Source: Actinomycetota bacterium
GTDB lineage: Bacteria > Actinomycetota > Acidimicrobiia > Acidimicrobiales > MedAcidi-G1
DNA length: 64,000 nucleotides
Assembly (NCBI GenBank): GCA_014381945.1
Contig: JACNKQ010000030.1
Coordinates: 1-64,000 of the forward strand
Direction of reading: 5' to 3'
Shown here one piece after another: positions 1 to 64,000 of the stretch. How positions within the stretch are numbered: the first letter of the stretch is position 1; the number at the start of each line of letters is the position of its first letter. Both the position numbers and the translations under genes were made by a program. The notes below the pieces were generated by a model. The model saw only the letters and a program-made list of their open reading frames with translations. It did not search any database and had not been told where the DNA came from.

Positions 1-105
1 CCGGGCCGGGGGGGTCCCCCGGGGCCGGGTGGGGGCCGGACAGCCCCCCGCCGGGGTGGCCCGGGGGCCCCTGGGCGCCCCCCGGGGTCAGGCGGGGGGG
101 GGTGC
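1..105. other. Low-complexity G/C-only stretch, probable contig-end artefact
   Basis: The first hundred or so bases consist almost entirely of G and C runs with hardly any A or T, unlike everything downstream. They sit inside gpsA and replace a conserved part of that protein with Pro/Gly-rich nonsense while keeping the frame open. Poor base calls at the end of an assembled contig explain this best. The corruption seems to fade in gradually: the segment before GLEQGT reads VGSPAQ where the family usually has something like VVSLAK. Confidence 0.6.
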
Positions 106-436
106 CCTGTTCAAGGCCCTGGGCGGGGCTGCCCACCGGTACGCCTGCGGCGATGGTCGGCCCTGCGGCGGCGAGCGTCTCACGGAAGCCGTGCGTCGGG
201 ACGCCGACCACGACAACATCGGCGCCTGAAACCGCCTCTGCGAGGTCGGCGGTTGCCTCGAGTTCACCGGGCAGGTCGAAGCCGGCGAGGTAGCGCCGGT
301 TGCCGCGCCCGGCGGCGATGTCGGCGGCCACGTCGGTGCGGCGGGACCACAACACCGTCGACACCCTGGGGGCCAGCAGCGAGGCAACGGTCGTGCCCCA
401 GGAGCCCGCACCGATCACGGCGGCCCGAGTCGTCAT
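1..436 (-). CDS. gpsA: NAD(P)H-dependent glycerol-3-phosphate dehydrogenase, 5' part
   Basis: Cytoplasmic enzyme reducing dihydroxyacetone phosphate to sn-glycerol 3-phosphate for phospholipid synthesis. From the ATG at 436 the protein reads MTTRAAVIGAGSWGTTVAS, with the Rossmann motif GAGSWG at residues 9-14, then conserved VVVVGVP and the family motif GLEQGT at about residue 107. After GLEQGT the family normally continues into the body of the enzyme. Here the frame stays open but turns into Pro/Gly/Arg nonsense encoded by nearly pure G and C (about 1-105), so that part is probably unreliable sequence at a contig end. Only the first third of the gene is present. It is divergent from cofC across the 195-bp repeat region. 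Confidence 0.85.
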   Translation of the reverse strand, partial: MTTRAAVIGAGSWGTTVASLLAPRVSTVLWSRRTDVAADIAAGRGNRRYLAGFDLPGELEATADLAEAVSGADVVVVGVPTHGFRETLAAAGPTIAAGVPVGSPAQGLEQGTPPRLTPGGAQGPPGHPGGGLSGPHPAPGDPPGP

Positions 437-460
437 ACGGGCGAGCCTAGGGCGCCGGCG

Positions 461-483
461 GATTCCGGCGGGCGGCCCGGCCG
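461..483 (+). repeat. 23-bp direct repeat, left copy, flanking hairpin array
   Basis: A 23-bp element beginning GATTCCGGCGGGCG recurs at 597-619 in the same orientation with one mismatch (G to C at the 15th base). The two copies flank the three hairpin units at 495-573. They could be a duplication made when the array was inserted, or a duplicated stretch upstream of the divergent gpsA and cofC genes. Confidence 0.75.
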
Positions 484-494
484 ACCAAATGACC

Positions 495-573
495 AGTGAA
501 CGGGCCTCCTCTCACTAGTGATAGGGGGACGGGCCTCTTATCACTAGTGATAGGGGGACGGGCCCCTTTCACC
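495..573 (+). repeat. REP-like hairpin repeat array, three units (AGTGATAGGGGGACGGGCC family)
   Basis: Three adjacent units lie at 495-516, 517-545 and 546-573, each opening with AGTGA and closing with a TCACT/TCACC-like end. The middle unit folds best: AGTGATA pairs with TATCACT and the next five G bases pair with CCTCT, giving a stem of about 12 bp (two G-U pairs) around the loop ACGGG. The first unit is a shortened variant. The same element occurs inverted at 10751-10860, so this is a dispersed family. No transposase gene is nearby. It could end transcription or be a non-autonomous REP element; the function is not known from the sequence. Confidence 0.8.
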
Positions 574-596
574 TGCAGACCCTCTGGGTCCAGTCA

Positions 597-619
597 GATT
601 CCGGCGGGCGCCCCGGCCG
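597..619 (+). repeat. 23-bp direct repeat, right copy
   Basis: Second copy of the element at 461-483, matching 22 of 23 positions. It ends 12 bp before the cofC start, so it lies where the cofC promoter or leader would be expected. Confidence 0.75.
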
Positions 620-631
620 TAGACTCTCCGG

Positions 632-1192
632 GTGCAGACCGCCGTACTGATCCCGCTCAAGGCCTTCCGTGGCGCCAAGGCCCGGCTGTCGTCGGTCCTC
701 GATGCGGGTGAGCGGGCCGACCTGGCCCGCCGCATGGCCGAGACAGTGGTCGCCGCCGCCGCACCCCTGCACGTGGCGGTCGTATGCGACGACGACCAGG
801 TCGAAGACTGGGCCGCAGGGCTCGGCGCAGCGGTCGTCAGGGTCGACGGCCCCGGCCTCGACCGGGCGGTCCATGCCGGAATCGCCGCACTGGCCGCCGA
901 AGGCTACGAACGGGTTGTCGTCGCCCACGGCGACCTGCCCCGCGCCACCGACCTCGCCTCCTGTGCCGACTTCGACGGGGTGACGCTCGTCCCCGACCGC
1001 CACGGCGACGGCACGCCGGTGGCCGTGGTCCCGGTCGGCGCCGGCTTCCGGTTCGCCTACGGCCCCGGTTCGTTCGCCCGCCACGTGGCCGAGGCCGAAC
1101 GCCTGGGCCTGCCCTGGCGGCGGCTTGACGACCCGGACCTGGGCTGGGACGTCGACGAACCCGCAGACCTCGAGTTCCAGCCATCGAAGTGA
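632..1192 (+). CDS. cofC: 2-phospho-L-lactate / phosphoenolpyruvate guanylyltransferase (F420 biosynthesis)
   Basis: Transfers GMP from GTP to 2-phospholactate or phosphoenolpyruvate, making the precursor that FbiA joins to Fo in coenzyme F420 synthesis. The 186-aa protein matches the family in length. It has the N-terminal nucleotide-binding segment IPLKAFRGAKARLS (residues 7-20), the VVCDDD strand (50-55) and the HGDLPR metal/nucleotide motif (99-104). The GTG start at 632 gives exactly this N-terminus. The stop overlaps the start of the PIG-L gene (GTGA), so the two are probably translated together. F420 would serve oxidoreductases such as the luciferase-like protein at 31618, though that link is inference. 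Confidence 0.88.
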   Translation: MQTAVLIPLKAFRGAKARLSSVLDAGERADLARRMAETVVAAAAPLHVAVVCDDDQVEDWAAGLGAAVVRVDGPGLDRAVHAGIAALAAEGYERVVVAHGDLPRATDLASCADFDGVTLVPDRHGDGTPVAVVPVGAGFRFAYGPGSFARHVAEAERLGLPWRRLDDPDLGWDVDEPADLEFQPSK

Positions 1193-1938
1193 CCGGGCTG
1201 CCGGTTCCGTCCCGGGCGCTGGCCGTCGGCGCCCACCCGGACGACGTCGAGCTCTACGCCGGTGCCACGCTCGCCGGCTGGGCCGCCGCCGGCTGCGAGG
1301 TCCACATCCTCGTGTGCACCGACGGCTCGAAGGGCAGCTGGGACCCGGAAGGGGACCCGTCCCGCCTGGTCGCCACCAGACGAGACGAGCAGCACGCTGC
1401 TGCCGAGCGGCTCGGGGCGACCGGCGAGGTCGTGTTCCTCGACCGGGTGGACGGCGAGCTCGATGCCGACCGCTCCACGGCCCACGAGGTGGCGTCCTGG
1501 ATCCGGCGCCTCCGCCCCGACGTGCTGCTCGGCCACGACCCGTGGCGTCGCTGGCGGCTCCATCCCGACCACCGGGCGGCGGGCTTCCTAGTCACCGACG
1601 GCGTGGTGGCCGCCCGTGACCCGCACTTTCTCTCAGAGGCGGGACTCTCAGAGGCGGGACTCTCAGGCCTCGTCCACCATCGTCCAGACGAGCTGTTGCT
1701 GTTCGACACCGAGGAGCCGAACCACGCCGAACCGGTCGACAAGGCAGCAGCGACGACCAAGGTGGAGGCGCTGCTGGAACACCGCAGCCAACACCTTTCG
1801 ACCATGGGTATCGGCGCCGACGACGACGGCTCACAGGCCAACGCCTTCAGCGACTCGATCCTGGCCGAGTTGGCCGAGGCCGGGCAGCGTTCCGGCGTCC
1901 CCCTTGCCGAGGCCTTCCGCCGCATCGACGGCATCTAG
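1189..1938 (+). CDS. PIG-L / LmbE family N-acetyl deacetylase
   Basis: Zinc-dependent deacetylase of the family that includes mycothiol enzymes MshB and Mca. The 249-aa protein has AHPDD at residues 15-19 and HPDH at 125-128, the metal ligands and catalytic base, plus TRRDEQ at 63-68. The GTG start overlaps the cofC stop by 4 bp. The substrate cannot be told from sequence: MshB-like, Mca-like and LmbE-like members share these motifs. A perfect 15-bp tandem duplication at 1632-1661 adds the peptide LSEAG twice after the catalytic core. The stop TAG shares the palindrome CTAG with the stop of the convergent hydrolase. Confidence 0.85.
   Translation: MTGLPVPSRALAVGAHPDDVELYAGATLAGWAAAGCEVHILVCTDGSKGSWDPEGDPSRLVATRRDEQHAAAERLGATGEVVFLDRVDGELDADRSTAHEVASWIRRLRPDVLLGHDPWRRWRLHPDHRAAGFLVTDGVVAARDPHFLSEAGLSEAGLSGLVHHRPDELLLFDTEEPNHAEPVDKAAATTKVEALLEHRSQHLSTMGIGADDDGSQANAFSDSILAELAEAGQRSGVPLAEAFRRIDGI
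1632..1661 (+). repeat. 15-bp x2 tandem duplication inside the PIG-L deacetylase gene
   Basis: The unit CTCAGAGGCGGGACT is present twice without mismatch and followed by CTCAGG. It is in frame and encodes LSEAG LSEAG. The identity of the two copies suggests a recent slippage event. Confidence 0.85.
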
Positions 1939-2993
1939 GCGGGCTCTGCCAACAGTCTTTCGATCAACTCGACCAGATCGAGGGGCCGGTCGCCCTGGAT
2001 GCTGTGGCCGGCACCTTCGACGGTCGTGACCGACGCTTCGGGCTGACGGCGTCGGAACTCCTCAACGTCTTCGTCCCCAACGACGCTCCACGCCCCACCC
2101 AGCCACAGGTGGACGGGACACGCCAGCGACGAGACCCGGTCCCACAGCGCGCCGAAGTCGGGGGCTCTTTCCTGAGGGACATCTTCCCGAGGGACATCTT
2201 CCCGAGGGACATCTTCCCGAGGGACATGTTCCCGAGGGACATGTTCCCGAGGGACATGTTCCCGAGGGACATGTTCCCGAGGGACATGTTCCCGAGGGAC
2301 ATGTTCCCGAGGGACATGTTCCCGAGGGACATCTCCGGCCTTCCAGTCGCGCACCGGGTCCCAGCGCCACGACCACGAACCGTCCTCCTGCTCGCAGGCG
2401 TTGTGCAGGACGCCACGGCGCAACGACGACTCGGTGCGGGTCGGGTTGTGTTCCATGGTGTGGGCGAGGATCGCGTCGAAGTCGGCGAAGTCCTGATGGG
2501 CCGTCACGAAGGCGATGATCGGCTCCGCCTTGGCGTGGTCTGTGCCGGGGGTGATGTCGACCAGCCCAAGCCGCCTCACCAGGGTCGGATGGTCGGTCGC
2601 CAGGCACAGCGCCGTCACGCCACCCAGCGACATGCCGACCACCGCTGCCGCCTCCGGGGCATGGGCCTCCACCACCCGGGCGACCTCGGCGGCGAGCACC
2701 TGCGGCGTGTAGTCCTTCTTCGGCCGCCAGTCGGAGTGGCCGTGCCCCGGCAGGTCGATCGCCAACAGCGGCCGCCCGAGGGCGAGGGCGACCGTGTCCC
2801 AGGTGTGGGCGTTCTGCGCCCCGCCGTGCAGCAGCACCAACTCGGGCGGTCCTGTCCCCCACCGGATGGCGCTCACGGCGAGGCCGTCGGGACCCTGGAC
2901 ATCGAGCCTCTCGACCGACGGAATGACATCGACGTCGAGCCCCGCCTCGGCGGCGTTGTCGGCCAACATCGCAAACTCGTCGTAGGGCTGCAT
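1935..2993 (-). CDS. Alpha/beta-fold hydrolase with a pentapeptide-repeat insertion
   Basis: A 352-aa alpha/beta hydrolase. It shows the oxyanion loop HGG at residues 56-58, DLPGHGHSD (80-88), the nucleophile elbow GMSLGG (120-125, Ser122) and a catalytic-His segment GAGHS near residue 327. Between the cap region and the last strands it carries residues 222-276 made of seven VPREH, three VPRED and one VPQER, encoded by a 15-bp tandem repeat. The start at 2993 (MQPYDEF) is preferred because an upstream in-frame ATG at 3068 would overlap the divergent HD gene. The substrate is unknown; esterase, lipase or C-C hydrolase are all possible. Confidence 0.85.
   Translation of the reverse strand: MQPYDEFAMLADNAAEAGLDVDVIPSVERLDVQGPDGLAVSAIRWGTGPPELVLLHGGAQNAHTWDTVALALGRPLLAIDLPGHGHSDWRPKKDYTPQVLAAEVARVVEAHAPEAAAVVGMSLGGVTALCLATDHPTLVRRLGLVDITPGTDHAKAEPIIAFVTAHQDFADFDAILAHTMEHNPTRTESSLRRGVLHNACEQEDGSWSWRWDPVRDWKAGDVPREHVPREHVPREHVPREHVPREHVPREHVPREHVPREDVPREDVPREDVPQERAPDFGALWDRVSSLACPVHLWLGGAWSVVGDEDVEEFRRRQPEASVTTVEGAGHSIQGDRPLDLVELIERLLAEPA
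2174..2338 (+). repeat. 15-bp tandem repeat, 11 units, in frame in the hydrolase
   Basis: Unit GAGGGACATNTTCCC: three copies with ATC, then seven with ATG, then a diverged last copy. The same-variant copies are grouped together, as expected from slippage or unequal crossing-over. Period 15 keeps the host gene in frame on the minus strand, where it encodes a highly charged VPRE(H/D) repeat. It has no spacers and is not a CRISPR array. Confidence 0.95.
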
Positions 2994-3067
2994 CGGACCT
3001 CCCGTCGCCGCGGAACCTAGCCCCGCCGTTGTCCACGGCCGGCACCGCCGTGCCAGACTGCCCGGCA

Positions 3068-3655
3068 ATGGACCCCACCTCGCCCCGCACCTTCACCTGG
3101 GTGGACATGCAGGACGGCACCGCCGACGACTACATCGAGTCGGTCGCCACGTTCAACAGCCATGTCCACGACACCCTCACCGACCACCTCTTCGGGCTGC
3201 TCCGCTCGATGCAGGGACCACGATTCGGATACCAGGTCGACCGCTACCGGCACTCGCTCCAGAGCGCCACCCGAACCCTGCGCAACGGCGAGGACACCGA
3301 AATGGTCGTGGCGGCCCTGCTCCACGACGTCGGCGACGTGGTCGCCCCTGCCAACCACTCGGCCCTGGCCGCCGAGATCCTCAGGCCCTACGTGTCAGAC
3401 CGGACCCACTGGATCGTCCGGCACCACGGCGTGTTCCAGGGGTACTACTTCTTCCATCACGTCGGCGGCGACCGGGACGCCCGCGAGGCGTTCCGGGGCC
3501 ACGAGTGGTTCGACGACTGTGCGGCCTTCTGCCACGACTACGACCAGAACTGCTTCGACCCCGCCTACGACGATCTGCCGCTTGAAGAGTTCCGGCCGCT
3601 CGTCGACGAGGTCCTCCACCGGCCCAGCCGCTTCGAGATGGTGGATCTCGCCTAG
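3068..3655 (+). CDS. HD-domain phosphohydrolase / oxygenase-like protein
   Basis: A 195-aa protein of the HD superfamily found in many Actinobacteria. The metal-binding pattern is visible: H62 in YRHSLQ, the HD pair at 86-87 in LLHDVGD, and a later HHGVFQGYYFFHH segment rich in histidine near residues 120-133. The last segment, CHDYDQNCFDP, is typical of this subfamily. Similar folds include phosphohydrolases and mixed-valent di-iron oxygenases such as PhnZ, so the chemistry is open. The ATG at 3068 is chosen over an upstream TTG. The stop overlaps the stop of the convergent alcohol dehydrogenase through CTAG. Confidence 0.75.
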   Translation: MDPTSPRTFTWVDMQDGTADDYIESVATFNSHVHDTLTDHLFGLLRSMQGPRFGYQVDRYRHSLQSATRTLRNGEDTEMVVAALLHDVGDVVAPANHSALAAEILRPYVSDRTHWIVRHHGVFQGYYFFHHVGGDRDAREAFRGHEWFDDCAAFCHDYDQNCFDPAYDDLPLEEFRPLVDEVLHRPSRFEMVDLA

Positions 3656-4593
3656 GGCTCCAGCACCACCTTGATGCTGCCGGCTGCCCGGTCTGCGGCC
3701 ACCCGGAACGCCTCGGGGGCATCGTCGAGCCCGAAACGGTGCGTGATGACCGCATCGGACAACACCGGGCAGTCCGCCAGCAGGGACGCCGCCTCATCGA
3801 CCTCGCGCACCCCGTGGTGGTGTCCGTAGGTGTACGAGGGCTGCAACCGGATCTCCTTGACAATGAGGGTGGTGGCGTTTGGAATGGTCAACGGCTCCCA
3901 GTAGACGGCCGGCACCGACAGCACGGCTCCGGGGCGGGCATGGTCGATGGCCGTTGCAACGGCGCTCCCAGTACCGGCAGCGTCGACCACGACGTCGTAT
4001 TCGCCGGTTGCCACCGTGCCGGCGCCCAGGCGCTCACCGGCGGCGACCTGGTGGTCGTGACGGGCCGACAGGTCGACATCGGCCCCGGCGGCACGAAACG
4101 TCGCCACGCAGGCCAGGCCGATCATCCCACCGCCGACGACAAGCGCCCGCTGGCCCGACTCCACCCCGGCCGAGTTGGCAGCGTGCTGGGCGACGGCCAG
4201 CGGCTCGACAAGGCAGGCGTCGGCGACCGGCACACCGTGGGGCAGGGGTATGAGGCACGACGCATCGACCACAAGCCGGTCGGCCATTCCGCCGTCTCGG
4301 GCGATGCCGTACATGGTGCCACTGCCGTTGCGGCAGAGGTGCGTCTGGCCGTCGAGGCAGCGCTCGCAGGTACCGCAGTGCATGAGCGGTTGGATCGCCA
4401 CGGGCGTGCCGTCGGCGAGGTGGCCGGCGCATTCGTGGCCGAACGTGACCGGGATGCCGAAGCCCTTCAGGTGCAGGTCCGAACCGCAGATCCCCGCCGC
4501 GGCGATGTCGACGACGACCTCGCCGTCGTCCGGATCGGGCTCATCGACCTCGACGACGGTGAACTCCCCATCGACGGTCCGCACTGCTCGCAT
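3652..4593 (-). CDS. Zinc-dependent medium-chain alcohol dehydrogenase
   Basis: A 313-aa medium-chain dehydrogenase oxidising a secondary alcohol or polyol with NAD(P). Catalytic zinc ligands are visible at C36 (AGICGSD) and the GHE motif (52-54). The structural zinc cysteines are C73, C76, C79 and C87. A Rossmann fold begins at VVGGGMIG. At 313 residues it is somewhat short for the family (usually about 340-350). The start MRAVRTVDG at 4593 fits the family N-terminus; the much longer open frame to 5013 runs into the divergent P450 gene and is not used. It is divergent from the P450, so the two may act on the same substrate (inference). Confidence 0.85.
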   Translation of the reverse strand: MRAVRTVDGEFTVVEVDEPDPDDGEVVVDIAAAGICGSDLHLKGFGIPVTFGHECAGHLADGTPVAIQPLMHCGTCERCLDGQTHLCRNGSGTMYGIARDGGMADRLVVDASCLIPLPHGVPVADACLVEPLAVAQHAANSAGVESGQRALVVGGGMIGLACVATFRAAGADVDLSARHDHQVAAGERLGAGTVATGEYDVVVDAAGTGSAVATAIDHARPGAVLSVPAVYWEPLTIPNATTLIVKEIRLQPSYTYGHHHGVREVDEAASLLADCPVLSDAVITHRFGLDDAPEAFRVAADRAAGSIKVVLEP

Positions 4594-4665
4594 CTGACGC
4601 TCCTCGATCGTTGCGATGTCTGCCACGGTTGTAGTCGTCGGAGCCCGTGGCCCTACGATCCGGCC

Positions 4666-5898
4666 GTGGCACATCAAGACCGGCCCACTTCCGACCGGCC
4701 CATCCTCGACCTGCTCGACGGCGACTTCTACGTCAACGACCCGTACCCGACCTACGCCTGGATGCGCGACAACGAGCCCCTCTACTGGGATGAGGTCAAC
4801 GAACTCTGGGGAGTTTCCCGCTACGACGACATCGTCACGATCGAGCGTGACAAGTTCCGGTTCACCAACTCGGGCAACGAAAAGGGCGGCTACCGGCCCA
4901 ACATCCCGGCCGATGCCTCGATCATCGGCCTCGACGACCCCCACCACACGGTGCGCCGCAACCTGGTCTCCCGGAGGTTCACGCCGAAGGCGTCCGGCAA
5001 ATGGGAGGACCACGTGCGCGGCGTGGTCACCGGCCTGCTGGACGGCCTTGCCGAGACCGGCGGGGCCGAGGTCGTCTCGGAGTTGGCGTCACCGCTTCCG
5101 GCGCAGATGATCGGCCTGCTGCTGGGCTTCCCCCACGAGTCCTGGCCGAGCCTGCGGGACTGGTCGGAGCGCACCATCGCCCTCGGCGGTGGCCCCCGCT
5201 ACCACGATGACGACGGCGTGATGGCGGTCTTCGAGTTCACCGAAGCCTGCATGGACGTCTACGAGTCGACCAGATCCGAGCGTTCGGGTGGTGGTTGCCC
5301 GGTCGACACGGTCATGGACGTCTGGGTAGACCGGGAGGTAGAGGGGCTGGGCAAATACCCGTTCGGCCTCGACGAGATCATCTCCGACTGCCTGCTGCTG
5401 CTCGACGGTGGTGCCGAGACGACCCGCACGGTGATCGCCCGCACGCTCGTGGAGCTGACCCGGCGCCCCGACCAGTTCCAGGCGCTCGTGGACGGCGCCG
5501 ACATGGCCGTGGCCGTGGAGGAGTTCATCCGCTGGGTCACCCCGATCCACAACATGTGCCGGATCGCCACCGGGGACATCGAGGTCGGCGGCACGACCGT
5601 CGGCGAAGGCGAGCAGGTGCTGCTCATGTACTCGTCGGCGAACCGGGACCCGGCCCACTTCGATGATTCCGAGTCGTTCGACGTCGCAAGGGACCCCAAC
5701 CACCACCTGGCGTTCGGACACGGCACCCACTTCTGTCTGGGAGCATCGTTGGCGCGGCTCGAGATCAGGGTCTTCTTCGAGGAGTTCGTGCGGCGCTTCC
5801 GCAACCCGCGCCTCGCCCCCGGCACCGAGCCGGTCGAGATGCCCAACGCCTTCGTCTACGGCCTCCGCGAGGCCCACCTGATCGTCGACCCGGCCTGA
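4666..5898 (+). CDS. Cytochrome P450
   Basis: A 410-aa soluble bacterial cytochrome P450. The heme-thiolate loop FGHGTHFCLG places the axial ligand at Cys357. The I-helix motif is GGAETTR at 248-254, close to the motif of actinobacterial steroid and fatty-acid hydroxylases. It needs ferredoxin and reductase partners that are not in the window. The GTG at 4666 gives MAHQDRPTSD; the frame is open far upstream but that part lies antisense to the alcohol dehydrogenase. The natural substrate is unknown; the acyl-CoA locus 11 kb away may hint at a lipid or steroid. Confidence 0.9.
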   Translation: MAHQDRPTSDRPILDLLDGDFYVNDPYPTYAWMRDNEPLYWDEVNELWGVSRYDDIVTIERDKFRFTNSGNEKGGYRPNIPADASIIGLDDPHHTVRRNLVSRRFTPKASGKWEDHVRGVVTGLLDGLAETGGAEVVSELASPLPAQMIGLLLGFPHESWPSLRDWSERTIALGGGPRYHDDDGVMAVFEFTEACMDVYESTRSERSGGGCPVDTVMDVWVDREVEGLGKYPFGLDEIISDCLLLLDGGAETTRTVIARTLVELTRRPDQFQALVDGADMAVAVEEFIRWVTPIHNMCRIATGDIEVGGTTVGEGEQVLLMYSSANRDPAHFDDSESFDVARDPNHHLAFGHGTHFCLGASLARLEIRVFFEEFVRRFRNPRLAPGTEPVEMPNAFVYGLREAHLIVDPA

Positions 5899-5914
5899 AC
5901 CGGGCGACGGTCGG

Positions 5915-6751
5915 TCAGTCGGGCAGGTTGCCGGACATGACGTCGTCGCCGAGGGCGGGCGCCACGAACTGTGAGAAGTCGGGTCCCGCCCGCAGGGCGT
6001 TGCCGCCGTCGACGTTGATGCAGGTGCCGGTGATCCATCGCGATTCGGGGCCGATCAGGAACCGGACCAGGTTGCCGACGTCCTCGGGCCGGCCGACGTC
6101 GCCCATCGGGGTGTTGCGCACGTAACTGTCGTACACGTCGCTGTCTGTGGGGACCATGTTCATGATCTCGGTGGCGATGAAGCCGGGCCGCACGGCGTTG
6201 AAGCGCACGTTCGACCGGCCGAACTCGTCGGCGGCGTTGCGCATCATCTGCTCGATCCCGGCCTTGGCGACCGGGTAGGCGCCGAACAGGGGGTGGGTGA
6301 CGTGCCCGGCGATCGACGACATGCCGACGAACGAGCCTCCCCCGTCTGCGACCAGGTGTGGCACGGCGTGCTTGACGCACAGCATCGTGCCGAGCACGTT
6401 GAGGTGGAGCACCCGCAGGAACTCGTCGGTGTCCTGGACGTGGTAAGGACCCATCCCGCCACCGCCCCCGGCGTTGGCCACGACACCGGTCAGGTTGCCG
6501 GCAGCACCGGCGGCTGCACCGACCGCCGCCTGCACCGTGGCCTCGTCGGTCACGTCGGCAACCACATAGGCGACGCTTCCCCCGTGGCCGGGCCGAATGG
6601 CCTCCTGCGACTCGGCGAGCGTCGACTCGGTGCGCCCACAGATCGTTACGACGGCCCCGTCGGCGGCCAGCGCCGCTGCACACGCCCTCCCGATGCCGGT
6701 ACCCCCGCCCGTGACCAGGACGCCGAGGCCGGCGAGTGCTCCATCTGCCAT
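5915..6751 (-). CDS. SDR-family oxidoreductase
   Basis: A classical short-chain dehydrogenase/reductase of 278 aa. TGGGTGIG at 14-21 binds the nicotinamide cofactor, NAG at 93-95 is the structural motif, and the catalytic triad is S145, Y159, K163. The C-terminal strand ITGTCINVDGG is typical of the FabG-like branch. The start at 6751 (MADGALAGLG) places the first strand correctly. It is convergent with the P450, with 16 bp between stops. Substrate unknown; it could act on the same lipid alcohol or ketone as the neighbouring oxidoreductases. Confidence 0.88.
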   Translation of the reverse strand: MADGALAGLGVLVTGGGTGIGRACAAALAADGAVVTICGRTESTLAESQEAIRPGHGGSVAYVVADVTDEATVQAAVGAAAGAAGNLTGVVANAGGGGGMGPYHVQDTDEFLRVLHLNVLGTMLCVKHAVPHLVADGGGSFVGMSSIAGHVTHPLFGAYPVAKAGIEQMMRNAADEFGRSNVRFNAVRPGFIATEIMNMVPTDSDVYDSYVRNTPMGDVGRPEDVGNLVRFLIGPESRWITGTCINVDGGNALRAGPDFSQFVAPALGDDVMSGNLPD

Positions 6752-6798
6752 GCAGCCATGTTCGCCCACCCGCACCGGGGCACCCCACTCGGGCGCGC

Positions 6799-7449
6799 TC
6801 AGCCTTTGCGGCGGCGTTCGTCCTGCTCCTCGAGCAGGTGCATCAGCCCCGGGAAGCCGGGGACGGCCCGCAGCGCCCGGTCGGCGTACCAGAAGGCGCC
6901 CAGGGTCAACAGGATCCCGGTCGGCCAGCCGACCAGCGCCCGGATGAGCACGTAGCCGTCAGCCGAGGTCTGGTTGAACAGCCAGACGTCCCATACCGAA
7001 GTAGCCAGGAGCCAGGCGCCCCATACGACCGTCAGGCGGGAGGTCATCCGCAGGTAGGCCGGGTGGGCACGGGTCGCCCGGTCGACCGGCAGGGCCAGGT
7101 GGAACACCCGGCCGAGGAAGGGCCTACCGACCAGCGACGTGACCATCAGGGCGACGCCGATGCAGGCCTTGGTGCCGATGCCGATGCCGAAGTAGACGGC
7201 CTCCGAGTCGGTCAGGATCCCGATGGTGCCGCGCACCACCAGGTAGCCGACGAGGATCGGCAGGAACTTTCCGACGGCCTCACCGCGTCGGTGGCGATCG
7301 ACCGCCACCTTGACGCTCCACACGGTTGCGCCCAGCACCGCCCATCCCAGGCCCGCCAGGCGGTTCAGCCCTATGAACAGCACAATCGGCATGACCGAAT
7401 CGAGCGTGCGCCCCCGGGGAGGGCCTGCGGGTGGCTGCTCCTCCATCAA
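6799..7449 (-). CDS. DUF3159 family membrane protein
   Basis: A 216-aa protein with about five hydrophobic helices (PIVLFIGLNRLAGLGWAVLG, ILVGYLVVRGTIGIL and others) and conserved GRPFLGR and W-rich segments. This pattern matches the actinobacterial DUF3159 family, which is usually annotated only as a membrane protein. It is preceded on the same strand by the 168-aa gene with a 9-bp gap, suggesting one transcript. Its function is not known. Confidence 0.7.
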   Translation of the reverse strand: MMEEQPPAGPPRGRTLDSVMPIVLFIGLNRLAGLGWAVLGATVWSVKVAVDRHRRGEAVGKFLPILVGYLVVRGTIGILTDSEAVYFGIGIGTKACIGVALMVTSLVGRPFLGRVFHLALPVDRATRAHPAYLRMTSRLTVVWGAWLLATSVWDVWLFNQTSADGYVLIRALVGWPTGILLTLGAFWYADRALRAVPGFPGLMHLLEEQDERRRKG

Positions 7450-7458
7450 TTCGACAGG

Positions 7459-7965
7459 TCAGGCCGGCAGGCCCTGGGACACCGCTTCGGACGGCGCCAG
7501 GCGCAGCAGGTCCTCGGGCACCCGATCGGCAATGGCACGGGCGGCTGCGTAGTGGTGGTGGTGCGCCACGCCGGCGAAGAGCCCCCGGCGCTTCTCGGCA
7601 AGAGCGTCCGGAGGGGCGTCGTCGAAGAACCCGAACAGGCCGAACGCCACCTCGAGGTCGGCGAGGACCGGGGCCCGGCCGTGGAGGGACGACCTCTTGA
7701 GGGCCACGCCCGTGCAGCCGACGACGGCATCATCGACGTGTTCGTCCGGTGCCAGGCGCAGACGGGGCACCAGGGTGCGGGCCAGCAGGAGGGCATAGCC
7801 CTGGTCGGGGCCCTGGACGCCGAACCGCTCGCCGCCGGGCTGGCCGTCCTCGCCGATCTCTCCGGGACGGTCTGCCGTCCAGGAACCGAGGCGTCGCCGG
7901 GGACCACGGTACGCAACGTCGGTCGGACGCAGCGTCGGTGTCGGAACGAAGGAAGGAGCGCTCAC
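7459..7965 (-). CDS. Conserved protein of unknown function
   Basis: A 168-aa soluble protein I cannot assign. It has a Pro/Arg-rich N-terminus, a central GPDQGYALLLA segment and an LFAGVAHHHHYAAARAIADRV segment with four successive histidines. Neither a signal peptide nor membrane helices are seen. It lies between the NUDIX gene (stop 9 bp before its start) and the DUF3159 gene on the same strand, so the three are probably co-transcribed. Confidence 0.6.
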   Translation of the reverse strand: MSAPSFVPTPTLRPTDVAYRGPRRRLGSWTADRPGEIGEDGQPGGERFGVQGPDQGYALLLARTLVPRLRLAPDEHVDDAVVGCTGVALKRSSLHGRAPVLADLEVAFGLFGFFDDAPPDALAEKRRGLFAGVAHHHHYAAARAIADRVPEDLLRLAPSEAVSQGLPA

Positions 7966-7974
7966 GGGGGGAAT

Positions 7975-8796
7975 CTACGGGGCCGTGGTCCCCGAGCCCC
8001 CTTCTCCCGGCGGGAACCACGCCCACCCCATTGCCTCTCTGGCGTCCGTGACCTCGTAGCCGGGATAGCGCTTCAGGTCCGTGACCCTGGTGCGGCGGCG
8101 GTGGGTGCCGTTCGACTCTGCGGCCGCCGCCAGGGCCTCGGCTGACGAACCGAACCCGGCGAGGCGCTCCAGCATCGAGATCGTGGGTCCGATCATCGTC
8201 AGCCCTCCTGACCGCCACCGGTCGAGTGCCTCGGCTGGGCGCATCCAGTCGACGTCTACGGCCTCCGCACCGTCCGCCATGGGATCGGCATCCGGAGGCG
8301 CTGCCGCAACGAAGAAGAACGTGTCGTAGCGCTTCGGGCCCCCTATCGGCGTCACCCAGCGGGCGACCGGGTGCACGCCCGAGAGGTCGAGGCCGGCGGG
8401 CCCCACCAGGTCGCAGAGTCGGACCCGGCCGTTGTCGAGGTCGTCGCGGTGATCCACCAGATCTCGTCCAAGCCCGACTGCCACGCCGACCTCCTCGATG
8501 GTTTCGCGTACGGCGGCGATCCAGAATGCGAGCGACCCCGGCCCGATGCCGAGCGCGTCGTCCGCATCGCCCGGTTGCAGGCCCCGCACCAGGCCAGGCC
8601 ACCGGGCATCGCTGTCTTCGGGGTCGAGGGCGCCCCCCGGGAACACGGTGTGGTCGGCCATGAACGTGGACCGGGTGGTACGTCGCAGGGTCAGGACGTG
8701 CAGGTCCGGTCGGTCGGCCAGCAGGAGCAGGGTCGCCGCCTGACGGATGGGAACGCCGTCGGACGGAAGGTCGTCCGTCCCCGGGTAGTCGATCAT
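7975..8796 (-). CDS. NUDIX hydrolase
   Basis: A 273-aa hydrolase for nucleoside-diphosphate-linked substrates. The core of the Nudix box, RETIEEVG, is at residues 97-104 and a preceding FPGGALDPED (52-61) is typical of the longer NUDT7/NUDT19-like branch, some of whose members cleave CoA. The first glutamate of the canonical box is not obvious. The start MIDYPGTD at 8796 is chosen because the longer open frame to 9003 is Arg/Pro-rich and lacks homology-like features. A CoA or acyl-CoA substrate would suit this lipid-catabolic neighbourhood, but this is inference. Confidence 0.8.
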   Translation of the reverse strand: MIDYPGTDDLPSDGVPIRQAATLLLLADRPDLHVLTLRRTTRSTFMADHTVFPGGALDPEDSDARWPGLVRGLQPGDADDALGIGPGSLAFWIAAVRETIEEVGVAVGLGRDLVDHRDDLDNGRVRLCDLVGPAGLDLSGVHPVARWVTPIGGPKRYDTFFFVAAAPPDADPMADGAEAVDVDWMRPAEALDRWRSGGLTMIGPTISMLERLAGFGSSAEALAAAAESNGTHRRRTRVTDLKRYPGYEVTDAREAMGWAWFPPGEGGSGTTAP

Positions 8797-8977
8797 CGCC
8801 GGGCGACCGTACCCCCATACCTGCCGGCGGCGGCAACCCACCGGGCATGGCGGCGGCGCGGCCCGCACTGGCCACGACCACCCCCGTCTGGTACCCTGTG
8901 CGACAGATCGACAGCGTCGTCGGCCCAACCGTTTCCCGCATTCGATGTCGGGAACCGAGAACGGGAGACGAACTCCG
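8797..8977 (+). promoter_or_regulatory. Divergent intergenic region with a candidate -10 element
   Basis: A 181-bp gap between the divergent NUDIX and 141-aa genes. TGGTACCCT near 8889 resembles an actinobacterial extended -10 box (TANNNT) for the rightward gene, but no convincing -35 is present. A GGGAG ribosome-binding site lies about 10 bp before the ATG at 8978. Nothing else is recognised. Confidence 0.3.
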
Positions 8978-9403
8978 ATGATGATCACCTCCGAAGCCGC
9001 CACCCCGGTGACAAGGCTCGCCCCTGCAGCCGAGGCCCTCGATCACCTGGTCCGCCACCGCAGCGACGATGCCTTGTGGTTCGCCGAAGTGGAGACAAGC
9101 CTCCTCACCTTCAGGTCCACCCTGGTCACCCACACCCGTTCGATCGTCGAGGACGACCTGTACCGCGATGCCACGTGGAAAGCTCCCCGCATCGTCATCC
9201 AGGTTCGGCGTCTGGGCGCCGAATGCTTCAAACTCGACGAACTGTCCGCCCTTTCCCTGACGGCCCTCCACAGCCCGAACCGGTCTGCCGGCAGCGTCGC
9301 CGAGACCCTCAATCAGGTCCTGCGCCTCGCCGCCCGGCACGAGTCCCGTGCCCTGGCGATCGACCACGAGGCCTTCTGTGTCGACATCGGCGGACAGGGC
9401 TGA
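8978..9403 (+). CDS. Small protein of unknown function
   Basis: A 141-aa, probably all-alpha, soluble protein starting MMITSEAATPVTRL after a GGGAG site. It contains LDHLVRHRSDDALWFAEVE and RIVIQVRRLGAECFKLDEL, with no motif I recognise and no signal peptide. The helical pattern and histidines could suit a hemerythrin- or DinB-like bundle, but no metal-site pattern is clear. An alternative upstream ATG at 8945 exists without a good ribosome-binding site. Confidence 0.55.
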   Translation: MMITSEAATPVTRLAPAAEALDHLVRHRSDDALWFAEVETSLLTFRSTLVTHTRSIVEDDLYRDATWKAPRIVIQVRRLGAECFKLDELSALSLTALHSPNRSAGSVAETLNQVLRLAARHESRALAIDHEAFCVDIGGQG

Positions 9404-9498
9404 CCCGACTCTCAGCCGGTCGGCAGGTCACCGACCGACCTGAACGGCCTCCGCCCGTGCCTACGGGCTTGGGCGTCCACGGCCAATAGCCTCGCCGG

Positions 9499-10755
9499 AT
9501 GGAAGAGCCCACCCCGCTGACGTTCCCGCCCGCAAGGGCGGGTGGCGCCGACCTCCTGGCCGGCATCAGCGTAGCCCTGGTCCTGATCCCCCAGTCGATG
9601 GCCTACGCCGAGTTGGCGGGACTACCGCCGCACGTCGGCCTCTTCGCCTCGACCCTGCCGTTGATCGCCGCAGCCCTGTATGCCTCGTCGCCCTACCTCC
9701 AGACGGGGCCGGTGGCCATGACGAGCCTCCTCACCCTCGGGGCATTGACGGGCCTGGCCCAGCCGGAGTCGGCCGACTACGTGGCGCTCGCCGCACTCCT
9801 CGCCCTCGTCGTCGGCGTAACCCGCCTGCTGCTCGGCGTCCTGAGGTTGGGCCTCGTCACCTACCTGATGACGGACCCGGTGGTCACCGGCTTCAAGTCG
9901 GCGGCCGCCATCCTCATCATGTGCTCGCAGTTGCCGAAGGCCCTGGGAGTGTCGGCCCCCGACGGGGGCGTGCTCTGGCGTGCCGGATGGTCGCTGGTAC
10001 ACCCGGACGGGTGGGAGTTCCAGGCGATCCTGTTGGCAGCGGTGACGCTGGCGCTGCTGCTGCGCGGCCGCCGGATCCACCGCTTCTTCCCCGGCGCCCT
10101 CATCGCCGTGGCCGGCGGCATCATCTACGCCGGGGCGACCGGCTACGAGGGCACGGTCGTCGGACAGGTGCCCACCGGGTTGCCGACGATCGCCTTCGAC
10201 CTCCAATGGGACCAACTGGGCTCGGTCGTCGCCTCCGGTGTGGTGATCGCCCTGGTGGGCTTCGCCGAGGCGGCGTCGATCTCCCGGGTATTCGCCACCG
10301 AGGATCGCCAGACCTGGTCGGCCGACCGGGAGTTCATCAGCCAGGGCCTGGCCAACGTGGCCGCAGCCTTCGCCGGTGGCTTCCCCGTGGGCGGATCGTT
10401 CAGCCGCTCGTCGCTGAACCGCCTGGCCGGAGCCCGCACACGCTGGTCCGGGCTCGTCACCGGCCTGGTGGTCCTGGCGTTCCTGCCCTTCGCCGACCTG
10501 GTCGAGCAGCTCCCCCGGGCCGTGCTGGGCGGCGTGGTGATCGCCGCCGTCCTCGGCCTGGTGCAGCCCCGGAAGTTGATCGGCCTAGCCCGGCAGTCGA
10601 CGGGCGACGGCGTGGTGACGCTCGGGACATTCGCGGCGACGCTGGTACTGGCGCCACACGTCGACCGTGCGGTGCTGGTCGGAATCGTGCTGGCGCTGGC
10701 CGTACGGGCCAGGCGCCGCCGGGTGGCGGCAGAACGGCGCGACCAGCTGAAGTGA
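9499..10755 (+). CDS. SulP-family anion permease lacking a STAS domain
   Basis: Inner-membrane anion transporter of the SLC26/SulP family (sulfate, bicarbonate or other oxyanions). The N-terminus DLLAGISVALVLIPQSMAYAELAGLPPHVGLF is the family signature, followed by LQTGPVAMTSLL and about 10-12 membrane helices. It is 418 aa and stops after the transport domain at a basic tail (RARRRRVAAERRDQLK). The usual C-terminal STAS domain is absent, with no STAS gene next to it. The stop codon TGA is supplied by the first unit of the hairpin repeat array (10751). A sulfate role is suggested by the sulfatase 0.7 kb away, but this is inference. Confidence 0.88.
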   Translation: MEEPTPLTFPPARAGGADLLAGISVALVLIPQSMAYAELAGLPPHVGLFASTLPLIAAALYASSPYLQTGPVAMTSLLTLGALTGLAQPESADYVALAALLALVVGVTRLLLGVLRLGLVTYLMTDPVVTGFKSAAAILIMCSQLPKALGVSAPDGGVLWRAGWSLVHPDGWEFQAILLAAVTLALLLRGRRIHRFFPGALIAVAGGIIYAGATGYEGTVVGQVPTGLPTIAFDLQWDQLGSVVASGVVIALVGFAEAASISRVFATEDRQTWSADREFISQGLANVAAAFAGGFPVGGSFSRSSLNRLAGARTRWSGLVTGLVVLAFLPFADLVEQLPRAVLGGVVIAAVLGLVQPRKLIGLARQSTGDGVVTLGTFAATLVLAPHVDRAVLVGIVLALAVRARRRRVAAERRDQLK

Positions 10756-10860
10756 TCCGAGGCCCGTCCCCCTGTCACCTGCCACACGCCAGCAAGTGAT
10801 CCAAGGCCCGTCCCCCTATCACTTGCGTCCCCCTATCACTTGCGTCCCCCTGTCACTTTT
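10751..10860 (-). repeat. REP-like hairpin repeat array, second locus
   Basis: Inverted copies of the element at 495-573. Unit 1 is 10751-10780 and unit 2 is 10795-10823 (AGTGATCC...CTATCACT, sharing the core GGCCCGTCCCCCTATCACT). Two truncated units follow, each GCGTCCCCCT(A/G)TCACTT, to 10860. The array fills the gap between two convergent genes and contains both stop codons: the SulP gene ends AAG TGA at 10755, and the minus-strand gene ends AAG TGA at 10853. Hairpins in this position would suit bidirectional transcription termination. Confidence 0.8.
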
Positions 10861-11479
10861 GGGGCCAGGCGGTGGCTACGTCGGCGGCGGTGGCGAGGGT
10901 GGCGACGTAGGCGAGGGTATTTGCCAGCACCTGTTCGCCGTAGTCGGGGGGCGTGGCAACCACGCAGTCGGTGGCGACCACGACCTGGAAGCCGGCGTTG
11001 ACGAGGTCGAACACCGAGTTCGGGATCGCCACGTTCAGCGACACCCCGGCGAGCACCACGGTGGTGATCCCCTCGTTGCGCAGCAGGTGCACGAGTTCGG
11101 TGCCGGAGAAGGGCGACAGGCCGTGGAACCGGGGGACGACCACGTCGGTGGCAGCATCGAATCCCAGTTCCGGGATCGGCTCGGCGGCGGACGAGCCGGC
11201 CAGCAGTTGCACCGGCGACCGGCGGGCAACGCCGAAGAGGCGGGCGTTGTCGTTTGCGCCCCACCGGTCGGGCTTCACCTGTGCCGTGGCATGGACGACC
11301 TTGACGCCGGCCCCGCGGGCGACGGCGGCCAGGGCCACCAACGCCGGGAGCATCTCGGCGGCCGCATCGGCGAGGGCAGGGAAGTTGGATTCGGCGCCGA
11401 TCACACCGTTCTGGCACTCGACCATGCACAGCACCGAGTGTGACGGATCGACGAGGTCGGGAAGTTCCACGGCAGCCAT
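10853..11479 (-). CDS. Isochorismatase-like (cysteine hydrolase fold) protein without the usual triad
   Basis: A 208-aa protein of the isochorismatase-like hydrolase fold. Order of elements: first strand with ECQNGVIG (residues 21-28), PRFHGLSPFSGTEL (116-129), and GVSLNVAIPNSVFD (145-158). In active family members these positions carry Asp, Lys and Cys. Here they are E21, R117 and A151, so ordinary cysteine-nucleophile hydrolysis looks impossible. The fold is otherwise well kept, including a probable cis-peptide region before GVS. The start at 11479 is chosen because the open frame further upstream overlaps the sulfatase end. It may be a binding protein or use different chemistry. Confidence 0.75.
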   Translation of the reverse strand: MAAVELPDLVDPSHSVLCMVECQNGVIGAESNFPALADAAAEMLPALVALAAVARGAGVKVVHATAQVKPDRWGANDNARLFGVARRSPVQLLAGSSAAEPIPELGFDAATDVVVPRFHGLSPFSGTELVHLLRNEGITTVVLAGVSLNVAIPNSVFDLVNAGFQVVVATDCVVATPPDYGEQVLANTLAYVATLATAADVATAWPQK

Positions 11480-11487
11480 GATCGCGC

Positions 11488-13803
11488 CTAATCGAACCGG
11501 GAGGCGGACTCCCGGAGCACATCGAGCCAGCGGGCCCCGGCGTCGGGGGCCAGTTCGCCGGGCGTGTAGGTCACCGAGTGGAGGGTGCCGGTCCACGGGA
11601 ACGGCCCATGGCGCTCATAGACGTCCCACGACACCGGCGAGCGACGGTCGATGCCGACGTCTATGCCCTCGAAGGGCGACATCGAGGTGAGGGCCGGCAG
11701 GTCGCGTGCTGTTCCGACCTCGTCGCCGTCGACCCGGAGCAATGCGTGCAGGGTCATCTCGCCGGGGGCCTCAACCTCGAGCGATACCGAAGAGGCACCT
11801 GCAGCCAGCGGACCGCCATCGAGCATGGTCATCACCCCATAGGCATTGAAGGCAAAGAAGAGGTGGCCGCCCTCGACGTAGAGCGAGTAGCCGCCGCCCT
11901 GGTCGCCATGGGCCACGAGGACGCCCTCGTCGCCGGTGGCGAAGTCGAGGGCCACGTCGACGGTGAACGACCGGAAGTTGATGAACTGAACCGACCGGAA
12001 GCGTTCGACGGTCGGGGTGCCGGGCAGGAAGGTCGCCGGCTCAGCCAGCACCTCCTCCCACGGCGGCCGCTGGATATAGGTGATACCGCTGCCCTCGTCC
12101 AGCGGATACACCTGGTTAGCCCAGGCTGCCTGCTCCCAGGCCTCCTGGAGCTCGGCCAACTTGTCCGGGTGCTCGGCGGCGAGGTCGTGGCTCTCGGTGG
12201 GGTCTGCGGCAAGGTTGTGGAGCTCCCAGGTGTCTTCGCTGAACGGCGCCCGACGGCCGTGGCACGTAACCGCCGACCAGCCGTCCCGGTAGAAGCCCCG
12301 GTGTCCTACCTGCTCGTAGTACTGCTCGGTGTGGGTCGATGCGGCGTCGGCGTCGGCAAGCGTCGACGTGAAGCTCGTGCCGGCGGGGGCCGGAAGCGGC
12401 TGCCCGTGCTTCGTGGTCGGAAGATCGACTCCGGCGAGGTCGAGCACCGTGGGCAGAAGGTCGGTGACGTGCTGGTACTGGGTGCGCAGGCCGCCGCCGC
12501 CGGGCAGGCCGTCGCCCTTCGAGATGATGCATGGCACCTGATGGCCGCCCTGATGGGTGTTGATCTTGTAGAGCCGGAACGGGGTGCCCGACACCATCGC
12601 CCATCCCATCGGGTAGTGCGGGAGCGTCTGTGGTCCGCCCATGATGTCGAGGCGGGAGTGGTCCACCTCGAGGTCGTCGAACGGGCTGGCACCCAGGGTG
12701 TGGGCGATCAGGGTGCGGAAGTACGACGACGTGCCCCGCCCCTGGCCCTCGCGTGATCCTCCGTTGTCGGATGTGAACACGATGATGGTGTTGTCCCACT
12801 CGCCAATGGCCTCGAGCTCGGCCCGCAGCCGTCCGAGGTTCTGGTCGACGTTGTCGACCATGCCGGCGTAGATCTCCTGGTAGCGGGCGAAAACCTCCCG
12901 CTCCATGTCGCTGAGGTCATCCCAGGCCTCGACGGCGTGGTTCTCCTCGGTGTTGCGGGGAGGCAGGACCGCACCGTCCGGGATGACCCCCAACTCCTGC
13001 TGGCGTTCGAATCGGCGCTGCCGCACGATGTCCCAGCCGTCGTCATAGTCGCCCCGGTACTTCTCGGCGTCTGGTGCCTTTACCTGCAGCGGTGCGTGGA
13101 CGGCGCCGTGGGCGAAGTACATGAACCACGGCTTCGTGGGATGGCCGGACCGGACCTCGCGGACCATTTCGAGCGCCCTGTCGGTGAGGTCGTCGGTGAA
13201 GTAGTAGTCGTCCGGGTACCGGTCGACGTGGACGACGTGGTTGTCCTCGTAGAGCCGGTGCGGATGATGGAAGTTGGTGAACCCGTCGAGGATCCCGTAG
13301 AAGCGGTCGAAGCCCTTCTGGCATGGCCAGCCGTGACGGGGGCCGGCCTCGGTGAGGTTCGAGTCCTTGCACAGGTGCCATTTGCCGACCATGAGCGTGG
13401 CCCAGCCGGCGTCGCGCAGGACCTCGGCCATCGTGACGGCGTTGTCGCGGAGTTCCATGGCGTAACCGGGGTAACCGGGGTCGCGGTGGGCGACGGTCGC
13501 GAGGCCGGCGAGATGGTGGTTGAGGCCGGTCAGCAGCGAGGCCCGGGTCGGCGAGCACATCGGGTTGACGTGGAAGTTGGTGTAGCGCAGGCCCTCGTCG
13601 GCAAGCCGGTCGAGGTGGGGGGTGTCGATCTCGGAGCCGTATGAACCGATGTCGGCAAAGCCCAGGTCGTCGCAAAGCATCACGATCACGTTCGGGGCCC
13701 CCGCCGGAGCGGTCGGCTGGTCTGGCCACCAGGGATCGGACCCGGCGATGGTGCGACGCACCTCACCCTCGAAGCCGGCGTACGGCTGGGTCGGATCGGT
13801 CAC
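11488..13803 (-). CDS. Arylsulfatase, formylglycine-dependent
   Basis: A 771-aa sulfatase hydrolysing sulfate esters. Metal ligands appear in MLCDDLGF (D45-D46) and SDNGG. The nucleophile motif CSPTRASLLTG puts the cysteine to be converted to formylglycine at C83, so it needs a formylglycine-generating enzyme encoded elsewhere. The C-terminal 200 residues form a beta-rich domain typical of the long AtsA/AtsD-like group. No signal peptide is visible. The GTG start at 13803 overlaps the stop of the MFS gene by 4 bp, so transporter and sulfatase are probably translated together and the sulfated substrate may be imported first. Confidence 0.9.
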   Translation of the reverse strand: MTDPTQPYAGFEGEVRRTIAGSDPWWPDQPTAPAGAPNVIVMLCDDLGFADIGSYGSEIDTPHLDRLADEGLRYTNFHVNPMCSPTRASLLTGLNHHLAGLATVAHRDPGYPGYAMELRDNAVTMAEVLRDAGWATLMVGKWHLCKDSNLTEAGPRHGWPCQKGFDRFYGILDGFTNFHHPHRLYEDNHVVHVDRYPDDYYFTDDLTDRALEMVREVRSGHPTKPWFMYFAHGAVHAPLQVKAPDAEKYRGDYDDGWDIVRQRRFERQQELGVIPDGAVLPPRNTEENHAVEAWDDLSDMEREVFARYQEIYAGMVDNVDQNLGRLRAELEAIGEWDNTIIVFTSDNGGSREGQGRGTSSYFRTLIAHTLGASPFDDLEVDHSRLDIMGGPQTLPHYPMGWAMVSGTPFRLYKINTHQGGHQVPCIISKGDGLPGGGGLRTQYQHVTDLLPTVLDLAGVDLPTTKHGQPLPAPAGTSFTSTLADADAASTHTEQYYEQVGHRGFYRDGWSAVTCHGRRAPFSEDTWELHNLAADPTESHDLAAEHPDKLAELQEAWEQAAWANQVYPLDEGSGITYIQRPPWEEVLAEPATFLPGTPTVERFRSVQFINFRSFTVDVALDFATGDEGVLVAHGDQGGGYSLYVEGGHLFFAFNAYGVMTMLDGGPLAAGASSVSLEVEAPGEMTLHALLRVDGDEVGTARDLPALTSMSPFEGIDVGIDRRSPVSWDVYERHGPFPWTGTLHSVTYTPGELAPDAGARWLDVLRESASRFD

Positions 13804-15062
13804 GGATGCTCCTCGGACGGCACGGCCTGGGTCGGCACCGAACCTACTTCCGGACCCCGGACGCCGCGCAGCCGAGCCGCCACGAGGGCCACGAGCACGC
13901 AGACCACCGACATGAGCACCAACGCCCCGCCGAACCCGGCGTCGGTGTCGGCGACCCAGCCCATCACCAGCGGGCCCGAGACACCACCCAACTCCGCGAC
14001 GGCGAACCACATGCCGTAGGCGACGCCCATGTTGTGGGGCCCGACCGCCTCGGACTCCATGAGGGCCACGAGCACCAGGGGCACCAGCACGGCCCGCACA
14101 CCGGCAGCGGCCACCGGCAACGGATCGAGCGCCGTCGGGGCGACCAGGACGAACAGGAGTGCCGCCGACACGACCAGAAGCACGCCGGAGAGGATGAACG
14201 GGAGGCGTCGGCCGTCGGCCCTACCGGGCAGCCAGAGAGAGACGGCCACCCCTACGCCTGTGCCGACCGCCACCCAGTTGGCCGCCGCCATCGACGAGAA
14301 ACCGCTGTGGGTGCGAAGCAGGGCGGGCATCCAGCCGCCGAGGCCGTGGGCGACGAAGAAGACGCCCGTGCCGAGCGCCAGGACCAGGCGTATCCCGGGG
14401 TCACGCAGGAGCACCCGCCAGGCGCCGGCCGCACCGGCCCCGTCGGCCTCGCTGCTCGACATCGGCGCCCGGATGCGGCCCGTGACGACGAGCCAGGCGG
14501 CAAGGGCCAGGACCATCGAACCGGTCTCGATCACGACGGTCCAACGCCACGACCCTGTGAGCGGCATGAGGACCGAGTTGGACAGCACCAGCGTCGCCAT
14601 GCTGCCCATCGCAGGCGCCGTGCTGTAGATGCCGACGGCGACCCGTCGCTCACGCTGGTCGTCGAACCAGAGGGCGACCGCCCGCGGGGCACCCGCCGAG
14701 ATCAGCGGTCCGCCCACGCCGAACAGGGCGATGGCGGCCCACAGGGCCGGCAGGTTGCCGGCTGCGGCACGCAGGAGCCCGCTGGCGATGACGATGACGC
14801 CTCCGATCGCAATCGCCCGCCGGACCCCGAGCCGGTCGACGAGGCGCCCCGCCGGCGGAGCCGAACCGAGGTACACGAGTTGCCAGGCGCCGAGGGCCAG
14901 CCCCATGCCGGCACGGCTCAGGCCCAGGTCGGCACGCACCTCGCCGACGAGCGGCGGGATCGAAAGTGCCACGACACCGAAGGCGAAGTAGACGGCGTAG
15001 ACCCCGCCGAACAGCACCCACCGGCCGGACCGGCCCGAGGAATCGCTGTCCGGTTCGTCCAT
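13800..15062 (-). CDS. MFS transporter, coupled to the sulfatase
   Basis: A 420-aa major-facilitator permease with 12 predicted helices. The loop GRLVDRLGVRRA between helices 2 and 3 matches the MFS consensus. The family resembles CynX/NimT-type exporters and uptake carriers. It shares a GTGA overlap with the downstream arylsulfatase, which makes a common substrate, such as an organosulfate or its desulfated product, likely. The start at 15062 (MDEPDSDS) leaves 75 bp before the divergent PAC2 gene; another ATG at 15119 would leave only 18 bp. Confidence 0.82.
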   Translation of the reverse strand: MDEPDSDSSGRSGRWVLFGGVYAVYFAFGVVALSIPPLVGEVRADLGLSRAGMGLALGAWQLVYLGSAPPAGRLVDRLGVRRAIAIGGVIVIASGLLRAAAGNLPALWAAIALFGVGGPLISAGAPRAVALWFDDQRERRVAVGIYSTAPAMGSMATLVLSNSVLMPLTGSWRWTVVIETGSMVLALAAWLVVTGRIRAPMSSSEADGAGAAGAWRVLLRDPGIRLVLALGTGVFFVAHGLGGWMPALLRTHSGFSSMAAANWVAVGTGVGVAVSLWLPGRADGRRLPFILSGVLLVVSAALLFVLVAPTALDPLPVAAAGVRAVLVPLVLVALMESEAVGPHNMGVAYGMWFAVAELGGVSGPLVMGWVADTDAGFGGALVLMSVVCVLVALVAARLRGVRGPEVGSVPTQAVPSEEHP

Positions 15063-15137
15063 CGCCGCATCGTCCCACGGCTGCACAGCGGCGTTCGTGC
15101 CCGGTGGAGGAGCGAGCATTGGGCAGACCGTCGACGG

Positions 15138-16037
15138 GTGCGCGAGTGTGTCGGGGTGGAGGAGTTGCGCTGGCAGGTCGCCGACCTGCGTGGAGACCTG
15201 GAGCGGCCCGTCGTCGCGGTCGCCTACCGCGGGCTGTTCGACGCCTCAGCAGCGGCGACTGCAGCGGTGACCTGGATGGCCCACCGGTTCGACGCCTCCA
15301 TAATCGGTGACGTCGATCCCGAGACCTTCTACGACTTCACCCAGGAACGGCCGGTCGTCGCCTTCGACGAAGATGGGGAACGCCGACTGCACTGGCCGGC
15401 CAACGAGGTGATGCTGGCCCACGGCGACGAGGTGCCCCGCGACCTCGTGCTCATGTCCGGCATCGAGCCGCACCTGCGCTGGCGCACGTTCGCCGACTCG
15501 CTGGTCGAAGTGGTTGCGCACACCGGTGCCGAGTCGGTGGTGACGATGGGTGCCATGGCGGGGATGGCACCCCACACCCGGCCCCTCAGGGTCGTCGCCA
15601 GCTCGACCAACCTACGGCTGGCCGAGCGGCTGGGCCTGGACCGCCCCTCGTACCAGGGACCCACGGGCCTGATCGGCGTGCTCCACGAAGCCCTCGACCG
15701 GGCCGGTATCCCGGTGATCTCGCTGCGGGTATCGGTTCCCCACTACGTGCCGGATGCACCCAACCCGAAGGCGACCCGAGCCCTGCTGCGCCGCTTCGAG
15801 CAGGTCACCGGGATCGAGACCGGATATGCGGACCTCGATGAACCCGCCGCCGAGTGGCAGCGGCACGTGGAGGCCGCCGTCAAGGGCGACACGGAGATCG
15901 CCGAGTACGTCCGGCAGCTGGAGGTCGACGCCGACGAATCCGACGAGATGCTGCCCAGCGGCGACGATCTGGCCGCCGAGTTCGAGGCGTTCCTGCGCGA
16001 GCAGGACCAGTCGCCGGGCGAGCCCGATCAGTCCTGA
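15138..16037 (+). CDS. PAC2 (proteasome assembly chaperone) family protein
   Basis: A 299-aa protein of the PAC2 family common in Actinobacteria with proteasomes. The pattern ERPVVAVAYRGLFDASAAATAAV near the N-terminus, then the TMGAMAGMAPHTRP and GPTGLIGVLHEA segments, and an acidic C-terminal tail (EQDQSPGEPDQ) agree with this family. The bacterial role is not settled; a link to proteasome assembly is by analogy. The start is uncertain: GTG at 15138 or at 15156, both before the first conserved strand. It is divergent from the MFS/sulfatase pair. Confidence 0.78.
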   Translation: MRECVGVEELRWQVADLRGDLERPVVAVAYRGLFDASAAATAAVTWMAHRFDASIIGDVDPETFYDFTQERPVVAFDEDGERRLHWPANEVMLAHGDEVPRDLVLMSGIEPHLRWRTFADSLVEVVAHTGAESVVTMGAMAGMAPHTRPLRVVASSTNLRLAERLGLDRPSYQGPTGLIGVLHEALDRAGIPVISLRVSVPHYVPDAPNPKATRALLRRFEQVTGIETGYADLDEPAAEWQRHVEAAVKGDTEIAEYVRQLEVDADESDEMLPSGDDLAAEFEAFLREQDQSPGEPDQS

Positions 16038-16064
16038 GCGTCGGTCCGCGGGCATGATCTGCCC

Positions 16065-16781
16065 ATGGACCACCAACTCACGAACGACGCCTACCTCGCC
16101 CACCTGGCCGCAGACGGTCGCTCGCTGATCACCGCCGTCGAAGCGGCACCCGGTTCGCAGGTGGCGGCCTGCCCCGAGTGGACCAACACGGGTCTGGCCG
16201 AACACCTCGCGACGGTCTGGAACTTCGCAATGGCCCAGGTCGAGTCCGGTGACGCGAGCGGACCTCAGCGGCCATCACCCGACCCCGACGAATCGATGTC
16301 CGACCTGCTCGACCGGACCGTGGCCACGTTGGGCGGCGCCGACCATGACGCTCCGGCGTGGAACTGGGTCGGCGACCTGCGGGCCGGCTGGTGGTGCCGA
16401 CGCATGGCCCACGAGACCTCCGTCCACCGTTGGGATGCCCAGGAGGCTGCGGAGACGACCGAGCCGATCGACGCCGACCTGGCGACGGACGGGATCACGG
16501 AGTTGATCGAGGTCGGCCTTGTCTCCCGCATGCGGAGCGGGGGTTCCATCGAATACCCGGACGGCTCGTTGCACCTGCACCGCACCGATGGCGAGGGCGA
16601 GTGGCTGCTGTCGAACGTCGAGGGCGAGTTGGTGGCTACGTTCGAACACGCAAAGGGCGACGCCGCCGCACGGGGCACGGCGTCTGACCTGCTCCTGTGC
16701 CTCTGGGGAAGGGGCCGCGGCTCCCTCGAGACCTTCGGCGACGAAGCCCTCCTCGACGCCTGGTCATCCGTGGCGCCCTAG
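16065..16781 (+). CDS. Maleylpyruvate isomerase family (MDMPI/DinB-like) protein
   Basis: A 238-aa protein of the mycothiol-dependent maleylpyruvate isomerase family, with an N-terminal four-helix DinB bundle. The metal-binding triad is visible: H47 (GLAEHLA), then E117 and H121 in AHETSVHRWDA. The N-terminal CPEWTNTGLAEHL matches the CPGWTV-DNLAH pattern of the related protein at 28459. These proteins typically use mycothiol as a cofactor in small-molecule isomerisation or transfer. The actual substrate is unknown. Confidence 0.8.
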   Translation: MDHQLTNDAYLAHLAADGRSLITAVEAAPGSQVAACPEWTNTGLAEHLATVWNFAMAQVESGDASGPQRPSPDPDESMSDLLDRTVATLGGADHDAPAWNWVGDLRAGWWCRRMAHETSVHRWDAQEAAETTEPIDADLATDGITELIEVGLVSRMRSGGSIEYPDGSLHLHRTDGEGEWLLSNVEGELVATFEHAKGDAAARGTASDLLLCLWGRGRGSLETFGDEALLDAWSSVAP

Positions 16782-16826
16782 GGGTTCTCTCTACCCGGGC
16801 CGCCTCCCGGACAGACGCAAGGGGAA

Positions 16827-18020
16827 CTAGTCCAACTCGGTGCCGACGATGCCGACGAATGAGAGCATTTCTCCGGGATAACCACCGAGGTTGTGGATCA
16901 ATGCCTTCGTGCGGCCGCGGCGGTCAATCCGTCGTTCTTCGGGGGCCTCGTCGCGTAGTTGGATCCAGGCTTCGTAGTGCATGCGCAGGCCGCTGGCGCC
17001 GACGGGGTGACCGAAGCTCTTGAGGCCGCCATCGGTGTTGACGGGCAGGTCGCCGTCGAGGTCGAACGTGCCGTCGAGGACATCGCGCCATGCGGTTCCG
17101 GGATCGCAGAAGCCGAGGTCCTCCATCAGGACCAGCTCGGTGGGTGTGAAGCAGTCGTGGACCTCGGCGAGCGCCAACTCGGCACGAGGGTCGCTGATGC
17201 CAGCCTGTGCGTAGGCGTCGGTGGCGGCGGCGGCGCACTCGGGCAGGGTCGTGAAGTCGTAGTCGGGGTCGATGAGGCCACCGCCGTTGCCGGCCACCAG
17301 CGAAAGCGCCTTCAAGTAGAGGGGCGTGTCGGTGTAGCGGTGGGCGTCCTCTGCACGTACGACGATGGCGGCTGCGGCGCCATCTGCGACACCGGCGCAG
17401 TCGAACACCGAGAGGCGGCCGGCAATGGCGGGCATCTCACAGATGGCGTCGGCGGAGGTCTCGCGTCGGAACTGGGCCAGCGGGTTGCGGGCTCCGTTGT
17501 AGTGGTTCTTCTCGGCGATGCGGGCGACGACCCGGCGCAGTTCATCCTCGTCGACCCCGTAGCGCTCGGCGTAGGCCGGGAGGATGAGGCTGAACATGGC
17601 GGCCGCCGTGAGCGTGCGGTTGGTGCCGTCGGTGGGTATCGGAAAGGCGTTGAGCCCCTGGTAACCGCCGTCCTTGACCTTCTCGGCGCCGATGGCCATG
17701 GCCGAGTCGTAGGCGCCGGACGCCACTGCGTAGCAGGCCTGGCGCAGAGCCTCGGAGCCGGTGGCGCAGTAGTTCTCGACCCGGGTAACGGGCTTGCCGG
17801 TAAGACGCAACGGCGTTGCCAACGAGATACCGGAGGCGGCCGACTGGGATGTGCCGAACCAGTAGGCGTCGAGTTCGTCCTTCGTGACGCCGGCCGAGTC
17901 GAATGCCAGGCCGGCGGCGTCGACGAGCAGGTCGTCGAGCGACAGGTCCCAGTGCTCGCGGAAAGGCGTGCAGCCCATCCCGACTATCGCCACCCGGTCC
18001 AGGATTCCGTGTGAAGCCAT
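16827..18020 (-). CDS. Thiolase-family (SCP2-thiolase type) acyltransferase
   Basis: A 397-aa thiolase of the SCP2/lipid-transfer type. It keeps the acylation cysteine at C85 in NYCATGSEA, an EVHDCFTPTE segment, and the C-terminal SFGHPVGASGLRM carrying the catalytic histidine. Its likely job is thiolytic or retro-Claisen/aldol cleavage at the last step of a beta-oxidation cycle. It lies 11 bp after the thiolase-fold/OB-fold fusion gene on the same strand. Proteins of this type often need an OB-fold (DUF35) partner, which the fusion protein could supply. The start at 18020 gives the family N-terminus RVAIVGMG. Confidence 0.88.
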   Translation of the reverse strand: MASHGILDRVAIVGMGCTPFREHWDLSLDDLLVDAAGLAFDSAGVTKDELDAYWFGTSQSAASGISLATPLRLTGKPVTRVENYCATGSEALRQACYAVASGAYDSAMAIGAEKVKDGGYQGLNAFPIPTDGTNRTLTAAAMFSLILPAYAERYGVDEDELRRVVARIAEKNHYNGARNPLAQFRRETSADAICEMPAIAGRLSVFDCAGVADGAAAAIVVRAEDAHRYTDTPLYLKALSLVAGNGGGLIDPDYDFTTLPECAAAATDAYAQAGISDPRAELALAEVHDCFTPTELVLMEDLGFCDPGTAWRDVLDGTFDLDGDLPVNTDGGLKSFGHPVGASGLRMHYEAWIQLRDEAPEERRIDRRGRTKALIHNLGGYPGEMLSFVGIVGTELD

Positions 18021-18031
18021 GGTGCGCCTCC

Positions 18032-19444
18032 TCAGCCCCGGACGGGCCGGGCCTTCCAGAAGTAGTTGTGGATGCCGTCGGCTGTGTGGAGGCGACGGAA
18101 GGTCATGGCGACCCGGTCCCCGACGGCGACCTCGGCGGGGTCGACGTCGGTGAGCTCTACGGGCATGCGACCGCCCCCGTCGAAGTCGACTACGGCAAAG
18201 ACGATGGGCGGGCTGGGCGAGTAGGCCAGCCGGTCGACGGTGAACGTGGCGATGGTGCCCCCGGTGTCGGCCATGGGGGCCGGCTCCATGTCGTCGACGG
18301 CTCCACCGTCGATCCCGACCCGGGAGGGCGGCAGGTGCGTGATGCCGGTGGTGGCGTCCCTCGAGCCGACGAACCCGTACTTCCATTCGCTGCGCCGCAG
18401 CGAGGCGGATGCCGAAGGCCGGTTGGGGGCCGGGCGGTTGGGCGGCTCGACCTCGAGCAGGCCCCTCCAGGAGAGGTAGGTGGGATAGGCGACGTCGACA
18501 CGGTCGGCAATCTGGGCGGCGACGCTGCGGGAGGGGCGCCCTGCGGCCAGCGCACCGGTGGTCTGGAAAAGCAGCACCTCGGCCCCGTCGGCCAGCACGA
18601 CCAGGGCGACCACCTGTCCGGCGTCGGCGGTGTCGAGGGTGTGGGCGAGGAGCAGGGTGGGGTGGGCGGCGCCGCTGTTGCCGACCGTGTCGGCGAGGTC
18701 GTCGGCGATTGCCACGCCGAGTCGGCCGCCGAGGCGCCTGACGGCCCGACCGTGGAGGCCGGTGACGATGGCAGTGTCGATTCCGTCGGCGGCCAGGCCT
18801 GTGTCGGCAAGGGCGGCGGCCCAGGCACGGTCGAGGAGGGGCCCGTAGGCCTGCTCGCCGAAGCGCTCCTCCCAGGTGCTGGAGGTGGCGTCGCCCGGCG
18901 TGCGCCAGCGGTCGAGGAACTCGGCGGTTGCGGATGCGCCGCCTAGGTAGTCGGCCAGCAACGGGCCGTCGGCAGAGGACCCGGTGAGGATCGCCGCTGC
19001 GGCATCGCCGCCGTCGGCCTCGTCAGCGGAGGTCGGCAGGCCGACGCGCAGGTCGGATGCCACGACGAGCGTGCGTCCGGGACCGGTGAGGGCGGCCCGC
19101 AGTGCGCCGGCCGCCGAACGGACTGCTCCACCGAGGTCGAGGGCGGGCACGGCTGCGTCGAGTTGCAACGCGGCATGGACCGTGGTGGCGTTGGTCTTGT
19201 CAAGATAGGCAGGGGCGACGGTGGAGAACCAGAGAGCATCGGGGGTCGGACCGGACGAGGCGCCGGTTCCGAGCGCCTGGCGGGCGGCCTCGACGCCCAT
19301 CGTGGTGGTGTCCTGGTCGAACGAGGCGACCGCACGACAGCCCCGGCCGCCGCCCGAACCCATGACGCCCGTGATCGCCGCCCGGTCGAGGCGGTGATAC
19401 GGCACATGGGTGCCGTAGGCGAGAATCCCCCTGGTTTCGGTCAT
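18032..19444 (-). CDS. HMG-CoA-synthase-like thiolase fold fused to an OB-fold (DUF35) domain
   Basis: A 470-aa fusion. The first 330 residues follow the HMG-CoA synthase / KAS III fold: ILAYGTHVPYHRLDR at the start, DQDTTTMGVEAARQAL, VGNSGAAHPTLLLAHTLD. The catalytic cysteine of that fold should lie in GGAVRS (105-110), but Val is found there. The C-terminal 100 residues match the OB-fold DUF35 domain (EVAVGDRVAMTFRRL, ending HNYFWKARP). The zinc-ribbon cysteines that usually precede the OB fold are missing (SEWKYGFVGSRD). It probably works with the thiolase 11 bp downstream. Its promoter contains the TetR-type site at 19464-19484. Confidence 0.78.
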   Translation of the reverse strand: MTETRGILAYGTHVPYHRLDRAAITGVMGSGGGRGCRAVASFDQDTTTMGVEAARQALGTGASSGPTPDALWFSTVAPAYLDKTNATTVHAALQLDAAVPALDLGGAVRSAAGALRAALTGPGRTLVVASDLRVGLPTSADEADGGDAAAAILTGSSADGPLLADYLGGASATAEFLDRWRTPGDATSSTWEERFGEQAYGPLLDRAWAAALADTGLAADGIDTAIVTGLHGRAVRRLGGRLGVAIADDLADTVGNSGAAHPTLLLAHTLDTADAGQVVALVVLADGAEVLLFQTTGALAAGRPSRSVAAQIADRVDVAYPTYLSWRGLLEVEPPNRPAPNRPSASASLRRSEWKYGFVGSRDATTGITHLPPSRVGIDGGAVDDMEPAPMADTGGTIATFTVDRLAYSPSPPIVFAVVDFDGGGRMPVELTDVDPAEVAVGDRVAMTFRRLHTADGIHNYFWKARPVRG

Positions 19445-19463
19445 TTTGCGTCCTCAACGCCAG

Positions 19464-19484
19464 AATCTGACGGTCCGTCAGATT
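19464..19484. promoter_or_regulatory. TetR-type operator, perfect 21-bp palindrome, site 1
   Basis: Inverted repeat AATCTGACGG-T-CCGTCAGATT with perfect 10-bp arms. It is centred in the 84-bp divergent space between the thiolase-fold/OB-fold gene and the CoA-transferase gene, overlapping where both promoters must lie. The core TCTGAC-N5-GTCAGA (19466-19482) recurs at 20823-20839. The arrangement is typical of a TetR-family repressor that releases on an acyl-CoA ligand. No regulator gene is adjacent. Confidence 0.8.
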
Positions 19485-19528
19485 TCAGCCTAGGGTGTCG
19501 AGACCTGCTCGGCACCACAGGAGAGCAC

Positions 19529-20779
19529 ATGCAGCTCGGCGAAATAGGGAACCCCGACGCCGTCCCCCACGGCAAGCCGCTCGACGGCGTGCGCATCCTC
19601 GCCGCCGAGCAGATGCAGGCGCTCCCGTTCGCCACCCAACTGCTGGCCCGGCTCGGTGCCGACGTGGTCAAGGTCGAGCACCCGGTGCACGGCGAGTCGG
19701 GCCGTGGCTCGACGCCGGCGATGACCGACCCCGAAGGCCGCAGCGTCGGCGCCACCTTCCTGCGCAACAACTTCAACAAGCGCAGCCTGGGCCTCGACCT
19801 GCGCAGCGACGCCGGCCGCGACCTGTTCCTGCGCCTGGTCCCCCGCTTCGACGTAGTGGCCGACAACTTCAAGCCGGGCACGATGGCGAGGTTCGGCCTC
19901 GGATTCGACGACATCGCCGCCGCCCACCCGGGTGCCGTGGTCATGTCGATCTCGGGGTTCGGCAACACCGGCGACTCGCCCTATCAGGACTGGCCCGCCT
20001 ACAACTCGATCGTCGAGGCCATGTCGGGCATCTACGACTACATGCGCCCACCCGACGGCCCGCCACGGGTCAACCCGATGGGCGCCGTAGCCGACATCAC
20101 CGCCGGACTGTTCGCCGTGATCGGCATCCTCGCGGCGCTCCGCCACCGGGAGGCCACGGGGCTGGGCCAGTACATCGACCTGGCCATGTTCGACACGACC
20201 GTGGCGCTCGCCGACCTGGTCGTGAACTTCCAGTCGCTCGGCATCCCCCGCAACCCGGTCCCGGCACATTTCGTGATCACGCCCGTGCGGTGCAGCGACG
20301 GCTACGTCGTGCTCCAGTTCGTGCGCGAGCACCAGTTCGAACGCCTGGCCGACCTGGTCGGCCACCCCGAATGGAAGGACGATCCCCGCTTCGCCGAACG
20401 AACCGGATGGGGCCTCCATCTGGCCGACGTGATCCTCCCGGCCATCGAGGCATGGGCCGACGGCCGCACCCGGGTGGAGATCGCCGACGCCCTGGCCGCC
20501 GCCAATCTGGTTGCGGGGCCGTCGCACACACCGGAGGAGGTGGTGGCCGACCCGCACCTCGAGGCCCGCAACATGGTGGTCGCCATGCCCCGCACGGACG
20601 GCGTCGAACCACCGGTCCTGGTGCCCGGCAACCCGCTCAAGATGTCGAGGGTCGCCGAGGGCCCCGAGAAGCGCATGCCGTGGGTGGGCGAGCACACCGC
20701 CGAAATCCTCGCCACCGAGTTGGGCCTCGACGCCGACGAACTGGCCCGCCTGCGCTCCGAAGGCGTCATCACCGACTGA
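19529..20779 (+). CDS. CaiB/BaiF (class III) CoA-transferase
   Basis: A 416-aa family III CoA-transferase, moving CoA between acids or racemising alpha-methylacyl-CoA esters. PLDGVRILAAEQM and LLARLGADVVKVEHP open the Rossmann-like domain. NFKPGTMARFGLGFDD and QYIDLAMFD follow, with the predicted catalytic aspartate at D217. The ATG at 19529 has a strong AGGAG site 6 bp upstream. It is the first gene of the rightward acyl-CoA operon and begins 45 bp after the TetR-type palindrome. It probably activates or epimerises the acid fed to the dehydrogenases downstream. Confidence 0.88.
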   Translation: MQLGEIGNPDAVPHGKPLDGVRILAAEQMQALPFATQLLARLGADVVKVEHPVHGESGRGSTPAMTDPEGRSVGATFLRNNFNKRSLGLDLRSDAGRDLFLRLVPRFDVVADNFKPGTMARFGLGFDDIAAAHPGAVVMSISGFGNTGDSPYQDWPAYNSIVEAMSGIYDYMRPPDGPPRVNPMGAVADITAGLFAVIGILAALRHREATGLGQYIDLAMFDTTVALADLVVNFQSLGIPRNPVPAHFVITPVRCSDGYVVLQFVREHQFERLADLVGHPEWKDDPRFAERTGWGLHLADVILPAIEAWADGRTRVEIADALAAANLVAGPSHTPEEVVADPHLEARNMVVAMPRTDGVEPPVLVPGNPLKMSRVAEGPEKRMPWVGEHTAEILATELGLDADELARLRSEGVITD

Positions 20780-20822
20780 CCCCCGCTGGCCGCCTGACGG
20801 GTGCCGGGGCTAGCATGGGATT

Positions 20823-20839
20823 TCTGACACACCGTCAGA
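20823..20839. promoter_or_regulatory. TetR-type operator, site 2
   Basis: TCTGAC-N5-GTCAGA with the spacer ACACC, the same half-sites and spacing as site 1 at 19466-19482. It lies in the 95-bp gap between the first CoA-transferase and the ACAD gene, ending 35 bp before the ACAD start. It therefore probably controls a second, internal promoter. Confidence 0.75.
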
Positions 20840-20874
20840 TTCTCTGGACGCCCTGAGAGGCCCCCGAAACCCCC

Positions 20875-22068
20875 ATGGACTTCGACTTCTCCCCCGAACA
20901 GCAGGCCTTCCTCGCCGAGGTCGAGGCCTTCCTCGACGCCAACGACGACCCCGAGGTGTTCGACCCCACCCGGGAGAACATGGCCCAGATCGTCGACACC
21001 CCCGGGCGCCGGGCCCTCATGAAGAAGATCGGCGAACAGGGCTGGCTCGGCATCACCTGGCCCAAGCACTACGGCGGCAAGGAGGGCGAGGGCGTCTACG
21101 AGTACCTGCTCAACGAGGCGCTGGCCGCCCGTGGCGGGCCCCAGATCGGCAAGGGCGTCGGCATCATCGGCAAGACCCTCATCGCCCACGGCTCCGAGAT
21201 CCTCAAAGAGGAGTTCCTGCCCAAGATCCTCGCCAACGAGGTCGAGTTCGCCATCGGCTACAGCGAGCCCGAGGCCGGCTCCGACGCCGCAGCCATGAAG
21301 CTCAAGGCCGTCGCCACGGACGGCGGCTGGATCCTCAACGGCCAGAAGACCTGGACCACCTCGGCCCACTTCGCCGAGTGGTACTGGGTCGGCGCCCGCA
21401 CCGACCCCGACGCCGCCAAGCACTTCGGCATCACGCTGTTCCTCGTGCCCCTCGACCACCCTGGCATCACGGTCCAGGGGATCATGACCATGGGCGACGA
21501 GATCACCAACGACGTGTTCTTCGACGACGTGTTCGTGCCCGACGAATACGTCGTCGGCGAGCTCAACCACGGCTTCCAGTACATCTCCCAGGCCCTCGAC
21601 CTCGAGCGCTTCACGATGTTCACCTTCTCGCCGATCCGGCAACGCCTCGACCTCCTGCTCGAACACATCCGCACAGCCACGCGCGACGGCCAACCCCTGA
21701 AGGACGACCCCAGGGTGCGCTCGCGCATCGCCCGCCTGGCCACCAACGCCGAGGTGGCACGTGGCCTGGGCCTGCGGGTCGTCGACGCATCGGTGCAGGC
21801 CGAGCACGACGGTGGTCCCCCGCCGACCGTCGCCTCATCGGAGTACAAGCTGTTCACGACCGAGTTCTCCAAGGTCCTCGCCGACGCCTCGATGGACCTC
21901 GGCGGACCCGGCACACAACTGCGGGTCGGCACCGACGAGGCCCCCATGGAGGGCCGGGCCGAGTCGACCTACCGCTACACGGTGCTCGACACCATCGGCG
22001 GCGGCACCTCCGAGGTGCAGAAGAACATCATCACCCGACGGGGCCTAGGCCTCCCCAAGAACTTCTAG
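20875..22068 (+). CDS. Acyl-CoA dehydrogenase
   Basis: A 397-aa FAD enzyme forming the alpha,beta double bond in an acyl-CoA. It opens with MDFDFSPEQQAFLAEVEAFL and shows GYSEPEAGSDAA in the FAD/substrate domain, then WTTSAHFAEW. The C-terminal TIGGGTSEVQKNIITRRGLGLP is typical of long-chain or steroid-type ACADs. A second ACAD (24281) in the same operon could pair with it as a heterotetramer, as in cholesterol side-chain degradation; that pairing is inference. It has its own upstream operator. Confidence 0.92.
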   Translation: MDFDFSPEQQAFLAEVEAFLDANDDPEVFDPTRENMAQIVDTPGRRALMKKIGEQGWLGITWPKHYGGKEGEGVYEYLLNEALAARGGPQIGKGVGIIGKTLIAHGSEILKEEFLPKILANEVEFAIGYSEPEAGSDAAAMKLKAVATDGGWILNGQKTWTTSAHFAEWYWVGARTDPDAAKHFGITLFLVPLDHPGITVQGIMTMGDEITNDVFFDDVFVPDEYVVGELNHGFQYISQALDLERFTMFTFSPIRQRLDLLLEHIRTATRDGQPLKDDPRVRSRIARLATNAEVARGLGLRVVDASVQAEHDGGPPPTVASSEYKLFTTEFSKVLADASMDLGGPGTQLRVGTDEAPMEGRAESTYRYTVLDTIGGGTSEVQKNIITRRGLGLPKNF

Positions 22069-22075
22069 ACCAGCC

Positions 22076-23242
22076 ATGGCCGACCGACCGCTGCTCGAGG
22101 GCGTCACCGTGCTCGACCTGGCCTCCGTGGGCCCGGCCGCACGGGCGGCACGCTGGCTGGCCGACTGGGGCGCCGACGTGGTCAAGGTGGCGCCGGTGCC
22201 CAGAGACGACGGCATCCAGATCACGCCGCCCACCTACGCCTACAGCGCCCACCGGGGCATGCGCCGGGTGATGCTCGACCTCAAGTCCGATGCCGGCCGC
22301 GACGCCTTCCTGCGCCTCGCCGCCGACACCGACGTCGTCATCGAGAGCTTCCGCCCCGGGGTGATCGACCGGTTGGGCATCGGCTACGACGCCCTGCGGG
22401 ACGCCAACCCCGGCATCGTGCTCTGCTCCACGACCGGCTTCGGCCAGACCGGGCCCCGTGCCGGGTGGGCCGCCCACGACATCAACTACCTTGCCGTCGC
22501 CGGCTACCTCCACTGCTCGGGCCGTGACGAACGGGGCACGCCTGCGCTGGCCGGCGCCACGATCGCAGACTCGGCCGGCGGCGGCCTCCAGGCCGTGGCA
22601 GCAATCTGCGCTGCGCTCACCGCCAGGTCCACCACCGGCGAGGGCACCCATCTCGACGTCTCGATCGCCGACGGCGTGCTGTCGCTGATGTCGCTGGCGG
22701 TCGACGAGTACCTCGCCGAGGGCGTCGAACCCGGCCCTCGCCACGGACTCCTGACCGGCCGCTACGCCTGGTACGACCTCTACGAGGCGTCCGACGGAGG
22801 CTGGCTGGCCGTGGGCGCCATCGAACCGCACTTCTTCGCCAACCTCTGCCGGGCCCTCGACTGTGGGCAGTGGGCCGATCAGCAGTACGACGACGATGCC
22901 GTCGACGCCATGCGGGCCGACTTCGCCGCCGCCTTCGCCACCCGCACCCGTGACGAGTGGGCGGCAGACCTGGGGCCGGCGGACACCTGCGTCTCAGCGG
23001 TGCTCGACATCCCCGGGGTCGTGGCCGACGAGCAGTTCGGGGCACGCAGATCGTTCGTCGACGCCGTGCACCCGAGGGCCGGTGCGCTGCGCCAGGTGTC
23101 CGCCCCCCTGGCTGGGCAGGTCGACGCCACGACGCTCGCCGTCCCCGACTTCGACGAACCCGACACCGACGAGGTGCTGGCTGGCGTCGGCATCGACGCC
23201 GACACACTCGCCGCCTGGCGGGCTGAGGGGGCGATCGCATGA
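22076..23242 (+). CDS. CaiB/BaiF CoA-transferase, second copy in the operon
   Basis: A 388-aa class III CoA-transferase 7 bp after the ACAD stop. LLEGVTVLDLASVGPAARAARWLADWGADVVKV opens the fold, followed by SFRPGVIDRLGIGYD and STTGFGQTGPRAGWAAHDINYLA. The catalytic-aspartate region reads THLDVSIADG. It resembles alpha-methylacyl-CoA racemases as much as true transferases, so it may set the stereochemistry of a methyl-branched acyl-CoA for dehydrogenation. The stop overlaps the next start (ATGA). Confidence 0.88.
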   Translation: MADRPLLEGVTVLDLASVGPAARAARWLADWGADVVKVAPVPRDDGIQITPPTYAYSAHRGMRRVMLDLKSDAGRDAFLRLAADTDVVIESFRPGVIDRLGIGYDALRDANPGIVLCSTTGFGQTGPRAGWAAHDINYLAVAGYLHCSGRDERGTPALAGATIADSAGGGLQAVAAICAALTARSTTGEGTHLDVSIADGVLSLMSLAVDEYLAEGVEPGPRHGLLTGRYAWYDLYEASDGGWLAVGAIEPHFFANLCRALDCGQWADQQYDDDAVDAMRADFAAAFATRTRDEWAADLGPADTCVSAVLDIPGVVADEQFGARRSFVDAVHPRAGALRQVSAPLAGQVDATTLAVPDFDEPDTDEVLAGVGIDADTLAAWRAEGAIA

Positions 23243-23784
23243 ACGACACGCCCGCCACCGACCTCGCCGCAATCCCCACGTTCGTACTCGACAGGGTCGG
23301 GCAGGTCCAGTACGAAGAAGAAGGCGGCTTCCCGGTCGAGCACGGCTACATCTGGACCACCTGCGCCGCCACCGAAAACGGCAACCCGCTGTTCTGGGAC
23401 GCCGACGTGGCCGCCGACCTGACCGACGGCCCCATCGCCCCTCCCACGATGCTGTCGGTCTGGTTCCGGCCCCACCACTGGTCGCCGGGCCGCACCGAGC
23501 CGGCCGTGCCGCTGCAGGCCCACTTCGACCTCAAGGTCGACCTCGACCTGCCCGAGGCGATCATCTCGTCGAACACGATCACCTTCCACGACCCGGTTCG
23601 CATCGGCGACAGGATTCGGTCCCGGCAGGTCCTGAAGTCGGTCAGCGAACCCAAGACCACGAAGCTGGGGCGGGGCAGGTTCTGGGTGATCGACGTCGAG
23701 TACCTCAACCAGAACGACGCTCTGGTCGGCGTCGAGTCGTACACGGCGTTCGGCTACCGGCGCAACGAAGGGGGCGCATCGTGA
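23239..23784 (+). CDS. MaoC-like (FAS1-type) dehydratase, non-catalytic half
   Basis: A 181-aa hot-dog protein matching the N-terminal FAS1-like dehydratase group (FVLDRVGQVQYEEEGGFPVEHGYIWTTCAATENGNPLFW). It starts with a 4-bp overlap with the CoA-transferase and ends with a 4-bp overlap with the second MaoC gene. The catalytic Asp/His motif is not evident, so it is probably the structural partner in a two-gene enoyl-CoA hydratase. This matches ChsH1/ChsH2-type pairs in steroid catabolism. Confidence 0.8.
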   Translation: MNDTPATDLAAIPTFVLDRVGQVQYEEEGGFPVEHGYIWTTCAATENGNPLFWDADVAADLTDGPIAPPTMLSVWFRPHHWSPGRTEPAVPLQAHFDLKVDLDLPEAIISSNTITFHDPVRIGDRIRSRQVLKSVSEPKTTKLGRGRFWVIDVEYLNQNDALVGVESYTAFGYRRNEGGAS

Positions 23785-24281
23785 CCCGAGACCTCCTCCA
23801 TGGCGACGTCTCGGTCGGCGACACGCCGCCACCGCTCGGGGTCGATGTCACCGCCACGACCGTCGTGCTGGGCGCCCTCGCCTCACGCGACTGGCGACCC
23901 ATGCACCACGACAAGGACTTCGCCGTCGAGCGCAACGGCACGCAGGACATATTCCTCAACACCCCCAACCAGGCCGCCTGGTTCGAGCGCTACGTCACCG
24001 ACTGGACCGGCCCGACCGGACGCCTCGGGCGCATGACGTTTCGCATGAACACATCGGTGTTCCCGGGCGACCACATGGTGTTCGACGCCACGGTCACCGG
24101 CACCCACGTCGATGCCGTCGGCTGCGGCTGGGTGGAACTCGACGTGGCGCTCATGGTCGGCGAAGTGGCCACCACCACCTGCGCCGTGCGGGTGGCGCTC
24201 CCGGTCGACGACGACGACAACCCGTGGAACCGTCGGGGCGATGCGTGGCGCCCCGGCACCGAAGGCGAGGGCAGCACCTGA
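23781..24281 (+). CDS. MaoC-like enoyl-CoA hydratase, catalytic half
   Basis: A 166-aa hot-dog-fold protein translated from a GTG that overlaps the previous stop. RDWRPMHHDKDFA matches the (R)-hydratase motif, with the catalytic Asp and His spaced as usual. It should hydrate the trans-2-enoyl-CoA made by the dehydrogenases, together with the preceding MaoC-like subunit. The stop and the next start share the A of TGATG, so the operon is tightly coupled. Confidence 0.8.
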   Translation: MTRDLLHGDVSVGDTPPPLGVDVTATTVVLGALASRDWRPMHHDKDFAVERNGTQDIFLNTPNQAAWFERYVTDWTGPTGRLGRMTFRMNTSVFPGDHMVFDATVTGTHVDAVGCGWVELDVALMVGEVATTTCAVRVALPVDDDDNPWNRRGDAWRPGTEGEGST

Positions 24282-25390
24282 TGGACCTGGACTTCAGCGA
24301 AGAGCAGGACATGCTCCGGGAGGCGATGGCCGGTCTCTGCGCCGACGCCTCCGACACCGTGCGAACGCTGGAAAACGACCCCCGGGGCTTCGACGACGGC
24401 TTCTGGGGCCAACTCGTCGCCATGGGCCTCACCGGCCTGATGATCCCCGAGGAGCACGGCGGATCGGCGATGGGGCTGCTCGACGCTGCCATCGTCTACG
24501 AGGAACTGGGCCGCAGCCTCGTCCCGTCACCGCACTTCGTGTCGTCCGTGGTCTCGGCCGGGGTGCTTCTGGCCGGTGGATCCGCCGATCAGCAGGCTGA
24601 GTGGTTGCCCCGCATCGCCGCCGGCGAGGCGATCCTCGCCCCGGCGTGCCTCGAGCCCGACAACGGCACCGGCCCGGCGGGCATCCAACTCGCCGCCGTG
24701 CCCGACGGCGACGACGTCAGGCTCACCGGCGCAAAGCGGCACGTGGCATTCGCCTCCTCGGCCGACCGGTTCATCGTGCTGGCACGCGAGCCCGCCGGTG
24801 TAGGCCTCTTCCTGCTCGACCCGACCGCCGATGGCGTCAACCTCACGCAGCAACTCACGGTGGCCTCCGACACGCAGTACCGGGTCGACCTCGACGGGGT
24901 CCGGGTGCCCGTCACCGACCGCATCGGCGACCCCGGCACTGGCTGGGACACCTGGCACGTCGCCATGCTCGACGCCGTGGTGCTGGTCGCTGCCCAGGCC
25001 ATCGGTGCCGCCGAGGCCTCGCACACGCTCGCCACCGAGTACGCCAAGGTGCGCCACCAGTTCGACAAGCCCCTCGGTGCGTTCCAGTCGATCGGCCACT
25101 ACCTGGCCGACGGCATCGCCGCCATCGACGGCGGCAGGGTGCTGGTCCAGCAGGCCGCCTGGACCCGCGACCAGGGTCGCGACATCGCCACGCTCGCCCC
25201 CATGGCCAAGCTGTTCGCCACGCAGACCTGCCGGGACGTGGCCGCCACCACCATCCAGATCCACGGCGGCCTGGGATTCACCGTCGAGTGCGACGCCCAG
25301 CTCTACTTCCGGCGGGCCAAGTCGTGGCAGCTCAACTGGTACGACGACACCCACCTCGAAGACCTCATCGCCGCCGAAATCCTGGACTGA
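24281..25390 (+). CDS. Acyl-CoA dehydrogenase, second ACAD of the operon
   Basis: A 369-aa ACAD beginning MDLDFSEEQDMLREAM. It has GLTGLMIPEEHGGSAMGL, an EPDNG-type substrate loop and the C-terminal IQIHGGLGFTVECDAQLYFRRAK. The C-terminal half is characteristic of the smaller ACAD subunit found in heteromeric enzymes of steroid and aromatic catabolism. It is the last gene of the operon. The last 12 residues (HLEDLIAAEILD) reappear as a DNA remnant at 26870-26914, which marks a tandem duplication of the region just downstream. Confidence 0.9.
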   Translation: MDLDFSEEQDMLREAMAGLCADASDTVRTLENDPRGFDDGFWGQLVAMGLTGLMIPEEHGGSAMGLLDAAIVYEELGRSLVPSPHFVSSVVSAGVLLAGGSADQQAEWLPRIAAGEAILAPACLEPDNGTGPAGIQLAAVPDGDDVRLTGAKRHVAFASSADRFIVLAREPAGVGLFLLDPTADGVNLTQQLTVASDTQYRVDLDGVRVPVTDRIGDPGTGWDTWHVAMLDAVVLVAAQAIGAAEASHTLATEYAKVRHQFDKPLGAFQSIGHYLADGIAAIDGGRVLVQQAAWTRDQGRDIATLAPMAKLFATQTCRDVAATTIQIHGGLGFTVECDAQLYFRRAKSWQLNWYDDTHLEDLIAAEILD

Positions 25391-25408
25391 AGGCCCCCGG
25401 ACGGGGGG

Positions 25409-25825
25409 TCAGAGCACCTCGAGTTCACCCTCGAAGCCCAAGGCGGCGCCATGGGGCCATCGACGGTCGGTGGTGAGCAGTCGGTCGGCGTCGAGGACGA
25501 TGGCCGTAGCGACGACCAGGGCGTCCGGTAGCCGGAGCCGGTTTCCGAACTGGGCCCTGAGCGCAGCCGATTCCACGGCGATGTCCTCGCTGATCGGGAT
25601 CGAAGTCACGGGCGCTGCAGCGATCAGCGAGCGTACACGCTCCACTGCAGACGGCCCCTTTCTCGATGGCCCGACAAGACACTCGGCCAACGCCGTGACC
25701 GGTAGGGCGAACCGCTCCCCCCGGTCCCATGCCTGATCGAGCGCATCGGTTGCGACGCCGTGGTGACCGTCGTCCTCGTCCAGCCAGCCGATGACGACGC
25801 TGGCATCGAGAACGGTCAGTCCCAC
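25409..25825 (-). CDS. vapC: PIN-domain ribonuclease toxin (VapC-like)
   Basis: A 138-aa PIN-domain RNase. The four acidic residues that bind Mg2+ are visible: D7 (LDASVVIGW), E48 (TALAECLV), D101 (LRLPDALVVATA) and D120 (LLTTDRRW). It would cleave tRNA or rRNA when freed from its antitoxin. The start overlaps the end of the antitoxin gene by 10 bp, the standard antitoxin-first arrangement. It is convergent with the ACAD gene. In the duplicated copy of this block near 26915-26930 the toxin gene is missing. Confidence 0.88.
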   Translation of the reverse strand: MGLTVLDASVVIGWLDEDDGHHGVATDALDQAWDRGERFALPVTALAECLVGPSRKGPSAVERVRSLIAAAPVTSIPISEDIAVESAALRAQFGNRLRLPDALVVATAIVLDADRLLTTDRRWPHGAALGFEGELEVL

Positions 25826-26055
25826 TCTTCACGGAGGCGATCGAGTTCGCCGGGCTCCCAGCAACCGGTCATCGCCCCCGCGAACTCCCGGATCGGGTTC
25901 CGCTCTGTCTCGAGGACGATTCGACCCGCGCCGTCGGCGCTGACCACGAGCCGGTCGCCGGCCCCGATACCGGTGGCAGCCAGCGCATCAACGGGGATCG
26001 TGATCTGGTTCTTGCTGCTGACCTTGCAGGTTCGGGGTGCCTTTACTGTTTCCAT
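25816..26055 (-). CDS. vapB: AbrB/SpoVT-type antitoxin (VapB-like)
   Basis: A 79-aa antitoxin. The N-terminal half, CKVSSKNQITIPVDALAATG, is the swapped-hairpin AbrB DNA-binding domain, which should bind its own promoter. The C-terminal half, NPIREFAGAMTGCWEPG and ELDRLREEW, is the part expected to wrap the PIN toxin. It overlaps the toxin gene by 10 bp and follows the lipoprotein gene after 63 bp. A decayed copy of the C-terminal half lies at 26931-27060. Confidence 0.88.
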   Translation of the reverse strand: METVKAPRTCKVSSKNQITIPVDALAATGIGAGDRLVVSADGAGRIVLETERNPIREFAGAMTGCWEPGELDRLREEWD

Positions 26056-26118
26056 GGAAGTAAAGGTAGTCCTCGATCAGGACCTTGTCCAGTGCGGTCC
26101 GCCGCTGGACTGAACGGG

Positions 26119-26679
26119 TTACGGCCCGGACAGCTCGATGCTGCACACCGGTGGACGACCGACGGTCGACCGCCCGCAGGTCCTTGCCGCCTCGTTGATG
26201 CACAGCCAGTCGAGATCCGCCCCCAGGCCGTGTCGCAGTTCCGACGCATCCACGATCCGGTCCCGGCAGGCCTGTCGGACCTCGTGCATGTCAGTCGTGG
26301 CCGCTCCCGGTTCGGTGAGCGAGACCGCTCCGAGGTGCCGTCTCTCGCAGATCTCCCAGTCCCACTGGAGGGACTGTGCCTCGAACCAGTGCGGGGAGGC
26401 GGGGAAGGGCACCGCGTAGTGGCGCTCCACCTCGTCGCTGACAGCGTCACCGGCGTCGATCCCGAGCGCCCTGAGGCAGCCGACGAAGCCGTCGACTGCC
26501 GGACCAACCTCGGACAGGGTCACGGTCCCGTCGTCGGTGATGGTCATGGCCAGATCAAGTGCCTCAGCACTCGAAACCGCACGTTGAGACACAGAACTAG
26601 ATGCGGCCGAACAGCCGGCAATGAGAACGAAAGCGAGTACAACCGACGGGAAACGCAGCATCGCCCTCACAGCCGCCAT
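26119..26679 (-). CDS. Predicted lipoprotein, copy A, upstream of VapBC
   Basis: A 186-aa protein with a signal sequence and lipobox (LIAGC, Cys23), so it should be exported and lipid-anchored. It is a clear paralogue of the protein at 27107-27715: VDGFVGCLRALGIDAGDA here and ADGFVACLRMFGVDAGDA there, followed in both by conserved Trp and four or five similarly spaced cysteines. Function unknown. It sits 63 bp upstream of the antitoxin on the same strand, and the same gene order is seen in the duplicated block. Its ATG lies inside the 3' end of a small leader ORF (26667-26795). Confidence 0.75.
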   Translation of the reverse strand: MAAVRAMLRFPSVVLAFVLIAGCSAASSSVSQRAVSSAEALDLAMTITDDGTVTLSEVGPAVDGFVGCLRALGIDAGDAVSDEVERHYAVPFPASPHWFEAQSLQWDWEICERRHLGAVSLTEPGAATTDMHEVRQACRDRIVDASELRHGLGADLDWLCINEAARTCGRSTVGRPPVCSIELSGP

Positions 26680-26795
26680 CCCGAGTCCTGTGCCGAAACG
26701 CCCTGCGCAGGTGCCACAGAAGAAAGGAGCAGAGTTCCCACGATCAGCCCCGCTGCAGCAACTCGCCGAACCGAATGAGAAAAAGAGCCCGACAC
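26667..26795 (-). CDS. Small signal-peptide-like leader ORF (42 aa)
   Basis: A GTG at 26795 has a strong GGAGG site 5 bp upstream and opens a 42-codon frame ending TGA at 26667. The product looks like a bare export signal: RRVAAAGLIVGTLLLSSVA, then PAQGVSAQDSG. It overlaps the start of the lipoprotein gene by 13 bp in another frame. It could be a leader peptide that couples translation, or the original signal peptide detached by a frameshift: the lipoprotein copy B begins with a similar RRMAAAGGVLCLLAVGC. A weak promoter candidate (TATGAT near 26827-26832) lies upstream. Confidence 0.5.
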   Translation of the reverse strand: MSGSFSHSVRRVAAAGLIVGTLLLSSVAPAQGVSAQDSGWRL

Positions 26796-26869
26796 GCCTT
26801 CCTCCTTCATCTACTTACGCTTTGCATCATACCCCCCCCACACGCGGTGAATGCAAGAGGGCTGAATTA

Positions 26870-26914
26870 CTGGTCCACCTCGAAGACCTCATCGCCACCG
26901 AACTCCTGGACTGA
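26870..26914 (+). pseudogene. Remnant of an acyl-CoA dehydrogenase 3' end
   Basis: This stretch matches the last codons of the ACAD gene ending at 25390: HLEDLIATELLD with its stop here, HLEDLIAAEILD there, with a ten-base deletion just upstream. There is no room for a gene; it is the left boundary of a tandem duplication whose first copy begins at the real ACAD end. Confidence 0.85.
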
Positions 26915-26930
26915 GGTCAGAACAGTCCAC

Positions 26931-27060
26931 TCAGCGGCCGGGGCGCGCCCACTCGTCACGGAGTCGGTCGAGTGCACCGGGTTCGTAGCAGTGGGTGAGG
27001 GCGCCTGCGAACCTCCGGATGGGATTGTCCTCGAGCACGAACCTGCCCGGACCGTCGACC
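26931..27060 (-). pseudogene. Remnant of the AbrB-type antitoxin, C-terminal half only
   Basis: The reverse strand encodes NPIRRFAGALTHCYEPG followed by ALDRLRDEW, matching NPIREFAGAMTGCWEPG and ELDRLREEW of the intact antitoxin at 25816-26055. The AbrB DNA-binding half is deleted, and the PIN toxin gene that should follow is gone. An open frame continues upstream to 27167, but that part is not antitoxin-like. Its position after lipoprotein copy B mirrors the intact block. Confidence 0.82.
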
Positions 27061-27106
27061 CAGCACGCCGGTCGGGGACGCAAGGCCAGGCCATAGTCCA
27101 GTGCGA

Positions 27107-27715
27107 TCAGGTCCTGAAGTCGCCGCACGCAGGCAGGTGGTGTGGCGCCGAGCCGATGTGGTCGCACTGCAGGCTGACGAGCCTGAGGCAGAAGTCGTGG
27201 ACGAACGGGTGCCCTGTGATGAGTGCGTCGAGTCGTTCGGTCCTGTTTCCCTCGAGTTCGACGTCGAGACGACCGGCACCTGCCAGGATCGCCTCGTAGT
27301 AGTCGGAGTCCGACTGTGGCTGGCCGACCGGGTCCTCCTCACCCGTCCGTTCGAGCGACACCATGCCGACGTGGCGGTCCCCGCAGTCCTTCCAGTCCGA
27401 CAGGAAGGACTCGAGGGCGAGCCACCCGGTCGGCCACGGTGGCAGCGACACCCGGAAGGAGAACAGCCCCTCGTCGCGCTCGGCGTCACCTGCGTCGACA
27501 CCGAACATGCGGAGGCAGGCCACGAAGCCGTCGGCGGCGGGTGCCATCTCGACGAGCGTCGGGGTCTCGTCTCCGACGAGGTCCCTCTGCAGCGTCAGGG
27601 CATCGAGCGTCGTACCGGCCGGCGGCTGCTCCGAACCGCAGCCGACTGCGAGGAGGCACAGCACGCCACCAGCGGCTGCCATCCGACGCCATACCGGAAC
27701 CGTTCGTCGATCCAT
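27107..27715 (-). CDS. Predicted lipoprotein, copy B
   Basis: A 202-aa exported lipoprotein with Arg-rich N-terminus and lipobox LLAVGC (Cys26). It is paralogous to the lipoprotein at 26119: shared segments include the GFVxCLR block, WKDCGDRHVGMVSL versus WEICERRHLGAVSL, and a C-terminal cluster of cysteines. Spacing of the cysteines suggests disulfides outside the membrane. Function unknown. It precedes the decayed antitoxin remnant as copy A precedes the intact VapBC pair. Confidence 0.75.
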   Translation of the reverse strand: MDRRTVPVWRRMAAAGGVLCLLAVGCGSEQPPAGTTLDALTLQRDLVGDETPTLVEMAPAADGFVACLRMFGVDAGDAERDEGLFSFRVSLPPWPTGWLALESFLSDWKDCGDRHVGMVSLERTGEEDPVGQPQSDSDYYEAILAGAGRLDVELEGNRTERLDALITGHPFVHDFCLRLVSLQCDHIGSAPHHLPACGDFRT

Positions 27716-27793
27716 GTCGTCGCCTCCGGATCGTCAACCCGTCGGGCACGAGAATAGGCGGGTTCGACGTCCTGTGCCGGTCGCGGGTGTCGC

Positions 27794-28438
27794 TCAGCCC
27801 AGCACGCCGGTCGGGCAGGTGAGGCCGGTGCCGCCGAGGCCGCAGTAGCCCATGGGGTTCCTCGCCAGGTACTGCTGGTGGTGCTCCTCGGCGAAGTAGA
27901 AGGGGCAGCGGTCCACGATCTCGGTGGTGATGGGATCGAAGCGGGCGGCGGCCAGCAGCGGGGCGAAGGCGTCGCGGGTGGCCTCGGCGGCGGCCCGCTG
28001 GGCGCTTTCGACGTAGACCCCCGAGCGGTACTGGGTGCCGACGTCGTTGCCCTGGCGCATCCCCATCGTGGGGTCGTGGCCCTCCCAGAAGACCTTCAGC
28101 ACCCCCTCGAGCGAGATCTGGTCCGGGTCGAACACCACCAGGACCGCCTCGTTGTGCCCGGTCAGGCCGGAGCACACCTCCTCGTAGGTGGGGTTCGGTG
28201 TGTGACCACCCGAGTAGCCGACGGCGGTCGTCCACACGCCGGACGTCTCCCAGAAGGCACGCTCGGCGCCCCAGAAGCAGCCCATCCCGACGACCAGCGT
28301 CTGGAACCCGTCGGGGTACGGAGGTGCGATCGGGCGACCGTTGACGACGTGGGCATCCTGCACCGGCATCGGCGTGTCGCGGCCCGGAAGCGACTCGTCG
28401 GGTCCGGGGATCGTGAGGGGCCTGCCGCGGAAGGACAT
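27794..28438 (-). CDS. msrA: Peptide-methionine (S)-S-oxide reductase
   Basis: A 214-aa enzyme that repairs methionine sulfoxide. The catalytic motif GCFWG follows LVVGM, with the nucleophilic Cys near residue 54, then [26 protein letters not shown], which is diagnostic for MsrA, and FWEGHDPT. C-terminal cysteines in [12 protein letters not shown] could act as resolving residues. The N-terminal 40 residues are an extension common in actinobacterial MsrA. No msrB is next to it. Confidence 0.95.
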
Positions 28439-28458
28439 GTCGCGAGGCTACGCCCGGT

Positions 28459-29271
28459 TCAGAACGTAAAGGCCAGGTGCATGGCCAGGTGGCTGGCCAG
28501 TTCAATGTCGCCGCCGATCGAAACCCGCCCGTCGGAGAGGTAGGGGCCCGGATCGACGCGGCCGCCGGTGAGGGCGGCGAAGTCCGTCGATGACACGGCC
28601 AGCGTTGCTGTCGGTCCACCCTCGAGTTCATCGACCGCCTTGGCCCGGCCGTCGACCAACACCCGCATCACCCGCTCGATCGGACCGGTCAGCGTGACCT
28701 CGACGCGGCTGCCGTCGGGTGCACCGCCCTTCTTGCCGATGATGAACCCGATCGAAGACTCGATCTCGGCGATCGACATCTCGGCCGGGAGCCCCGACTC
28801 GTCACCGGGCATCCCCAGGGGCTCACGGCAGTCCTGGAGGTGCAACCAGGCGTCGTAGACCCGGATGTGCATGAACCGGCCGTAGGGGGCCTCGCCGATC
28901 GGCGTCCAGCCCACGTCCATGAACTCGTCGTCGGACATGGCGTCCAGGTCGGCGAGGCGCTTCGCCGAGATCTCCCGGAAGGCAGCGAGCACGGCAGCAC
29001 CCGTCTCCGGACGGAACGACTCGATCCACTTCTCGTTGTTGACGGCGATCGGGTGCTTGATGTGGTCGCCGCTGACATCGAGGTCCGGCATGGGCCGACC
29101 GTCGAGCATGAGCTCGGTACCGGTGATGTGGGCCAGGTTGTCCTGGACGGTCCAGCCGGGGCAGCGGCTGGGCGTGGCCCAGTCGTCGTCGGACAGCCCG
29201 TCGGCGAAGGCGTCCCACTGGCCCCACGCCTCGGCGAGGCCGGTCAGGATTCGTGAGCGGTCGATATCCAT
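28459..29271 (-). CDS. Maleylpyruvate isomerase family (MDMPI/DinB-like) protein
   Basis: A 270-aa protein with the mycothiol-dependent isomerase fold. CPGWTVQDNLAHITGTE near the N-terminus carries the first metal histidine. IRVYDAWLHLQDCREPLG carries the later histidine. The C-terminal part (about 190-270) resembles an SCP2-like lipid-binding domain, with DFAALTGGRVDPGPYLSDGRVSIGGD. The start at 29271 has GGAG upstream. This family commonly uses mycothiol; the substrate is not known. Confidence 0.8.
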   Translation of the reverse strand: MDIDRSRILTGLAEAWGQWDAFADGLSDDDWATPSRCPGWTVQDNLAHITGTELMLDGRPMPDLDVSGDHIKHPIAVNNEKWIESFRPETGAAVLAAFREISAKRLADLDAMSDDEFMDVGWTPIGEAPYGRFMHIRVYDAWLHLQDCREPLGMPGDESGLPAEMSIAEIESSIGFIIGKKGGAPDGSRVEVTLTGPIERVMRVLVDGRAKAVDELEGGPTATLAVSSTDFAALTGGRVDPGPYLSDGRVSIGGDIELASHLAMHLAFTF

Positions 29272-29284
29272 GTTGATCTCCGGT

Positions 29285-29992
29285 TCAGGGGGTCGGGTTG
29301 GCGACACTCTGCCAGTCACGTGCCTCGAGGTAGGGGCGGAACACTTCGCCGACGGCGGCCAGGTCGTTGGGCGTCTTGGGGCGCTGCAACTCGTATAGGT
29401 GCGGAAAATCGAGCCAGCCGACCACGAGGTTCCACAGCCGTTCGGCGGCCTCGCCGGTGGGCGGATCGATCAGGACCGGACCGAACAGCTTCCGGGACTC
29501 GTCGCCGTCGGCACCGGGGAAGACCAGCGTGGGCACACCCCAGCCGCCGAGGCCTATCACCTGCTCGTGGTCTGCACGGACGTCGTCGTGGGTGGTCTCG
29601 TCAGAGAGCGCATTGTCGACGATTGCCGGATCGAGGTCCATCTCGGCCAGCAGGTGCCGGGCCACGGCCGGCTCGTGGGGCTTGCGGCCCTCGACGTGTA
29701 GGGCCGTGCCGGACCGCAGGTACCAGGCGTCGTTGAGGGCAGGGTCCTGACGCTTGAGGAAGGCGCCGATCCGCATCATGGACCAGCCGTACGACCACTC
29801 GCGCTCCCACGGGTGCTTCTTTCCCTCGCCCCGGTTGACCTCCTCAAGGCTGAAGAAGCGCCAGTCGACCTCGAGTCCGAGGCGGTCGCGCACCTCGCGC
29901 ATCCACAAGGAGGTCTGGTACGCCCAGGGGCAGATCACGTCGAAGTGGAAGGCGACCCGTGTCGGTGCGGACGAAGACAAAGAGTCAGGCAT
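29285..29992 (-). CDS. DsbA-family thioredoxin-fold oxidoreductase (Rv2466c-like)
   Basis: A 235-aa cytoplasmic thioredoxin-fold protein with a large helical insertion. The N-terminal FDVICPWAYQTSLWM matches the mycothiol-dependent Rv2466c/nitroreductase and FrnE-like group. The active-site motif is CPWA (C21), so the second cysteine of CPWC is absent and a monothiol mechanism would be needed. GVPTLVF is the cis-Pro loop. The start overlaps the end of the acyl-CoA synthetase by 8 bp, so the two are co-translated. Confidence 0.78.
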   Translation of the reverse strand: MPDSLSSSAPTRVAFHFDVICPWAYQTSLWMREVRDRLGLEVDWRFFSLEEVNRGEGKKHPWEREWSYGWSMMRIGAFLKRQDPALNDAWYLRSGTALHVEGRKPHEPAVARHLLAEMDLDPAIVDNALSDETTHDDVRADHEQVIGLGGWGVPTLVFPGADGDESRKLFGPVLIDPPTGEAAERLWNLVVGWLDFPHLYELQRPKTPNDLAAVGEVFRPYLEARDWQSVANPTP

Positions 29993-31559
29993 GCGGTGCA
30001 GCCTCGCGCAACTCGTGGCGGAGCACCTTGCCGAGCGCATTGCGGGGCAGCGCATCGATGATCACCATGCGACGGGGCAGCTTGTGAGATGCCAGATGGC
30101 CTCTGGCGAACTCCCGGAGGTCGTCGATCGTGGGCATTGCCTGCCCTTCGGCGGCCACGACGAACGCCACGACCTCTTCACCCCATTCCTCCGAGGGGGC
30201 CCCTGCAACGGCGACCTCGGCGATCGCCGGGTGGGCGGCAAGGGCCTCGTCGACCTCGGCGGGGAACACGTTGAACCCGCCCGAGATGATCAGCTCCTTG
30301 GCCCGGCCGATGATCGTCACATAGCCGTCGCCGTCGATCGACCCGAGGTCGCCTGTCCGGAACCAGGAAGGGCCGTCGTCATCGTCGGCGACGAACGCCA
30401 CAACGGTTGCGTCCGGACGATCCCAGTAGCCGTCGAACACGTTCGGTCCCCGCACCAGGATCTCCGCCGTGGCGGGATCGAGCCGCAGGTCGACCCCGGG
30501 GAGCGGGAAGCCGACGCTGCCGGCACGTCGCTCGCCGTCGAAGGGATTCGACACCAGCATCACGGTCTCGGTCATGCCGTAGCGCTCGAGGACAGCAACT
30601 CCGAAGTCGGCGAAACGTGTGTGCAGTGCCGCCGAAAGCGGCGCCGAGCCCGCCACGCAGAGACGCAGGCGGCCGAGTTCGGCCACCCTGTCGTGGTCGG
30701 CGAGCCGGTGGTACATGGTCGGTACCCCGAAGAACATGGTGCATTCGTGCTCGGCGATGCCGTCGAACACCCGGTCGGCGCCGAAGCCCTGTTGGAGCAC
30801 GGCGGAACCTCCAGCCAGCAGCGTGCCGTGGAGGCCGACTCCGAGACCGTGCATGTGGAACAGCGGCAGGCAGAGCAGGACCCGGTCGGCATCGGTCCAG
30901 CGCCACGCCAGGCACACCGCATGGGCGCCGGCCAGCAGGTTCTCCTGGGTGAGCACCGCCCCCTTCGGCGCACCGGTGGTTCCCGACGTGTAGCCGATGA
31001 TCGCCGGGTCGCCGGATGCCACCAGATCGAGTGGGGGCACCGGGCCGTCCGGAAGGTCGACCGCAGTCCCGGTGACGATGATGCCGGGGTCGAAGTCGAG
31101 GAGCAGTTCGGACCAGCCGTCGTGGTCGACCAGGGCCACCGACGGCCGGCAGTCGGCGACGATGTGGGCCAGCTCGGCGCCGGTGTAGGCGCCGTTGACC
31201 GGCACGACGATCAGGCCCAGCCGCAGGCAGGCAACGTGGGCGACGGCCAGGTCGACCGACGAAGGCCCCGAGATCAGCACGCGGTCGCCGGCGACGAGCC
31301 CTGCGGAGAAGAGCCGCCCGGCCACCGTCGACGTGCGCTCGAGGAACTCGCCCCGGGTGGTCCAGCCACCGTCGGCGTGTAACAGCTGCCGGTCGGGCTC
31401 ATCGATGAGGCAGGCCGCCCATGCTCCGACGAGGGTGCCCGGCGGAGGAAGGTCGAATCGCCCGTCGTGCCCGGTGGGCAGGTGGACGGACCAGCGGCGG
31501 ATTCGGTCCGGGCTCACCGCAGCGACGGTAGCCCCGGTGCCTTCCGACTTGACGGGCAT
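29985..31559 (-). CDS. Acyl-CoA synthetase (AMP-binding family; ACSF3/MatB-like)
   Basis: A 524-aa ANL-superfamily ligase that activates a carboxylic acid as acyl-AMP and then the CoA thioester. The P-loop TSGTTGAPKGA, the YGMTET motif, WFRTGDLG and the C-terminal LPRNALGKVLR with the adenylating lysine are all present. FGVPTMYHRLADH is close to malonyl-CoA synthetases, so a short dicarboxylic or branched acid is possible. The ATG at 31559 lies 14 bp inside the palindromic operator at 31573-31595, so the gene should be repressed through it. The stop overlaps the DsbA-like gene. Confidence 0.88.
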   Translation of the reverse strand: MPVKSEGTGATVAAVSPDRIRRWSVHLPTGHDGRFDLPPPGTLVGAWAACLIDEPDRQLLHADGGWTTRGEFLERTSTVAGRLFSAGLVAGDRVLISGPSSVDLAVAHVACLRLGLIVVPVNGAYTGAELAHIVADCRPSVALVDHDGWSELLLDFDPGIIVTGTAVDLPDGPVPPLDLVASGDPAIIGYTSGTTGAPKGAVLTQENLLAGAHAVCLAWRWTDADRVLLCLPLFHMHGLGVGLHGTLLAGGSAVLQQGFGADRVFDGIAEHECTMFFGVPTMYHRLADHDRVAELGRLRLCVAGSAPLSAALHTRFADFGVAVLERYGMTETVMLVSNPFDGERRAGSVGFPLPGVDLRLDPATAEILVRGPNVFDGYWDRPDATVVAFVADDDDGPSWFRTGDLGSIDGDGYVTIIGRAKELIISGGFNVFPAEVDEALAAHPAIAEVAVAGAPSEEWGEEVVAFVVAAEGQAMPTIDDLREFARGHLASHKLPRRMVIIDALPRNALGKVLRHELREAAPHA

Positions 31560-31572
31560 GGCTGGCACATAC

Positions 31573-31595
31573 ATACTAATGTGATCCATTAGTAT
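31573..31595. promoter_or_regulatory. Perfect 23-bp palindrome, TetR-type operator
   Basis: Inverted repeat ATACTAATG-TGATC-CATTAGTAT with perfect 9-bp arms around a 5-bp spacer. It lies between the divergent acyl-CoA synthetase and luciferase-like genes, 22 bp before the latter. It is AT-rich in an otherwise GC-rich region. The TetR gene at 32845, immediately after the luciferase-like gene, is the obvious candidate to bind here, though this is not proven by sequence. Confidence 0.82.
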
Positions 31596-31617
31596 TCGAC
31601 CAGGAGCAGAAACACCC

Positions 31618-32829
31618 ATGGAGTTCGGCATCTTCGCCAACGGCTACACGCCCGGCCCCGGCGCCCACGACACCGACAGCGAGCACTTCGAACTCATCCG
31701 CGAGGCAGAGTACGGAATCCTCGCCGACCGGCACAACTGGAAGTACCTATGGTTCGGGGAACACCACGCCCTTACCGAATACAGCCACATGTCTGCACCC
31801 TCCCCGCTCATGGGCTGGGTGGCCGCCCAGACCGACTACATCCACGTCGGCACCGCCATCACGAGCCTCCCCACCAACAAGGAGCACCCGGTCCGCATCG
31901 CCGAGCGGGCAGCCATGCTCGACCACGTCACCAACCGCCGTTTCGAGTTCGGCACCGGCCGGGGCGCCGGCAGCCACGAACTGCGCACCTTCAACGTGAT
32001 GGACCCGGGCGAGACCAAGGCCCAGTGGGACGAGGTCATCCGAGAGATCCCGCGCATGTGGGAGCAGAGGGACTACGACTTCGACGGTGAGTTCTTCACC
32101 GTCCCGGGCCCCCACAACATCCTCCCCAAGCCCTACGGACAGGGACACCCACCGATCTGGGTGGCGTGCGGCAACCCGCCCACCTTCGCCAAGGCCGGCT
32201 CGCTCGGCATCGGCGCCATCGCCTTCAACTTCGAACCCATCCACAACCTCAAGGGCCGGGTCGACTCCTACAAGGAAGCCATCCAGGACCCGGTCGAACA
32301 GATCGGCCAGTACAAGAACGACAACGTGATGATGACCAACTCGTGCATCTGCCTCGAAGACCGCGACGAGGCCCGCGCCGTCGCCATGTCGATCGGCCGC
32401 GGCTATCTCGTCACGATGGTCAACCTCTACCACGACACGATGCCCAAGTCCCCCGACGCCATCATCTGGCCGAACCCGCCGATGGATCCGGGCTGGACCG
32501 ACGAGATGCTCGACATGGCGATCGAGGGCGGCTACATGCTCTGCGGAAACCCTGAGGAGGTCTGCGAACAGCTCGCCCGCTACCAGGACGTCGGCTGCGA
32601 CCAGGTCGTGTTCGGGTTCCCCGTCGAGGGCCTCAGCCACGAACAGCACCTCGAGATGATCGAACTGTTCGGCGACCAGGTGATACCCGAATACGACCGG
32701 GACCGCACCCACTCCACCGACCACTACCGGGCCACCGCTGAGCGCCGCTTCCCGGACTTCCAGTACCCGGTCCCCGAGGGCATCGACGTCGAGGTCCTTC
32801 CCACGACTGCGCTCCTGCCGCTCACCTAG
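31618..32829 (+). CDS. Luciferase-like (LLM) flavin-dependent oxidoreductase
   Basis: A 403-aa TIM-barrel protein of the bacterial-luciferase superfamily. MEFGIFANGYTP opens the barrel, then WFGEHHAL, HVGTAITSLP and FEFGTGRGAGSHE, a pattern typical of two-component FMN monooxygenases; F420 use cannot be excluded. AGGAG lies 11 bp before the ATG. It is divergent from the acyl-CoA synthetase across the palindrome and followed by the TetR gene, so the three probably form one regulon. It could hydroxylate an acid or ketone before CoA activation (inference). Confidence 0.85.
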   Translation: MEFGIFANGYTPGPGAHDTDSEHFELIREAEYGILADRHNWKYLWFGEHHALTEYSHMSAPSPLMGWVAAQTDYIHVGTAITSLPTNKEHPVRIAERAAMLDHVTNRRFEFGTGRGAGSHELRTFNVMDPGETKAQWDEVIREIPRMWEQRDYDFDGEFFTVPGPHNILPKPYGQGHPPIWVACGNPPTFAKAGSLGIGAIAFNFEPIHNLKGRVDSYKEAIQDPVEQIGQYKNDNVMMTNSCICLEDRDEARAVAMSIGRGYLVTMVNLYHDTMPKSPDAIIWPNPPMDPGWTDEMLDMAIEGGYMLCGNPEEVCEQLARYQDVGCDQVVFGFPVEGLSHEQHLEMIELFGDQVIPEYDRDRTHSTDHYRATAERRFPDFQYPVPEGIDVEVLPTTALLPLT

Positions 32830-32844
32830 GGCATCGGGCACGAC

Positions 32845-33468
32845 GTGCCACGCGACAGCACCGAGACCCGGGCCCGGCTGCAGGGCGAAGCCGAGCGCCT
32901 GTTCGCCGAACAGGGGGTATGGCGGGCCGGTGTCGGCGAGATCGTCGCCGCCGCCGGCCAGCGCAACGCCTCGGCGCTCACGTACCACTTCGGTTCCCGG
33001 GAGGGCGTGCTCGACCGGATCCTCGCCGGGCACGAGGACTCCATCGACGCACACCGCGGCGAGTTGCTCCAGGAACTGGGCGCCGACCCACCGACACACG
33101 CCGTCCTCGACGCCCTGGTCCGACCCATGTCGGCCCGACTGGCCCACGTGCGGGGCCGCCGCTACCTGCGGATCGTGGCGCAGTTGACGAGCCGGTTCCC
33201 GGCATGGCGCGATGCCCGGGCCGGGCTCGAGCACCGCCACCTCCTCCGGGCACTCGACCTGCTCGAACGACGGCCGGCCCACCTCCCTGCAGTGATCCGC
33301 CGCGAAAGGCTCGTTGCGATGATGCAGTTGATGACATCGTCCCTGGCCGAACGGGCACGGCTGATCGACGACAGCGGCGAAGTCGAGCTCAGCAGCGCCC
33401 AATTCGAAGCCAACCTCACCGACATGCTGACCGGTGTCCTAGAGGCACCCGCCACGCTCCTGACGTAG
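32845..33468 (+). CDS. TetR-family transcriptional regulator
   Basis: A 207-aa TetR regulator. The helix-turn-helix is ERLFAEQGVWRAGVGEIVAAAG then SALTYHFGSREGVLDRIL, with the recognition-helix YHFGSREG pattern. The C-terminal domain would bind the inducer. It is translated from a GTG 15 bp after the luciferase-like stop, in the same direction. Its probable target is the palindrome at 31573-31595; it might also reach the different TCTGAC-N5-GTCAGA sites at 19.5 and 20.8 kb, but their sequence is unrelated. Confidence 0.88.
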   Translation: MPRDSTETRARLQGEAERLFAEQGVWRAGVGEIVAAAGQRNASALTYHFGSREGVLDRILAGHEDSIDAHRGELLQELGADPPTHAVLDALVRPMSARLAHVRGRRYLRIVAQLTSRFPAWRDARAGLEHRHLLRALDLLERRPAHLPAVIRRERLVAMMQLMTSSLAERARLIDDSGEVELSSAQFEANLTDMLTGVLEAPATLLT

Positions 33469-33491
33469 GCGCGCCGGTACCCTCAGCCGCC

Positions 33492-34175
33492 GTGCACATC
33501 ATCCTCGTCCGCCACGCCCGACCCGAGCTCGTTGTCGACTCGCACACCATCGCTGACCCCGGCCTCGCCGAACTGGGCGTGTGGCAGGCCGCCCGGCTGG
33601 CCGACTGGCTGGCCCACGAGGAGATAGACCGCATCATCACCAGCCCCAAGCGCAGGGCGATCGAAACGGTGCAGGCGGTGTGCGACGCCCGGAGCCTCAG
33701 CCACGAGGTCGTTGACGACCTGGACGAGATCGACCGCTTCTGCCACTCGTACTACCCAACCGAAATCCTCCAGACAGAAGGCAAGGTGCTCTGGGATCAG
33801 GTGATCGCAGGGAACTTCGCCGAGGTGGGCTGGGACACCCCCGAGGAATTCAACGCCCGCATCACCGCCGCCTGGGACGACCTCTGCCGGCGGCAACTCG
33901 GCGAACGGGTACTCATTGCGTGCCACGGCGGCACGGTTCGGTCGATCCTGGCTGCTGTGGCCGGCAACGCGCAGGCCTCGTTCAAGACCGACTATGCGGC
34001 GATCAGCAGGGTTCAGGTGAACCTCGACGACGACGGCAACCCGCACGCCCACATCCTGTCCGTCAACGAGACCGGCCACTTCGACGCCGACCGCACGACT
34101 GCCGGAGGCCCGATGCGCGGTGCACCCGAGACGGCCTGGCCCCGACAACGCCGTTCGATCACCGCACCGCGCTAG
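33492..34175 (+). CDS. Histidine phosphatase (phosphoglycerate-mutase-like) family protein
   Basis: A 227-aa branch-1 histidine phosphatase. LVRHARPE at residues 5-12 gives the RH catalytic pair (H8), TSPKRRAIET holds a phosphate-binding arginine, and ACHGGTVRSIL holds the second catalytic histidine. The GTG at 33492 places this N-terminus correctly. The C-terminal 30 residues are low-complexity and basic. The substrate is not predictable. It lies 23 bp after the TetR gene and may be co-transcribed. Confidence 0.85.
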   Translation: MHIILVRHARPELVVDSHTIADPGLAELGVWQAARLADWLAHEEIDRIITSPKRRAIETVQAVCDARSLSHEVVDDLDEIDRFCHSYYPTEILQTEGKVLWDQVIAGNFAEVGWDTPEEFNARITAAWDDLCRRQLGERVLIACHGGTVRSILAAVAGNAQASFKTDYAAISRVQVNLDDDGNPHAHILSVNETGHFDADRTTAGGPMRGAPETAWPRQRRSITAPR

Positions 34176-34205
34176 CCGACCCGCGCCGGTCGACCCGGCC
34201 AGGGT

Positions 34206-35669
34206 TCAGGCCTGTCCGCGCCAGCCCTGTGGAATCTCGGGAAACCGGGGATCAGACTCCCAGGGGATGACGTCGCTGGTCTCGACCAGCCAGGCCAGCA
34301 GCCGGTCGCGGAGCCCCGCCACCACGGCACCAACGTCGTCGCCTACCCTGTCGGTGGCGAGCAGGTTCGTGGTCTCGGCAGGGTCGGCGGCGCGGTCGTA
34401 GAGTTCGTCGCCCTCCTCGTGCCGGTACACGTACGACCACTCGGGGGTTCGCACGCACTCGGCCTTCCCGACGAGGTGCGGCAGGTCGTGCTGGATCTCC
34501 GACTTGTGCCGGTAGATCCAGCCCGCTCCCTCGAGGAGGTGTTCGTCGACGGGGTTGAACCCTCCCTCGCAGAATGCGGCATCCCGGTGGGGGGCGGTCG
34601 GGTCGGCGAACAGCCCGGTGAGGCTGCGCCCGAAGTGGGTGTGACCGGCCTCGATCCCGGCCAACTCGAGACAGGTGGGCAGCAGGTCGACCATCTCGAC
34701 CTCGCCGAACACCACCTTGTGCTCCCCCACCCCCGGGCCGGCGGCGACGAGCGGGTTCCGCACGAGGCTGGGGTCGAGCCCCGACGGCCACTTCTCGACC
34801 AGTCGGTAGTCGCCGAGGTACTCGCCGTGGTCGCTGAAGCAGAAGGTGACGGTGTCTTCGCCGTGGCCGGTGCGGTCGACGGCCGCAAGGAGTCGCCCCA
34901 GTTGGTCGTCCACGCGGCTGACCATCCCGTGGTAGGTGGCGGCGATCTCGGCCAGGTACCCGTCGGTGAGGTCGTTCCAGCCGTAGCGGCTCCGGTACTC
35001 GTCCATGAACCCGGGCTTGCCCAGCCCGGCCTCGACTGTCAGCGGTGCCGGCATGTCGGCCCGGTCGTGCATCGAGAACCAGGGCTCCTCGACCATGAAC
35101 GGAGGATGCGGGGCGAGCAGCGGTACCCACATCGCCCAGGGTCGGTCGTCGGTGCGCTCCGCCAGCCACCGGATCGCCGTCTGCACGGTGGCCTCGTCGC
35201 CGTCCAGCCGTGGCCCGTCGCCCTGACTCCCGAACCAGAAGCCCCGGTACAGGGGATGTGTCTCGTCGACGGCGATCCTCATGTCGCCCCACGTCCACGT
35301 GGGTTCTACGAGGTTGCCACAGAAGTCGGTGCTGGCCTCGGTCACGCCGGGGGCGAAGACGTCGCCGCGGTTGCCGGGCACCGCCACGTCGTAGCCGGCG
35401 TCTTTCAGGCAGCGCAGCAGGTTGGGCTCCCAGGGCTTGAGCAGGTGGTCGAGGGTGCGGTGGCCGGCGGTGTGCGGGTACCAGCCGGTCATGATCGACA
35501 CCCGGCTGGGCCCGCAGACGGGGTGCTGCGACCACGCCGAGTGGAACCGGGTGCCCCGTCGGGCGAGGGCATCGAAGTTGGGGGTCTGCGCCACCTGGCT
35601 GCCGAAGCACCCGAGGGCGTCCGCCCGGAGTTGGTCCGGGGTGAACAGCAGCAGGTTCGGCCTGGGCAT
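34206..35669 (-). CDS. Sulfatase, formylglycine-dependent (choline-sulfatase-like)
   Basis: A 487-aa sulfatase unlike the longer enzyme at 11488. PNLLLFTPDQLRADALGC starts the fold with the metal-binding Asp. The nucleophile motif is CGPSR at residues 52-56, with C52 to be converted to formylglycine. Further metal ligands lie in FSDHGEYLGDY. The compact size and PDQ start are like choline-sulfatase and cytoplasmic organosulfatases. No signal peptide is visible. The stop is 30 bp from the convergent phosphatase stop. Confidence 0.9.
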   Translation of the reverse strand: MPRPNLLLFTPDQLRADALGCFGSQVAQTPNFDALARRGTRFHSAWSQHPVCGPSRVSIMTGWYPHTAGHRTLDHLLKPWEPNLLRCLKDAGYDVAVPGNRGDVFAPGVTEASTDFCGNLVEPTWTWGDMRIAVDETHPLYRGFWFGSQGDGPRLDGDEATVQTAIRWLAERTDDRPWAMWVPLLAPHPPFMVEEPWFSMHDRADMPAPLTVEAGLGKPGFMDEYRSRYGWNDLTDGYLAEIAATYHGMVSRVDDQLGRLLAAVDRTGHGEDTVTFCFSDHGEYLGDYRLVEKWPSGLDPSLVRNPLVAAGPGVGEHKVVFGEVEMVDLLPTCLELAGIEAGHTHFGRSLTGLFADPTAPHRDAAFCEGGFNPVDEHLLEGAGWIYRHKSEIQHDLPHLVGKAECVRTPEWSYVYRHEEGDELYDRAADPAETTNLLATDRVGDDVGAVVAGLRDRLLAWLVETSDVIPWESDPRFPEIPQGWRGQA

Positions 35670-35692
35670 GAGGCCGATGGTAGGTCGGGCCG

Positions 35693-36919
35693 CTACCCGG
35701 TCGGGAGCCGAACCAGGGACGGGTCGAGGTCGGCGACCGTTGTCGCTCCCACGAGCGCCATCGTGCTCTCCGTGCCGGAGCGCATGAGCTCCAGCATGTG
35801 GTCGATGCCCTGCTCCCCCGCCGCACCGAGGGCGTACATGTGGGGACGGCCGGCCATCACGGCAGCGGCGCCCAGCGCACAGGCCTTCACGATGTCGCTG
35901 CCGCGCCTCACGCCGCCGTCGCAGATGACCTCGATGCGGTGTCCGACGGCCTCGACGACGTCGGGCAGGAGTTCGAACGGGACGGGGGCGGTGTCGAGCT
36001 GACGGCCGCCATGGTTCGACACGACTATGGCTGACACGCCGGCGTCGGCCGCCAGGCGGGCGTCGGCGACGGTCTGGATGCCCTTCACCACGATCGGGCC
36101 GGACCAGATGGACTGCAGCCACTCGAGGTCCCGCCATGACAGGCTCGGGTCGAACAGGTCAGCGGTATGCGCTGTCAGTGAGACAGCGTCGGTACCGTCG
36201 CCTGCATCGCTGCCCACCGCGCTCGCGAAGCGGATCGGTTCCGAGCGCAGCAGCCGAAGGGTCCAGCCCGGGTGGCGCATCCCGTCGAGGAAGGTTCCCG
36301 GCCCGATCTCGGGCGGCAGCGTGAAGCCCCGACGGATGTCGCGCTCGCGCCGTCCGAGCACCGTCAGGTCGACGGTGAGCACGATCGCCTCGAACCCGGA
36401 GGCCGCCGCCCGCTCGACCAGGCTCCGTATGTGGTCCCGGTCGTGCCAGACGTACACCTGGAACCAGAGGCGGGCGCCATCACCGGCCGCTGCTGAACAC
36501 TCCTCGATAGAACGGGTGCCCATCGTCGAGAGGGTGAACGGCACCCCGGCCCGGCCGGCGGCTCGCACCACGGCCAGTTCACCGTCGGGGTCGGCGATGC
36601 GGGTGAAGCCGACCGGGGCGGTGATGTACGGGAAGGCGACGGGTCGGCCTAGCAGGGTCGTCGACGGGTCTACCTCGGCCACGCCCCGGAGGACCCGGGG
36701 CCTGAACTCGCAGCGCCGGAAGGCCTCGACGTTGCGACCCAGCGTCACCTCGTCCTCGGCCCCTCCGTCGATGTAGTCGAACACGCCGCCGGGAAGCCGC
36801 TTCTTAGCCAGGCGCCGGAGGTCGTCGACGTTCGCCACCGCACGCAGTCGGCGTGTCGTGCGGTCCCGCTCGGGGCGACGGAGCCGGACCACGGAGCGGA
36901 GCGTCCTGAGCATGCCCAT
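35693..36919 (-). CDS. FMN-dependent alpha-hydroxy-acid dehydrogenase (LldD-like)
   Basis: A 408-aa TIM-barrel flavoprotein that oxidises L-lactate or another 2-hydroxy acid, feeding electrons to quinone or oxygen. VDDLRRLAKKRLPGGVFDYIDGGAEDE opens it and FMN-binding TAPVGFTRI follows. The active-site SNHGGRQLDTAP is the family signature, followed by DGGVRRGSDIVKACALGA. The start overlaps the stop of the DUF3039 gene by one base. Lactate is the default guess; glycolate or a lipid hydroxy acid is possible. Confidence 0.88.
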   Translation of the reverse strand: MGMLRTLRSVVRLRRPERDRTTRRLRAVANVDDLRRLAKKRLPGGVFDYIDGGAEDEVTLGRNVEAFRRCEFRPRVLRGVAEVDPSTTLLGRPVAFPYITAPVGFTRIADPDGELAVVRAAGRAGVPFTLSTMGTRSIEECSAAAGDGARLWFQVYVWHDRDHIRSLVERAAASGFEAIVLTVDLTVLGRRERDIRRGFTLPPEIGPGTFLDGMRHPGWTLRLLRSEPIRFASAVGSDAGDGTDAVSLTAHTADLFDPSLSWRDLEWLQSIWSGPIVVKGIQTVADARLAADAGVSAIVVSNHGGRQLDTAPVPFELLPDVVEAVGHRIEVICDGGVRRGSDIVKACALGAAAVMAGRPHMYALGAAGEQGIDHMLELMRSGTESTMALVGATTVADLDPSLVRLPTG

Positions 36920-37170
36920 CAGCCGCCCGTCTCCTTCGAGCGCTTCCTTTCGAACAGTTCCTTGCAGCGCGGACAGACCGGGTACCGGTCGGGGTTGCGG
37001 TCCGGAACCCAGAACTTGCCACAGAGCGCCCTGATGGGCCTGCCGGTCACGGTCGACTCGACGATGTCGGCCTTGCGTGCGTAGTGGGAGAAGCGGTCGT
37101 GGTCGCCGTCGTCGAGTTGCGGGTCGGACGGCCTCGTCTCGACAGGGGTGATCGTCTCGAGGTCGGACAT
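36919..37170 (-). CDS. DUF3039 zinc-ribbon-like protein
   Basis: An 83-aa protein of the actinobacterial DUF3039 family. SHYARKADIVESTVTGRPIRALCGKFWVPDRNP is characteristic, followed by YPVCPRCKELFE. One CPRC pair plus the upstream Cys in ALCGK could bind zinc. The start at 37170 (MSDLETIT) is the family start. It lies 10 bp after the rpiB stop on the same strand. Its function is not known. Confidence 0.8.
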   Translation of the reverse strand: MSDLETITPVETRPSDPQLDDGDHDRFSHYARKADIVESTVTGRPIRALCGKFWVPDRNPDRYPVCPRCKELFERKRSKETGG

Positions 37171-37180
37171 GACCTGACCC

Positions 37181-37621
37181 TCAGGTGCCGAGGGCATCGA
37201 GTTTGGCGACCCGGCCCTCGTGGCGACCGCCCTCGAACTCGGCGTCCAGCCAGGCGGTCACGGCCTGCACGGCCACCTCGGGGTCGATCAGTCGCTCGCC
37301 GAGGCACAGCACGTTGGCGTCGTTGTGCTGCCGGGCAAGCTGTGCCGACAGCACGTCGGGGACCGGAGCCGCCCGGACCCCCTGGACCTTGTTGGCGGCC
37401 ATGGCGATGCCGAGACCCGAGCCGCAGACGCACACGCCGAGATCGGCGTCGCCTCCGGCCACCGCCCTTCCGACGGCTTCCCCGAAGTCCGGGTAGTCGA
37501 CCCGGTCGACCGAATGGGCACCAAGGTCGCTGACCTTGTGGCCGAGGTCGCGCAGGACGTCGGCGAGTTGCTGCTTGAGTAGAAACCCGGCGTGGTCCGA
37601 CCCTATGGCGATGCGGGACAT
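37181..37621 (-). CDS. rpiB: Ribose-5-phosphate isomerase B
   Basis: A 146-aa enzyme interconverting ribose 5-phosphate and ribulose 5-phosphate in the pentose-phosphate pathway. MSRIAIGSDHAGFLLKQQL, DYPDFGEAVGRAVAGGDADLGVCVCGSGLGIAMAANK with the catalytic Cys, and RQHNDANVLCLGERLI are all family signatures. The start at 37621 fits exactly. It is the last member of the rho-rpmE-prfA-prmC-tsaC-rpiB run. Confidence 0.95.
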   Translation of the reverse strand: MSRIAIGSDHAGFLLKQQLADVLRDLGHKVSDLGAHSVDRVDYPDFGEAVGRAVAGGDADLGVCVCGSGLGIAMAANKVQGVRAAPVPDVLSAQLARQHNDANVLCLGERLIDPEVAVQAVTAWLDAEFEGGRHEGRVAKLDALGT

Positions 37622-37631
37622 GGCGACGATG

Positions 37632-38243
37632 CTAACGGGGGGCGACTTCGAGCCCGGCTGCGTTGAGCGCTGCAGGGCCGATGGCCCCTTCCCGGAGGAT
37701 GCGGGCGGGCTCGACAGTGAGGTCCACGACGGTCGACGGAACACCGTTGCACAACCCACCGTCGATGGCCAGCAGGTCGCCACCCAGGCCGGCGGCGGCC
37801 TCGACGGCGGTCGTCGGCGTGGCTTCGCCGGACCGGTTGGCGGACGTGGTTGCGAGCGGGCCGACCTCGGCGGCCAATGCTCGGATCAGGTCGTGGTCGG
37901 GGCAGCGCAGGCCGACCGTGTCGAGGCGGTCGACCCCGGGACCGAGGTTGAGTTCGGCTCCGGGCGCTCGACGGACGACGACCGTCAGGGGTCCCGGCCA
38001 GAAGTCGGCGAGGATGCCGAGATCTGCATCGGTGAGGACTGCGGCCTGGGCCGCATCGGCCACGAGGACCGCCATCGGCTTCGCACCGTCGCGTCCCTTG
38101 CGTCGGAAGATGTCCGCCACCGCTGCCGCGTCGCCGACCGGTGCCGCCACTCCGTAGACGGTGTCGGTGGGGAGCACGACCGGCCGGCCGGCACGGAGTT
38201 CTGCGGCCGCAATCGCCACATCGTCGACGACGTGTCCGCTCAT
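37632..38243 (-). CDS. tsaC: L-threonylcarbamoyladenylate synthase (TsaC/Sua5 family)
   Basis: A 203-aa enzyme that makes threonylcarbamoyl-AMP from threonine, bicarbonate and ATP for the t6A37 modification of ANN-decoding tRNAs. LPTDTVYGVAAPV, the KGRDGAKPMAVLV strand, FWPGPLTVV and the ATTSANRSGE loop mark the YrdC domain. It lacks the C-terminal Sua5 domain. Its start overlaps the prmC stop by 4 bp, a conserved pairing. Confidence 0.93.
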   Translation of the reverse strand: MSGHVVDDVAIAAAELRAGRPVVLPTDTVYGVAAPVGDAAAVADIFRRKGRDGAKPMAVLVADAAQAAVLTDADLGILADFWPGPLTVVVRRAPGAELNLGPGVDRLDTVGLRCPDHDLIRALAAEVGPLATTSANRSGEATPTTAVEAAAGLGGDLLAIDGGLCNGVPSTVVDLTVEPARILREGAIGPAALNAAGLEVAPR

Positions 38244-39109
38244 CCCGGCATCCTGGCGACGAGCGCCCGATCACGGCCGGTCAGGTCGGGACGGACATCC
38301 ACATCGACGAGGCCTCCTGCCGATGCCCGCTCCGCCAGCCGATCGGCCTGGCGGGGGTCGAGTTCGAGGACGAGGGCGCCACCGGGGGCGATCCAGGTGG
38401 TGGAGCCGTCGACGAGCAGGTCGAGGTCCTCGGTTCCCTCGGTGCCGGGCACCAGGGCCCCATGGGGTTCCCAGTCGATGACCTCGGGTGGCAGACGCTC
38501 GCCGCCCCCCACGTAGGGAGGGTTGGACACAAGCAGGTCGAGTCGGCCCCTCAGGCCGTCGGGGAGGGCATCGAACCAGGGGCCTTCCGCCAGCGTCACC
38601 CGCCGGGCGGGGCGTCCGAGGCCGGAAAGGTTCGCCCTGGCAACGGAGAGGGCCTCCGGGGAACAGTCGGTGCACACAACGCGGGCAGCGGTCCGCTCGG
38701 CGGCGATCGACAGGCCGATGGCCCCGGAGCCGGTGCCGAGGTCGACTACGAGCACCGCCCCGGAGCGGCCGGCGGCGATCCGGTCGAACTCGTCGAGGGC
38801 GTGTCCGACAACCGCCTCGGTCTCGGCCCGCGGGATCAACACGCGCGGGTCGACCATCAGGTCCAGGGTCCGGAACGACCAGTGGCCGAGCACGTACTGC
38901 AACGGCTCCCCTGCCAGACGGCGTCGCAGAAGCTCATCGTGGTGGGCCATGCAGCGCCGGGTCACGGGTTCGTCCAGATCGGTCCCACCGGCCTCCTCGA
39001 CGATCCAACGGGCCTCGGCGATCGGCAACCCGGCCTCCTCGATGCGGGCGATGGTCTCCGGCAGGACCTCCCGCCAGGCGATCGTGTCGGCGTCGCCCGC
39101 CTCAACCAT
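38240..39109 (-). CDS. prmC: Peptide chain release factor N5-glutamine methyltransferase
   Basis: A 289-aa SAM-dependent methyltransferase that modifies the GGQ glutamine of release factors. EPLQYVLGHWSF and RVLIPRAETE are the substrate-domain motifs. DLGTGSGAIGLS binds SAM. NPPY (in LVSNPPYVGG) is the catalytic motif. The start at 39109 makes the ATG overlap the prfA stop, as expected for these two genes; an alternative ATG at 39133 exists inside prfA. Confidence 0.93.
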   Translation of the reverse strand: MVEAGDADTIAWREVLPETIARIEEAGLPIAEARWIVEEAGGTDLDEPVTRRCMAHHDELLRRRLAGEPLQYVLGHWSFRTLDLMVDPRVLIPRAETEAVVGHALDEFDRIAAGRSGAVLVVDLGTGSGAIGLSIAAERTAARVVCTDCSPEALSVARANLSGLGRPARRVTLAEGPWFDALPDGLRGRLDLLVSNPPYVGGGERLPPEVIDWEPHGALVPGTEGTEDLDLLVDGSTTWIAPGGALVLELDPRQADRLAERASAGGLVDVDVRPDLTGRDRALVARMPG

Positions 39110-40163
39110 CGGCCAACTGTCGGATCCGCTCATCGGCCATCAGCCCGTCTGTGACCTCGTCCAGATCACCGGCCAGGACCCGGTCGAGCTTGTAGAGAGT
39201 GAGCCCGATTCGGTGGTCGGTGACCCGGTTCTCCTTGTAGTTGTAGGTACGGATCTTCTCGGACCGACCACCGCCTCCGACCTGGTCCTTCCGGGCAACC
39301 GAGGCCTCGTCGCGCTGGCGGTCCTGCTCGATCTGGAGGAGGCGGGAGCGCAGCACCCGCAGTGCCTTGACCTTGTTCTGGAGCTGGCTTTTTTCATCCT
39401 GCATGGCGACTACCAGGCCCGTGGGCAGGTGGGTGACGCGCACAGCGGAGTCGGTGGTGTTGACCGACTGTCCACCCGGCCCGGACGACCGGTAGACGTC
39501 GACCTGCAGGTCGCTGTCGTCGATCTGGACATCGACCTCGTCGGCCTCTGGCAGCACGATCACGGTCGCCGACGAGGTGTGGATACGGCCCTGCGACTCT
39601 GTGACGGGCACCCGTTGCACGCGGTGCACGCCGCCCTCGTGCTTGAGCCGGGCCCAGGCGTCGTCGCCCCTGATGAGGAACGAGACCTCGGCGAAGCCGC
39701 CCATGTCGGAGTCGCGGGCACCGAGCGGCTCGGTCATCCACGAATGGGAGACGGCGAACGCCTGGTACATGTCGTGGAGGTCGCGGGCGAAGAGGTTGGC
39801 CTCCTCGCCACCCTCTGCGCCCCGGATCTCGACGATGACGTTTCGACCGTCGTTGGGGTCCTTTGGCAGCAGCAGGATCCGGAACCGCTCCTCGAGGTCG
39901 GCGACCGATGCCTCGAGGTCGGCGATCTCGCTCTGGAGCTCGTGGTGGTCGTCGCCCTCGGCGTCGGCGACCATCTCGCGTGCCACCTCGAGGTCGTCGT
40001 GGGCCTGGCGGAGCGGGCGCCCCACGGTGAGAATCTCCTCGAGTTCCTTGAAACGTCGGCCTACCGACCTGAGCAGGTGCTGGTCGCCAATGACCTCGGG
40101 GTCGGACAGGCGCCCCCCGACCTCGGTGAACTCGGCCTCGAGGGCCTCGACTCGCTCCTGCAT
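39102..40163 (-). CDS. prfA: Peptide chain release factor 1
   Basis: A 353-aa RF1 that recognises UAG/UAA. AEGGEEANLFARDLHDMY and HEGGVHRVQRVPVTESQGRIHTS belong to domains 2/4. The catalytic GGQ lies in SSGPGGQSVNTTDSAVR and the tail has RTYNYKENRVTDHRIGL. It overlaps prmC by 8 bp. Its substrate for methylation (the GGQ Gln) and the modifier prmC are thus encoded together. Confidence 0.97.
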   Translation of the reverse strand: MQERVEALEAEFTEVGGRLSDPEVIGDQHLLRSVGRRFKELEEILTVGRPLRQAHDDLEVAREMVADAEGDDHHELQSEIADLEASVADLEERFRILLLPKDPNDGRNVIVEIRGAEGGEEANLFARDLHDMYQAFAVSHSWMTEPLGARDSDMGGFAEVSFLIRGDDAWARLKHEGGVHRVQRVPVTESQGRIHTSSATVIVLPEADEVDVQIDDSDLQVDVYRSSGPGGQSVNTTDSAVRVTHLPTGLVVAMQDEKSQLQNKVKALRVLRSRLLQIEQDRQRDEASVARKDQVGGGGRSEKIRTYNYKENRVTDHRIGLTLYKLDRVLAGDLDEVTDGLMADERIRQLADG

Positions 40164-40215
40164 GCGGCTCAGGGTAGCGGTGGGGCCGCGCCGCCCTGAG
40201 GTGGATGGCGGGTGC

Positions 40216-41208
40216 TCAGGCCCATCCGCCATCGATGCCGACGATCGTCGCCGGAACGGCGAGGCGGGCGACCACCTGCTCGACAGGGGGCAGGATGTCC
40301 CTCGGCGGTACCACCACGAGCACCCGGTCCGGACGTTCGCGCAGCACGAGGTCGGCGGTGGTCGGCACGAGGTCGGTATCGACCCCGACGGAGCAGACGA
40401 CCAGCACCCGTTCGTCGTCGGGAGCGGTCCCCATGGCAGGGGCCGGTGCAGGTGCGCGCAGGCCTGCACGTTCCACGGCCGGGTCGACGGCCGTCAGGTC
40501 GGAGAGTGCGATGCGCCCGGGGTCGGCCAGCAGGTCATGGCGTAGCCACCGTTCTCGGGCGAGGCTGGCCAGCGGATGGGCTCCGGCACCCTCACGGCGC
40601 TGCGCCCTCACCTGGTCGGCCGCAGCGGCAAGGGACTCGGTCGTCGGCAGGTCGCCGTGAAGCAGGGCCGAGGCCTCCCGGTCGAAGCGGCCCACACCGG
40701 TTTCGAAGCCGGAGTCGGTGGAGCGAGCCACCTCGAGGCCGAGCACCTCACCACGCCACACACCGTGCTCAACGACCGGATCGACTCCCGCTCCCCGGCA
40801 GAGGTCCTCGAACCCGTCAGGGGCCGGTGGCGGCGCCCCTTGCGACAGAATCGCTGCCGGCACTGCGGCCTCGGAACCCGCACCGGCGACGAGGCGAACC
40901 TCGGGCACCGGATCGAATGCGGTCGCCCGCCGGGCAGCGATCGCCGCAGCGTCGGCAGTGTCGTGGAATAGCACGAGGCGGGCGGCGTCGTGGCCGGCGG
41001 CCAGCAGCAGTGCCCGACCCAGCGCACGCCCGGGTGTGCCGTCGCCTGCAAGGGCAACGACGAGGTCGGCCTCGATGAATGCCAATCCTCCGGCGAGGGT
41101 GACCGGATCGCCGCCACATGAAACGCCGAGGTCCGTGGCCAGGGCGCGCAACCTGGCGCCGAGGAGGGAGGTCCGCTGCCCGGGATCGAGGCTCACGGTC
41201 GGTTGCAT
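40216..41208 (-). CDS. Conserved protein of unknown function between rpmE and prfA
   Basis: A 330-aa soluble, Ala-rich protein. I do not recognise a family. Two Rossmann-like patches are visible: ADLVVALAGDGTPGRALGRALL (residues about 48-69) and ERVLVVCSVGVDTDLVPTTADLVL near 265. No signal peptide, cysteine cluster or membrane helix is seen. Its position in the translation/termination run suggests co-transcription rather than function. It ends 53 bp before prfA begins. Confidence 0.65.
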   Translation of the reverse strand: MQPTVSLDPGQRTSLLGARLRALATDLGVSCGGDPVTLAGGLAFIEADLVVALAGDGTPGRALGRALLLAAGHDAARLVLFHDTADAAAIAARRATAFDPVPEVRLVAGAGSEAAVPAAILSQGAPPPAPDGFEDLCRGAGVDPVVEHGVWRGEVLGLEVARSTDSGFETGVGRFDREASALLHGDLPTTESLAAAADQVRAQRREGAGAHPLASLARERWLRHDLLADPGRIALSDLTAVDPAVERAGLRAPAPAPAMGTAPDDERVLVVCSVGVDTDLVPTTADLVLRERPDRVLVVVPPRDILPPVEQVVARLAVPATIVGIDGGWA

Positions 41209-41236
41209 CGCAGGTCCGCAGCCCGCGACGGTGGGT

Positions 41237-41491
41237 TCAGCCCTGGCGGCGCTTGCCGTAGCGGCGCTCGAAGCGCTCGACGCGGCCGGCGGTGTCGACG
41301 ATCTTCATGGTGCCCGTGAAGAACGGATGGCTGGCCGACGAGATCTCGACCTTGGCGAGCGGGTACTCGTTGCCGTCGTCGAGGGTGATTGTGTCACTGG
41401 TCTGCATGGTGGACCGGGTGAGGAACAGGGTGCCCTCGGATACGTCCTGGAAGACCACTTCGCGGTACGTGGGGTGGATGTCGGGCTTCAT
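41237..41491 (-). CDS. rpmE2: Large ribosomal subunit protein bL31, type B (zinc-independent)
   Basis: An 84-aa bL31. [20 protein letters not shown] and [13 protein letters not shown] match the type B form, which has no CxxC zinc-binding cysteines. In many bacteria type B replaces the zinc form under zinc shortage, and there it sits in a Zur regulon; here it is in the standard position after rho, so it may be the main copy. The gap to rho is 64 bp. Confidence 0.9.
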
Positions 41492-41555
41492 GGCGAGTCC
41501 AGTCTGCGGTTCGCGACGGGCGTCGGCAACCCGCTGCAGGGAATGGTTCGGGCAA

Positions 41556-43223
41556 TCAGCCCAGGTTCGGGCCCTTGGCGATCTCCGCCAGGAACTCATC
41601 GTTGTTGTTGAAGGTCTTGAGCCGGTCTATGAGCAACTCGAGGCCAGCGGCCCCGCTGTTGCCCTCATCGCCGATGAGCCCGTTGAGGACCCTCCGCAGC
41701 TTCCAGACCTGGTTGAGCTGCTTGCGCTCGAAGAGGAGTTCCTCGTGCCTGGTCGACGAGGCGTTGACGTCGATGGCCGGATACACGCGCCGTTCGGCGA
41801 TGCGCCGGTCGAGGCGGAGCTCCATGTTGCCGGTGCCCTTGAACTCCTCGAAGATGACCTCGTCCATCTTGGATCCGGTCTCGACGAGCGCCGTGGCGAG
41901 AATGGTCAGCGATCCGCCCTCCTCGACGTTGCGTGCCGCACCGAAGAACTTCTTCGGCGGGTAGAGAGCGCCGCTGTCGACACCACCGGACATGATCCGA
42001 CCGGTGGCAGGGGCGGCCAGGTTGTAGGCCCGGGAGAGGCGGGTGATGCCGTCCAACAGGATCACGACGTCCTGGCCGGATTCGACCATGCGTTTGGCCC
42101 GTTCGATGGTGATCTCGGCGATGTGGGTGTGCTCGCCGCTGGGACGGTCGAAGGTGGAGGCGGCAACCTCACCGTGCTGCAGCCAGCGGCGCATGTCCGT
42201 GACCTCTTCAGGGCGCTCGTCGACCAGCAGGACGATGAGCTTGACCTCGGGGTTGTTCACCTCGATCGACCGGGCGATCTGCTTCAGGATCGTGGTCTTG
42301 CCGGCCTTCGGCGGCGAGACGAGCAGACCACGCTGGCCCTTGCCGATCGGACACAGCAGGTCCACGATGCGGGCGGTCATGTTGGACGGGTCGTCCGGGG
42401 TTTCCATCTTGAGCTGCTCGTCGGGGAACAGCGGCGTGAGGTCCTCGAAGCGGGGGCGTCCCTTGGCGTCTTCGGGCTTTCCGCCGTTGACGGTGTCGAT
42501 CCGCAGCAGCGCCGGGTTCTTCTCGCTCCGGTTGGCCGGACGGGAGGCGCCGGTGAGGTGGTCGCCCTTGCGCAGACCGAACTGGCGGGCCTGCTTGACC
42601 GACACGTAGGCATCGGCCTTCGACGGCTTGTAGCCGCTGGTACGCAGGAACCCGTAGCCCTCGTCGCGCATGTCGAGGTAGCCCTCGACCTCGACGGGAT
42701 CGCCGTCCCATTCCTCCTCCGGTCCGTCGTGCTGGCCTCGACCGCGGCGACGGCGACGGCGGTTGCCGGGCTCGCCGCCCTGTTGGCCCTGTTGGCCCTG
42801 TTGGCCCCGGCCACCCTGTCGGTCGCGGTTGCCCTGCTGGCCATGTCGATCGGTCCTGGATTCGAGCTTGTCGGGCGAGTCGCCCTGCTTGTCGCCTGAC
42901 TTGTCCTCGGGCTTGGCGCCTGACTCGTCCTCGGGCTTGTCGTCGGCAGATGCCCCTGCTTCCGGTGCGGGGCCCTCCTCGGCGACGGCTGCCTCCCATG
43001 CGGCGGGTGGCTCCTCGGCTGGATCTTCGGCGGAGTCCTCGTCGGCAGTTGCACCAGACCCGTTGGAAGACGTCTCGATGCCGGCCAAGTCGAGGATCAG
43101 GTCGACGATCTCGGCCTTGCGGGCCCGTGAGCCCGGCTTGCCGCCCAGGGCGGTGGCAATCGTGGTGAGCTCGTCGCGGTCCTTGCCCTCGAGGGCATCG
43201 CGTTCGAGTTGGGTGGAGTCCAT
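41556..43223 (-). CDS. rho: Transcription termination factor Rho
   Basis: A 555-aa hexameric RNA helicase. The N-terminal 48 residues form the Rho_N domain. A long acidic then Arg/Gln/Gly-rich insertion follows (about 50-165; includes [10 protein letters not shown] and [11 protein letters not shown]), as in high-GC Actinobacteria. Then come the RNA-binding domain [20 protein letters not shown], the Walker [10 protein letters not shown], Walker [16 protein letters not shown] and the Q/R loops. A 9-bp x3 repeat (42780-42806) encodes the QQG run. The 270-bp upstream space probably contains its promoter. Confidence 0.97.
42780..42806 (+). repeat. 9-bp x3 tandem repeat in the rho insertion
   Basis: CTGTTGGCC repeated three times, in frame with rho on the other strand, where it encodes Gly-Gln-Gln units. 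It lies in the disordered insertion, so length change should be tolerated. Confidence 0.75.
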
Positions 43224-43493
43224 GTCTCAGACACCTCATTTTCATATTCTGCGGTTTTCCGCGGGCGGAATTGCCCTTCATCGGTTCCGACCGGATCGGC
43301 CGAAAGATCACTCACGGGGAGTGGGGTTGTGGTACAGGATCCGACCGGGGCCACCTGACGAGGTGCCCACCGGAATCGGGGGAAGTACCAGCCTGTCGAC
43401 GGGAAGAACGGGTCCGTCAGTCCCCGCCCGACGACCCGCACATCGTACCGAAGGCAGACGCGCTGTCGCAACCACCCTCGCAAAGCCCCGCAG
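43224..43493. promoter_or_regulatory. Gene-free region upstream of rho
   Basis: A 270-bp gap, the largest between genes here. No convincing ORF, tRNA or small RNA is seen. On the rho strand a short stem, GCGG-TTTT-CCGC, lies at 43251-43262, about 28 bp before the start. A long leader would fit rho autoregulation known in other bacteria, but no specific element can be identified. Confidence 0.3.
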
Positions 43494-44630
43494 TCATCGG
43501 CCTTTCGAGCCGTTTCCGAGCAACAGGGTGCTGCACACGAGCGCCACGACGGCCAACAGGACGGTCGGCGTCCAGGAGCCCGTCAGGTCGTGGGTCACGC
43601 CGCCGACGACCGGTCCGATGCCTCCGGCCAGGCCGACCGCCAGACCCTGCAGGCCCATCAGCAGTCCGAGGTCGGGGGCGTCGAAGCGGGCACGTGCGTA
43701 GATCGCCTGGAGCGGGCTGGTGGCGCCGAGCGATGCGCCGGCCACGACGGCGTAGGCGATACCGGCCGGCACCGTGCCGACGAGCAGGAACGCGACGCCC
43801 ACGGCGCTCACCGCGTAGGCGAGTCGCAACAGCGGGTCGGCACCGAAGCGCTCGACGACGCCCATCAGGCCGACGCGCCCGAACAGCTGCCCGAAGCCGC
43901 GCAGGCCGCCGATGGCGCCGGCGGCGCCGAGGCCCAATCCGGCGCCGGTCATGATCGGCACCTGGTAGCCGAGGATCGTGGTGTACGCCAGCCAGACCAG
44001 AAAGAAGACCAGCAGCATCCGGCGGACGGCCGGGCGCCCGAGTGCACTGCGCATCGCCTGCCAAGGGTTCTTCGAAGCGGCCTCCCCGGACCGGCCGGAC
44101 TCGCCGAGCGTGACCGTCAGGAGGGCACCGGCGATGGCCAGGAGCGCCAGCACCCGACCGGTACTTCGCCACCCCCAGGCTTCGACCATCCAGGCGGTCA
44201 TCGGGAGGTAGATCGCACTGCACAGGGCGCCGATCATCGTCAGGCGGGCGATTGCCAGGTCGGGTCGGTCCGGCCGGAGCCGAGCCGCCGCTGCCGTGGT
44301 CACGTGGTAGAAGCCCGTCGCTCCGACGATCCCGGCCCCGAGCGCATAGAGGGCTCCGAAGACGACCTGATGGGTCGCCCAGGTCGCCGCCAACAATGAG
44401 CCGCCTCCCACCACCGCCTGGAGGAGGAACGGTCCCCGGCACCCGTAGCGGTCGAGGAGTCGACCCCCGACGACCGAGGCACCTCCGTTGATGACGAATC
44501 CGGCGCCGAAGGTGACCCCGAGCATGGTCGTCCCCCATCCGACGTCGTCGTGGATCGGACCGATGAGCACGCCGAAGGAGTACAGCCAGGAGCCGTAGGA
44601 GGTGATCGTGACGATGCCGAGAACCGCCAC
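43494..44630 (-). CDS. MFS transporter
   Basis: A 378-aa permease with 12 hydrophobic helices. Between helices 2 and 3 lies GGRLLDRYGCRGPF. It resembles the monocarboxylate/oxalate-formate type of MFS carriers. The GTG at 44630 is the only sensible start that does not run into the divergent ArsI-like gene. The two genes face away from each other over 94 bp, so they may share a regulator and a substrate, such as an arsenical. Confidence 0.75.
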   Translation of the reverse strand: MAVLGIVTITSYGSWLYSFGVLIGPIHDDVGWGTTMLGVTFGAGFVINGGASVVGGRLLDRYGCRGPFLLQAVVGGGSLLAATWATHQVVFGALYALGAGIVGATGFYHVTTAAAARLRPDRPDLAIARLTMIGALCSAIYLPMTAWMVEAWGWRSTGRVLALLAIAGALLTVTLGESGRSGEAASKNPWQAMRSALGRPAVRRMLLVFFLVWLAYTTILGYQVPIMTGAGLGLGAAGAIGGLRGFGQLFGRVGLMGVVERFGADPLLRLAYAVSAVGVAFLLVGTVPAGIAYAVVAGASLGATSPLQAIYARARFDAPDLGLLMGLQGLAVGLAGGIGPVVGGVTHDLTGSWTPTVLLAVVALVCSTLLLGNGSKGR

Positions 44631-44724
44631 GCCGTGTCTGCCTGCCGGCCTGCCTGCTGGTGGTGAGTGCGCGATTCCGTAGTCTGGAGGGAGACGACCT
44701 TGTCCCCGACACCCGGAGGTTTCC

Positions 44725-45144
44725 ATGAGCCGCCTGCAACTCGCCATCGACGTCAGCGACCTGGACGAAGCCATCGACTTCTACACCCGGCTGTTCGCCA
44801 CCGAACCCGCCAAGGTCCGACCCGGCTACGCCAACTTCGCCATCGACGACCCGCCGCTGAAGTTGATCCTGTTCGAGGACACCGACGGCGGCGGCACACT
44901 CAACCACCTGGGCGTCGAGACCGAGACCGCCGCAGAGGTCGTCGCCGCAGAGGCCCGCCTCTCGGGTGCCGGCCTCGAAACCACCGGAGTCGGCGATGCC
45001 CTGTGCTGCTACGCCGACAAGACCGAGACCTGGATCCACGCTCCCGACGACATCCGTTGGGAGTGGTATGTCAAGACCGGCGACAACGAACAGTTCGACA
45101 ACGTCGACCTCGAGACACCTGCTGCCACGCCCTGCTGCGGCTGA
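44725..45144 (+). CDS. ArsI/CadI-like glyoxalase-fold (VOC) protein
   Basis: A 139-aa VOC-fold metal enzyme. QLAIDVSDLDEAIDFYTRLF starts the first module. LNHLGVETE carries a metal histidine, and CCYADKTETWI holds the vicinal cysteines that bind As(III) in ArsI C-As lyases and Cd in CadI. EWYVKTGD supplies the metal glutamate. The tail ends in another Cys pair (TPCCG). GGAGG lies before the ATG. It could cleave methylarsenite or sense metal; no arsR gene is adjacent. Confidence 0.8.
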   Translation: MSRLQLAIDVSDLDEAIDFYTRLFATEPAKVRPGYANFAIDDPPLKLILFEDTDGGGTLNHLGVETETAAEVVAAEARLSGAGLETTGVGDALCCYADKTETWIHAPDDIRWEWYVKTGDNEQFDNVDLETPAATPCCG

Positions 45145-45170
45145 GGCCGTCGCCCACCGCCCGCTCCTGA

Positions 45171-46316
45171 TCAGAGCGACAGGAGCGTGGGCATCAGGGA
45201 GTGGCCCGGCACCAGTGGGGCATTGGCCACGCCCGACTCGGTGAACACGCCGCCCGGGCCGTCGACCTCGGAGTCGACCAGCAGGTAGGGAACCGGGTCG
45301 GGAGTATGGGTGCGGGTTGTGAGTGGCGTGGCGTGGTCGGGCAGCATCAGCAGCCGCCACGGACCCAGCGCATCGAGGCCCGGGACCAGGTCGGCGAGGA
45401 TGCGCCGGTCCCAGTGCTCGAGCGCCTCGACCTTCTCGGCGACGTCGCCGGCGTGACCGGCCTCGTCGGTGGCCTCGACGTGGATGATGAACAGGTCGAG
45501 CCCGTCGGCCAACTTCTTCAGGGCGATGTCGCGCTTGCCCTCGTAGTCGGTGTCGTACCAGCCGGTGGCTCCGGGGATGTCGCAGATCTCGAGGCCGGTG
45601 AGTACCCCGATGCCGCGCACGAGGTCGACTGCGGTCACCAGGCCGGCCTCGACGCCATGGGCGTCGCGGAACGACGGCAGTTGAGGCTGGAAGCCCTGCC
45701 CCCACAACCAGATCTGGGTTGCCTCGAGGTCCGAGGCGGCGAGCACGTCCCTGGACGCCTCCATCAGTTCGTTCAGCGGGCCACCCATCGGCCCGGCGGG
45801 CACAACTACCTGCTCACCGGAGAGGTCGTGGGGCGGGGTGCATTCGGCGTCGATCCACTCCCCCGGGGCAATCATGGCGTGCCGGTAGCTCAGGCCCGGA
45901 TGGAACGACACGCCGTCGCCCCCGAGTTGCCGGTCGATCTCGGCGATCGCCTCGGCGGCCGGTTCCGACGGTGGGTTGCCGCCCGCATAGTCGAGCATCA
46001 CGCCGTCGGCCGACACCACCACGAGGTTGCAGCGGAATGCGGTCTGTTCGGGACGCAGGGACAGGCCCATCGCCGCCGCCTCGATCGGGGCCCGGCCCGT
46101 GTGGTGCAGGGCAGGATCGAACCCGAAGATCGACATGTTGCCGACATCGCTGCCCGGCGGCATGCCCTCGGGGATCACGGCGGCCCGGCCGACGGTCGCC
46201 CGGGCGGCCAGGGCATCGAGGTTGGGCGTGTGGGCGGCCTCGAGCGGGGTGCGTCCGTCCAACTCGGGAACCGGCAGGTCGGCACAGCCGTCGGGAACAC
46301 AGATCACGTACTTCAC
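45171..46316 (-). CDS. ApgM-like alkaline-phosphatase-superfamily protein; proposed homoserine kinase
   Basis: A 381-aa protein of the cofactor-independent phosphoglycerate mutase (archaeal type) group. YVICVPDGCADLP has the first metal Asp (D9). GSDVGNMSIFGFDP (55-68) contains the phospho-acceptor serine. IIHVEATDEAGHAGD and LPDHATP carry the remaining metal ligands. It follows thrC on the same strand by 78 bp. Members next to hom and thrC have been proposed, from genome context, to act as homoserine kinase in organisms lacking ThrB; no GHMP-type thrB is present here. A plain phosphoglycerate mutase role remains possible. Confidence 0.82.
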   Translation of the reverse strand: MKYVICVPDGCADLPVPELDGRTPLEAAHTPNLDALAARATVGRAAVIPEGMPPGSDVGNMSIFGFDPALHHTGRAPIEAAAMGLSLRPEQTAFRCNLVVVSADGVMLDYAGGNPPSEPAAEAIAEIDRQLGGDGVSFHPGLSYRHAMIAPGEWIDAECTPPHDLSGEQVVVPAGPMGGPLNELMEASRDVLAASDLEATQIWLWGQGFQPQLPSFRDAHGVEAGLVTAVDLVRGIGVLTGLEICDIPGATGWYDTDYEGKRDIALKKLADGLDLFIIHVEATDEAGHAGDVAEKVEALEHWDRRILADLVPGLDALGPWRLLMLPDHATPLTTRTHTPDPVPYLLVDSEVDGPGGVFTESGVANAPLVPGHSLMPTLLSL

Positions 46317-46394
46317 AGGGCACTCATCCTGCCAGCATCCGAGTTGCCTGCTGCGACCACATCCGGTCCCTCAGGCAGGGCATCAGGTGGCGCA

Positions 46395-47780
46395 TCAGGC
46401 GACACAGGATTCGACGTGCGCCTGTATCGCCGCCAGGTCGTTGGGCAGGCGGGTGCAGCGCTCGGGCCGGTCCAAGAGGTCACCCAGGCGCTCGGGCAAC
46501 CCGGGACGCACGCCCGTGGCCGACTCGACGGCGTCGGGGAACTTGGCCGGATGGGCGGTTGCAAGTGCCACCATCGGCACCGAGGGATCGCGGCGGCACC
46601 GGCGGGCGGCCAGCAAGCCGACGGCGGAGTGCGGATCGAGGACCACGCCCGACCGGTCGGCCTCATCTGCGATACAGCGCATCACCTCACCGTCGTGGAA
46701 GCGGGCACCTGACCAGGCGTCGCCGAGCGTGGCATGGAGCACCGGGTCGAGGACCGTTGTGCCCGTGGCCCGGAAGTCGTCGAGCAGGGCGGACACGGCG
46801 GCGCCGTCGCGGTCGAGCAACTCGAACAGGAGCCGCTCGAGGTTCGACGACAGCTGGATGTCCATGCTGGGCGAGAGAGTGGGCACGACCTCGCCGAGGG
46901 TCATCGTGCCGCTCTCGAAGAACCGGGTCACGATGTCGTTGCTGTTCGATGCGACCACGAGTTGCGGGATGTCGAGGCCCATGAGCCGGGCGACGTGCCC
47001 GGCGAAGGCGTTGCCGAAGTTGCCGGTAGGCACCGAGAACGCAATCGGAGCCCGTCGTCCACCGAGCCGTTCGGCGGCGACGACGTAGTAGACGACCTGC
47101 GCCATGACCCGGGCCCAGTTGATGGAGTTGACCGCCGACAGGCGCATCCGCTGCCGGAACGCCACATCGGCGAACATGGCCTTCACGAGGTCCTGGCAGT
47201 CGTCGAAGGTGCCCTCTACGGCCACGTTGTGGACGTTGGCGGACTGCACGGTGGTCATCTGCCGGCGCTGCACCTCCGAGACGCGGTCGGCCGGGTGCAG
47301 GATCACGATGTCCATCGAATCGCGGTCGCGACAGGCATCGATGGCAGCCGAACCCGTGTCACCGGACGTGGCACCCACGATCGTGACGCGCTCCCCCCGC
47401 CGCCCGAGTTCGTGGTCGAAGAGGCGACCGACCAGTTGCAGTGCCACGTCTTTGAAGGCGAGCGTCGGGCCGTGGAACAGTTCGAGCAGGTGCAACCCGT
47501 CGCCGAGGTCGACCAGCGGCGTCACCTCGTCGGACTCGAACGTGGCATACGCCTCGCGGACCAAGTCGGCGAAGGCACCCGGGGCGATGGCACCCCCGAC
47601 GAACGGCGACATCACCTCGAGGGCGGTCGCCACATAGTTGCCGGGATCGCCGACGCCACCGGGCGCAAGGGTCGGCCACATTTCGGGGACGTAGAGTCCG
47701 CCGTCGGCTGCCAACCCGGCGAGCAGCGTGTCGCCGAAGCCCAGGACCGGTGCGACCCCGCGGGTGCTGACGTAGCGCAT
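46395..47780 (-). CDS. thrC: Threonine synthase
   Basis: A 461-aa PLP enzyme converting O-phosphohomoserine to threonine. It has the long N-terminal domain (RYVSTRGVAPVLGF...LAADGGLYVPE) of the class found in Gram-negatives and yeast. PLP lysine is K110 in TLAFKDVALQ. TSGDTGSAA and VPTGNFGNAFAGH bind the cofactor phosphate and substrate. The start at 47780 gives the canonical MRYVSTRG. It is 19 bp downstream of hom. Confidence 0.95.
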   Translation of the reverse strand: MRYVSTRGVAPVLGFGDTLLAGLAADGGLYVPEMWPTLAPGGVGDPGNYVATALEVMSPFVGGAIAPGAFADLVREAYATFESDEVTPLVDLGDGLHLLELFHGPTLAFKDVALQLVGRLFDHELGRRGERVTIVGATSGDTGSAAIDACRDRDSMDIVILHPADRVSEVQRRQMTTVQSANVHNVAVEGTFDDCQDLVKAMFADVAFRQRMRLSAVNSINWARVMAQVVYYVVAAERLGGRRAPIAFSVPTGNFGNAFAGHVARLMGLDIPQLVVASNSNDIVTRFFESGTMTLGEVVPTLSPSMDIQLSSNLERLLFELLDRDGAAVSALLDDFRATGTTVLDPVLHATLGDAWSGARFHDGEVMRCIADEADRSGVVLDPHSAVGLLAARRCRRDPSVPMVALATAHPAKFPDAVESATGVRPGLPERLGDLLDRPERCTRLPNDLAAIQAHVESCVA

Positions 47781-47799
47781 GGCGGACCGGGACCGGGGC

Positions 47800-49095
47800 T
47801 CAGCCGCCGAGGGCGCGCAGCACGCTGCCGACGCTGCGCACGGCGTCGAGGCCGCCCAGGTCGTCCAGCGTCGCCTGCATGTCGCGCTCACGGGCCCGGT
47901 GCGTGATGAAGGTGATGCGCGCCTCTCCGCCCTGACCTGCCTGTTCCATGGACCGGATCGAAACCCTGTGTGCGCCGAACACGGCCGCCACGCCGGCGAG
48001 CACCCCGGGCTCGTCGTCGACGTCGAGCGCCAGGTAGTAGGCGGTCTCGAGGTCGTCGATCGGCGAGATCCGGGCCCGTTCGAGCGAGCCGATGGGTGCA
48101 CCGTGGCCGCGGGCACTGTTGCCGGCGGCGTCGATGAGGTCGCCGAACACCGCCGAGGCGGTCGGACGCCCTCCGGCACCCCGGCCGTAGAGCATGACCT
48201 CGCCGACGGCGTCACCCTCGACGAAGACGGCGTTGAAGCTGTCGTTGACTGCGGCCAGCGGGTGGTCGTTCGGAACGAGTGTCGGATGTACGCGAACGCC
48301 TATCTCGTCGCCACGGCGGTCTGCGACGGCGAGCAGCTTGATGCAGTAGCCGAGGTGGGCGGCGGCCTCGATGTCGTCGGTCGTGACCCCGGATATGCCC
48401 TCGAGGTAGACGTCGTCGGCGACAACCTCGGTCCCGAAGGCCAGGGTGGCGATGATGGCGATCTTGGCTCCGGCGTCGTGTCCCTCGACATCGGCCGTCG
48501 GGTCGGCCTCGGCATAGCCCAGCCCCTGGGCCTCGGCGAGGGCGTCGTCGTAGGAGGCGCCCTCACCGGACATCTTCGTGAGGATGAAGTTGGTCGTGCC
48601 GTTGACAATGCCCATCACCCGGGTGACCGGCTCGCCGGCGAACGACTCGCGCAGCGGTCGCATGATGGGTATGGCCCCGGCCACGGCGGCCTCGAAGAGC
48701 AGGTCGACGCCGGCGGATTCGGCGATCGAGTAGAGCTCGGCGCCGTGGACGGCCAGCAGTTCCTTGTTGGCGGTGACCACCGGCTTGCCGTTGCCGAGAG
48801 CGGCCACGATCAACGTGCGGGCGGGCTCGATGCCGCCCATGACCTCGACGACCACGTCGATGTCGGGGTCGGAAACGACGGCCGCTGCGTCGGTGGTGAA
48901 CACCTCGGCCGGCAGGGGCACGCCCCTGTCGACGGACAGGTCGCGCACGGCGACCGACGCCACCTCGAAAGACAGGCCGGTGCGTCGGGCGACGACATCG
49001 CGCTGCTCGTCGACCAGCACAGCCAGGGCGGCGCCGACGTTGCCGCAGCCGAGGAGGCCCACGCGCACTGGAGATCCGGAGGAAGGGGCGTTCAT
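47800..49095 (-). CDS. hom: Homoserine dehydrogenase
   Basis: A 431-aa enzyme reducing aspartate semialdehyde to homoserine. GLLGCGNVGAA (16-21) binds NAD(P)H, VTANKELLA follows, and GIVNGTTNFILTKM with GLGYAEADPTADVEGHDAGAK is the catalytic signature. The C-terminal 80 residues (LALDVDDEPGVLAGVAAVFG) are an ACT domain, the expected site of threonine feedback inhibition. The start at 49095 matches the family. Confidence 0.96.
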   Translation of the reverse strand: MNAPSSGSPVRVGLLGCGNVGAALAVLVDEQRDVVARRTGLSFEVASVAVRDLSVDRGVPLPAEVFTTDAAAVVSDPDIDVVVEVMGGIEPARTLIVAALGNGKPVVTANKELLAVHGAELYSIAESAGVDLLFEAAVAGAIPIMRPLRESFAGEPVTRVMGIVNGTTNFILTKMSGEGASYDDALAEAQGLGYAEADPTADVEGHDAGAKIAIIATLAFGTEVVADDVYLEGISGVTTDDIEAAAHLGYCIKLLAVADRRGDEIGVRVHPTLVPNDHPLAAVNDSFNAVFVEGDAVGEVMLYGRGAGGRPTASAVFGDLIDAAGNSARGHGAPIGSLERARISPIDDLETAYYLALDVDDEPGVLAGVAAVFGAHRVSIRSMEQAGQGGEARITFITHRARERDMQATLDDLGGLDAVRSVGSVLRALGG

Positions 49096-49147
49096 GGATG
49101 TCACGGTAGCGGGAACGGTGCGCGGCACCCGTTCGAGAATCGAGGGC

Positions 49148-50419
49148 TCAAGCCTCGCGGCGGACGAGGTCCGCGTAGGTCTCTCGCCGCACGACCTCGG
49201 TCGCCTCGCCGTCGGCGACGAACACGACCGCCGGGCGCAGGACCTGGTTGTAGTTGGAGCCCATCGAGTGGCCGTAGGCACCGGTGACGGGCGTGGCGAG
49301 CACATCGCCCACCGCCAGGTCTTCGGGCACCCAGCCTTCCCGCACCAGCAGGTCGCCGGACTCGCAGTGCTTGCCGACGACCCGGACCGACCGTGGCCGA
49401 TCTGCCGAGGCGGCCCTGGGCAGGAACGTCTCGTAGCCGGACCCGTAGAGGACCGGACGGGGGTTGTCGCTCATGCCGCCATCGACGGCCACATAGGTGC
49501 GGATGCCCTCGAGGTCCTTGACCGTGCCCACCCGGTACAGCGTGACGGCGGCGGCGGCGGCGATCGCACGGCCCGGTTCGGCTGACACCCGCGCAGTGAC
49601 CCCGGCGGCTTCGCAGGCGCTGCGCACGACCTCGCCCCACTGGGTGATCGTGGGTGCGACCTCGCCCTCGACGTAGGCGACCCCGAGGCCTCCCCCGACC
49701 GAGAGTTCGGCCAGGTCGTACACGATGGCGAGGCCGGCGAGGACCTCGGCTGCACGACCCAGCGAGCCGACCTCGAAGACCTGGCTGCCGATGTGGGCGT
49801 GGATGCCGACCAGGTCGACCGACGCCGAAGCGAGCGCACGTTCGACGGCGACGGCTGCCAGGCCGGTTGAAACGGTGAAGCCGAACTTGGAGTCGTCCTG
49901 GCCGGTGGTGACGAACTCGTGGGTATGGGCCTCGACGCCGGGCGTGACCCGGAGCAGCACCCGGGGAACGACGCCTATTGCTGCATGGAGGGCGTCGAGG
50001 CGGTCGAGTTCGTCGAACGAGTCGACGACGATGAGGCCGACGCCCTCCTCGATCGCCATCTCGAGCTCGCGTTCGCTCTTGTTGTTGCCGTGCAGTACCA
50101 GGCGGTCGCCGGGAACGCCGGCGTGGCGGGCCATGTACAACTCGCCGCCGGTGGCCACATCGAGGTGCATGCCCTCCTCGACCACGAGACGGGCCATCGC
50201 CCCACAGAGGAACGCCTTGCCGGCGTATGCGACACCTTCGCCGAATGCCGCCACTGCCTCCCGGCAGCGGGTACGGAGGTGTGCCTCGTCGTAGACGAAC
50301 AGCGGTGTGCCGAACTCGACTGCGAGGTCGACGAGGTCGCAGCCGCCGATCGAGGTGCTCCCGCCGGCGCCGATCTCGGTCGTGTCTGGTAGCAGGTCGC
50401 GGGGGATCGGGCCGGCCAT
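49148..50419 (-). CDS. lysA: Diaminopimelate decarboxylase
   Basis: A 423-aa PLP enzyme, last step of lysine synthesis. PLP lysine is K68 in VAYAGKAFLCG. The HGNNKSERELEMA, SVGGGLGVAY and EPGRAIAAAA segments bind PLP phosphate, and CESGDLL contains the active-site cysteine contributed across the dimer. Its start shares one base with the argS stop, a pairing typical of Actinobacteria. Threonine genes follow 52 bp downstream. Confidence 0.96.
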   Translation of the reverse strand: MAGPIPRDLLPDTTEIGAGGSTSIGGCDLVDLAVEFGTPLFVYDEAHLRTRCREAVAAFGEGVAYAGKAFLCGAMARLVVEEGMHLDVATGGELYMARHAGVPGDRLVLHGNNKSERELEMAIEEGVGLIVVDSFDELDRLDALHAAIGVVPRVLLRVTPGVEAHTHEFVTTGQDDSKFGFTVSTGLAAVAVERALASASVDLVGIHAHIGSQVFEVGSLGRAAEVLAGLAIVYDLAELSVGGGLGVAYVEGEVAPTITQWGEVVRSACEAAGVTARVSAEPGRAIAAAAAVTLYRVGTVKDLEGIRTYVAVDGGMSDNPRPVLYGSGYETFLPRAASADRPRSVRVVGKHCESGDLLVREGWVPEDLAVGDVLATPVTGAYGHSMGSNYNQVLRPAVVFVADGEATEVVRRETYADLVRREA

Positions 50420-52083
50420 CAGGCGGCTCCCTGCTCGTCGTCCCCGTCGGCCCCGTTTCCGTCGTTCTCACTGTCGCGCCACATCTCCTCCGGGGCGTCG
50501 ACACCCAGCAGGTCGAGGGCGACGGCGATGCCGATCCGGACCGACTCGACCAGCCAGAGGCGGGCAGAAGTGAGGCCGGCGTCCACGTCGTCGCCCATGA
50601 CGCGGCAGTCGTGGTACCAGCCGTGGAAGTCGGCGGCCAGGTCACGGACCCAGGTGGTGACCTGGTGGGGGGCACGCTCACGGGCCGCCCGCAGCACCGC
50701 GTCGGGCAACTCGTGGAGGGCACGCAGCAGCAGCAACTCGCGGGGATGCCCGAGTACCGAGAGGTCGGTATCGGCCAGGGCCCGTCGCACGAAGCCGGCC
50801 TCGGCGGCCCGCCTGGCGATCGAATGGATGCGGGCGTTGGCGTACTGGACGTAGAAGACGGGGTTCTCGTTGGCCTGGCTGGCGACCAGGTCCAGGTCGA
50901 AGGTCTGGGCCGAGTCGACCGACTGCAGCAGGTAGGTGAAGCGGGCGGCATCGGGGCCCACCTCGGCCACCACCTCGGCCAGCTCGACAATGTCGCCCGT
51001 GCGCTTCGAGAGCCGCACCTCGCGGCCGTCGCGTTGGAGGTTGACCAACTGCGTGATGGCGACCTCGAGCTCGGACCGGTCGTGGCCCAGGGCTTGAACG
51101 GCGGCGTGCATGCGTGCCACGTAGCCATGGTGGTCGGCCCCCAGGACGTTCACGAGGCGGTCGGCCCTGGCGAACTTGTCTCGGTGGTAGGCGACGTCCG
51201 GGAGCAGGTAGGTGAACTCGCCGTCGGACTTGACGAGCACCCGGTCCTTGTCGTCGCCGTGTTCGCTGCTGCGCAGCCAGACCGCCCCATTCTCGTCGTA
51301 GACGGCGTCGACGGCGCGCAGGTCGGAGAGCGTGGCGTCGACGGCACCAGATCCGATCATCGACCGCTCGCTGAACCAGGTGTCGAAGTGGATGTGGAGC
51401 GACTCGAGTACCGCCTGCTGGTCCGCCAGCGCCCGCGCATAACCCCATTCGAGCGGGTCGGCGTCGGCCGGCATCTCGGCGGCCCAGTCGATGATGTACC
51501 GGCCGTTGTAGCCGCCCTCGGGGACCTCACGACCGGCTGCCCGGGCGGCCAACGAGTCGGCGAACAGTTGCATCTGGGTGCCCCGGTCGTTGATGTAGAA
51601 CTCGCGTTGCACCGGATGCCCGATGCGCTCGTAGAGCCGGGCCACCGAGTCCCCGAAGCAGGCGCCGCGACCGTGGCCGGCGTGGAGGGGGCCGGTCGGG
51701 TTGGCGCTCACGAACTCGACGATGATCCGTTCCCCCGCTCCGACTTCGTGGCGGGCGAAGCCGCCGTCGCCGGCCGCGACCACGTCGCGCAGGACATCGT
51801 GGAGCCAGGTGTCGGCCAGGCGGAAGTTGACGAACCCCGGACCCGCCACCTCGACCCCGACGACGTGCGCCGGCGGATCGGCCTCGAGCACGGCGGCCAA
51901 CTCGACCCCCAGCTCTCTGGGATTGCGGCCGGAGGCCCCGGCCGATGCCAGGGCGACATTGGTCGACCAGTCGCCGTGGTCGGGGTTGGCCGGCCGCTCG
52001 AGCTGCACGGCACCGGGCGGCTCGACACCGAGGCCGTCAAGGGCTGCCCGCACGGCCTCGATCAGGATGTCGCGCACGTCCAT
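50419..52083 (-). CDS. argS: Arginyl-tRNA synthetase
   Basis: A 554-aa class I synthetase. The N-terminal additional domain (residues 1-90) recognises the D-loop. The HIGH-type motif is HAGHG in ANPTGPLHAGHGRG. The second signature is LSKRTGD in place of KMSKS, as in most ArgRS. The C-terminal DALR anticodon domain starts near residue 440 and an acidic tail (DSENDGNGADGDDEQ) extends it. It opens the argS-lysA-hom-thrC operon. Confidence 0.96.
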   Translation of the reverse strand: MDVRDILIEAVRAALDGLGVEPPGAVQLERPANPDHGDWSTNVALASAGASGRNPRELGVELAAVLEADPPAHVVGVEVAGPGFVNFRLADTWLHDVLRDVVAAGDGGFARHEVGAGERIIVEFVSANPTGPLHAGHGRGACFGDSVARLYERIGHPVQREFYINDRGTQMQLFADSLAARAAGREVPEGGYNGRYIIDWAAEMPADADPLEWGYARALADQQAVLESLHIHFDTWFSERSMIGSGAVDATLSDLRAVDAVYDENGAVWLRSSEHGDDKDRVLVKSDGEFTYLLPDVAYHRDKFARADRLVNVLGADHHGYVARMHAAVQALGHDRSELEVAITQLVNLQRDGREVRLSKRTGDIVELAEVVAEVGPDAARFTYLLQSVDSAQTFDLDLVASQANENPVFYVQYANARIHSIARRAAEAGFVRRALADTDLSVLGHPRELLLLRALHELPDAVLRAARERAPHQVTTWVRDLAADFHGWYHDCRVMGDDVDAGLTSARLWLVESVRIGIAVALDLLGVDAPEEMWRDSENDGNGADGDDEQGAA

Positions 52084-52242
52084 GGGGGGTACCGGGGGTC
52101 TGGGGATGAAGGGTTCGAAGGGACGCGCCCGGGTTCGGCCGCTGCGCCGATGCTAACGGGCGGGCGGGCGCGGGCCCGGGTCCATATCCGGTCCCGTGTC
52201 CGCGGTAGCGGCCGCCGGGGGGGCCGCCACTACCGTCGCGAC

Positions 52243-53361
52243 ATGCGAATGTCGGTGTTGGTCCTGTTTGCCCTGGCGTCGAGCGCCTGTTCGGGCGGCG
52301 GGTCGGCGGTCGCGCCCACCACCACGGCAGCGCCCACCACCACGGCAGCGCCCACCACCACGGCAGCGCCCACCACCACGGCAGCGCCCACCACCACGGC
52401 AGCGCCCACCACCACGGCAGCGCCCACCACCACGGCAGCGCCCACCACCACCACGACCGAGCCACCCACCGCCATCGTGGACGTGGCGACGATCAACCTG
52501 TTCCACGGGCTCGAGGTGGCCAGCGACTGTGCTGCCGATACCGACCAGTGCCGTGCCCCGGCCCGCATGGCCCTTCTCTGGGACCTGCTCGAGGACGACC
52601 TCGGATGCCCCGACGTGGTGGCCCTCCAGGAGGTAAGCCCCCGCCAGCAGGAACTGGTGCCGACGATGCTCGGCGACCTCTGCGGCGGCGCCTACGAGCT
52701 CCTGGTCGACAACCGCGAACTCCCCGACCAGGAGATGATCCTTACGACGCTTCCCGTACTCGACGATGCCTACGTCGAGTTGGCCGGCACACCGATCTGG
52801 TCGGCGCACCGTGCCCGGCTGTCAACCGACGTAGGGCCGGTCGACGTGTTCGCCACGCACTACGCCAGCAGCAGCTTCAACCTGGAGTGCGAGTTGGGCT
52901 CGTTCGGGTGCACCGACACCTGCGCCGCAGGCGACGACTTCGGGGACTGTCATCCCCGCCAGACCCTGACGGTCCTCGAACCCCTCGCCGACAACGCCGT
53001 CTTTCAACTCGTGGTCGGGGACCTCAATGCCTCGATCGAAGAGCCGCGCATCACCATTCTCGCCGACGCCGGCTTCGTCGATGCCTACCTGGCCGCCGGC
53101 CTGCCGGAGTGCGATCCCGTGACCGGAGTCGGCTGCACCTGTTGTGTCGACGGCCCGGCGCCAATGGACGGCCTCGACGACCCCGATCAGACACTGGACG
53201 AGCGCATCGACTTCGTCCTGTTCCGGCCCGGCTCCGGCTGCAGCGTGGCCGTTGACGATGCCAGCCACTGGGCCGACGAGCCGTTGCCCGAACCGGTGGA
53301 GGACCTCTGGTGGGCCGCCGACCACGCCGGTGTGGCGGCGCGGTTCCTCATAACCTGCTGA
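52243..53361 (+). CDS. Secreted endonuclease/exonuclease/phosphatase-family lipoprotein with Pro/Thr repeat linker
   Basis: A 372-aa exported lipoprotein: MRMSVLVLFALASSACSGG contains the lipobox (Cys16). A linker of seven APTTTA units plus a final APTTTTT follows. The rest is an EEP-superfamily domain: DVATINLFHGLE, DVVALQEVS with the metal Glu, VDVFATHYASSS, VVGDLNASIEE and ERIDFVLFR. The catalytic His near the end is in WWAADHAGVAARF. It could be a cell-surface DNase or phosphodiesterase. Eight or more cysteines suggest disulfides. Two ATGs six bases apart are possible starts. Confidence 0.82.
   Translation: MRMSVLVLFALASSACSGGGSAVAPTTTAAPTTTAAPTTTAAPTTTAAPTTTAAPTTTAAPTTTAAPTTTTTEPPTAIVDVATINLFHGLEVASDCAADTDQCRAPARMALLWDLLEDDLGCPDVVALQEVSPRQQELVPTMLGDLCGGAYELLVDNRELPDQEMILTTLPVLDDAYVELAGTPIWSAHRARLSTDVGPVDVFATHYASSSFNLECELGSFGCTDTCAAGDDFGDCHPRQTLTVLEPLADNAVFQLVVGDLNASIEEPRITILADAGFVDAYLAAGLPECDPVTGVGCTCCVDGPAPMDGLDDPDQTLDERIDFVLFRPGSGCSVAVDDASHWADEPLPEPVEDLWWAADHAGVAARFLITC
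52312..52455 (+). repeat. 18-bp tandem repeat, 7 full units plus a partial unit, in frame
   Basis: The unit GCGCCCACCACCACGGCA is repeated seven times without visible mismatch, then a diverged eighth unit. It encodes an APTTTA linker between lipid anchor and enzyme. Identity of the units suggests active expansion and contraction. It is not a CRISPR. Confidence 0.95.
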
Positions 53362-53382
53362 GCGGACGGTCCGGTTGTCGAA

Positions 53383-53703
53383 TCAGGCTGGTTCTGTGGT
53401 GACTGCGGTTCCGTAGGCCAGGATCTCGGAGGCGCCGGCAGCGACGGCCGAGGTCATGAACCGGAGGTTGACCACCGAGTCGGCGCCGAGTTCGCCCGCG
53501 TGCGCCTCCATGCGGGAGAGCGCCTCGTTGCGGGCCTCGACGAGCATGTCGGAGTAGCTCTTGAGTTCGCCGCCGACCAGCGACTTGAGGCCCGCACCTA
53601 GGTCCTTGCCGATGTTCTTTGCCCGGACGGTGGAGCCCACCGCCACGCCCTACACCGCCGTGATCCGACGGCCCGGGAGGCCGTCGGTGGTGGTGATGTC
53701 CAT
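53383..53703 (-). pseudogene. YbjQ-family (UPF0145) gene interrupted by an amber codon
   Basis: From the ATG at 53703 the frame reads MDITTTDGLPGRRITAV, then TAG (53650-53652), and continues in the same frame as GVAVGSTVRAKNIGKDLG, then SLVGGELKSYSDMLVEARNEALSRM and LGADSVVNLRFMTS. Together these make a full-length YbjQ heavy-metal-binding protein of about 106 aa with one codon changed to stop, where the family usually has Leu. One base change explains it. A shorter product from a start at 53646 is possible. It begins at the stop of the preceding gene (TGATG overlap), supporting 53703 as the real start. Confidence 0.85.
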
Positions 53704-53999
53704 CAGGCCCTGGTCCCCTCGAAGGTGGCGGTGCCGAAGGCGCCCAACTTGGCCTCGCCGGTGATGGTGTCGCCGTCGACCGTGGCGCTGGACTCGACCT
53801 TGATCGGCATGGGCGAGGTCATGTTGACCACCCATGACAGTTGGTTGCCGTCGCAGGTTCCGTCCTCGATGGGGATGTTGCCCTGCGGGCCACCCATCTC
53901 GCCCGTGAGGGTGCCACCGTCGGTGGCGAAGGTGAGGGTGCCCGACTGGGCGCCCATAGGGGTCTGCATCGTGACGTTCCAGGTTCCGTCAACGCTCAT
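53703..53999 (-). CDS. Small beta-rich conserved protein
   Basis: A 98-aa protein with repeated short strands and many Gly, Thr and Asp: MSVDGTWNVTMQTPMGAQSGTLTF, MGGPQGNIPIEDGTCDGNQLSW, then KVESSATVDGDTITGEAKLGAFGTATFEG. The same pattern occurs as a C-terminal domain of some amidohydrolases, so it is probably a binding barrel. Function unknown. Its stop overlaps the ybjQ-like start (TGATG), so the two were one operon. The start at 53999 is the first ATG before the conserved part. Confidence 0.7.
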   Translation of the reverse strand: MSVDGTWNVTMQTPMGAQSGTLTFATDGGTLTGEMGGPQGNIPIEDGTCDGNQLSWVVNMTSPMPIKVESSATVDGDTITGEAKLGAFGTATFEGTRA

Positions 54000-54063
54000 G
54001 GTCTGTACCTCCGTGTAGGGATCGAATATCGTGCCGCGACCGTAGACGCCGAACGGTCCCGCG

Positions 54064-54951
54064 TCACGCCCGGGCAAGCCGCGCATCGCGCATGATCACG
54101 GCTACCAGGACGGCGAGCACCACGACCATGCCGAGGCCCTGGACCAGCGTGATCTGTTCGTCGAGGGCCAACCACGCTCCGAGCCCCGATATGGCCGGAA
54201 TGGCCAGCGTGAGCAGTCCGGTCAGGCTCAGCGACACGTGGAGGTGCGCCCAGTTCATGAGGAAGTGCCCGGTTCCGGGGACCGCCAGCAGTGCGAGCAG
54301 CCAGCCCCACTGGCCCCAGGACGGGAAGGGGATGGCGGGCGTCCCGGCATGGACGGCGGCCATCGGGAAGAGGACGACCGCCCCGATCGCCATGGAAGCC
54401 GTCTGGAGCGTGAACGTGTCAACCCTGTGTCGGATCTCCTTCACGAACACGAAGTAGGCCGAGAAGAAGAACATGCCCACGAATGCCAGCAGGTCGCCGC
54501 GCAGACTCCATCCCGACTGGGACGAAGAGCCCTGCATCACCAGGGTGATTCCACCGATGGCCACGATTGCGGCCCCGACCAGCCAGGCGGTGACCGACTC
54601 CCGGTAGCGGCGGGAGGCCACGGCCAGGAGGACGATCGGCTGGAGGGCGCCGATGATCGTGGCGTTGGCAACCGTGGTGATGCGCAGGGCCGTGAAGAAG
54701 ATGCCGATCTCGCAGGCGATGACGATCGCCGCCGGCGCCACCAGGCGCAGGGTGGCGAACCTCATGCGGCGACCGCTGAGTTGGAACGCCAGCCCGTAGA
54801 GCACCGCCCCGACCGCCAACCGCCAGAAGCCGATCCACAGGCCCGGCATGTCGAATCGGGCGACCATGATGTTGCCGGCCGACCAGCAGGTCACCCCGGC
54901 CAGTGCCGCAAGGCGCCCCAGCCCGCTGCGGTCGGCGGTGGCCACAGTCAT
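54064..54951 (-). CDS. EamA-family (drug/metabolite) transporter
   Basis: A 295-aa permease with ten predicted helices in two EamA repeats. The first repeat has GLWIGFWRLAVGAVLYGLAF and ATIIGALQPIVLL. The second has GDLLAFVGMFFFSAYFVFVK and LLTLAIPAISGLGAWLAL. The family exports amino acids, purines or drugs; the substrate is not predictable. The ATG at 54951 is preferred; another in-frame ATG lies at 54981. Confidence 0.82.
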   Translation of the reverse strand: MTVATADRSGLGRLAALAGVTCWSAGNIMVARFDMPGLWIGFWRLAVGAVLYGLAFQLSGRRMRFATLRLVAPAAIVIACEIGIFFTALRITTVANATIIGALQPIVLLAVASRRYRESVTAWLVGAAIVAIGGITLVMQGSSSQSGWSLRGDLLAFVGMFFFSAYFVFVKEIRHRVDTFTLQTASMAIGAVVLFPMAAVHAGTPAIPFPSWGQWGWLLALLAVPGTGHFLMNWAHLHVSLSLTGLLTLAIPAISGLGAWLALDEQITLVQGLGMVVVLAVLVAVIMRDARLARA

Positions 54952-55057
54952 GGTGCGAACCCTATGGGCGTTAGTCCGCATCCCTCCCTCTGGGCAACGA
55001 CCCGATAATCGACTATGTTTCCACAGTCAGCGACGACGACGTTCAGGAGTTGAGCCC

Positions 55058-56128
55058 ATGAAGTTCATCAGATCGATGGCGGCAGTGTTCGCCCTGCTGC
55101 TCCTGGCGAGTGCCTGTGGCAGCGACAGCGGTGGCTCCACTGCCGGCGACGGCACGTGGCCCGCAAAGATCACATTCGGATTCGTTCCGAGCCAGGAACA
55201 GGACACGCTCCAGGACGACATCCAGCCCTTCATGGATGTTCTCGAATCCGCACTCGGCATCGAGGTCGAGGGCTTCGTAACCACCGACTACACCGGCCTC
55301 GTCACCGCCATGGGTACCGGCAAGGCCGACCTCGGAGCGTTCGGGCCGTTCGGCTACACCCTTGCCAAAGACCAGTTCGGCAACATCGAGCCGTTGATGA
55401 TGTCCGTCCGCTACGGCGCCGCCACGTACCACGGTCAGTGGTTCACCAACGACGCCGGCATCTGCGACTCCGCTCCCGAGGCGGGCACGGCGCTCGAGAA
55501 TTCGGCTGACGGCGTCGTCCAGGTCGGAGCACTCGATGCGGTGGCACTGCAGGTCGGCGTCTACTTCGGCGACAGCGGCAAGGCGCTCGGCGAATCCGTC
55601 GATGCCGGCGACGTCTCTGCCGGCATGTCCTGTCAGGCGGACCTGAGCAAGGTGGCCGGCAAGACGGTGGCGTTCACCTCCGAGAGTTCCACCTCGGGCT
55701 CGTTGTTCCCGCGCCTGCAACTCATCAACGCCGGCATAGACCCCGACGAAGACATCAACATCGTCTACACGGGCGGGCACGACGCTGCGGTCGTCGCCGT
55801 CTACAACGGCGACGCCGACATCGGCCTCTCGTACGACGATGCCCGCCGCTCGATCCGCAAGACGAACCCGGACGTGGGCGACAAGGTGATCGTGTTCAAC
55901 ATCACCGGCGAGATCCCCAACGACATCGTGGCTGTCAGCACGCTGCTACCGCAGTCGCTCCGGAACGCCATCTACGACGCCATAGCCGGCTACCTCGCCA
56001 CCGAGGTGGGCGAGGAGATGTTCGACGAGATCTACGGTTGGACCGACATCCGGGGCGCTGAGGACTCCGAGTTCGACATCGTCCGTGCAGCCGCACGGGA
56101 ACTCGGCATCACCGAGCCTCCGGGCTGA
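55058..56128 (+). CDS. phnD: PhnD-like phosphonate/phosphite ABC-transporter binding lipoprotein
   Basis: A 356-aa binding protein. The signal peptide ends in a lipobox (LLASAC, Cys18). ITFGFVPSQEQDTLQDDIQPFMDVLESALG is the PhnD N-terminal pattern, then TDYTGLVTAMGTGKADLGAFGPFGYTLA. SESSTSGSLFPRLQL is the ligand-binding loop typical of PhnD/PtxB. AGGAG lies before the ATG. It is the first gene of an importer; the ligand may be a phosphonate, phosphite or another oxyanion, since no C-P lyase or phosphonatase gene is seen. Confidence 0.88.
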   Translation: MKFIRSMAAVFALLLLASACGSDSGGSTAGDGTWPAKITFGFVPSQEQDTLQDDIQPFMDVLESALGIEVEGFVTTDYTGLVTAMGTGKADLGAFGPFGYTLAKDQFGNIEPLMMSVRYGAATYHGQWFTNDAGICDSAPEAGTALENSADGVVQVGALDAVALQVGVYFGDSGKALGESVDAGDVSAGMSCQADLSKVAGKTVAFTSESSTSGSLFPRLQLINAGIDPDEDINIVYTGGHDAAVVAVYNGDADIGLSYDDARRSIRKTNPDVGDKVIVFNITGEIPNDIVAVSTLLPQSLRNAIYDAIAGYLATEVGEEMFDEIYGWTDIRGAEDSEFDIVRAAARELGITEPPG

Positions 56129-56142
56129 CCAGACCCAGTTCT

Positions 56143-56178
56143 ACGACACCGGCGTCCTTCCGGGGGCGCCGGTGTCGT
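56143..56178 (+). terminator. Strong hairpin between phnD and phnC
   Basis: Perfect 12-bp arms, ACGACACCGGCG and CGCCGGTGTCGT, enclose a 12-base loop. It follows the phnD stop by 14 bp. No U-run follows, so it is not a typical Rho-independent terminator. Hairpins after a binding-protein gene usually protect its mRNA or let only part of the transcripts continue, so more PhnD would be made than membrane subunits. Confidence 0.8.
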
Positions 56179-56225
56179 GGCGTCTGCCCTACGTCATCCC
56201 AGGCCCCGACTACTACCCTGCCCGC

Positions 56226-57005
56226 GTGATCCGGTTCGAGGATGTCTCGGTCACCTACCGGGGCGGCGTGCAGGCCCTGCGTGGGCTGGACCTCACGATC
56301 GAAGACGGCGAGTTCGTCGTCATCGTCGGTCTGTCAGGTGCCGGCAAGTCGACCCTGCTGCGCGCCCTGAACGGCCTGGTGCCCGCCACTGACGGATCCA
56401 TCACCGTCGGCGGAGTCGAGGTGGTCGGGGCCTCGGCCGCCGAACTGCGTGCTCTCCGTGCGCAGATCGGCATGATCTTCCAAACCTTCAACCTGGTCAA
56501 CCGCACCTCTGTGCTCAACAACGTGTTGATGGGCAGGCTCGGCAGCGTTCCCGCATGGCGTTCCACCATCGGGCTCTGGCCGGCCGACGACCGGGAGCGG
56601 GCCATGCAGGCCCTCGAACGGGTCGGGATAGTCGAGAAGGCCTACGTCCGTGCAGCGAACCTCTCGGGCGGCCAGCAGCAACGGGTCGGAATAGCCCGCG
56701 CCCTGGTCCAGGAGCCTTCTGTGATGCTTGCCGACGAGCCGGTCGCCTCGCTCGACCCGGTTACCAGCAGGCAGGTCATGGGCGACCTGCGGCGAATCAA
56801 CCGCGACCTCGGGATCACCACGATCGTCAACCTGCACTACCTCGACCTTGCCCGCGAGTTCGGCAGCCGCCTGATCGGACTACGCGACGGCGAGTTGGTC
56901 TTCGACGGCAACATCGCAGACGTCGACGACGACACCTTCATGGAGATCTACGGCCGTGCCATCGGCGACGACGACCTTGTGGGCACTGGGGACGATCCGA
57001 CGTGA
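56226..57005 (+). CDS. phnC: PhnC-like ABC-transporter ATPase
   Basis: A 259-aa ATPase subunit. Walker A is GLSGAGKST, the ABC signature LSGGQQQRVGIARAL, Walker B SVMLADEPVASLDP and the switch His is in VNLHYLDLA. This matches PhnC of phosphonate importers. The GTG at 56226 gives MIRFEDVSVTYRGG. Its stop overlaps the next gene start by 4 bp. It powers transport through the two PhnE-like permeases. Confidence 0.9.
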   Translation: MIRFEDVSVTYRGGVQALRGLDLTIEDGEFVVIVGLSGAGKSTLLRALNGLVPATDGSITVGGVEVVGASAAELRALRAQIGMIFQTFNLVNRTSVLNNVLMGRLGSVPAWRSTIGLWPADDRERAMQALERVGIVEKAYVRAANLSGGQQQRVGIARALVQEPSVMLADEPVASLDPVTSRQVMGDLRRINRDLGITTIVNLHYLDLAREFGSRLIGLRDGELVFDGNIADVDDDTFMEIYGRAIGDDDLVGTGDDPT

Positions 57006-57796
57006 GCCCCGGCGAAACGGCCCGGCCGGTGCGCCCCCGGCCCCGGCTACGCACACTCGCCATCACCACCGGGCTGATCGCCTTCACGGTCTTCGCCGGC
57101 AACGAGGTCGGCTTCGACGCCTCGACCTCCTGGGAGATGTGGACCAACCCGCTCTGGGGAATGTTCTGGCCGATCCCCTGGGACTGGGTACTCGACCGCT
57201 CGAACGTTCTCGACCCGCTGGTCGAAACCTTCCAGATAGCGATCCTTGCCTCCCTCATCGGTTGCGGCCTGGCGCTGCCGATCTCGTTCGCCATGTCGCG
57301 CCTGACCACGCCCAACCGGCCCACCTACCTGGTGTGTCGATCCGTGATGAACGTGGTGCGTGCCGTCCCCGACCTGTTCTGGGCCAAGCTGCTGGTGACC
57401 GCCGTCGGGATCGGTGCCTTCGCCGGCACCTGGGCGCTGAGCATCTTCTCGCTGGCCGTGATGGTGAAGTTGTTCAGCGAAACCGTCGACAACGCCGACC
57501 CGCGTCCCCTGGAGGCGGCCCGCGCCAGCGGTTCCCGGCACCTGCCTGCGGTCCGGACCGGGGTGCTCCCCACGGTCCTGCCCGAGTACGTGGCATACGC
57601 CCTCTACGTATTCGAGCTCAACATCCGGGCGTCGATCGTGTTGGGCCTCGTCGGGGCCGGCGGCATCGGGCGGGTCATCGAGGCACAACGGCAGTTCTTC
57701 CGCTTTGACCGGGTGCTGGGAATTCTCCTGCTCGTGTTCGTGATCGTGCTGATCATCGAGCAGTTCAGCGTGGCGCTTCGGAAGCGACTGGTCTGA
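57002..57796 (+). CDS. phnE: PhnE-like ABC-transporter permease, first
   Basis: A 264-aa membrane subunit with six predicted helices. LVETFQIAILASLIGCGLALPISFAMSR begins the core; VMNVVRAVPDLFWAKLLV precedes the coupling region EAARASGSRHLPAVRTGVLPTVLPEYVAYALYVFELNIRAS, the EAA loop that contacts PhnC. It starts at a GTG inside the phnC stop and ends one base before the next permease, so the two permeases probably form a heterodimer. Confidence 0.88.
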   Translation: MSPGETARPVRPRPRLRTLAITTGLIAFTVFAGNEVGFDASTSWEMWTNPLWGMFWPIPWDWVLDRSNVLDPLVETFQIAILASLIGCGLALPISFAMSRLTTPNRPTYLVCRSVMNVVRAVPDLFWAKLLVTAVGIGAFAGTWALSIFSLAVMVKLFSETVDNADPRPLEAARASGSRHLPAVRTGVLPTVLPEYVAYALYVFELNIRASIVLGLVGAGGIGRVIEAQRQFFRFDRVLGILLLVFVIVLIIEQFSVALRKRLV

Positions 57797-57797
57797 G

Positions 57798-58691
57798 ATG
57801 ACGACGACCCGCACGCCTGCAATGGCTCCCCGCCCCTCCCCACCAACCGGCGTTGCGCGGCGTCGGATCCTGCTTGCACTGCTGCTGGTAATCGGCGCCG
57901 CATGGTCTCTGACCGGCCTCGACATCACGCTCGCCAGGGTGCTGGGTGCGCCATCTGATGCCTGGGTCATATTCCGGCAGCTCTGGCCTCCGGACATCGA
58001 CAAGGCGCTCGACCGTGGGGTAGTCGGCAAGGTGTTCGAGTCGGTCTACATCGCATGGGTCGGCACGATCATCGGCGCCGTCATTTCGCTCCCGCTGGCG
58101 TTCCTCGCTGCAACCAACGTGGCGCCCCGCTGGATCCGTATACCGGTGCGTCAGATGTTCAACGCGATCCGGGCCGTGCCCGAGCTGATCGTCGCCGTCA
58201 TCTTCATTCCGATCACAGGACTCGGTCCGTGGGCCGGAACGCTGGCAATCGGCCTGCACTCAGTCGGGACGCTCGGCAAGTGGGCAACCGAGGCGATCGA
58301 GGGCATCGACACAGGACCGGTCGAAGCGGTCGAGGCCACTGGTGGCCGTTGGGTGTCGGGTATGCGTTGGGGGGTCCTCCCGCAGATCATGCCGATCGTG
58401 GCCTCGTTCTGGCTGTTCCGGTTCGAGATCAACGTGCGTGCCTCGGCGGTGCTCGGCATGATCGGCGCCGGTGGGGTCGGTGCCGAACTGGTGTCGCAAC
58501 TGATGTTCCGCAACTTCGGCACCGTCGGTGCCGTGCTCGGCATCACGGTGCTGGTGGTCCTCACCATCGACACCCTCTCGGCGGCCGTACGGCGCAGGAT
58601 CATCGCCGGCGTTGCACGCACGAGCGGCCCCGACACCGACGGCGATCGCAACGCCGAAGCCCTCAGGGACCTCACCGGCCTTCGCAGATGA
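57798..58691 (+). CDS. phnE2: PhnE-like ABC-transporter permease, second
   Basis: A 297-aa permease paralogous to the previous one. VFESVYIAWVGTIIGAVISLPLAFLAA and FNAIRAVPELIVAVIFI match the same blocks, and the EAA loop is EAVEATGGRWVSGMRWGVLPQIMPIVASFW. The C-terminal 20 residues are hydrophilic. It overlaps the ROK kinase start (ATGA). Two different PhnE subunits are also seen in some phosphonate importers. Confidence 0.88.
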   Translation: MTTTRTPAMAPRPSPPTGVARRRILLALLLVIGAAWSLTGLDITLARVLGAPSDAWVIFRQLWPPDIDKALDRGVVGKVFESVYIAWVGTIIGAVISLPLAFLAATNVAPRWIRIPVRQMFNAIRAVPELIVAVIFIPITGLGPWAGTLAIGLHSVGTLGKWATEAIEGIDTGPVEAVEATGGRWVSGMRWGVLPQIMPIVASFWLFRFEINVRASAVLGMIGAGGVGAELVSQLMFRNFGTVGAVLGITVLVVLTIDTLSAAVRRRIIAGVARTSGPDTDGDRNAEALRDLTGLRR

Positions 58692-59701
58692 TCGTCGGCG
58701 TCGACGTCGGGGGCACCAACGCACGGGCACTCCTGGTCGACCCTGAGACGGGCAGCGTGCTCGGGAGGCACCGAACGTCGAGCGCCGGCGATGGGCCGAC
58801 CCTGGTCCGCAGCATCTGCGTTCTGGTCGAGCACCTGCGGGCCGAGATGGCCAACGAGGCCAACGAGGCCAACGAGGCCAACGAAGCCAACGAAGCCAAC
58901 GAAGCCAACAAGGCCAACAAAGCCAACGAAGCCGTCGATGCCGTCGGGCTCGGCATCGCCGGGCTCGCCGACCGTTCCGGGACCCTGCGCTACTCGCCGA
59001 ACCTTCCCCACCTGACCGAGTTCCCGATCGGCCCCGAGCTCGCGAATGCCGTCGGCGTCCCGGTCACGGTCGGCAACGACGCCACGGCCGCCACGCTGGC
59101 CGAGGCACGGCTGGGTGCCGGCCGGGGCAGCGACCACTTCGGCCTCGTCACCCTCGGGACGGGCATCGGAACCGGATTCGTGCTCGACGGCCACCTGCTC
59201 GAAGGCTCCCACGGCTTTGCCGGCGAGGCAGGCCACATGGTCGTCGACGCCCACGGCCCCACACACATCACGGGGCAGCAGGGCCCGTGGGAGTACTTCG
59301 CGTCGGGGTCGGCACTCGGTCGCCTGGGCCGCGAGGCCGCAGCCAAGGGCGGCTTCGACCGGGGGCTGGAGCAGGCGGGCACGGCGGACGGCGTCACGAG
59401 CCACCACCTGATCGCTGCACTCTCGGATGACGATGCAGACGCTGCCTCCATCTTCGACGGCTTCTGCCGGGAGGTCGCACGTGGGGTCGCCAACCTGGTT
59501 GTCATCCTCGACCTGGAGCGCATCGTCGTCGGTGGCGGACTGACCGAGATCGGAGAGCCGCTGCGGTCAGGCATCGACCACCACCTGGGCGACCTTCTGC
59601 TCGGCGCCGAGCACCGGCCGGGTGTCGAGGTCCGACTGGCAGAATTGGGCGACGACGCCGGGGCCCTCGGCGCCGCTCTGCTGGCCGCAGGGGACGCCTG
59701 A
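58688..59701 (+). CDS. ROK-family sugar kinase with an Ala-Asn-Glu repeat insertion
   Basis: A 337-aa ROK kinase. MIVGVDVGGTNARALLVD is the ATP-phosphate loop, VGLGIAGLAD follows, VGNDATAATLAEARLGAG is the sugar-binding region with the catalytic Asp, and LGTGIGTGFVLDG with GFAGEAGHM carries the ROK signature. CxCGxxGC zinc cysteines are missing (THITGQQGPWEYFASG). Residues 55-81 are nine tandem ANE/ANK triplets that lengthen a helix. Its start overlaps the permease stop, so it belongs to the transporter operon, possibly phosphorylating an imported or derived sugar moiety. Confidence 0.85.
   Translation: MIVGVDVGGTNARALLVDPETGSVLGRHRTSSAGDGPTLVRSICVLVEHLRAEMANEANEANEANEANEANEANKANKANEAVDAVGLGIAGLADRSGTLRYSPNLPHLTEFPIGPELANAVGVPVTVGNDATAATLAEARLGAGRGSDHFGLVTLGTGIGTGFVLDGHLLEGSHGFAGEAGHMVVDAHGPTHITGQQGPWEYFASGSALGRLGREAAAKGGFDRGLEQAGTADGVTSHHLIAALSDDDADAASIFDGFCREVARGVANLVVILDLERIVVGGGLTEIGEPLRSGIDHHLGDLLLGAEHRPGVEVRLAELGDDAGALGAALLAAGDA
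58850..58930 (+). repeat. 9-bp tandem repeat, nine units, in the ROK kinase
   Basis: The unit GCCAACGAG recurs nine times with A/G and AAG variants, encoding six ANE, two ANK and one ANE. It lies on a surface between two conserved blocks, keeps the frame and has probably grown by slippage. Confidence 0.93.
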
Positions 59702-59779
59702 GCCCGCTGGCGAAAGGCCGCCCCTGAGTGTGCCACGATTCACGTCCGAGCATCTCGCCCGAGGAAGGGAGCACCCACC

Positions 59780-61129
59780 GTGACCGAGGAACTCAAGGCT
59801 CGCATCGCCGACGACGGCGTCGAGTTCATCTACGCCATGTTCGTGGAAATGCACGGCAAGCCGTGCGCCAAGCTCGTGCCGGTGACGGCGATCGACGACC
59901 TGCTCGAGGTCGGCGCCGGGTTCGCCGGATTCGCCGCCGGACCGATGAGCCAGACGCCCGCCGACCCGGACATCCTGGCGCTGCCCGACCCGGCCTCGTA
60001 CACGGTGCTGCCCTGGCAGCCGAACGTGGCGGCAATGCAGTGCGACGCCACGGTCGAGGGCGTGGAGTGGCCCTACGCACCCCGGGTGATCCTCAAGCAG
60101 GCGGTCGCCCGGGCGGCCGAACAGAACCTGGTGCTGAAGTCGGGGGTAGAAGCCGAATACTCGATGCTGCACCGCAACGATGACGGCTCGTTCCGCCCGG
60201 CCGACGAACGCGACACATCCACGCTGCCCTGCTACGACGCCCGCGGGCTCACGACCATGCTCGACCACCTCACGACCGTGTCGCGCCACATGGACGCCAT
60301 GGGCTGGGGGAACTACGCCAACGACCACGAGGACGCCAACGGCCAGTTCGAGCAGAACTTCCGGTACAGCGACGCCCTCACCACGTCCGACCGGCTCATC
60401 GTGCTACGCCTGATGATGCACACGCTGGCCCGGCGGCAGGGGCTGTACGCCACGTTCATGCCGAAGCCCTTCGCCGACAAGACCGGCAACGGGCTCCACA
60501 TGCACCTCAGCCTCTGGTCGGCCGATGCCGACGAGCCGCTTTTCGAGACCGACCACGACGACCGCGGGCTAGGGCTGAGCGAACTCGCCTACCAGTTCCT
60601 CGGTGGCGTGCTCGACCACGCCCAGGGGCTCACGGCGATCCTCTGCCCGACCGTCAACTCGTTCAAGCGCATCGGGGTCGGACCACCCGACTCCGGGGCC
60701 ACCTGGGCGCCCGCCTACGTCGCCTACGGGGGCAACAACCGGACCCAGATGATCCGGGTGCCCGAGGGTGGCCGGTTCGAGCTACGCGTCCCCGACGGTG
60801 CGGCGAACCCGTACCTGTCGTTCGCAGCCCTGCTCGGAGCCGGCCTCGACGGAGTGTCGCGTGGCCTCGACCCGGGCGATCCCAACACGGACAACCTCTA
60901 CACGCTGCCGCTCGCCGAGATCGCCGCACGGGGCATCGAGGCGCTGCCGCCGACGCTCCTCCATGCCGTCGATCGGCTTGTCGCGGACGATGTGGTGCGC
61001 AATGCGCTCGGCACCGGACGCGACGGCGACTACGTCGACTACTTCGCCCGGACCAAACGCGACGAGTTCCGCACCATCACCGACCAGGTGACCGCTGCGG
61101 AACTCGACACCTACCTGTCGCTGTTCTAG
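59780..61129 (+). CDS. glnT: Glutamine synthetase-family ligase (GlnT / type III-like)
   Basis: A 449-aa enzyme joining glutamate to ammonia or an amine with ATP. FVEMHGKPCAKLVPV opens the beta-grasp. VEAEYSML and FEQNFRYSDALTTSDR hold metal glutamates. KTGNGLHMHLSLW carries the ligand His. NSFKRIGVGPPDSGATWAPAYVAYGGNNRTQMIRVP is close to the GlnT / gamma-glutamylmethylamide synthetase group. GTG start with GAGGAAGG upstream. It follows the ROK gene by 78 bp, so it may handle an amine released from the imported compound (inference). Confidence 0.88.
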   Translation: MTEELKARIADDGVEFIYAMFVEMHGKPCAKLVPVTAIDDLLEVGAGFAGFAAGPMSQTPADPDILALPDPASYTVLPWQPNVAAMQCDATVEGVEWPYAPRVILKQAVARAAEQNLVLKSGVEAEYSMLHRNDDGSFRPADERDTSTLPCYDARGLTTMLDHLTTVSRHMDAMGWGNYANDHEDANGQFEQNFRYSDALTTSDRLIVLRLMMHTLARRQGLYATFMPKPFADKTGNGLHMHLSLWSADADEPLFETDHDDRGLGLSELAYQFLGGVLDHAQGLTAILCPTVNSFKRIGVGPPDSGATWAPAYVAYGGNNRTQMIRVPEGGRFELRVPDGAANPYLSFAALLGAGLDGVSRGLDPGDPNTDNLYTLPLAEIAARGIEALPPTLLHAVDRLVADDVVRNALGTGRDGDYVDYFARTKRDEFRTITDQVTAAELDTYLSLF

Positions 61130-61179
61130 GCCCGGTCACCGGGACACGGGACCCGGAGCGGGCCTCCTAGCATCAGGGC

Positions 61180-62850
61180 GTGGTGAGACAACTCCCGGTC
61201 GGTAGGCGGGCGATCATCGCCGGAGTGACCATCGCCGCCGCGGCGCTCGGGCACCAGGCCGGACCGGTCGGCTGGACACCCGGTGCCGGCAGCCTCGAGG
61301 TCGAGGTCCGCGACGCCACGGCCTCGATCGCCGTCGTGGTCGGCTCCGAGGACCCGGTCGAGTTCGCATCTGCTGGCATTACCGTTCGCGCCCCCGGCGG
61401 CGTGCCCGTGGACAACGCCTTCGAGGTCACGATCTCGAGGACAGACGTCGACCTGGCCCTGAGCGACGTGGAGGTCACGCTCACCACCCCCGGCGGCGAC
61501 CGTCAGACCGTGCCGGTCCTACGCCTGACCGACGACGGTGTCACCGCCAGTCGTCAACCCCCCAACGGGTCGACCGTCGTGCTGGCGCTGCTCGGTGCCG
61601 TGGTGGTCCTCTGGGTCACCGAGTTCGTGCCGCTGTTCGTGACCTCGTTGGCCGTCCCGGTGATCCTGGTCGCCGGTGGTGCCACTTCCGCAGGGGCCGC
61701 CCTGGCACCGTTCGCACACCCGATCATCGTGTTGTTCTTCGCCGGGTTCCTCATGGCCGAGGCCATGTCGCGGGTCGGACTGGACGACCTGGCAGCCACC
61801 GTGATCGTCGCAAGGGCCGGGAGGAGCCCCCTGACTCTGTTCGCAGCGATGCTCGCAGGTTCGGCGTTCCTGTCGATGTGGATGTCGAACACTGCAGCGG
61901 TGACCGTCCTGCTCCCCGTGGCGCTTGCCGTGGCCGAACCGGCGGGGAGCGTCACGTACCGGAAGGCGATCGTGCTCGGAATCGCCTACGCATCGACGAT
62001 CGGAGGGGTCGGGAGCGCCATCGGCACCCCTGCGAACCCCCTTGCCATCGAGTTCATCGAAGGCCTCACGGGACGACGGGTCGGCTTCGCCGAGTGGTTC
62101 CTGTTCGGAATGCCGATGGTCGTGCTGTTCCTGCCGGTAATGGGCATCTACCTGTGGCGAACCAGTCGGATCAACCTGGACCGTGACCGGTTCGACGCTG
62201 CAGTTGCGGCAGCCCGCTCGGAACTTCCAGATGTGGGGAGGCTCTCCGGGCCCCAGATAGAGGTGCTGGGAGTGTTCCTCCTGGTGCTTGTCGGCTGGCT
62301 GACCCAGACGCTGCATGGCCAGCCGACCGGCTTCGTGGCCCTCGGCGGCGCCCTGCTGCTCTTCCTGATCGGTCGGGTCAGGCCCATCGACCTGACCCGG
62401 ATCTCCTGGCCGACCCTCCTCACGTTCGGCGGCGGCCTTTCGCTGGGGCTGGCGATGGTGGACACGGGCACGTCCGACTGGCTCGTGACCCGGCTCACCG
62501 GCCTGGCCGACTGGCCGACGATGCTCTCCGTCGCTGCGGTAGCCGTGGCTGCACTCGTGTTCACGACCGTCGCCTCCAACACGGCGGCTGCAGCCACGCT
62601 GATACCGCTCGTCATCCCGCTGGCCGGCCTGATAGGGATCGACCCCGTGACCCTCGTGCTGGTGGTGGCGCTGGCCTCGTCGATCGACTTCGCACTGGTC
62701 ATCGGAACCCCGCCGACGATGCTCGCCTACGACACGGGCCTGTTCACCGCCGGAGAGATCATGGCCAGGGGATCACCACTGGACCTCGGCGGGCTGCTGG
62801 TGCTCGTCGCCGTCGTGGTGCCGTTCTGGAATCTGACCGGCCTGGTCTGA
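61180..62850 (+). CDS. DASS-family (SLC13-like) anion transporter with an extracytoplasmic N-terminal domain
   Basis: A 556-aa sodium-dependent anion transporter. Two SNT motifs are present (SNTAAVTVLLPVAL and SNTAAAATLIPLVIPL) with about 11 helices from residue 128 on. IGTPANP and IGTPPTM are the matching loops. Residues 30-125 are an extra beta-rich region (SLEVEVRDATASIAVV, VEVTLTTPGGDRQTVPVL) after a first helix, so it should face outside. Substrates of the family are C4-dicarboxylates, citrate, sulfate or phosphate. It starts 50 bp after glnT on the same strand. Confidence 0.85.
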   Translation: MVRQLPVGRRAIIAGVTIAAAALGHQAGPVGWTPGAGSLEVEVRDATASIAVVVGSEDPVEFASAGITVRAPGGVPVDNAFEVTISRTDVDLALSDVEVTLTTPGGDRQTVPVLRLTDDGVTASRQPPNGSTVVLALLGAVVVLWVTEFVPLFVTSLAVPVILVAGGATSAGAALAPFAHPIIVLFFAGFLMAEAMSRVGLDDLAATVIVARAGRSPLTLFAAMLAGSAFLSMWMSNTAAVTVLLPVALAVAEPAGSVTYRKAIVLGIAYASTIGGVGSAIGTPANPLAIEFIEGLTGRRVGFAEWFLFGMPMVVLFLPVMGIYLWRTSRINLDRDRFDAAVAAARSELPDVGRLSGPQIEVLGVFLLVLVGWLTQTLHGQPTGFVALGGALLLFLIGRVRPIDLTRISWPTLLTFGGGLSLGLAMVDTGTSDWLVTRLTGLADWPTMLSVAAVAVAALVFTTVASNTAAAATLIPLVIPLAGLIGIDPVTLVLVVALASSIDFALVIGTPPTMLAYDTGLFTAGEIMARGSPLDLGGLLVLVAVVVPFWNLTGLV

Positions 62851-62881
62851 GTCCTGTCTGAGCCTTCCCAGACCCTTTCCC

Positions 62882-63283
62882 TCAGCCGAGGCCCTTCAGG
62901 TAGGCGACCACATCGAGAAGATCGTCGTCGCCGAGGGCCGGGTTGCCGCCCCGGGGAGGCATCTGGATACCTGTCGTGTTGTCGGGATCCGATGGACCCC
63001 GTCCGACTTTCAGGAAGGCAACCAGGTCATCGCTGCTCTGGTCGGTCATGAAGGCCGAACCGGTCAGGGCCTTCCCGAGGCCCTTGAGGCCACCGGCGTC
63101 CGGACCATGGCACGACGCACACGTCTTCGAGTAGACGACGGAACCGGCAGCGCTATCGCCTCCCCCGGATGCAGCGGGCGGCGTCGTGCTCGTCGGCGTC
63201 GTCGTACCACCTGATGAACCGCCTCCACATCCTGCGATCAGCACCACCATCGCCGTTGCTGCGATCAACCTCGTGATCCTCAT
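62882..63283 (-). CDS. Lipid-anchored class I cytochrome c
   Basis: A 133-aa exported c-type cytochrome. The lipobox is LIAGC (Cys19), followed by a Ser/Gly/Thr/Pro linker. Heme attachment is CASCH (55-59) and the distal Met ligand is in IQMPPRGGNPAL. It follows nosL by 2 bp on the same strand and would pass electrons to the enzyme of the cluster, probably N2O reductase. Confidence 0.9.
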   Translation of the reverse strand: MRITRLIAATAMVVLIAGCGGGSSGGTTTPTSTTPPAASGGGDSAAGSVVYSKTCASCHGPDAGGLKGLGKALTGSAFMTDQSSDDLVAFLKVGRGPSDPDNTTGIQMPPRGGNPALGDDDLLDVVAYLKGLG

Positions 63284-63285
63284 AC

Positions 63286-63819
63286 CTACATCTCCTCCGT
63301 CATGGTCGGATCCATTTCCATCTCGTGTGTGTGAGCGTGAGCGTGAGCGTGAGCGCCGAGCTCACCGTTGCGGTACGCCTCGACCAGCCCGTCCCAGTCG
63401 AGGACCACGCCGCCCCCGGCCTCCGCCATCGACTCGGCGTCTGAACGGCGCGCGAAGGCGACCACGCCCCACGCCATCGGGGTCACAAGGCCGGCGTCGG
63501 CGACGAAGGTCGCACTGCCGGCAGGAACGGTGTCGGCGGTGTCGCGGTCGAACACCCACCGGTTCACTGCCGTGAGGTCACCGTATTCTGCACCGTTGAC
63601 GAGCATCCCGCCGATGTCGTCGAACAACCTGGGCGTACCGTCGGGAAGGCGCCAGGCTGCCGCCAGAGAGAGGTCGTCGATGATCATCCCGCACTCGTCG
63701 CACACCGAGCGGCCCTCACGGATCTCCGGAACGCCATCGGCCTGTGCCGTGCCGCAGGCGACCGCAAACGAAGCGAGCACCAGCAGCCCAGCCAGACGCT
63801 GGAAGGTACGGCCGGTCAT
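63286..63819 (-). CDS. nosL: NosL-family copper-binding lipoprotein with His-rich tail
   Basis: A 177-aa exported lipoprotein (lipobox FAVAC, Cys22). NosL is the Cu(I) chaperone for N2O reductase. CDECGMIIDDLS has the copper-binding Cys40, Cys43 and Met45; RLFDDIGGMLV and WVFDRDTADTV are family strands. The C-terminus is HAHAHAHTHEMEMDPTM, an unusual metal-binding tail made by a 6-bp repeat. The ATG overlaps the stop of the NosY-like gene by 4 bp. Confidence 0.88.
   Translation of the reverse strand: MTGRTFQRLAGLLVLASFAVACGTAQADGVPEIREGRSVCDECGMIIDDLSLAAAWRLPDGTPRLFDDIGGMLVNGAEYGDLTAVNRWVFDRDTADTVPAGSATFVADAGLVTPMAWGVVAFARRSDAESMAEAGGGVVLDWDGLVEAYRNGELGAHAHAHAHTHEMEMDPTMTEEM
63331..63354 (+). 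repeat. 6-bp x4 tandem repeat in nosL
   Basis: GTGAGC repeated four times, encoding the His-Ala run of the NosL tail on the other strand. The number of units sets the number of histidines in the tail. Confidence 0.85.
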
Positions 63820-64000
63820 ATTCGATCTCCAATCCGAAAGGTGAACACGGCGGCAGCAACGGCGCCGGCGGTCCATGCGGCCATGACCCCGAGGGCGATG
63901 TACGCCATTCCATCGCCGAACCGGTCGAAGGCATAGGTGCCGACCGGCCCCAGCGCATCAAGCGACCCGTCGAGGGCGACGACAGATGCCAGACGAAATG
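63816..64000 (-). CDS. nosY: NosY-like ABC-2 permease, C-terminal part
   Basis: Only the last 60 or so codons lie in the window. The frame reads FRLASVVALDGSLDALGPVGTYAF..., then a hydrophobic helix GMAYIALGVMAAWTAGAVAAAVF and a basic end. The FRLASxxxLDxLGPVGTYA pattern is typical of NosY, the membrane part of the NosDFY system that assembles the copper centre of N2O reductase. Its stop overlaps the nosL start (ATGA). The rest of the gene and probably nosF, nosD and nosZ lie beyond position 64000. Confidence 0.75.
   Translation of the reverse strand, partial: FRLASVVALDGSLDALGPVGTYAFDRFGDGMAYIALGVMAAWTAGAVAAAVFTFRIGDRI

Follow-up and report, generated by a model that had tools for sequence, protein, structure and literature searches.

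Probable stacking, by recombination, of alternative alleles at a variable ACAD/msrA junction in a marine actinobacterium

In a marine actinobacterium (Actinomycetota bacterium, GCA_014381945.1), the junction of the convergent gene pair ACAD/msrA holds a VapBC toxin-antitoxin (TA) pair, a small lipoprotein gene (lip1), a broken antitoxin and a second lipoprotein gene (lip2). It is probable (roughly 70%) that alternative contents of a polymorphic junction have been stacked here by recombination. Across the family the same junction varies: it can be empty, or occupied by lipoprotein genes, a VapBC pair, or an antitoxin that has no toxin partner. The lineage studied here and its relative G001 would share an ancestor in which such contents were stacked rather than exchanged, by recombination at the conserved ends of the two genes. 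An allele like that of a second relative, G005, would have supplied the truncated ACAD'-VapB'-msrA' interval that now lies between lip1 and lip2, and the ACAD' and msrA' tags, short as they are (40 and 29 nt), would be the scars of joining. The window is the whole stretch of 64,000 nucleotides analysed, and it was compared with a genus sample of six genomes, all fragmented assemblies, and with wider sets of 48 family genomes and 395 class genomes.

The left-hand gene, ACAD (plus strand, 24281-25390), belongs to the acyl-CoA dehydrogenase family, carries Pfam Acyl-CoA_dh domains and shows 88-91% amino acid (aa) identity to its orthologs within the genus; its true 3' end occupies 25351-25390. 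The right-hand anchor is msrA (minus strand, 27794-28438), named from its sequence as peptide methionine sulfoxide reductase A, with orthologs in 41 of the 48 family genomes. Between them, the intact pair consists of vapB (VapB1; minus strand, 25816-26055), an AbrB/MazE-type antitoxin (PF04014, E 1e-6; TIGR01439 above cutoff), and vapC (minus strand, 25409-25825), a PIN-domain toxin (PF01850, E 1.6e-16); the antitoxin gene comes first and the two overlap by 10 nt. The predicted lipoprotein gene lip1 (minus strand, 26119-26679) is an ORF with the lipobox LIAGC and 96% aa identity in G001. Immediately upstream, and overlapping its start, is a 47-aa ORF with a signal peptide (minus strand, 26667-26810), which a deletion of ~94 bp joins to lip1 in G001. 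There follow the ACAD' tag, a displaced, non-coding copy of the ACAD 3' end (plus strand, 26875-26914), the antitoxin remnant VapB' (minus strand, 26931-27058), the msrA' tag, which repeats the 3' end of msrA away from the gene and is fused to VapB' (minus strand, 27059-27087), and lip2 (minus strand, 27107-27715), an ORF for a small predicted lipoprotein paralogous to lip1. A Pfam scan assigned no family to lip1 or lip2, and a search of the window's own genome found no further copy of the repeat.

The ACAD' tag matches the end of the window's own ACAD at 38 of 40 nt; the window has no third site of this kind, and 0.00 would be expected by chance. Copy 1 continues after the ACAD end with vapC, vapB and lip1, all on the minus strand; copy 2 continues with the vapB C-half and lip2. 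The two vapB C-halves share 70% DNA identity over 137 columns (E 1e-15), and the two lipoprotein genes 65% over 243 columns (E 5e-25), or 40% aa over 109 in the proteins (E 7e-21). Globally aligned, the two blocks score 213, whereas shuffled sequences average 41 and reach 78 at most. The preliminary description of this DNA was right on these points: the ACAD end recurs and the order is shared at the coordinates it gave, each copy keeps a lipoprotein, the second is without the PIN toxin and the AbrB DNA-binding half of the antitoxin, VapB' being the toxin-binding C-half only, and the common ancestry of the blocks is upheld.

The same description explained the repeat by tandem duplication of one ~1.5-kb block (ACAD end, VapC, VapB, lipoprotein), after which the second copy was stripped of the toxin and of the antitoxin's DNA-binding half. 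The significant homologous pieces, in the same order in both copies, are what such an event would leave. However, the identity between the copies is neither uniform nor higher in the selected genes: it reaches 95% in the non-coding ACAD' tag and 65-70% in vapB and the lipoprotein genes. After a single duplication the non-coding part should have diverged fastest, and the tag shows the opposite. At the identity of the genes, a match of at least 38 of 40 nt has a binomial probability of 1e-4 (if 70%) or 8e-6 (if 65%), and the tag is as close to the ACAD ends of two relatives (39/40 nt in G004, 38/40 in G005). From this uneven identity it follows that the tag became part of the second block long after the gene lineages had split. 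A possible third remnant of the ACAD end lies between vapB and lip1 (26078-26130; CTGGACTGAA-CGGG..), with an uncorrected p of 0.013 among ~30 tests, and is not claimed.

The origin of the remnant also speaks against a local duplication. In G005, an intact antitoxin of 84 aa with its AbrB/MazE half (VapBo; L038:4097-4348) lies between ACAD and msrA with no toxin between them, and a protein search of that genome (completeness 85%) gave no VapC relative at E 1e-6. The window's ACAD'-VapB' junction is 93% identical over 189 nt to the true ACAD-antitoxin junction of G005, and VapB' matches this orphan at 37/41 aa and VapB1 at 27/38. The two VapB copies are therefore not each other's closest relatives, since VapB' is nearer to G005 and VapB1, over its whole length, is nearest to the VapB of G014, a member of another genus; for the lipoproteins, no outside relative closer to lip1 or lip2 than they are to each other was found. 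In the C-half, VapB1 and the antitoxins of G005 and G014 lie at near-equal distances (29/38, 30/40 and 29/38), whereas in the N-half VapB1 matches G014 at 32/39 and G005 matches either at only 11-12/39. The resemblance of VapB1 to G014 is thus even along the protein (30/40 and 32/39), and that of the G005 orphan to VapB1 falls from 29/38 to 11/39, a difference between the halves that gives a Fisher p of 3e-5. Sequence comparison therefore identifies the orphan as a chimeric antitoxin, in which a toxin-binding half like that of the local VapB is combined with another DNA-binding half, and a G005-type allele, not the window's VapB1, as the apparent parent of VapB'. That parent would have had a DNA-binding half other than that of VapB1, since VapB' is nearest to the G005 orphan and the N-half of the latter is unlike VapB1. 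Between the window's genome (G000) and G001, pN and pS in VapB' are 0.073 and 0.108, a ratio that points to weak constraint from 12 changes only; VapB' is expected to be a decaying fragment.

The msrA' tag, which like the uneven identity was absent from the preliminary description, begins where the homology of VapB' stops and lies inside copy 2. It matches the true end of msrA (27798-27826) at 25/29 nt in the window and at 27/29 nt in G001 (p <= 0.001), with 0 matches expected by chance in the window. With this tag at the end of VapB', the segment 26875-27087 reads as a complete but truncated ACAD-antitoxin-msrA interval, set between lip1 and lip2. Copy 1 contains no msrA' tag. Together with the G005 parent of the remnant, which has another DNA-binding half and no toxin, and with a VapB of another genus that is as close to VapB1 as the remnant's lineage in the C-half and far closer in the N-half, this makes duplication and decay of a single local block very unlikely; what stands of that proposal is the shared ancestry of the blocks.

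The alleles of other members of the genus show the junction in several states. In G003 and G004 it is empty, with the ACAD and msrA stops ~20 nt apart. In G001 the order is ACAD, lip1, ACAD', VapB', msrA', lip2 and msrA, with no VapBC, and lip2 has lost its lipobox to an internal deletion. The VapBC insertion is found in one of the six genomes of the genus, the window's own; a DNA-level search found no relative of this VapBC in the others, G005 being covered by the protein search above. Since no strain with lip1 alone or lip2 alone at the junction was found, the donors of the lipoproteins are unseen and the order of events can only be inferred. Several genomes of another genus (g4) have an ACAD-msrA interval of ~1.9 kb, which in G033 contains a large plus-strand ORF (L102:3-1433).

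An older tandem array, predating the split of the genera and since lost piecemeal, would explain part of these patterns if its ACAD tag had recently been gene-converted and the G005 allele had arisen by deletion between the ACAD ends. The window does hold the two VapB lineages together with lip1 and lip2, deletion can occur between direct repeats of 40 nt, and the split between VapB1 and VapBo is about as deep as that between genera. However, conversion would have to affect the tag only, and the array would have to be lost in most genomes, as the lipoproteins are present in 2 of 48 and VapC (E < 1e-40) in 4 of 48; the msrA' tag is also left unexplained. We regard this history as improbable.

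Stacking at the gene ends, the explanation that we prefer, is accompanied by signs of recent exchange. Between 26100 and 27900 the window and G001 are 93-100% identical in each 150-nt bin, against 78-95% in the flanking bins. Silent differences number 9.5 at 233 sites in the lipoproteins and 117.5 at 439 sites in ACAD and msrA (p 2e-14), and this low silent divergence indicates that the block was exchanged recently. By the same comparison, the block lip1-ACAD'-VapB'-msrA'-lip2 was transferred between these lineages after their split.

Movement between species is also what would be expected if the ACAD and msrA 3' ends were attachment sites of a lipoprotein-bearing mobile unit of ~0.7 kb that regenerates the gene end on insertion, like the integrative elements found at tRNA genes. 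The distance from tag to true gene end in G001 (710 bp for the lip1 unit and 739 bp for the lip2 unit) and the uniform orientation of all cargo fit such a unit. Nevertheless, inspection of the ORFs in the interval recognised no integrase or transposase, and two different target sequences are involved where repeated use of one attachment sequence would be expected, so that neither the recombinase gene nor the reused site that mark an integrative element was recognised here. No other copy was found in the genome, viral contigs gave no match, and the unit is carried by only two genomes. This explanation seems very unlikely.

The VapBC pair itself has a separate history. In three genomes of another genus, g6 (G014, G010 and G022), vapB and vapC lie directly downstream of msrA, and the order DsbA-like, TIGR03083-like, msrA, vapB, vapC is that of the window (the first two names resting on sequence recognition). 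Identity to the window's proteins is 77-78% aa for VapB and 60-62% aa for VapC, and the 78% of G014 VapB extends along the full length of VapB1. In two further members of that genus (G034 and G018) the next gene begins within ~30 nt of msrA, so the site is empty. The four VapC matches with E < 1e-40 in the 48 family genomes are all beside msrA, and no msrA match was found within 1.5 kb of VapC relatives elsewhere in the class. The window's VapBC is thus the ortholog of the msrA-linked VapBC of this sister genus, and is best read as a separate, older module. It is likely to be a working, ordinary type II pair, in which a PIN RNase would be held by VapB.

The distribution of the lipoproteins is not tied to this pair. 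Among the 48 family genomes, lip1 and lip2 occur in the window's own and in G001, which is without VapBC, and no lipoprotein match was found at the three g6 VapBC loci or at 13 further VapBC loci of the class. Of the 395 class genomes, 15 gave a match in a lipoprotein profile search. One of these is the window's own; the matches in the other 14 are weak (E 3e-7 to 1e-3), with a C-L-(R)-x-x-G motif and a lipobox in common. At 13 of these distant loci, no gene within 1.5 kb is related to this VapB or VapC. The proposal of the preliminary description that the lipoprotein is fixed to the TA pair, and may be a functional part of the module, is refuted by G001, the g6 genomes and these distant loci. 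Both lipoproteins are instead expected to be passengers unrelated to VapBC. A phage origin was also considered for them and set aside, as viral contigs gave no match. The only find of a wider search of public genomes was NAT100, where the place of the match agrees with G001. Genes of ABC-transporter and HlyD/peptidoglycan (PG)-binding-like type adjoin the distant lipoprotein relatives at L055, L056 and L066. In a domain scan of four neighbours from three distant loci, one proved to be an ABC transporter; the remaining three matched PG-binding, HlyD or biotinyl-lipoyl domains without reaching the curated cut-off. These neighbours hint at a lipoprotein family linked to exporters.

How the scars were made can be stated conditionally: homologous recombination at one end may have been combined with illegitimate joining at the other, or unequal homologous recombination may have acted at the gene ends. 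A more general, and doubtful, possibility is that the msrA 3' flank is a family-specific docking site, where recombination, anchored on tens of bases at the 3' ends of neighbouring genes, would time and again add, stack and remove antitoxin and TA alleles that have no recombinase of their own and in some cases carry swapped DNA-binding halves. On the whole, the region appears to reflect mostly ordinary evolution. It offers an allele-by-allele view of the turnover of a chromosomal TA site, from empty site through full pair and orphan antitoxin to remnant, and shows that a seeming decayed tandem duplication can consist of stacked versions from different relatives; it also removes a proposed lipoprotein component from VapBC.

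Compared with known systems, the pair is an ordinary type II VapBC, with a PIN-domain toxin and an adjacent small AbrB/MazE antitoxin that has a DNA-binding N-half, is encoded first and overlaps the toxin gene. Few type II pairs are as widespread as AbrB-PIN pairs (PMC2701414), and what differs here is the location downstream of msrA, which is conserved within this family only. The complete VapB without a toxin at the ACAD/msrA junction of G005 resembles the orphan antitoxins often found in the genomes of marine bacteria (PMC12654330), except that it is chimeric, with the same toxin-binding half as the local VapB and a different DNA-binding half. By their weak profile matches, lipobox and C-L-(R)-x-x-G motif, lip1 and lip2 resemble the small CLR/CMR-motif lipoproteins of Acidimicrobiia, a membership that is drawn from weak similarity; some of the latter lie by ABC exporter and HlyD/PG-binding genes, whereas lip1 and lip2 are solitary and without exporter genes. 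Finally, homology-facilitated illegitimate recombination (PMC3240628), in which one end integrates through homology and the other is joined illegitimately, would leave short homologous tags like those of the window. For the window such a process is one that we infer, and the truncated interval differs from it in bearing tags at both ends.

Follow-up and report, generated by a model that had tools for sequence, protein, structure and literature searches.

The analysed window, a stretch of 64,000 nucleotides, carries on its minus strand the gene order argS-lysA-hom-thrC, followed by a gene for an ApgM-like protein. argS (arginine-tRNA ligase; 50419..52083; TIGR00456, 383.6 bits), lysA (diaminopimelate decarboxylase; 49148..50419; TIGR01048, 418.8 bits), hom (homoserine dehydrogenase with an ACT domain; 47800..49095) and thrC (threonine synthase, 461 aa; 46395..47780; TIGR00260, 259 bits, cut-off 167.1) are identified by their profile scores. 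The NF004976 score of hom (543.7 bits, cut-off 205) was obtained on the longer open reading frame 47800-49305, with domains PF00742, PF03447 and PF01842; the Thr_synth_N and THR4_C domains of thrC were also found on a longer frame, and we set its start at 47780. The ApgM-like gene (45171..46316, minus strand; 381 aa, GTG start) lies 78 nt downstream of thrC, with gaps of 52 nt between lysA and hom and 19 nt between hom and thrC. Profile scores and gene order thus bear out the preliminary description, in which hom and thrC were present, thrB lay neither between nor beside them, and an alkaline-phosphatase-superfamily gene followed thrC.

Beyond the ApgM-like gene lie an ArsI/CadI-type VOC protein gene on the plus strand (44725..45144; NF041414, 158.5 bits, cut-off 116) and, on the minus strand, an MFS transporter frame that separates the ApgM-like gene from rho (43494..44774; PF07690, 86.1 bits). 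Neither is part of the threonine unit; both also occur in L118, a locus of the same family, where the MFS frame again adjoins the ApgM-like gene. The minus strand continues with rho (41556..43223; TIGR00767, 558.2 bits), rpmE of the L31 type B (41237..41491; NF002462, 129.4 bits on the longer frame 41237-41599), a frame containing prfA (39102..40469; the release factor 1 part begins near residue 103; TIGR00019, 468.4 bits) and prmC (38240..39133; TIGR03534, 210.4 bits). A sigma-70 scan of 43000-50600 gave no promoter and an Rfam search of the window no RNA element, and both results say little.

The ApgM-like protein contains PF10143 and PF01676 and exceeds the subfamily cut-off of the TIGR00306 apgM model (399.8 against 320 bits). 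It falls below the cut-offs of NF003242 (PRK04200; 416.8 against 426 bits, with a near relative, L081, at 430.0), PRK04024 (214.2 against 489), PRK04135 (160.7 against 468) and NF038358 (PhpG; 167.3 against 545). It also scores below the cut-off of TIGR02535 (399.4 against 446.3 bits), as do 49 of the 53 class carriers of its clade; it is therefore not filed as a member and represents a divergent offshoot of the clade proposed as an alternative homoserine kinase. Its assignment in the preliminary description to the type proposed as an alternative homoserine kinase therefore stands for the wider clade marked by Glu281 and Trp205, but not at the TIGR02535 cut-off. The predicted model (pLDDT 96.5) has 2zkt_B as its nearest fold, with a Z score of 43.5.

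All seven phospho-serine and metal residues are kept (D9, S56, D284, H288, D327, H328 and H337, in the numbering of the window protein), with roles that we take to be those of iPGM. D284, H288, D327, H328 and H337 align with gpmI; since that profile alignment extended over just the C-terminal 87 columns, we do not equate any substrate-binding arginines with those of B. stearothermophilus iPGM. Where mutases such as 2zkt and 3kd8 have Lys281 and Arg205, nearly all members of the clade carry Glu and Trp. At position 281, 139 clade sequences have Glu, as opposed to Lys in 28 other paralogs, 23 of which keep Arg205. Arg75, Arg95 and Arg145 are common to the window protein and PRK04135-type paralogs, and the window protein has a Pro-Pro-His-Asp164 (PPHD) loop. 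A single tree split separates the 139 E281 sequences, together with L208, in which residue 281 is not readable, from the 28 K281 sequences, and the sequences scoring with TIGR02535 fall on the E281 side. Printed supports of the two sides in this midpoint-rooted tree are 0.856 and 1.0, with column 281 included among the tree columns. Five sequences were dropped beforehand (L325, L342 and L343 for lost catalytic residues or a short match, L118 and L119 for being truncated or broken), and L198, L199, L200, L201, L202 and L204 were taken to be the same contigs as class-sample loci, which means that the sequence counts are not fully independent of one another.

The genome from which the window comes (97.5% complete, 78 contigs) was searched for both a GHMP-type thrB and another phosphoglycerate mutase, as the preliminary description had proposed. 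The whole-genome profile search gave no match and no candidate for GHMP thrB (TIGR00191), and we reject a hidden thrB. thrB_alt (TIGR00938) was rejected for the same reason, with no matches. A homoserine kinase of the shikimate-kinase-like DvMF_0971 type was not found and a second protein of this kind was rejected: the single PF01202 match is taken to be aroK. The sole GHMP_kinases_N match, a gene after an rsmA-like frame, is read as a probable ispE, judged by neighbour and sequence rather than by a family scan. A strong gpmA is encoded separately (C19:1268-1999, 324.5 bits); gpmI was considered and rejected, as none was found in this genome. The result is, on both points, the opposite of a standard thrB elsewhere with no other mutase, the combination named beforehand as contrary to the proposal.

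Comparison with relatives places the ApgM-like gene in the position otherwise held by thrB. With the window excluded, both hom and thrC lie upstream on the same strand in 36 of the 39 class loci with at least 4.5 kb of upstream sequence (exceptions: G146, G110 and G060); of the 35 whose downstream flank reaches this length, rho is the next gene in 34 (exception: G052). The layout beside hom and thrC is not chance. In relatives the thrB slot is bounded downstream by rho: in G075, which belongs to the same order, thrB lies between thrC and rho. All 11 thrB loci retrieved from other Actinomycetota likewise have thrB after thrC. Within family f51, the slot of the 11 sampled members holds thrB alone in four, the ApgM-like gene alone in three and an ApgM-like-thrB tandem in three; the eleventh, G312, is without both genes, as counted from genome matches with the locus unfetched. 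In two of the ApgM-only loci, those of G273 and G293, the contig stops no more than 340 bases after the gene and may have lost an adjacent thrB; no thrB of at least 100 bits was found elsewhere in either genome. In other groups, hom or thrC lies upstream in 22 of 33 loci with enough flank and neither in 11.

Because weak matches are common in control genomes (TIGR00191 matched 14 of 14, 11 over the cut-off; TIGR02535 matched 11 of 14, two over the cut-off), they are uninformative and score limits matter; ours were chosen after viewing the score lists. thrB was counted at 100 bits and the clade at 230 bits in the class; for the phylum sample the clade limit was 390 bits, and scores of 230-275 bits there come from a different paralog (the four fetched, L329-L332, are all K281). 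G320 was counted as a carrier on a partial 274.6-bit match at a contig end, with residue 281 unread. On these limits, 99 of 198 class genomes have thrB, 53 the ApgM-like clade, nine both and 55 neither; the 149 genomes of the phylum sample give 109, 34, four and 10, the last including G257 and G265, in which incomplete thrB fragments at contig edges score 74 and 83 bits. Fisher p values take no account of relatedness among the genomes. The surroundings of thrB were inspected in 42 of the 99 class genomes that have it. In 50 further clade genomes (completeness not stated; 47 from other groups, with L187, L204 and L206 Acidimicrobiia-like) no thrB exceeded the cut-off, the best match reaching 69 bits; weak TIGR00191 matches in 42 of them (E up to 0.001) are taken for other GHMP kinases.

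The 55 class genomes with neither gene imply either an alternative route or auxotrophy in some of them. Forty-two of them are 0.6-1.1 Mb genomes of one family, f22, in which an APH-fold protein weakly similar to thrB_alt recurs. We do not propose it as the homoserine kinase of f22, as neither hom nor thrC was detected near it in four fetched loci; in L348, the sole locus with open reading frames listed, its neighbours read by eye as acyl-CoA dehydrogenase-type.

Gene order, the lack of any other known homoserine kinase among those searched for, the presence of another mutase, the kept catalytic residues and the residue switch form the observed basis of our interpretation. On this basis, the ApgM-like gene is probably a non-orthologous replacement of ThrB, making O-phospho-L-homoserine for ThrC. 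The altered active site implies that the step is probably done by different chemistry. Ser56, bound to two divalent metals (D9, S56, D327 and H328; D284, H288 and H337), would accept the phosphoryl group of a small donor and transfer it to the homoserine hydroxyl, as mutases of the same fold do with phosphoglycerate. Arg75, Arg95 and Arg145 may handle the phosphate, and Glu281, Trp205 and the PPHD loop would suit the alpha-amino group of homoserine. The donor may be PEP, 2-PG or 3-PG, and ATP is possible too. The reaction, the donor and the role of each switched residue are the parts that we infer. The preliminary description had taken the layout as support for the homoserine kinase proposal; context, thrB absence and the presence of gpmA sustain that view, but catalysis is an extrapolation and, according to the available portion of PMC7311316, BT2402 of Bacteroides thetaiotaomicron failed to complement an E. 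coli thrB mutant.

The main objection to a replacement of ThrB is that 13 sampled genomes (the nine of the class and the four of the phylum sample, three of these four in tandem) have both genes. This retention of thrB, like the BT2402 result, would fit a protein acting elsewhere around threonine, as a threonine kinase or in a phosphohomoserine-handling or regulatory role, with an unrecognised kinase making phosphohomoserine. The 13 class genomes outside f22 with neither gene suggest that unknown kinases may exist, and the corrinoid operon of Dehre_1608 led to the proposal that this protein is a threonine kinase (available portion of PMC4285132). We consider this account unlikely, since the two genes seldom occur together and thrB is absent at the cut-off from all 50 further carriers. 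Furthermore, in family f28, where four of the five operons of thrB-only genomes were read, the hom-thrC...rho slot of those four holds no ApgM-like gene, and the window operon, with hom and thrC and no corrinoid gene, argues against the threonine-kinase role.

An ordinary glycolytic phosphoglycerate mutase that stands beside hom and thrC by accident would match the model names of NF003242 and TIGR00306, and the fold and metal residues shared with 2zkt and 3kd8, but is very improbable given the conserved gene order, the changes at Lys281 and Arg205, and the gpmA already in the genome. Among the 53 class carriers, 52 have gpmA or a second ApgM paralog; the latter occurs in nine genomes, all nine without a strong gpmA (E below 1e-30), so a different ApgM paralog, not the window type, tracks gpmA loss. 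That thrB lies in the unassembled 2-3% of this 78-contig genome is scarcely credible and was rejected, as the family relative G169 and, of the same order, G023, G035, G083, G110, G114, G145, G149, G181 and G184 likewise have the ApgM-like gene and no thrB.

If the replacement reading is extended to the whole E281/W205 clade, the clade would form a separate homoserine-phosphorylating class: a phospho-serine two-metal phosphotransferase of non-nucleotide-kinase fold, supplied with phosphate by a small metabolite such as PEP, 2-PG or 3-PG. It would have evolved from a phosphoglycerate mutase through a minor alteration of the pocket (Lys281 to Glu, Arg205 to Trp, PPHD loop) and have replaced ThrB in place in actinobacteria, with tandem intermediates still visible. 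We regard the chances for and against this wider claim as evenly balanced. Homoserine kinase ranks among the steps that most often seem to be missing from predicted amino-acid pathways; in the available portion of PMC7311316, the confidence for ThrB is low in 29 of the 148 prototrophs analysed with GapMind, 15 of them with TIGR02535. With 49 of 53 class carriers under the TIGR02535 cut-off, cut-off-based tools would report a gap here, and annotation based on TIGR00306 would presumably name the gene a mutase. The tandem family and the two-residue switch make the context-based guess directly testable.

The idea of an alternative kinase is already known from TIGRFAM, with genetic support for BT2402; the new findings are a branch in Acidimicrobiia that scores under the TIGR02535 cut-off, the slot shared with thrB and the residue switch. 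The available portions of PMC7311316 and PMC9026213 describe the proposal (TIGR02535 'proposed homoserine kinase', ThrB2) and its thrB-less setting, and that of PMC7311316 states that BT2402 mutants require threonine. The Bacteroides side is represented in our alignment by a Parabacteroides relative in place of BT2402 itself; it lies in a thrA-ApgM-thrC operon, is 38% identical, scores 571.7 bits with TIGR02535, has the same E281/W205 and falls on the same side of the tree. The window gene lies in an actinobacterial argS-lysA-hom-thrC-(thrB)-rho cluster, as opposed to the thrA or asd-hom operons of TIGR02535. Dehre_1608 (CbiU), a TIGR02535-like proposed L-threonine kinase, would also phosphorylate a hydroxy amino acid (available portion of PMC4285132), but its function is proposed only and its operon is a corrinoid one. 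The archaeal-type cofactor-independent phosphoglycerate mutases (PRK04024) PH0037 (2zkt) and T. acidophilum 3kd8 are alike in fold (Z 43.5 and 31.8) and their serine and metal motifs align, but they have Lys281/Arg205 where the window protein has Glu/Trp. The bacterial ApgM-type mutase PRK04135 is of the same superfamily and about 30% identical; unlike the window protein, paralogs of this type have K281/R205 and Glu at 288 and occur where gpmA is absent (9 of 9). PhpG (NF038358), a CMP-phosphonoformate:3-phosphoglycerate transferase, belongs to the same superfamily and is, by its model name, a two-molecule transferase. In relatives ThrB itself is encoded in this operon slot, and it presumably serves the same pathway step, but it is a GHMP kinase, of a different family from the window protein.

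The minus-strand cluster comprises argS (50419-52083), lysA (49148-50419), hom (47800-49095), thrC (46395-47780) and the ApgM-like gene (45171-46316), with successive gaps of -1, 52, 19 and 78 nt. ORF and profile readings of the window confirmed the coordinates and names that the preliminary description had given for hom, thrC and the ApgM-like gene. Past the ApgM-like gene lie an opposite-strand VOC gene and an MFS ORF, followed by rho, rpmE, prfA, prmC and an L-threonylcarbamoyladenylate synthase gene. The VOC gene (ArsI/CadI-type) and the MFS transporter gene (43494-45144) separate the ApgM-like gene from rho here and in a locus of the same family (L118), and were undetected by tblastn in the other 99 loci searched. 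At 52.1-52.5 kb, an APTTTAAPTTT repeat run follows a short lipoprotein-like N-terminal stretch within a longer ORF.

The preliminary description had found no thrB beside hom and thrC; in the whole genome of the window (2.49 Mb, 78 contigs, 97.5% complete), no known homoserine kinase was detected either. The thrB model TIGR00191 gave no matches and no candidates, and thrB_alt (TIGR00938) gave no matches. The sole GHMP_kinases_N match is the gene after an rsmA-like ORF, which reads as ispE rather than thrB, judged by its neighbours and sequence. The shikimate kinase model PF01202 has one match only; a shikimate-kinase-type homoserine kinase, DvMF_0971 of Desulfovibrio vulgaris, is described in PMC5764234. 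The ApgM-like gene is the only match to TIGR02535, the 'proposed homoserine kinase' model. As for another phosphoglycerate mutase, gpmI was not found, and C19:1268-1999 encodes a separate gpmA (324.5 bits, cut-off 81.7), so glycolysis in this organism should not depend on the ApgM-like gene.

In Acidimicrobiia, the class of the window, the ApgM-like gene fills the slot held by thrB in other Actinomycetota. We chose 11 thrB loci by hand, each from a different one of the other Actinomycetota in the phylum sample and four from family f51: thrC lies upstream in 11/11 and hom in 10/11, rho follows within 6 kb in 5/11, and the complete argS-lysA-hom-thrC-thrB order occurs in 7/11 (L275-L278, L284, L285, where the argS piece is weak, and L287). 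Where class ApgM-like loci extend 4.5 kb or more upstream, hom is present there in 36/39 and thrC in 36/39 (exceptions G146, G110 and G060), and rho follows in 34 of the 35 with enough downstream sequence. G075, from the same taxonomic order as the window, has thrB in the same slot between thrC and rho; the best family match of this gene is TIGR00191, at 134.6 bits, below the cut-off. Class thrB genes mostly lie outside the operon, with hom or thrC adjoining in only 2/37 loci with enough upstream sequence. These lone genes may therefore be later arrivals, a direction of replacement that we infer from their position. In ten family f2 genomes, the lone thrB follows a gene read as trpD from sequence, a conserved pairing (L126, L134, L135, L139-L141, L143, L145-L147). 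Two records titled Bifidobacterium breve (L195) and Acidobacteria (L188) show the typical Acidimicrobiia argS-lysA-hom-thrC-ApgM-rho order and encode ApgM-like proteins 64% and 71% identical, respectively; their names are thus probably wrong.

We surveyed thrB and the clade of window-type proteins, which carry Glu281 and Trp205 (window protein numbering). In the same 198 class genomes searched with each model (thrB at least 100 bits, clade at least 230 bits), 99 had thrB, 53 the clade, nine both and 55 neither (one-sided Fisher p 9e-9, relatedness ignored). In 149 phylum genomes (clade at least 390 bits plus one partial match), the counts were 109, 34, four and 10 (Fisher p 1e-18, relatedness again ignored). 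Family f28 contributes seven of the nine class genomes that carry both; the other two are G123 and G187. In f28, thrB stands alone and mostly has its own common set of neighbours. Of the 12 f28 genomes sampled, five have thrB without the clade gene, and the hom-thrC...rho stretch lacked an ApgM-like gene in 4/4 of the operons read among these five. From a GTDB contig scan, we took the best 80 of 542 confirmed candidates as loci and searched 50 of their genomes: TIGR02535 matched in 50/50 (47 over cut-off), and thrB exceeded its cut-off in 0/50 (best 69 bits). In loci from other groups, hom or thrC lies upstream in 22/33 with enough upstream sequence, and an aspartokinase gene within 4.5 kb in 15/58. 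On a Parabacteroides plasmid record, thrA, the clade gene (annotated phosphoglycerate mutase) and thrC are spaced 2-3 nt apart. In 14 named control genomes, TIGR00191 matched in 14/14 (11 over cut-off) and TIGR02535 in 11/14 (two over cut-off).

Family f51 looks like in-place replacement captured at several stages: its loci carry thrB (G201, G263, G283, G303), the ApgM-like gene (G273, G322, G293) or the ApgM-like gene with thrB adjacent (G215, G241, G332). In G273 and G293 the contig edge lies at most 340 bases past the ApgM-like gene and could hide a following thrB; genome-wide thrB scores there are below 100 bits. In the tandems, the scores of thrB are 170.4, 166.0 and 201.6 bits (vs 168.25). 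Since both genes are retained, the tandems can also be read as contrary to simple replacement. G318 is a fourth genome carrying both: hom-thrB-rho stands at one site, and at another the ApgM-like gene neighbours a divergent thrC.

A mutase role is better attributed to a second ApgM paralog, which scores lower (157-179 bits) and occurs in nine class genomes. Strong gpmA is missing in 9/9 of these versus 22/189 other class genomes, whereas the 53 window-type carriers have gpmA in 44 and the second paralog in eight; the exception with neither, G194, is 64% complete. The second paralog thus tracks gpmA absence and behaves as the mutase, unlike the window-type gene. The sole second paralog scanned, L171, exceeds the PRK04135 cut-off (510.4 vs 468). 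L171 and L327, the only two of the other paralogs scanned, are over curated mutase cut-offs; for the rest, 'mutase' is a label only.

The fold is shared with mutases. An AlphaFold2 model of the ApgM-like protein (33 sequences, pLDDT 96.5) is nearest to 2zkt_B (Z 43.5, rmsd 2.6, 353 aligned), followed by 3kd8_A (Z 31.8) and gpmI mutases (Z ~20-22), some with 3-PG or 2-PG bound. All seven serine/metal positions are kept in the window protein and 12 aligned relatives, five of these positions aligning with gpmI in profile comparison; larger sets depart from this by gaps in truncated sequences and by a single Thr in place of Ser56. Position 281 is Glu in 53/53 class sequences and 80/81 others (one gap), and position 205 is Trp in 53/53 and 81/81. 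Eight further clade sequences all have Glu281, that of G318 with Phe205. By contrast, the second paralogs, of which nine come from the class and one from L254, have Lys281 and Arg205 in 10/10, with Glu replacing His at 288, and the solved archaeal mutases 2zkt and 3kd8 also have Lys and Arg. Twenty further paralogs were deliberately taken from the lower score range; catalytic residues are lost in three, and in the 17 with filled serine and metal positions residue 281 is always Lys and residue 205 is Arg (13), Lys (2) or Gln (2). A FastTree of 168 rows, built with column 281 included, places the 139 Glu281 and 28 Lys281 sequences on opposite sides of a single split. Between the clade and the ten paralogs, N60 also switches to His, P161 to Asp and D164 to a non-acidic residue; the switched residues may contact the amino group of homoserine. 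L325 (G357), L342 (G346) and L343 (G363) are paralogs that keep Trp205 from the clade signature, but their catalytic Asp/Ser or metal residues are gone; they are possibly pseudo-enzymes, and L343 is only a weak match. On Rhodococcus rhodochrous plasmid NZ_CP027558.1 (L185), selD, a nucleotidyltransferase gene and a Lys281 ApgM-superfamily gene are adjacent, possibly a selenium- or phosphonate-related unit.

Some class genomes lack both thrB and the ApgM-like gene. Family f22 (e.g. G005, G011, G025; 42 genomes, 0.6-1.1 Mb) has a thrC match in 31/42 and none in 11/42. Outside f22 there are 13, including G031, G122, G177, G091, G153, G173, G193 and G196. In G031, G122 and G177 (L120, L121, L122), hom-thrC runs directly to rho with no slot gene detected, which implies another, unrecognised homoserine kinase or auxotrophy.

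TIGR02535 was put forward as a homoserine kinase by TIGRFAM curators, according to PMC7311316, where BT2402 mutants are described as threonine-requiring and BT2402 as not rescuing E. coli thrB. PMC9765024 terms BT2402 an alternative homoserine kinase with conserved zinc residues, PMC9026213 names the group ThrB2 in gut genomes, and PMC4285132 proposes one member as a threonine kinase. Among open-licence PubMed Central papers, we found no other work on the protein group, including any assay or Acidimicrobiia report. The proposal that the ApgM-like protein is an alternative homoserine kinase is supported, and strengthened by the genome inventory, the slot, the distribution and the residues; we consider a homoserine-phosphorylating role likely, with activity, donor and residue roles predicted. 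The protein falls below the curated TIGR02535 cut-off and is therefore filed as a diverged branch of the TIGR02535 kind, not as a strict member.
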